NCBI GenBank assembly: GCA_000310025.1
Contig: FN649758.1
Span: 3,372,114 to 3,393,346 of the forward strand
Direction of reading: 5' to 3'
Length of the DNA stretch: 21,233 nt
Source: Ectocarpus siliculosus
Lineage: Eukaryota; Sar; Phaeophyceae; Ectocarpales; Ectocarpaceae
The translations under genes and the position numbers were made by a program. The notes below the pieces were generated by a model. The model saw nothing but the letters and a program-made list of their open reading frames with translations. It did not search any database and was not told the origin of the DNA. This document shows positions 1 to 21,233 of this stretch, in pieces. How positions within the stretch are numbered: position 1 is the first letter of the stretch; each line of letters starts with the position of its first letter.

Positions 1-115
1 TAGTCAGAGAAAGACAAAAACCCCATCCTGGGGAAAGGGTCTAAGCCCGGGAGGGGTCCGGAGTGTTCCTGAGGGTTTTTATTTTATCGGGAGGGGGGGG
101 GGTGGGGGGGGGGGG
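1..115. other. Low-quality or low-complexity left edge
   Basis: The first ~115 bases show doubled and tripled bases and end in long G runs (91-115), much like the right edge of the window. This is the look of poor-quality read ends at a contig border. I would not call genes here. The WD40 gene on the minus strand should continue into or past this edge. Confidence 0.5.
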
Positions 116-161
116 TACTCGTGTAACGCGTGCCGTAGTCGTTAGACCCTTGACCTCGCAT
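116..161 (-). repeat. tRNA-like/SINE-like repeat fragment, copy A
   Basis: On the minus strand this reads ATGCGAGGTCAAGGG, TCTAACGACTACGGC, then GAGTACCCC followed by a long C run. It closely matches 1861-1909 on the plus strand. The core GGTCTAACGRCTACGGC resembles the A-box half of a tRNA. A head of this kind followed by a simple homopolymer tail is how tRNA-derived SINEs look. No clean B box is visible, so this is a fragment or a decayed copy. Confidence 0.4.
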
Positions 162-716
162 GTCGGGACGGAGCGACATTGCCGGCCTAAGCTGCCGTTC
201 ACAAACATAAACCAGACGCTAGGCATCATCCTTGCATTGCCATGCGTACTTCTAGACCGGTAGGGGTGTGTATGTACCCATCGTCATGAGCAATACTATT
301 GTGGAAACCGTCCGTGTCCGCCACAATTCTAGGGGGGCGCACGTCCGCCGCCCGCCAGGTATTCAGTGAGGGAGGAGGAAGGGGGGTACGTGGGTTTTGA
401 GGTCGTTGCCGACCACTGGTGACTAGCTCACGGCGTAGACTCAAACAGGCACCAGTGATCCACCGGTCAGGTGCATCTACATGTTGTAGGGGGGCGACGA
501 TCGGTGATGTTTCTGAAAAAGACACCGCCAAAGCCAGGACACAGCAGTCCCACGGAAGAGAAAGACACGCGACACCAAGGGCCTCGCGATCAAAGGCCAG
601 GCCGTCCATGGCGAAGGAACCAACAACCCCTCTGCTTCCAAGTCCATGCGAAAGAAACAACGGTCACTACCATCGCGACACAGCTTTATCACGGATCGAC
701 GTACAGACAGACACAC
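162..716. other. No supported gene; presumed intron of the WD40 gene
   Basis: The next exon of the minus-strand WD40 gene should lie here or further left. I searched the three minus frames for a GH...V or WD-type blade and found none I trust. Open frames exist on both strands but are not protein-like. The stretch is probably intron 5 of that gene. Confidence 0.4.
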
Positions 717-2540
717 CTGCTGCCCAGTCTCGCTCCAGATGCGGATCTGGAAGTCAACCACCTGACCGCTGTCTTGGCGCCCCGTCGAGCCAGTCGCCAC
801 CTTTATTGGCGAAGCCCAGACCGCGGCGGGCGAGGGGGGGGGGGGGAAGATGGGCAGGAGATGGACGTCCGGTCAAAGTTTCAATAGCTGTTGAACACCC
901 CGGAATAGTCTCCCCAGCGACAGAACATCCCCTTCAAACATGATCCTGGGAAGGGGGGGGGGTCGAAACGTAACATTTCTGCGGTGCCACCTGCCGTCCA
1001 TTCCAAGTTATAATGCCACACAAAATCCTGTAGACCCTTCCCCAGCCCGGTTTGGCCCTTAATCTGAGCAGGACGTCAGGACCCCGCCCGCTACACGGGT
1101 CTTATCCATACCGCGTCATTTCCCAAGCGGACTGCCAAACTCGCCTTTCCGTCCGGCAAGCCGAGCACGCACACTCCGTTCTCGTGCCCTCCGAGGGTGA
1201 ACACGCAAACCCCTCCCGCCACGTCCCAGACCTTCGCCGTGCCGTCCCAGCTCCCGCTGATGAGCTGCCTCGACGAAAAGCAACAAGTTCCGATTTTCCG
1301 TTCGCATGTGTTCGTGTGCAAAGCGAGGGGAGGGAGGAATGGGCGGCGGGGGAGAATGAATGCGAGATGCCTCGGCTGGCCAATAAGAATAAAGAGAAAC
1401 CCCCTTTCCACTCCTGAGCTCAACTAACCAAGCGAATGCTGTAGGTGACCCTTGTAGAAATATTTCGCCGCTTCTCCCCCCCCGTAAGCTGTGATCGAAA
1501 ACAATCCGCGACGACCCCTCTGTCTCCCTCCCCTCCTCTCCAGCCATTCTTGCTGCTGCCGTCCATCTGGAATCAACGCCCCGTTTTCTGTGGCCTTGTT
1601 GTTGCAGCACCGCGATCACACCGCTACCTGAACTGCACCTCTTGCTAAAAAACGAACTTTGTCATTGAACTCCCCTGTACCGCCCCCATAAAACAACCAG
1701 AACCTCCTGCGTGCGGACCCTCCAACCGAAAAAGCAGAGACCGTCTCCTTGTTCGCACTATTCGAAGACACAGACGCGACGCGCAACAACAACAGATCCC
1801 CCCCCAGTGGTCTAACTGCTAAGGCATGCAAAACATGACGTACGTCCCGGCTCTGCAGGGATGCGAGGTCAACGGTCTAACGGCTACGGCATCCACGGCT
1901 ATGAGTACCCCACCTGGCCGGCCGCTGTCCAGCTGAAAGAAATGACACCGCCCTCGTGGCCCTGGAGCATCCGCTGCTGCTTTCCCTGGTGGTCGTACAC
2001 CCTGACGAGCTTGTCCAAGCACCCGGTCACGAGGCCCCCCTGGGGACACTCGGGGACTATCCCCGGCGGAAGGGCGGCGAGGGAGACGACCCAGTGGTTG
2101 TGGTCCGCAAGGGTCTCTGTCGAGAGAGAGAGAAAGCGAGCGAGCGTTTGCCAGACGCAAGAAAAAAAGAACATCAGGTGATGCCTGCAGCCGAAAGGAG
2201 AATATGGTACTGTACCATGCTTCGTGAAACAATCAAGCAACCGAGCAGCATAACCCCCTACACACACACACACAGCTGGTTAGCGCGGTCGGTGCGAATA
2301 ATAAAAAAACACACACACACACACTCGCCACTCAGCAACAGCAGCCTGAACAAACACAGAGATGCCGCCTACCTCCGATGTCGTAGTACACTCCGCCGCC
2401 CCCCTCGCTCTTTCCGTCCTTTGGGGTCCACAGTCTGGCGGTGTGGTCTTGGGAGGCCGATGCCAGCCGTCCGTCAAGGAGGGCCTGCACAGCCCTCACC
2501 TACTCGTTCGTGCAATCCGAAGTCCGTCGGAAAGGTGGAC

Positions 2541-2608
<68 letters not shown>

Positions 2609-3958
2609 AAAGAGAGAGACAGATTGACAGAGACAGAAACAGAGACAGACAAAGAGACAGAAACAGCGGCAGAGAGACAAGAGAGACAGAAAGGAGACAC
2701 AAGAGGACGCGAAGATGCGTCTTGTCTTGGTATCTAGGAAACCACGTGGAGGTACGAAAATACAATACTTCGAGCGGAACTAACTTTCGGATATTTTCGT
2801 GAAGGTTTTCCACAGAGCACAACTACCTGAGGAAACACGCACGGCGTTTTTCAAAAGGGGTCCAAAACATCTTACAGGTGATGCCTCCTCATTTCTCTGC
2901 TGCAGAAGGTGCCCGTCAAGGCGGAGGCAGTACTGAACCGCGGTCACCATCTGGTGTGTGCCTATCTGGCTCTGCATTCTACGGGAGAACATGTAGCCAA
3001 CAGTTGGAAAATCCGTGTGCTGCACGCGTCCTAAGGCTAATAGTCGTTGAGGTCTGCGCCGAGCTCGTGACTACCATTGCCTCGTCGACACTGGTACCCC
3101 GCGATCGGAGGTGTTGACGTTTTGTACCATACGCCGGTATGGCAGCTCATGTTAAATACAGTAGGTGGACGTTGGTGCAGTGCCTCGTGTACATCTGGTG
3201 ACGCCAAAGAACCAAACAACCTATGCATATGTACATCCCTACCCCCGTGCGCTCAATTTCTCAACAAGGGATCGGAGATTGGTCGTGTATCGAAAAAGGG
3301 CTTGCCAGTAGCGTTGTACTGAAAGAGCTCAGGGCTCTGCTTTGGATCTTCGGACATCCGCAGGTTGTTCGTGGAGCAATCGAGTTGAGAAATGCCCTGC
3401 AACCATGAATGCACACTATATGGGAGAGACAGAAAAGAAAATAATATGTCGTAGTTGACAAGAGCACCCATTGAAAGCAGGGCACGGCGGCCATTGCGCC
3501 ACACCAGGAAGCCCCAGCCCAACCTGTCCGCTTAGGATCTACGATAGGCATCAGCTATGCCTACAGTAGGCACCACAACTACCAAATAGAGAACAGCAGC
3601 AAATCGGTCCGTCTGTGCTCCGCCCCTGTCAACAGCAACTCTATCACGCCGCCTTTGCGAAAAAGGTCTTGCGCGCCAAACATCCAAAGGATGCAGTAAC
3701 AGCCCAGCGAAGGCCTGCGTTCACCGCTGCAGCGCTCAGGGCGGAGTCACTTTGCGAGAGAGAGAGAGAGAGAGCTATGATACAAACATAAACATCTATC
3801 GAACACGGAAAGAGCATGTAAATGTCGAGAGAGGTATTGTTGCGCATTGCCTCGACGCTATCGCGCAACCGTAAGGTGAACTCAGCCTCGAGTAGACTCA
3901 CCGGACCCTCGTGGCCCAGCATCTCGGCCGACAGCGCGAAAGGTTGGAAGTCGCTCAT
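717..3958 (-). CDS. PLAA: PLAA/Ufd3/Doa1-like WD40 protein, N-terminal part (five exons; 3' end missing)
   Basis: Five minus-strand exons splice in frame: 3902-3958 (ATG at 3958), 2373-2499, 1914-2116, 1145-1264 and 717-800, giving about 197 residues. Introns 1, 2, 3 and 5 have GT donors; intron 4 starts with GC (AAG|gcgagt at 1144). The protein starts MSDFQPFALSAEMLGHEGP and continues as WD40 blades, with motifs ASQDHTARLW, GLVTGCLDKLVRVYD, GHEGGVISFSW, LISGSWDGTAKVWD, GHENGVCVLGLPDGK and VATGSTGRQ...IRIW. Blade order and wording match the start of PLAA family propellers, which bind ubiquitin and, through later PFU and PUL domains, Cdc48/p97. Those C-terminal domains would lie left of the window, so the family call rests on the propeller alone. 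Intron 1 (2500-3901) holds the GA microsatellites. Start choice: the first Met fits the family's short N-terminus before the first GH. Another WD40 protein is the main alternative. Confidence 0.72.
1806..1838 (+). repeat. tRNA-like repeat fragment, copy C
   Basis: Contains GTGGTCTAACTGCTAAGGC followed by ATGCAAAACATG and preceded by a C run. It matches the minus strand of 20849-20892 at the right end of the window and resembles the half-tRNA heads of 116-161 and 1861-1909. It lies in intron 3 of the WD40 gene. Confidence 0.35.
1861..1909 (+). repeat. tRNA-like/SINE-like repeat fragment, copy B
   Basis: ATGCGAGGTCAACGG, TCTAACGGCTACGGC and GAGTACCCC appear in the same order as in 116-161 (minus). 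The copy lies within intron 3 of the WD40 gene and stops 4 bp short of its GT donor, so the repeat almost touches an exon edge. Confidence 0.4.
2262..2325. repeat. Two short CA microsatellites
   Basis: Two CA runs (about 2262-2275 and 2308-2325) separated by unique sequence, within intron 2 of the WD40 gene. Such runs are length-polymorphic. Confidence 0.85.
2541..2702. repeat. GA microsatellite and purine-rich tract
   Basis: An almost pure GA run (about 2541-2602) followed by about 100 bases of degenerate GA/GACA purine sequence. It lies in intron 1 of the WD40 gene, close upstream of the exon 2 acceptor at 2499. On the coding (minus) strand it is therefore a long CT tract that may act as an extended polypyrimidine tract. 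Open frames across it are artefacts of the repeat. Confidence 0.9.
3757..3774. repeat. Short GA microsatellite
   Basis: Pure GA dinucleotide run inside intron 1 of the WD40 gene, near its 5' end. Confidence 0.8.
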
Positions 3959-5332
3959 TTTCTACGCCGTGCACAAACAAGCACCAAGCGAGTGTGCCGC
4001 ACACGCCGTTGTGCTCGAACAAAGCAGAAAGAGGTTGAGAGCGCCGGCAGGGGGCCCGCAGAAGAAAGTTTGGTCGCTCGTCTGGAGTTGCGTTTTCGTC
4101 TCAGTAGCGTTTATGGACGGACGAGTGGCCGGGGACACGAGGAAATGAGGATTGTTGCTTCAGAGGAGATTGCTCTCGTGTGCCCGTGTTGTGCTCATCT
4201 TGTAGGTATTATCGTCACCAGCGAGAGGGAGACAAAGTTCACTCACCAGAAGCGGGTCCCTATCTGGGTATTATCATCACGGTGCTACCAGATGTTATTT
4301 AGTCTACCTACAGAACCGTAGTGCGGCACAGACGCGTATCCCCACCAATATCCATCATCTGTGTGAGCTCACGAACGAACGGCAATGTGGTTGCAGCACT
4401 CTATGCTGTGCATGTGTGTGTAGAGATGTCAGTTTGATGGCAGCGCAAACAAACAAGTGTGACGAACGAGAGTGATATCCGCACCTCTTGTACCTTGACG
4501 TGTTTCCTGCTGCTCCCTCCACACTAATTTATTTGCAAATCGACGCTTGTTCGGTGCTGACGGTTTCAGGGGTTGCATGCAAAGTGAGTTTTTCTCTCGC
4601 TTCCGCTCCTGGCCTAGTGGATAGCGCTAGTTCGTGTGTACACAGAGGGAAGAGAGTGCTGAACTCTTTTCGCATTAAAAATCGAAGGCAACGTACCGCA
4701 GGAGGGGAGGGTAGAGAGTGATATTCCTGCTCCCTCCACCCTCCACACAAACGTGCAAATGATGACGCTTGTTCGGTTGTTCGGCGCTGACGGTTTCAGG
4801 GGTTGCATAGCTCTGGTCCCCGGTTCCCTGGCCCCCACCTTCCGTTTTCCATTTTCGAAAAGCTGGAAACAGCGGACACAGCGAGGCGCGAGGTGTCGAG
4901 GGTGTAAGACAGAGCAGTAAAGGCCACGTGTCTTGGTTGGTTCCCGCATCACCGCAGTGTACTCTCCCCCTCCAGGGCCTGGCTTCACCGCGCCCACAAC
5001 GAACAGCAGCAGCGTTTCGAAGGCCCCTGTTCCCCTGCAAAACTACAGGAGGTGACGCATGCTGACTGGAGATGCTACTATATAGAAGTCTAATGGTTGC
5101 AGTCTTTCCGAAAATGAACTGAAATGAACACAGCAGCAGGCGTGCTTCCCGGCCTAGTAACACGCGGAGATGTTTTTTGGTTGTCGAGGCGATGCACATC
5201 CCGCACCGCCATATCCTTAACTATGTAGGATGTTTAAATAGGAAAAATAGGATGTTTTATGTTGCCGCCAATGTGACGGGTTGACGGTTTCAGTTTGTAG
5301 ACTCAACAGCTCATCAGACTGTGGGCAGATTA
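3959..5332. other. Intergenic; no supported gene, contains a local duplication
   Basis: Lies upstream of the WD40 gene start. Open frames on both strands lack protein-like composition or splice logic. It contains a ~90-bp direct duplication (4495-4580 and 4722-4806) and one isolated tRNA A-box-like string (TGGCCTAGTGGATAGCGCT, about 4610-4628). The promoter of the WD40 gene must be here, but I can point to no motif. Confidence 0.5.
4495..4806 (+). repeat. Direct duplication, two ~90-bp copies
   Basis: The string GACGGTTTCAGGGGTTGCAT occurs at about 4559-4578 and again at about 4789-4808. Both are preceded by a shared GACGCTTGTTCGG and, further upstream, by similar TCCTGCTGCTCCCTCCA/TCCTGCTCCCTCCA strings. 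The copies differ by small indels. About 140 bp of unrelated sequence separates them. This is an old local duplication or two fragments of a dispersed repeat. Confidence 0.6.
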
Positions 5333-5506
5333 CAGCAGTGGGGGGCTCTCAGTAGTGCCAGCATGGATCAGACCAGCATACCGGTATTCAGAGGGACCAG
5401 TACGATTCAAAATACTGAATGACTTGGTGATTCAGTCTGTGCCCGACCAAAACGCCGGCACTATGCCGGGGCGTCGGCAACCGGAACTACGGAGTGCCCT
5501 TGTCTG
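5333..5506. mobile_element. Degenerate pogo-like MITE, copy 1
   Basis: A ~174-bp element aligned end to end with the better preserved copy at 7943-8114. Shared landmarks are AGTGCCAG, TACCGGTA, GGGACC, ATTCAGTCTGTGCCCG and CACTATGCCGGG. The left end reads CAGCAGTGGGGGGCTCTCAG after TA. The right end read inwards on the minus strand is CAGACAAGGGCACTCCGTAG. The two ends pair imperfectly with each other and with the copy 2 termini. There is no coding capacity, so any transposase would have acted in trans. Confidence 0.6.
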
Positions 5507-6117
5507 GAACCCGACTGCGAAAAGTGCGTACCGCGGATGATACGTATCCGATCTGGGTCTACAGCAGCAGTAGGGACCACCTCGTAGCCTCGTTGTAGAC
5601 CTGCCAGAGGTTGTGGGTTCGAATATCCCACAGGGGTGAACACATATGCACTTCTGCGGGAGGAAAGCGATCGAGTCGACAGTTCTTCTACACTTAGCGA
5701 GAAGGGGCAAGCGACTGGAACGGTTCTTGTTTTTTCGTTCGACGGAGTCGTGCCAAGGGGGCCGTAAACAATCGGTTTTCCAGTCCAACCCCAAAAGATA
5801 GGTGGAGAACTACTGCTGTACAGTAGTACCATGACTTCTTTACTGTTGCATCAAATACTTACCGGAAGGCGTAGGGTGGCGCCGGAATAGAGGAGACCAA
5901 AACAAATCCACACAATACACGTGTATGTAAAAACACAACTAACTGGCACACATTGGTTCACGGGGGAAAGGCCGAAACTCGTTCGAGATCAAGGCAAATA
6001 CCAGCCTACCAACATTGACGAAGGTGGAGCCAAAAGGTGCAGAGAGAAACTTCGGCCTGTCCTTCTCCCGTGCAACACCGGCTGGCGCTTGAGGGCGCAC
6101 GGGGGATCGCGGTGCCT
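5507..6117. other. Intergenic; tRNA T-arm-like fragment only
   Basis: No gene is supported. Around 5610-5632 the sequence TTGTGGGTTCGAATATCCCA resembles a tRNA T-arm or B box (GGTTCGAAT), with a possible degenerate D-arm about 35 bp upstream (TAGCCTCGTTGTAGA). The T-loop carries two extra bases and I find no acceptor stem, so this is at best a decayed tRNA or SINE, not a functional tRNA gene. Confidence 0.35.
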
Positions 6118-6964
6118 CCTCTTCAAAACTACAGGAAACGCCTGCATATCTCACTTTTCCAAAGTCCAACTCCAGTACGACACTACCATCGCGAACTAAC
6201 CGTCCGCAGCGGTCGCTTGTGTACAATGTAAGTGTCTGAGGCTGTTGCCCTTGTGGTACACTGCAGATGGCGGTCCGCGATTTTCCACACAATCCTTCTA
6301 TCATCGAGATCGGTGAGCAAGAAGCTGGATTTTTGAAGCTGCTGTGCGGTCCGATTTTGAAACGCTTTACACAGCAACGGCGAATCAGCGCCTATGTGGG
6401 TGTTTGGCGCCGAGAACTTCAGCGCAGCTCTTCCCTCACATGTCCCACTCGTCGCCATAGTCGATTTGGATGCCTGCGGTCCTGTATATGTAGGTCTAGC
6501 CAAAAAGCAATGGTGTTCGAAGCTTTTCAAAATCGGACCGCACAGCAGCTTCAAAATTCCAGCTTCTAGCTCACCGATCTCGATGACAGAAGGATCGTTT
6601 GGAAAATCGCGGACCTCTAGTCTGTAGTGTATCCCAAGGGCTACAATCTCAGACACTAACACTGTACACAATATGTAGGTGTAGCCATAAGCAAAGGTGC
6701 TTGAAGCGTTGCAAAATCGGACCGCACAGCAGCTTCAAAAACCCAGCTTCTAGCTTACCAATCTCGATGATAGAAGGATCGTTTGGAAAATCGCGGACCG
6801 CTACAGTAGTCTACAGCGTATCCCAAGGGTTACAATCTCAGACACTAACAATGTACACAGGCGACTATTGCGGACGGTTAGTTTGCGATGGTAGTTTCAT
6901 ACTGGAGTTGGACTTTGGAAAAGTAAGATATCCAGGCGTTTCCTCTATTTAGTTTTCAAGAGAA
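6118..6964. repeat. Large foldback (inverted repeat) with a tandem duplication in one arm
   Basis: The left arm (about 6118-6366) is the reverse complement of about 6704-6964. Part of it is matched again by 6520-6671. The right arm is therefore two tandem units of ~185 bp (about 6485-6669 and 6670-6857), the second extended to 6964. Landmarks are AAAATCGGACCGCACAGCAG, GGAAAATCGCGGACC and CTGGAGTTGGACTTTGGAAA, seen in one direction on the left and the other on the right. The loop is about 6367-6519. Differences between arms in the best open frame mostly change amino acids, so the arms do not look like conserved coding sequence. Confidence 0.8.
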
Positions 6965-7253
6965 GACACTGCGTTCCCTCGTGCGCCCTTACAAAGTTCG
7001 AAGTGTAAAGACTTATGTCCAGCTTGTCACGAAAAGGGTTTGTTCCTACCAAGAATAGAAAAGCAGGCGGACAACGTGTGCCTATGTATTTCTCGTCCGG
7101 CCCATTCAGCAGTAGGTTAAAAGAACTCAGACAGCGAGCAGCGTCGCTTGAGAAACAGAGCACTTTGGTTCTATAGATTTCACCTTCCAAGCTATATTTT
7201 GTTTGTACCTCAACTTCTGTCCCTCGCTGATCTTGGCACAGGTCCCCTCTACA
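6965..7253. other. Upstream region of the LRR gene
   Basis: Short stretch between the foldback repeat and the LRR start codon. No TATA or initiator element that I would defend. The transcription start of the LRR gene must lie here or within the foldback, or a non-coding first exon lies further upstream (a CAG is present at about 7239-7241). Confidence 0.3.
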
Positions 7254-10200
7254 ATGGTGCAAGCGGATCGTAAGATATTGGCTCTCCTGTATCACAGCAC
7301 CGGCGGACCCGCATGGAGCAGAAGTCACAACTGGAATACGAAGGCCGATATCTCATCTTGGCGAGGCGTGAAAGTCAACTCCAAGGGCCGCGTGGTCCAG
7401 CTCGACCTGAGCAACAACAAACTTGAAGGTGCTCTCAACCCCCTCACCAGGACAAAGCGGCGGCAGGAGTGTGTTAAGATCGCCCTTTGATTCATCTGTA
7501 ACTTCTTCTTTATGTACTTCGTTTCCTCGTAAACATTCATCCGATGTCGCTGATCGCAACCATGTTTGCAACAGAGCCGCGGGTGATGTGTGGCGATTGT
7601 CAGCGGCGCACAGGGTTGGGGACTTACAGATGTTCCCTGGGTTCTACCTGGTCCCACCAACGCGTCCGCGGTTCCAACGTTCTTGATTTGCCCCCCCTTT
7701 TTCGCCGCTTGAACTTCAGGAGTTATACCCAAGGAACTAGGCAACCTACGAGCGCTGACGTCGCTGGATCTACGTTCCAACGAGTTGAAAGGTGAAGTTT
7801 GCGTTGCCATATTGTTGGGTACAAAAGGGCAGAACGACAGTCGTTTCTGGGGCATCCTTCCCACCAAAGCGAGGCCAGGTCCGATGTCTTTTGTGTGCTC
7901 ATAGGAGTTTGGCGGGACAAGCTCGAGGGGCCGGCGGAGTTACAGTAGAGGTCCCTGTTTAGTGCCAGTATGTGTCCAGACAATTTACCGGTACTATTTG
8001 GGACCGCCTCTATTCTTGCATCGAGAATGGCATGGAAATTCAGTGTGCGCCCGCTGAAAACACGAAAACACCGACACTATGCTGGGCACCGGCACTAAAC
8101 AGGGGCCTCTAATGTATGGTTTGTAATGTCCGCCTGTTGTATTGTTGTTCCAACCGAGCTGGAGCTCGTTCAACCTGCTGAGAGCTCCCGGCACCTCAAG
8201 CATGAGATCAGCAACGGCAGCATGGCGTATATAAAATATACCAGGGATGAAATAACGAGCAACCGAATATGCCTCTTATGTTTCATCTACAAGTCGTAAG
8301 GGGGGACTCAACCTGTTTATCCTCCGGATTTTCACTAAATAGCGCGATGCTTCGACTGGCTTGTTTGCAGAACACATCCCGAAACAGCTGGGGAGTCTAA
8401 CAGCCTTGGAACACCTCGACCTCAGCAGGAACCAGCTAGGAGGTGGGTACAGAAAATCGAACTGGCAAACTCATTATTCCACTTCTTCTGCAGAAAGACG
8501 TACATCCTTGTCAATGGGTACACTTCGCTCAAGCCGTATATACCCGGGGCGAAATGTGATGCGGGACAGCACTGTGTATACTGAAACACCACGCTTGGGT
8601 CTATTCCGTATCGCACGGTGCGTTGGGTTCGGGAGGGGGTGGACCAAGAGGCTGAGAGGAGGGGGTGGGAACACTTTTTCCGAGCCGGGACTTCAAGTTG
8701 ATATCATGGCGACGAAAACAGTAATAGCGAAATGGCTGCAAACGTGCGCTCGCACTCCTGTGTGCTCTCAGAGCGCTTCATCGGTAGGTGACGCGCACCC
8801 CCGGTCATGTTCAGCTGGCTCGTTCGAGATCTAGTAGAGCCCATCATCCGTATGAAATGCGGCGGTGTGTATACAATACGAGGTTTCGTCTGTCTGTCAC
8901 ACGCACCAGGCCAGGCGGCGGTAGGTACTACAGTGCATGGTGTCGAGCAGCATTTTGGAACGAAGGAACATGCAACCATTCTACCCGAGTGACCGCGGGG
9001 TTGTTGTTTGCAGAAGCAGTGGCCTGCGTGGTTATTCTCATATTTGGCCATCACGACAACCCAGTTCGTATTCGCCATCAGGGCGTGACACCAAGCAAAT
9101 TCGTTGGAGAATGAAGGAAATACACATACACAAATGAAGCGAGATGAAACGCCGCCCGGTTCAACGTGGAACACAGCAAACCATCGGAAAGAGGGGGAGA
9201 TGAAGGTTTGGCAGTCACCGCCATCATCCAACAGAAGCAAATAGATGGCCAAACATGTAGTGCTCAGGCCGCACTCTCCAAGCCATTATCCAGAAGCAAG
9301 CCAACCAGGTCTGGTCCACCCTCGGACACATCTCGCGACCAGACAACTCTGCAAACGAGTGCAGAAATTCTCTTCGGGAAGGCCGTAGGCAAAGGAGTTC
9401 TATCATTGCTGGCGGAACCCTGGCCTTCCCCGGAAGGACCAATGCGCCAGAACTGCATCGAATGTCCCTCGGTCGCCGTTACGACCGAGCCAAACATAAG
9501 GCAGGAACATATTGTGGTTGCGGCGCACTTGGTCGTGTGCTAACCCTCGGAGACGCTTCCACACACTCACCTGCATGCCAAAACATTCCTCAACAATCGG
9601 ATCGCACACGTTGTTGGGAAAACCATCTGTAAGTGTGACATGAAGGTGGCTGTCCGAAGACTCCTCCAAGTGGTTCGTACTAGACATTGGTCAAAGTAAA
9701 CGGCCTAATCAAAGATGGAGTTGGTCATGCCTGTATCGTACCATGTATTCGCTGGATTCTAGAACACGTGGTCCCGCCAATGCGTGAGTGAGTAGGCCGT
9801 TTTCTCGCTGTCGCAGCATCTTTGGTCGGTTCCATGATCGTGTCACTGTCTATGCAGGATCCATCCCGACGACGCTAGGCGCTCTGAGCAAGCTGAAGAC
9901 TGTTCAGCTCCACGCCAACAAGTTAACCGGTGAGGGAGTCCAGGCGGGCATGGAATTTCTGGTTTCATTGTAAGTGCGCTCCGCGCACTTTCGCATTAAT
10001 CGATCTTCTTCTCTAGCCGGACTGGAAGGTTGCAGTCACCTCACGTGGTGTGTGGTTTGGTTGCTCTCTTAAATAAGATAAATGAGGCAGAGAAGGCTCC
10101 AAGCTCGGGATGAAGCCTGCGGCAAGTCGATTTTTTTTTTTGCGCCATTTGTTTTGGCTTCGGACAGCATGCTCCCCTATGCGTGTGACAAACAAATGTC

Positions 10201-12358
10201 CTCAAAGGCAGATAGCCCAAACCAGGAAGACTCTCTCGTTGTTTTACTCGTTGACGTTGAGCCGATTGCCTAAGATTGCTCGGTGTACTAGCGGTGAAAA
10301 AAGGTTTGGAGTTGAAGAATCACTCTAAGAGCACATGCTGACGGCGATGTTCTCGAAGCCTACAGATTACATGACGCCGAGGTTAACGTGGTTTCGATAC
10401 TACTGCTGTGCTGCAAAAAGCAGGAAACATCCCCAAGAGTCTGGGAGCTTTGAGGAAGCTGCAAGAGCTTTCTCTCTACAACAACGAACTTTCTGGTGAG
10501 AAATGATGCAAATGGGAACGAGCATTGTTCTTCACCACCACCCGGCCTACGGACTTCTTCGCAGGGCCGATAGTCTACCACGAGCTTCTCACACGATTTT
10601 CTCCTTTGTTGTTGCCACTGCGCTGCTTTGTGCAGGGCCCATTCCCAAGGAGTTGGGAGCCCTCACCGAGCTGCAGAAGCTAGATCTATATCGCAATAAT
10701 CTGTCAGGTCAGTGGTCTTACTGCAATTACGATGATATTTCGCTCTTCGCTTGCCGAGATTGGCCTCTTCTAGACCGCATGTCCCACCAACACGTTGCCG
10801 AGACCAGTGTTCTAGAATCTAGAACGAACAGCGCTTGTTCCCTGGAGGAAGGACAAAAGACCGATAACTCAGACTTACCTGAAGCTGATTCTTGAACAGC
10901 GGAAGTATGTACCTCCAGTGTTTTCCGAGCTCCCAGCTCATTGCGAATGTGTCCACACTAGCCGCGCACGTTGGATACACGGCGAAAGCGAAAACGTTTT
11001 GCGATCGGTGTTGCTGTTCGTGTACAACATGCGATGGCCTGCTCTTCCACGCATGGGGAGGACTAATGCGCGGGTGGACAGATGTGGTACCAGCCGCTGG
11101 AAATCGAGCTGATTTTCTGTTCCTTGTTGGGTCCGTTTGTGCCCCATCATTGCAGGTCCCATCCCGCCGGAGTTTGGATATATCACAGCGTTGGTGTCCA
11201 TGATCCTCTTCCAGAACAATCTCACCGGTATGTAAAAATGTTCACATGCGATGTGATGTCGCAGGGAAAAAGCAGCACTTGTGCCTCCCACGCGGTGGAA
11301 TGGGTATCAACAAGTAGGTCCCGTATGCATAGACAGGACACGGTCTACGGGCCTCGACTTGAGCGTATGTTCCAACAGAGTCCATCGGAACAACTCTGCA
11401 AGAAGTGTGACAAACAGAACAGCGATTTGTTACAGTAGTGCATGTTGCCTGAAAGCTGGGTTAGTAACCAGTCAAACGCCTCCAGCTTGCTGAGAGCTCC
11501 CAGCGCTTCGGGGATGTATCCTGCACGGGCAACACAGCACATGAAGGAACATCGATTTTCGAACGTATACTCAGTAGGGACAGGTCTTTCTAGTACAAAA
11601 CGGCAAGAAAGCCGATGGGTCATTTCCTCGCTCAAACCGTGTTCTTCTCGTTTGCTGCAGGCGGTATCCCGAAACAGCTGGGAAACATCACAGGGCTGCA
11701 CACGTTAGAAATCCACAGGAACCAGCTGAGCGGTGAGTTGTTGCGCACTGGCGTGCCATATCACCTCTCCGGAACAACGTTGGAATCAGTGTGAACGATG
11801 CGTATAGTTGGAGCACGGAAGCCAGCGGAGCCATTTTACATGCCGGACGAAACGGACCGAAGCTCCACGCTGCCCACCAGTAAGCCGGTTGGTGTCTGGC
11901 GAGAACGCTCCCAGCTTGCGGAGAACTCCCAGCAGTGCAAAAAGAGAAGCCACCTCTGGAACATGAGGGACTTAGGCCCGACCTATGTGCGCAAAAGCAG
12001 AACCACCTGATCTAGAGTCCCACCACGTGTGTTACGGGATTTCATTTTCAGGGAACATCCCCTCGGAGCTAGGAGCCCTGAGAAACCTGGAGTCGCTCTG
12101 GCTTTGCGACAACCAGCTTTCTGGTAAGGACTGTGTCAACACTGCTGCCGTTGTTCCAATATGTGTCTCCACCAACCTGTTACACAACCGATGTTTCTCC
12201 ACAACCGCCTTGGCTTGACGCGTGTTCCCGAAAGTACCAAACATCACACCTTATTTTCCTTTTGCCGGTCTCCCGACACTTTTCAGGCCCTGTACCGGCG
12301 TCGCTGGGACAGCTCACCAATTTGCAACGAATCGAACTGGATAACAACCGCATTGTCG
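7254..12358 (+). CDS. LRR protein: N-terminal cap exon plus nine single-LRR exons
   Basis: Exon 1 (7254-7428) starts at ATG 7254 and encodes a 58-residue plant-type LRR N-cap (MVQADRKILALLYHSTGG, NWNTKADISSWRGVKVN, VVQLDLSNNKLE). Nine exons of exactly 72 nt follow: 7720-7791, 8371-8442, 9858-9929, 10424-10495, 10636-10707, 11156-11227, 11661-11732, 12052-12123 and 12287-12358. Each has an AG acceptor and GT donor, each is phase 1 at both ends (the repeat Gly codon is split G|GN), and each encodes one 24-residue repeat of form GxIPxxLGxLxxLxxLxLxxNxLx. All join without a frame break, giving 274 codons. There is no signal peptide in exon 1, so an intracellular protein is likely. Brown algal LRR families with this one-repeat-per-exon layout are known and have been proposed as immune receptors. 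The downstream partner is probably 13027-18009. Introns contain antisense LRR exon copies and a MITE. Confidence 0.9.
7943..8114. mobile_element. pogo-like MITE in LRR intron 2, copy 2
   Basis: A 172-bp element with terminal inverted repeats: left CAGTAGAGGTCCCTGTTTAG, right (read inwards on the minus strand) CATTAGAGGCCCCTGTTTAG. TA dinucleotides flank both ends (7941-7942 and 8115-8116), as expected of a TA target duplication. CAGT-type termini and TA targets are hallmarks of Tc1/mariner-pogo elements. It has no coding capacity. It lies between LRR exon 2 and the antisense LRR relic at 8134-8205. Confidence 0.75.
8134..8205 (-). pseudogene. Antisense LRR exon relic in intron 2
   Basis: On the minus strand the phase-1 frame reads LEVPGALSRLNELQLGWNNN, clearly an LRR (GALSRLxELQLGxN). 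The ACAACAG end is followed by gc rather than gt. The N-terminal IPxxL part is altered and the acceptor AG is not where expected. A 72-nt window is open, but small compensating indels shift the repeat register. It is read as a decayed LRR exon inserted or inverted relative to the host gene. Confidence 0.7.
9274..9348 (-). pseudogene. Possible antisense LRR relic in intron 3 (weak)
   Basis: On the minus strand a good acceptor (cgtttgcag) precedes 75 nt whose second half reads LVGLLLDNGLES in one frame, similar to the LxxLxLxxNxLxG half of an LRR. The first half is not recognisable and the donor is absent. It is listed because each other intron longer than 300 bp in the array carries a clearer antisense copy. 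Confidence 0.25.
9403..9687 (-). CDS. Unidentified 94-codon open frame inside LRR intron 3
   Basis: Minus-strand frame starting MSSTNHLEESSDSHLHV and containing TDGFPNNVCDPIVEECFGMQ, then a GT donor-like site (CAG|gtgagt at about 9570) and further open sequence to a stop. Composition is more protein-like than most chance frames here. It is not similar to anything I recognise. It may be a gene fragment carried into the intron or chance. Nothing nearby supports an independent gene. Confidence 0.2.
   Translation of the reverse strand: MSSTNHLEESSDSHLHVTLTDGFPNNVCDPIVEECFGMQVSVWKRLRGLAHDQVRRNHNMFLPYVWLGRNGDRGTFDAVLAHWSFRGRPGFRQQ
10045..10116 (-). pseudogene. Antisense LRR exon relic in intron 4, exactly 72 nt
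   Basis: On the minus strand a CAG acceptor (cttgccgcag) is followed by exactly 72 nt without a stop, then a gtgagg donor. Phase 1 is kept at both ends. The product reads FIPSLEPSLPHLSYLREQ then PNHTP. It keeps the IP, several Leu positions and the Asn of the LRR consensus, but the final G before the donor is C and several core residues are changed. Size and splice borders identify it as a decayed LRR exon in reverse orientation. Confidence 0.65.
10879..10953 (-). pseudogene. Antisense LRR exon relic in intron 6
   Basis: Minus strand: 75 nt open in phase 1, starting HIRNELGARKTLE and ending with a consensus donor (CTTCAG|gtaagt). In the shifted frame the end reads LFKNQL, the usual LxxNxL end of an LRR, so small indels have moved the register mid-exon. 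The acceptor position has gtgtg in place of a CAG, so splicing into it looks lost. Confidence 0.7.
11449..11520 (-). pseudogene. Near-intact antisense LRR exon in intron 7
   Basis: Minus strand: acceptor cccgtgcag, then exactly 72 nt, phase 1 at both ends and fully open. It encodes YIPEALGALSKLEAFDWLL followed by TQLS plus the split Gly. The GxIPxxLGALSKLE half matches the family perfectly. The second half has lost the LxLxxN pattern (DWLLTQ). The donor is gcaaca, a GC site, not the usual GT. Apart from that donor it could serve as an LRR exon of an opposite-strand gene. Confidence 0.8.
11878..11955 (-). pseudogene. Antisense LRR exon relic in intron 8
   Basis: Minus strand: acceptor gttccag, 78 open nt, donor CTTACTG|gtgggc, phase 1 at both ends. 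It reads LLGVLRKLGAFSPD then TNRLT plus the split Gly, so the LGxLxxL and NxLTG landmarks are kept. The first third, which should contain GxIPxx, is degraded and two codons longer than standard. Confidence 0.7.
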
Positions 12359-12792
12359 GTGAGTACCTCAATGGAATCGGTGTGCATGACCTTGAACGAA
12401 TGTCATGCACGCATGGGCCTTGGGAGGGGCAAATCTCCTACAGTGTTTTTCAAAAAAAAATCCCGCTCTCACGCTGGGTAACGTGTTGTGATTTGTGGTT
12501 AGCACTACCAGACCGTTTGACTACGCCGAATTGTTTTCGGCCCTGGAGTAGAATCAAAAACACTTCAGAGCTCACGGGCGTTTCAGAAAGTCATTGGACA
12601 AAACACCGAGAGATGCTTAGTACATGAACGGAAGGAGGAAAGCTCGTCCTACAAATCTAAAACACGAGGCGGACCTGGAAGGTTATTCTGTCAATAGATT
12701 AACCACTATCAACAGAACACCGGTTCATTGCGGTCAGCCACGCCAACGTGAACAAAGACGCGTAATAGAAGAACCTCACCTCGTGTGACACC

Positions 12793-12868
12793 CTGGCAAG
12801 TCGGTGCTTGTCGAACAGATGCATTCCGACTTCCAATGGGTTCGGACTATGTTTCGTTCGGAATTTGC
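12793..12868 (-). pseudogene. Antisense LRR exon relic in intron 10
   Basis: Minus strand: about 76 nt after a polypyrimidine stretch and a damaged acceptor (cgcatg where cgcag is expected). One frame gives KIPNE at the start, and another gives LEVGMHLFDKHRLAR at the end, matching the two halves of an LRR across a frameshift. It has no clean donor. It is the most decayed of the clear antisense copies. Confidence 0.55.
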
Positions 12869-13026
12869 CATGCGTAAGGTTGAAGGCAGAAACACGCGAA
12901 AACCTGACTTGAAGCACCTGCGTTGGAAATTTGGAAGCTTGTTTCAACGCACGTGACTCTACAGTGGCCGGCGAAAGGAACCCTCCATATTTCGTCCGGT
13001 TTTTGCCTGACGTTCGTGTGACTCAG

Positions 13027-16000
13027 GAGGGCCGATGAGTGGCGAGAGCCTTGGTTTGTGGATGGCAAGGTTACGGAGGCAGGAGACTGCCCGTCATGGG
13101 AAGAAAGAGACAACCATGGATACCATCAGCTCCCCAATACCAGGTGGGAACCTCCAGGGGAAACACGGGGCTGCGACTGAACGCAATTCCTCGTTGCGCA
13201 GTCCCATGGCAAGGTTACGGGGGCAGGAGAGTGCCCGTCATGGGAAGAAAGAGACAACCGTCGAAACCATCAGCCCCCCAACACAAGGCGGAAACCTCTG
13301 GGGGGCACACGGCGCTGCGGATGAACGCCATTCCTCGGTACGCAATTCCTCATTAGACGGGGGAGATGCGGAGAACTTGTTTCGGGCGCAGGTCGCTTCC
13401 TTTGCGGAGTTGGATGAGATCACCCGAGACAATCACAAAACTCTGGAAGAAGTTAAACGGCTCCTCGAATCAACCGCCACCGGTAGCGGCCCTACCGGCG
13501 CTGATCTCACCCGTACCGACAAGCTACAGGAGCTCGACAGGCTGGTAGCAATGGCCAAGGATCTCGGCGACGTGGCGGTGAGTGCTGCAGTTCAGTCATA
13601 CGTTTTACTTGGCTACAACGGCATGGGGGTGAACTGACACGTGTTTGCCCAATGCCGCGTGGGGTGTCGTGCGCCGTACACGCACTTGTGATCGTCTCTG
13701 CGTCCGATCCTCCCCAATGCTTGCCGATCACCCCAGTTTGAGTCCTGTACAAAGATTGCCTCGACGTGACCACGAGACGATACGCGATGTTGTCTAACTG
13801 CGCAGTCCAAACACATGGAGGACAAGGACATGCATCGAAAGGAGCTTGCCTTACCCCCGGGTTCGAAAGCGTATTACACCACCATCAGAACGGGTGTATG
13901 CAATGCATACCTCGCTGGCAGCGTCGTCGGCAGTCGCTTGGTTCGTACAAGCAAGACCGGGGGTATGAGCATGGTGAGTGCTGACCTAACGGTTGTGTGA
14001 TCGTTTAGCGGTCTGTTCCGTGTCATTCGCTGTGCAGTGTTCGTTCGCAGGTGCGCGTCTTTTGTCCAGACCCGAGATGCTTTGTTTGCCGTCTTGCAGG
14101 CGGGGGAATTCCTGAATCTGCTGTCTGGTGCGCTTCCCTTTGTCGGCGGGCTAGCTGGCTTCGCAGCCGAAGCTTTGAAGGCTGGGGACAACAACATCCA
14201 AACTCGGCGGGTGATCAAGGTGAGCGTGCTTTCATGCACGAGGGGGCCGTGAATATTGACGCATTTTGTACGCCCGCGTCGCCCTAGATGCCTGCCCAGT
14301 CTTGGGTAACGTTCACCAGCCACGGCTCACCCTTGATGCTTACCCTTGATGCTTGACAGATGACCGATCTGGCACCTGATGCGGTGGAGTGTTGTTCGGT
14401 GGCAAAGCTACTGGGCTTACGCCTCACCGACTACCTCTCAGACGAAACCATCACCACGTCCTACGACGGGCGGGGAGGCCCCGTGCACAGTGCAGCAGGC
14501 TTTGGCGAGGGGGCAGGTATAGGTGAAGTTTGAAAACGGAATTTGCGTTCTCAACCATGTGACGTCCACGGCTGAACAACGCCATGGCCTGGAACTGGTT
14601 TTGCGTGGTTTTGATGGCCGCAATTGTCGACCGGTGCCGAAACAAGATATTTGTGGCGTGATTCGTTTTCGTGGGAATACGTGCACGCAGAACCTGTGGT
14701 ATGTAACGCACCTCTCACAGGTTTGGTCTTACAGACCGGTCGACTACACAATCTCTGCGATTTCGTTGTTTGAAAAATATTACCGTGACCGTGATGTGTT
14801 CTTGGACCAAGCACGTGTGTAGCATATATGGGGCAGGAGGAGGCAAGTTGACCCCTTCGTTTTTTTGATAGGCCAGGGTTGACTCGTTGTTGATATTCTG
14901 TATGAGCGCCGAATGTTTGGCTCGTAGGCCGCGCAAGGCGTCTCGAACCGACTGGAGCGTTGGCATGAGTTCATCGCCTAGGCCGAAGACGGTCGTGATG
15001 TTTCAAGGTACCAAGTATCTCCCACAACGTTGAGTTGTCGCGCGGGCCGTCTACGATTCTTTGTTTCGTGTTCACAGGCGCGTGCGAATGGAGTCAGAGC
15101 AATGGCGGCTTGCCAGATTGTGCAAGCGACGAAGACTTCATGGAGTGGTTCGCTGAAGAGGCGGCGAGCTGCGTGCCAAACAACACAGGGAAGAGCACCC
15201 CTGAAGAAAAGGTATTTACTTGAAGAACAGTTTTGGCGCGCTTCTTGTACGGCACGCTCCCTAGCGGGAATATTTCCAAGGAGCTTCGGCGATCGATGTT
15301 CGCACCACCTTTCGTCCGCGCCCCCGTTCTCGGCAGACTGGGAGGCGGCTGGGGAAGCGACACATCCGCATGATACTGGCGGCGGTGGAGCGGGGTTGTC
15401 TCCAAGGCACACACGCCATCGAAGAAAAGGTGTGACACCGTTATGTTCAGAGAGCCAGCTCGTCTTGCATCTTGGTAGTACGTTGGCTGAACTGCTCCGT
15501 TTTTCGAAGGCTCCGGGGACTATCACGGCAGGCGATGTCCTCACAAACTTCGCGCTGTGGCCATACATGAGTGCAGATGGGTTATTTTCCAACGATCAAC
15601 CAACAGGAAGAATTCACCTCATCACACGTTTCGGCCAACACATGATATGTTTACACTGCGATTTAGGTTGAACAGCTGCTGAAGGTGGTTGTTCCCGAGG
15701 CCGGCGCGAAGCCTGTTTCGAACTCAAATGCTCAAGAGAGATCGTTCGAGCAGCATCCTGCTGCGCCGGCGCCATCCCATGACGGAGGCTTGGACCTGCA
15801 TGCAGAGTTTGCCGCCATGCAAGCAAAATTGGAAGCATTGGAGATCGAGAATGGGAAGCTCACGAGGAAGGTGAGCGGAGTCAGTTTTCTCCACACAACC
15901 TCAACGCATTTGCACTTTTGATGTGACGTGTCCTAAGCAGTGTTGACCTGTGAGCTGCCAAAACCTGCCGCCCGAACGATGCGTGCAGCAAACTCAAATC

Positions 16001-18009
16001 GAGGTTTCGCGATCCTGTTATCCACATGTTCAGGTTTCGACCATGGAGAAGAGCATCCCAAAGCCTCAGGGAGAACCGAGCGACGAAGTGGATGTGGGTG
16101 AGTGCAAATGCTGCACCCTGTACGTTCAAAAATCGGCGCGCCCGGAGCAGAAAAATGGGTCCAGGCAGTGCCCCATTCGCTTTTCCCCTTTATCCTTACT
16201 CTATTTTCGTGGTTTGTCGCGCAATCTCTTGTGCCCTCGTCTTTGCGCTGACATGCCCTCCTGTTTCGCGCCTGTCTTTCAAGACAGGCGCGTTTTTTTT
16301 TTTCTCCACGTCGAACCGACTCTATTATAGCGTCTTACGAACGATGCACCGTCACTATTGCGCATTCCAATCCATCCCATGTCCGCCCCTGCAGGAGGAG
16401 GGCAGGCTCTTGCTTTTAAGCGCAAGGTGAAGAAGACCCAGGAGGAGGTCTGGCAGGAGATGGCGGAATCAGGTACAACCTTTTCTGCAGTCATGGCTCA
16501 CTCACTTGCCTCAAACCGTTACGTTGTGCCGAGGCGACAGTAAGGCTTGGAATGTTGACCACGCAAATCAAGCACAAGCGTATCGTGCGCCACGCCAACA
16601 GTGCCAAGTTACAGACCTGCGTCTTTGTCCAACAAGTCCCGTGCGAACGTTGTCTGCGGTTCCGGCGCTAATGCCAAACGTCAATCCGAAGCGAATTTGA
16701 AACCGTTCTTGTCTGCTGAACCCTCTGTTCAGGTTTGGATAGCGCGTCGCCAAGAAATCTACAATATTGTCTATCAGCTACACACTCATGATGCATCGGC
16801 CGAGGTCGCATGTAAATAAGTTCCGATCACCTCTGAAAGCTAATGGTGGTGATGCCCACGGCTCAACCCGCATCTCCAGACGTAAGCTGTGGGTGCGTGG
16901 ACCTCTCAACTCCATTGAGGTTCCGACTCAGAAAAAACTGATCTCGGCAGCATGATAAACTGATCTCGGCAGCACGACAGGCTCTACATGATTTCGACAC
17001 ACTCTTCGAGTCTCCGGCAATATTTATCTTATTTTGCTTTTCTTCTGGGATATTGTGCAAAATGCTTGCACATCAATGCACTATTCTGGGAAAGAGCTGT
17101 TGAATCCTTCTCGCGTCAATTGCAGTAGAACGAAAAAACGACGACGAGCTTTGAACTCTGACCCCAAATCGGAGCTTCTAGCTCAAACACAACCTACATG
17201 CAAGAGGGATCATTGGGATCGGAATGGAAGAAACGAGCGCTACCGGTGAAGTATTCCTTGCTCGAAAACGGTTCGTTGTTGTCGAGCACCAAGGCCTGTG
17301 GCAGCCACGCCCCGATTAACTTCGCCAAGGGCAACAGGGTGTGTTGTGTGTGCCTGCGTGGGTTCGCAGTGCCGCCGTCGAGGAGGCAGACCGCGAGTGA
17401 GCGGAGAAGCCTCCGGATGGAAGGTGCAATGAGTCAGCGGTTACGCGGCGGACACAAATGACCCTGCAATTCTTTGAAGAACTTCCTCCACCGTGAGAGC
17501 CACGGTTGTCACAGCCAAGCCGGTTCTCCAAGGATGCCTTAAACGCACAGATTGTGGCCACCTGAAGCTCGTAATACCCTTGTCTAAGAACCATCAAAAG
17601 GAAAGCATCCTTGCCGTCAGTTGACACGGATCTCAGGAAGCATTGTGAGCCAACACCGTAACGGTCTTTGATTTGAAGACACCAGTAGAATAACGGGCAT
17701 TTTCATGAAACATCAAACATTGATCAGTCCCCGTTCCATGCTGTTGCTGCGATATTTACTCTTGCTGGTTTGTATGCACCAGCGGCGGCGTCGGGCCAAC
17801 GTCCGGTAACCCAAGACCAGCTGAGAAGGTTCGCGGAAGTCCAGGACGAACGTCATCGCGAGCATGACGCCAATTTCAGCTGGGTTCAGGGAGCGCTTGG
17901 CGCACTCAAGAAGAAGAACCGAAAATGTGAGGAAACGCTCGACCAATGGGTTTTCCGGTGCACGGGCCCTCTCGCCTTTTTTGATAGGATTTGCATGCAT
18001 TCGAAATAA
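13027..18009 (+). CDS. Unrecognised C-terminal region, about ten exons; probable 3' half of the LRR gene
   Basis: Exons: 13027-13577, 13806-13973, 14070-14219 (or from 14100), 14360-14516 (or to 14522), 15078-15211, 15337-15429 (tentative), 15667-15870, 16034-16097, 16395-16472 and 17783-18009 (stop TAA). All junctions use AG/GT sites and keep frame. The first acceptor (tgactcag) takes a phase-1 join, exactly what the last LRR exon at 12358 supplies. If separate, the gene would start at ATG 13035. Exon 13027-13577 carries two tandem 48-codon repeats (13062-13205, 13206-13349), then a helical stretch (LFRAQVASFAELDEITRDN). Exon 14070-14219 has a hydrophobic Gly-rich stretch (LLSGALPFVGGLAGFAAEAL) that could enter membranes or form a helical hairpin. 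Exon 15667-15870 ends in a predicted coiled coil (FAAMQAKLEALEIENGKL), and the last two exons are charged and helical. No kinase, ROC GTPase, NB-ARC or TPR motif is seen. No function is assigned. Confidence 0.65.
13062..13349 (+). repeat. Tandem 144-bp (48-codon) coding repeat
   Basis: Unit 1 starts MARLRRQETARHGKKETT at 13062 and unit 2 starts MARLRGQESARHGKKETT at 13206. They are 48 codons each, with about 34 of 48 residues identical by eye. The units sit head to tail with no spacer inside one exon, and the basic RHGKKETT core is fully kept. It lies directly after the LRR array, so it could act as a spacer between the LRR domain and the rest. Confidence 0.85.
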
Positions 18010-19802
18010 ACACGCAACGCGTGGCATATCGAAATGGGTGTTCGTTAACCGATTTGAAGGAAGGCGCTGTGATTCGCCAAGACGCGCCCGCTTGAGCTCC
18101 TAGAGCCACCGCTTTACTTCTGGGGAAATATCCTCTTGCTAACCATCGTTGTTGACTTTCGCTGAGACCGTGTTCATCTCAGCAACTATATAGAACAAAC
18201 GGTCCAATTGTCTCCCTTTGTGTCGTCTGGCTTGACGGAATTGGATGCAGGGCGTCGATGAGCACGGGAGTGGTTGATTGGCACAGGCCATGCACTTTGG
18301 ATTACTGCGCACTGAGGCCCTCTTCTGTATGTGATGATGCAAGCGGTGTGCACTCCGGCGGGGTGAGAAACTTGAGCCCAAGGTTTTAGCCCGTCAAACC
18401 TTCTGTATGTTTGACATGTAATGGCAGGGCAGGGATGATTTGTACTGTTGCGTCACACCAATACCTCCGTACTGGTTTCCGACAGGAACTGAAGATATGT
18501 GCACAGGTGGGGTTTGACGTGATGGGTGAAACACGTCGTGTGCCCGTCTTGGCGTGTAGGGGTATATGGAGAATAGTCAGGATAAAAAACAGAGCCGATG
18601 GGGAGCCTTCCCGGGCTAAGCAGAGATTCCGACTAGAGAATTGCGGGTTGTCCTTTGTCGTGATGGGTCGTGCGTGGTTCTTTATACGGAGCATCATTTT
18701 TCTATTGCCCGTGCAGACTACGGTACCAGATCATTTTGATTTTTTACATAACTGTGTTTATGATTTGGATGATTCGTTGACGAGCAACGTGCTCCGATTG
18801 TAGCAATATTGATGTTCCTTTGGCTGGTCTCCCCTTCTGCTTGCTTCATGTGACTAAACGCGTTCCTATGTTTTCTCGACGGCTATCCTTGATATGGCTT
18901 GCGATTTTTGGTGGCCATCACGGGAGGCTGCTCAAGTGCAGACTGTTCTCAGTATAGCTGATATATCCAGCGTAGAACCGACGGCCACTCCCCCGCCCCC
19001 CAAGGCCCGTTTCTGATTTCCTTTCTGAAAATACCCAACACTGTTCAGAGTGGTTCTTGTGGGGGGTGGGCGGCTAGTGTTTAGCCGCGGGCAAACCACC
19101 GCCCTTTTGGCGTGTGACACCTCTGCAGGGTACAAAATCGTTGCACTGCGATACGTCGCAGGGGTGTTTATGCCAATCGTGTGTGACTTCGACTCTTGGT
19201 TCTCTTTTGATGAGCGCCTCACCCTGTCTCGTTAGCGAACCCTCGATCGCATGAGCAAGCAATCGAGCGGTGAAAGTCGGTCTAGGTGTGTGCGATGACT
19301 CGCACTGCGGTATTCACAAGTCTACTCCAACGTGATCTGCATGTAGGTAGCTCGTCGTTTCTTCCTCTTGCTAGCAACGGCCGTAACCTTCGTAGTCATT
19401 CAACCGAATCTAGGTTCGCGCCTAGAAAGCTGCAATTTTGTACTTTGGCCGTCGTTTGGCTTCCCTTCTACAGTATCCTTTGTGCCTAATCCCGAGCACC
19501 TTCTTTGGCATGGCTCGTGGAGCCGAGGCAATACAGAAAGACTCCGTGAACCCAACCTACCCAGGTGTACCAAGAGAACGAGCATACAACAGCCCGTCCT
19601 AACCTCTGGAACGTCCTGCTACCGGCCTCCGACCTGACCCCCCCCTACTTGACAATAAACGGTTGTCATGGTGCTTCCTCATTGTGAACGGCCCGCAAGC
19701 CCACACTGTACCATCGCGGTCACAGGTGGGTGTCAACCGCCGGAATCTCAACGAGAAACATCTGAGAGAAGAAGCGCATATCGATAGCTGGCGGCGCTAC
19801 CG
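18010..19802. other. Intergenic, about 1.8 kb, no supported gene
   Basis: Lies between the converging plus-strand LRR-linked gene and the minus-strand ankyrin gene, so both 3' UTRs should be here. Open frames such as 18411-18803 (plus, 130 codons) have no recognisable domain and no splice context. An AATAAA at about 19652 is on the plus strand and so does not serve the minus-strand ankyrin gene. A small perfect hairpin (CTGCGA-TACG-TCGCAG) lies at about 19146-19161. Confidence 0.5.
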
Positions 19803-20727
19803 TTACTTGGCCTCGAGGGTCGCTTCTGCCCGCGCTTCTTCCAGCATCTGGAGGATGTTTTCCCTTGGGCCTAGAACCTCTTCCTCTGGCTCGCCATCTC
19901 CACCCTCCTCCCCTGCCAACGATGCGTCCTCCTTCCCCGCGGGTTCCTTCTCCTCTCCATCTTCAACCGTCACGTCTTTTTCATCTCCCTCTTGGAGATT
20001 GGCGTCCTTTTCATCCAATTCCTCAAACATGATGTCCTCTTCGTCATCGTCGTCGAACATGATGTCCTCCTGGCCGGCGGCACTTGCGCGTTCGTTGTCT
20101 TCGTCCGCGGTAAAGAAGTTCTCGACAACTTGGGGCACGAAAACAGAGTCGAAGCTGTCTCCGGGCCGCTCACCCGCGTCGTTACGGCTGTTCGGGTCCG
20201 CTCCGGCATTGAGAAGATACCTTTCAACACACGAAGACAAACACGCATGAAATATGAACCCTTGATGTAGTATGCAAAGCGCAGGGAGGTGAGAGAGAAG
20301 AGTGAACATAATCGACCCATGTCTTCTCTGCATCCAAAGGTACACTTTGGAGGAATCGATCTCGGTGCTTTTCGTTGTCAAAGCGTCATGCCGACATGGC
20401 AAGCTAATCACAAAAGCCACAACGTGTGGAGGCATGGAGAGTGGGACGGTCACCAGCCTTTTGAGGTTAGATCTTGTACCCTTGACCACACGGCCACCTC
20501 CGTGGATGGTCTCCCTCGTAGCGTGGTATGCTTCTGCAGGGCAGTGGCAGGGATCCCGGTTTGAACTACCATTTGGTGGAATTGAACATAAAAATTCAGC
20601 CCAAGTTTCACTCACTCGACCGCATCCTCGTTTCCCCAGAAGCATGCCAGGCTCAGCGCCGTGTCCCCCTTGTTATTGCGCAGCTCTAGCTCCGCGTCGC
20701 CTTCCGTGACGAGTACTCTCGCAAGGT
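19803..20727 (-). CDS. Ankyrin-repeat protein with long acidic C-terminal tail (last two exons)
   Basis: Minus-strand exons 20616-20727 and 19803-20220 join in phase 2 (GTCGA|gtgagt at 20615; acceptor gttgaaag, exon from 20220) to give NEDAVEYLLNAGADPNSRND. The upstream exon holds an ankyrin repeat (LRNNKGDTALSLACFWGNED), entered in phase 1 after acceptor gagcgcag, so earlier exons lie to the right, beyond or inside the poor-quality edge. The tail (about 110 residues) is rich in Asp and Glu, repeats the motif EDIMF twice, and ends in a helical ENILQMLEEARAEATLEAK before TAA at 19803. Ankyrin repeats are protein-binding modules. The acidic tail suggests binding of basic partners, but no specific function can be given. 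Running the last exon's frame upstream past 20220 crosses the intron and is not real. Confidence 0.75.
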
Positions 20728-20848
20728 CTGCGCTCAAGCCACAGCACAGAGGAACGGGGGTAGACCAACGAAGCAGAAGCCAGGGGAACACGGGCATGGT
20801 GTAAGGCGATGCATGATGAGAAGTAGGATTGGGGGAGGGGGGGGGGGG

Positions 20849-20892
20849 TGCTAATGTTTGCATGCCTTATCAGTTAGGCCGTTGACCACGCG
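20849..20892 (-). repeat. tRNA-like repeat fragment, copy D
   Basis: Minus strand: CGTGGTCAACGGCCTAACTG, then ATAAGGCATGCAAACAT, followed by GCACCCCC and a C run. It matches 1806-1838 closely and resembles the half-tRNA heads at 116-161 and 1861-1909. It lies upstream of the visible ankyrin exons, either in an intron or outside the gene. Confidence 0.35.
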
Positions 20893-20904
20893 TACTCCAG
20901 AACA

Positions 20905-21233
20905 GGAGGCGGGGGGGGGGGGGGGGACCCTAACCCGGGCTTGCCCGGGTCTTTAAACCTTTGATTTCCCTCCCCTCAAAACCCGGGAGGGAAACCCCCG
21001 GGTTTCCCCCGAACCAGGTTTCCCATTCCCCAAGGCGAAGGGGCCCGGGGGATTTTGGGGTTTTTCTTTCCAAAAAAATTTTTAACCCCGAATAACTTCC
21101 CCCAGGGGGGTTTTCCCATTTTTCCCAAACGGGGGGGAACCTTTCCCTTCCCCGGGAGTGGGGGTTTCCCCCCCCCCCAAAATAAATTACCCCCCCCCCC
21201 TTTTTGGGGGGGGGGGGGGGGGGGGGGGGGGGG
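20905..21233. other. Low-quality right edge
   Basis: From about 20905 the sequence becomes strings of doubled and tripled bases and long G or C runs, ending in a pure G run. That is what poor read ends look like, not biology. The single ccctaaccc at about 20927-20935 is not a telomere array. Upstream exons of the ankyrin gene may be lost here. Confidence 0.65.

What the first reader, a model, noticed from the sequence alone, without database searches (positions are those of the whole stretch)
7720..12868. Sense and antisense LRR exon cassettes alternate along one gene
Seen directly: nine 72-nt sense LRR exons run from 7720 to 12358, and introns 2, 4, 6, 7, 8 and 10 each hold an LRR-exon copy on the opposite strand (8134-8205, 10045-10116, 10879-10953, 11449-11520, 11878-11955, 12793-12868), with a weak seventh in intron 3. 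Only the short introns 5 and 9 (140 and 163 bp) and intron 1 lack one. So 5 kb of DNA holds two interleaved series of LRR cassettes of opposite polarity, with the same 72-nt size and phase-1 borders. Brown algal LRR genes are known for exon shuffling. An interdigitated antisense series is not something I know to be described. It could be debris of repeated inversions, an opposite-strand gene sharing the introns, or a reserve of variants for gene conversion, comparable in logic to the donor cassettes of lamprey VLR loci. The last two are inference.
Basis: partly seen in the sequence, partly recalled or inferred. Interest (0 to 1): 0.92.

Follow-up and report, generated by a model that had tools for sequence, protein, structure and literature searches.

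The report
Two-way shuffled LRR exon cassettes
The reversed copies of a recognition-domain exon in this gene are decayed remains of an arrangement seen at many sites in the same genome, where single exon cassettes lie in both orientations and appear to have been cut and rejoined at a short palindromic DNA site, which could be how this organism (probably a brown alga) reshuffles candidate immune receptors.

Summary
All nine sense 72-nt LRR exons are real. Four of six claimed antisense copies are real and decayed; two are unsupported. The larger result lies outside the window. Twelve other LRR loci of this genome hold dense arrays, one cassette per ~240 bp, 114 sense and 103 antisense in random strand order, 81 of 103 antisense intact. 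Near-identical stretches (>=95%) hold exactly one cassette in 126 of 132 cases, 77 same-way, 55 inverted. They tend to end at a palindromic joint, half-sites around a 2-bp palindromic centre (mostly GC, some TA), found in 141 of 164 spacers with a held-out profile. Two exact joint patterns match 14 and 60 times in 189 Mb, all within 250 bp of an LRR copy. Antisense cassettes bear the selection signature of expressed LRRs. Fetched TPR exon arrays show no inversion. Best reading: cassettes are cut and rejoined at these sites, like a shufflon with orientation-blind sites; the window is a frozen array whose reversed cassettes decayed. Enzyme, timing and somatic use are not shown.

The parts
7254..7428 (+). 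Exon 1 of the LRR gene: N-terminal cap and the first half-repeat
   Evidence: 74 matches to this exon type in the genome, this one included
7720..7791 (+). sense LRR exon 1 of 9 (72 nt)
   Evidence: 21.2 bits, null maximum 10.2; 0 of 200 shuffles
8371..8442 (+). sense LRR exon 2 of 9
9858..9929 (+). sense LRR exon 3 of 9
10424..10495 (+). sense LRR exon 4 of 9
10636..10707 (+). sense LRR exon 5 of 9
   Evidence: 14.8 bits; 0 of 200 shuffles
11156..11227 (+). sense LRR exon 6 of 9
11448..11522 (-). best preserved antisense LRR cassette exon: open 72-nt frame, acceptor AG kept, donor GC instead of GT
   Evidence: 35.7 bits; 0 of 200 shuffles; frame and splice letters
11661..11732 (+). sense LRR exon 7 of 9
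   Evidence: 23.0 bits; 0 of 200 shuffles
12052..12123 (+). sense LRR exon 8 of 9
12287..12358 (+). sense LRR exon 9 of 9
10776..10809 (.). possible decayed cassette joint in intron 6
   Evidence: joint score 13.9, reached by 1 of 60 shuffles; one of ten introns scanned, weak alone
7646..7679 (.). possible decayed cassette joint in intron 1 with core ACGCGT
   Evidence: joint score 12.0, reached by 2 of 60 shuffles; one of ten introns scanned, weak alone

Best explanation
The window gene is a frozen member of a genome-wide system of single-exon LRR cassettes. A cassette is about 240 bp: half-site, end of an intron, one 72-nt LRR exon with its own splice sites, start of an intron, half-site. 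SHOWN BY SEQUENCE: in dense arrays, cassettes lie in either direction in random order; most joints are a dyad of two half-sites (reading outward from the centre: R-T-N-G-G-C-G-x-G-A) around a short centre, mostly the palindromes GC or TA; near-identical cassettes recur in different arrays and orientations with different neighbours; most antisense cassettes keep intact splice sites and LRR structural residues. INFERRED: an enzyme cuts at the centre, leaving a 2-nt self-complementary overhang. Any end can then join any other end, so a cassette is excised, inverted or moved to another array with random orientation. Because the exons have the same length and phase, any sense combination should splice into an in-frame LRR domain, and reversed cassettes are skipped as intron until flipped back. 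Arrays that stop recombining, like the window, keep selected sense exons while stranded antisense cassettes decay. FURTHER INFERENCE: the site anatomy resembles that of serine recombinases; whether shuffling is germline or somatic is unknown.
For: Antisense copies in the window above chance. 14 of 16 fetched stretches carry full-length copies on both strands. In the dense set, 114 sense and 103 antisense copies in random order, 103/114 and 81/103 intact; in the other 15 loci 101/111 sense but 15/51 antisense intact. Exchange unit: 126 of 132 alignments >=95% and >=150 bp hold one cassette, 1 holds two, 5 hold none; 51% of 476 ends of the one-cassette alignments lie within 5 bp of a joint, against 3% for random interior points. 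Joint: 143 of 164 spacers exceed the 95% shuffle level with a profile trained partly on the same spacers; 141 of 164 with a profile that leaves the tested locus out, including 40 of 53 spacers that lack the core AYGCRT. Centres: GC 92, TA 12, the four mixed trinucleotides GCA, TAC, TGC, GTA together 20, others 19. Joint types donor-acceptor 78, donor-donor 34, acceptor-acceptor 31, close to random joining. Specificity: 14 of 14 and 60 of 60 exact pattern hits, 65 distinct joints, lie within 250 bp of an LRR copy; reversed controls 0. Selection: nonsynonymous differences at the 10 structural codons 10/79 between antisense pairs and 7/91 between sense pairs, against 40% expected without selection; 13/82 and 7/98 without the splice filter. 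Contrast: alignments among four TPR stretches are 107 of 107 same-way, up to 1.8 kb. A palindromic GC centre makes a serine integrase join in both orientations (passages of PMC10661055).
Against: No recombinase found: the only Resolvase-family match is a partial one in an IS607-like element, and one of seven tyrosine recombinase matches passes its cut-off, with a partial domain (not followed); both searches read exon by exon and can miss genes. Near-identical cassettes in several arrays mean copy gain, which pure cut-and-rejoin does not give. Antisense cassettes are somewhat less intact (81/103 against 103/114, Fisher p 0.02) and carry more stops (7 against 2). 21 to 23 of 164 spacers have no clear joint, and 49% of alignment ends are more than 5 bp from a joint. 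Joints were not clearly found at most array boundaries examined, and they are only weak in the window. Of ten loci sampled by N-terminal-exon rank, three have no antisense hit and two only hits of 10 bits or less. One assembly, no reads, no RNA.
Confidence: 0.66

Rival explanations
1. Each cassette is a small non-autonomous mobile element carrying an exon; a transposase inserts it next to other cassettes, using the joint as its target, and arrays grow by repeated insertion in either direction.
For: Near-identical copies of one cassette in several arrays mean copy gain. Ends share a short terminal consensus. The 2-bp centre could be a target-site duplication. A few cassettes lie away from any LRR head exon that I know of (L152 beside an N run, L155). 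Doubled cores at some joints could be excision footprints.
Against: All 74 exact joint-pattern hits (65 distinct joints) lie at LRR copies, none elsewhere in 189 Mb. Donor-side and acceptor-side ends mostly belong to different sequence families, unlike terminal inverted repeats. The two joints of a cassette need not share centre type: TA/TA 2, GC/TA or TA/GC 8, GC/GC 57 of 119, though GC is too common for a strong test.
Confidence: 0.2
2. Passive duplication: replication slippage, template switching or ectopic gene conversion scatters LRR exons in both directions, and nothing specific acts.
For: Repeat arrays are prone to such events. Antisense copies in the window and other sparse loci decay as neutral debris would.
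Against: Alignment ends concentrate at one palindromic joint, single cassettes move alone (126 of 132), and TPR exon arrays of the same genome show longer same-way duplications and no inversion among the four stretches compared.
Confidence: 0.07
3. The antisense cassettes are exons of a gene on the other strand.
For: Intact splice sites and frames in most antisense cassettes of dense arrays.
Against: No head exon on the opposite strand of the dense arrays; random strand order; antisense decay in the sparse loci.
Confidence: 0.02
4. The two-strand order is an assembly artefact of a repetitive region.
For: N runs lie in or beside some arrays (L005, L011, L152, L157).
Against: Decayed antisense copies in sparse arrays such as the window have lost splice sites or frame and so need time in place. 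The pattern recurs at many loci on different contigs with one joint rule.
Confidence: 0.03
5. Reversed cassettes act in RNA: they pair with sense cassettes in the pre-mRNA and steer exon skipping.
For: Sense and antisense cassettes of one transcript should be partly complementary (inference; no folding was run); alternative splicing of these LRR exons is published (PMC11378527, section 11).
Against: Does not explain the joints, single-cassette exchange or the selection pattern at protein-structural codons.
Confidence: 0.02

Closest known systems
Exon-shuffled LRR (ROCO) and NB-TPR genes of brown algae (Zambounis 2012, not held; Teng 2024, PMC11378527)
   Same: 72-nt exons, letters 3-71 coding one 23-residue LRR; ROC domain downstream in one fetched locus; most variable residues of sense cassettes 14, 16, 18, 19, which are the published positively selected sites. 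Somatic recombination was proposed in 2012 (as cited).
   Different: Teng 2024 has no occurrence of 'antisense', 'inverted' or 'opposite' and says that site-specific recombinases and somatic recombinant loci have not been reported. Two-way cassettes, the joint, the single-cassette unit and the TPR contrast are additions here, unless Zambounis 2012 has them.
Bacterial shufflons and invertible cassette systems (recalled)
   Same: Cassettes in both orientations separated by short sites; inversion changes which part is expressed.
   Different: Here each cassette is a spliced exon, sites are near-symmetric so orientation is free, cassettes recur in different loci, and no recombinase is known.
V(D)J recombination (recalled)
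   Same: Gene segments of a recognition domain joined at dedicated sites; joints with small irregularities.
   Different: No 12/23-like pairing rule: donor-acceptor 78, donor-donor 34, acceptor-acceptor 31. Many repeats stay in the array.
Serine recombinase sites such as Bxb1 att with a palindromic GC centre
   Same: Inverted half-sites around a 2-bp centre; a palindromic GC centre gives both orientations (PMC10661055 passages; PMC4111918 passages).
   Different: No enzyme gene shown; half-sites here vary in several families.
Lamprey VLR assembly (recalled)
   Same: LRR modules drawn from a pool into one receptor gene.
   Different: VLR copies donor cassettes through short homologies; here whole cassettes join at a shared palindromic site and lie inside the gene in both directions.

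Membership tests
Brown algal exon-shuffled LRR genes | one LRR per 72-nt exon, all in one phase | tested here: met
   9 of 9 sense exons
Brown algal exon-shuffled LRR genes | ROC GTPase domain downstream of the LRRs (ROCO) | tested here: inconclusive
   Met in L013 (Roc, E 1.5e-16). No Roc match for the two window stretches nor for the pieces tested from L001, L003, L005, L007 and L016 (1 of 8 proteins)
Brown algal exon-shuffled LRR genes | the organism is a brown alga | not tested
Site-specific cassette recombination (shufflon-like) | cassettes bounded by one conserved site | tested here: met
   141 of 164 spacers with a held-out profile; alignment ends within 5 bp of joints 51% against 3%
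Site-specific cassette recombination (shufflon-like) | cassettes found in both orientations with intact coding | tested here: met
   114 sense, 103 antisense, 81 of 103 antisense intact in the dense set
Site-specific cassette recombination (shufflon-like) | recombination observed between cells, clones or generations | not testable with these tools
   one assembly, no reads
Serine recombinase system | dyad half-sites with a 2-bp centre | tested here: met
   106 of 143 joints have a 2-nt centre, GC 92 and TA 12; 103 of 141 in the held-out test
Serine recombinase system | a serine recombinase gene in the genome | tested here: inconclusive
   only one match, partial, in an IS607-like element; the search can miss genes split by introns
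V(D)J recombination | pairing rule between two signal types | tested here: not met
   joint types near random
V(D)J recombination | RAG1/RAG2 homologues | not tested
   no genome search was left
DNA transposon | copies dispersed outside one gene family | tested here: not met
   74 of 74 exact joint hits within 250 bp of an LRR copy; 56 of 57 for a looser pattern
DNA transposon | matching target-site duplication at both ends | tested here: inconclusive
   centres of the two joints differ in a number of cassettes, but GC is too common to be decisive
Lamprey VLR-type gene conversion | tract ends inside shared homology | tested here: not met
   same cassette beside different neighbours, break mostly at the joint

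The most novel reading that the evidence does not exclude
A programmed, possibly somatic, DNA shuffling system of a multicellular stramenopile: LRR exon cassettes are cut at palindromic 2-bp-centred sites by a still unknown, perhaps serine-recombinase-like, enzyme and rejoined in any order, locus and orientation. Orientation acts as the on/off switch of each repeat, so one array encodes a very large set of receptors. This would be a separate invention of rearranging receptor genes.
Probability: 0.3. Interest if true: 0.98.

Novelty: new variant of a known kind. Interest (0 to 1): 0.92.

Why it matters
Adaptive immunity in brown algae by somatic recombination was proposed in 2012 (as cited in PMC11378527), but that 2024 paper says that no recombinant locus and no site-specific recombinase has been reported there. 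The joint described here is a concrete signal: it tells where to look in long reads, what PCR product an inverted cassette gives, and what DNA an enzyme should cut. It also explains why reversed LRR exons sit in introns and why they are intact in some genes and decayed in others. If recombination is somatic, it would be another independent origin of rearranging receptor genes; if germline, an unusual device for evolving receptors quickly.

Tried and rejected
Opposite-strand gene: no opposite head exon listed in the dense arrays. Passive duplication: disfavoured as main cause by joints, unit size and the TPR contrast. Serine and tyrosine recombinase families: no convincing intact candidate; the tyrosine match over its cut-off was not followed. 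TCTAGA as a second joint: common in spacers (114), but only 2% of alignment ends lie within 10 bp of it. Joints in the window introns are weak. Literature: ten searches showed no title or abstract start that describes reversed LRR cassettes or this joint; four of these listings showed only part of the papers found. Zambounis 2012 is not held, so I cannot exclude that it mentions reversed exons.

Sampling limits: the first 16 stretches were chosen because one search showed LRR clusters, many on both strands, so they are not a random sample. The ten were taken by rank of the N-terminal exon (first ten not yet fetched). The dense set was defined after the scan: 13 stretches, of which L009 and L010 are two pieces of one locus, so 12 loci. 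L156 (gene direction unknown) and L002 were left out of sense/antisense counts. Copies under 12 bits, under 40 profile columns, starting at profile column 38 or later (N-terminal half-repeats) or running off a stretch were dropped before the counts. The joint profile was trained partly on the spacers that it tested; one search repeats the test with the tested locus left out. The selection test used only full-length dense-set cassettes with both splice sites (184); one search repeats it with 202. The output labels the structural codons '9 of 23'; the mask holds 10. The pairs of like ends are not independent. The strand counts rest on lists capped at the 150 best of 335 (LRR) and 669 (TPR) candidates, and some TPR clusters are repeats inside one long frame rather than exon arrays.
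Full report
WHAT WAS CHECKED. The window is part of a 189-Mb assembly, contig C33. Nine sense LRR exons of 72 nt, all with AG and GT borders, follow an N-terminal exon and read as one open frame. Besides these nine, a profile of them finds five matches above the inclusion threshold in the whole 21-kb window: four copies on the minus strand, between 8145 and 11934, and a 14.9-bit match to the half-repeat inside exon 1. The four score 35.7, 23.0, 21.2 and 14.8 bits, against a maximum of 10.2 in 2.1 Mb of null sequence, and none of 200 shuffles of each intron reaches them. The copies claimed at 10045-10116 and 12793-12868, and the weak one in intron 3, get no support. The four real ones are decayed: none keeps acceptor, donor and frame together.

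WHERE IT LEADS. A 25-residue LRR query against the same genome showed other LRR loci with exons on both strands. Sixteen stretches were fetched and scanned with a profile rebuilt from 227 hits; 14 of 16 carry full-length copies on both strands, and in most of them the minus copies score like the plus copies. Thirteen stretches (12 loci) were then grouped as dense, with a median distance of 241 bp from copy to copy: 114 sense and 103 antisense copies, 103 and 81 intact (acceptor, donor, frame), in random strand order (117 runs, expected 115.2 +- 6.5). The remaining 15 loci, the window among them, hold 111 sense copies, 101 intact, and 51 antisense copies, 15 intact. A sample of ten genes taken by rank of the N-terminal exon has counted antisense copies in 5 of 10, with 5 of 21 such copies intact. 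Of the other five, four lie on contig C30; three have no antisense hit and two (L019, L023) only hits of 10 bits or less. The first loci were partly chosen because they looked two-stranded, so the share of dense arrays among all LRR genes is not known.

THE UNIT AND THE JOINT. Alignments between dense arrays of at least 95% identity and 150 bp number 132; 126 hold exactly one cassette, one holds two, five hold none; 77 run the same way relative to the gene and 55 inverted; 114 are between different loci. Three cassettes are 100% identical over 243-279 bp between different contigs. Ends of the one-cassette alignments lie within 5 bp of a joint in 51% of 476 ends, against 3% for random interior points. 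The joint was first seen as AYGCRT cores in spacers, 197 in 229 spacers against 42 +- 7 expected. A half-site profile without the centre, applied to 164 spacers of 11 dense stretches, finds a paired joint above the 95% shuffle level in 143. The centre is GC in 92 and TA in 12. In 20 it is one of GCA, TAC, TGC, GTA, which is what a GC end and a TA end give when three of four overhang letters are kept; 19 are other. That profile was trained partly on the same spacers. With the tested locus left out, 141 of 164 pass, among them 40 of the 53 spacers without an AYGCRT core, and the centres are again led by GC (92), TA (9), GCA (8) and TAC (6). Donor sides and acceptor sides of cassettes mostly carry different families of half-sites, and they are joined nearly at random: donor-acceptor 78, donor-donor 34, acceptor-acceptor 31. 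The letters next to the centre mostly go with the cassette end: the R letter agrees in 539 of 638 pairs of like ends (chance 55%), the N letter in 586 of 638 (chance 27%), the centre in 371 of 638.

SPECIFICITY. The 17-letter joint pattern has 14 matches in 189 Mb and the 21-letter one 60, with none for the reversed controls. The 74 matches are 65 distinct joints, and all lie within 250 bp of an LRR copy of 15 bits or more; places not seen before were fetched for this. A looser pattern with two mismatches gave 57 matches, control 2; 56 of 57 lie at LRR copies, and C26:4913204 does not. TPR exon arrays are the natural contrast. In the capped lists 1 of 114 clustered TPR exons is on the minority strand against 16 of 99 LRR exons. 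All 107 alignments of >=90% and >=100 bp among four TPR stretches run the same way, with lengths up to 1.8 kb. The core is about four times rarer there (0.54 against 2.34 per kb).

SELECTION ON REVERSED CASSETTES. Between nearest antisense pairs 10 of 79 nonsynonymous codon differences fall on the ten structural codons; between sense pairs 7 of 91; without selection 40% is expected (p 2e-7 and 7e-12). Without the splice filter the counts are 13 of 82 and 7 of 98. The most variable residues of sense cassettes are 14, 16, 18 and 19; in antisense ones 14, 16 and 19 lead and 18 ties with 13. Residues 14, 16, 18 and 19 are the sites published as positively selected (section 11 of PMC11378527). So reversed cassettes descend from, and may return to, the expressed state. 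A somewhat higher share at structural codons (10/79 against 7/91, not significant, p 0.31) and more stops (7 of 103 against 2 of 114) suggest that they spend part of their time unselected. This test cannot separate repeated flipping from constant replacement of dying reversed copies by young ones.

HOW IT MAY WORK. The simplest scheme is a cut at the 2-bp palindromic centre and rejoining of any two ends. This yields inversion, loss and transfer of single cassettes without regard to orientation. The same behaviour is on record for a serine integrase whose site is given a palindromic GC centre (passages of PMC10661055; general site anatomy in passages of PMC4111918). No such enzyme gene was found: the one Resolvase match is partial and lies in an IS607-like element. 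The gain of copies in different arrays needs an extra step, such as reinsertion of excised circles or unequal inheritance; this is the weak point of the scheme and the strong point of the mobile-element rival. In the window the same history has stopped: sense exons are kept by selection, reversed ones decay, joints are barely recognisable.

WHAT IS KNOWN. LRR exon shuffling in brown algal ROCO genes is published (Teng 2024: abstract and sections 11 and 15 read, other parts only searched for terms), with a proposal of somatic recombination by Zambounis 2012, which is not held and was seen only as cited. Teng 2024 states that neither somatic recombinant loci nor site-specific recombinases have been reported and prefers alternative splicing; its text has no 'antisense', 'inverted' or 'opposite'. 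In two other papers only passages found by search terms were seen. That the organism is a brown alga is inferred. Shufflon, V(D)J and VLR features are recalled unless a call is named.

Noticed in passing
window 7936-8118: A repeat of about 180 bp in intron 2 with inverted ends (AGAGGTCCCTGTTTAGTGCC and its complement with small changes), next to the first antisense copy; 37 of the 40 scored genome matches of the window query are this repeat (letters). Looks like a small inverted-repeat transposon.
   Followed up: no
window 13361-13589: The region after the LRR part has two relatives, C15:4072122 and C16:2106208; no Pfam domain above cut-off in the frame tested there.
   Followed up: partly
L021-L024 (contig C30): A subfamily of LRR genes with sense exons and no antisense copies that pass the count (one 9-bit hit in L023): a natural control lineage.
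   Followed up: partly
L159 (C16:5120587-5123775): IS607-like element with a partial serine recombinase frame and a TnpB/Fanzor-like frame (naming by eye).
   Followed up: no
spacers of L001-L016: The palindrome TCTAGA occurs 114 times in 38 kb of spacers without coinciding with alignment ends; unexplained.
   Followed up: partly
L152, L155: Cassettes away from any LRR head exon that I know of: one beside an N run, a small group beside a different stretch of sequence.
   Followed up: partly
L010 740 and 1030: Doubled cores ACGCGTACGCGT at some joints, as a filled-in overhang or an emptied cassette would leave.
   Followed up: no
L027-L030: TPR exon arrays share long same-direction stretches of up to 1.8 kb, some in tandem, a different mode from the LRR arrays.
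   Followed up: partly
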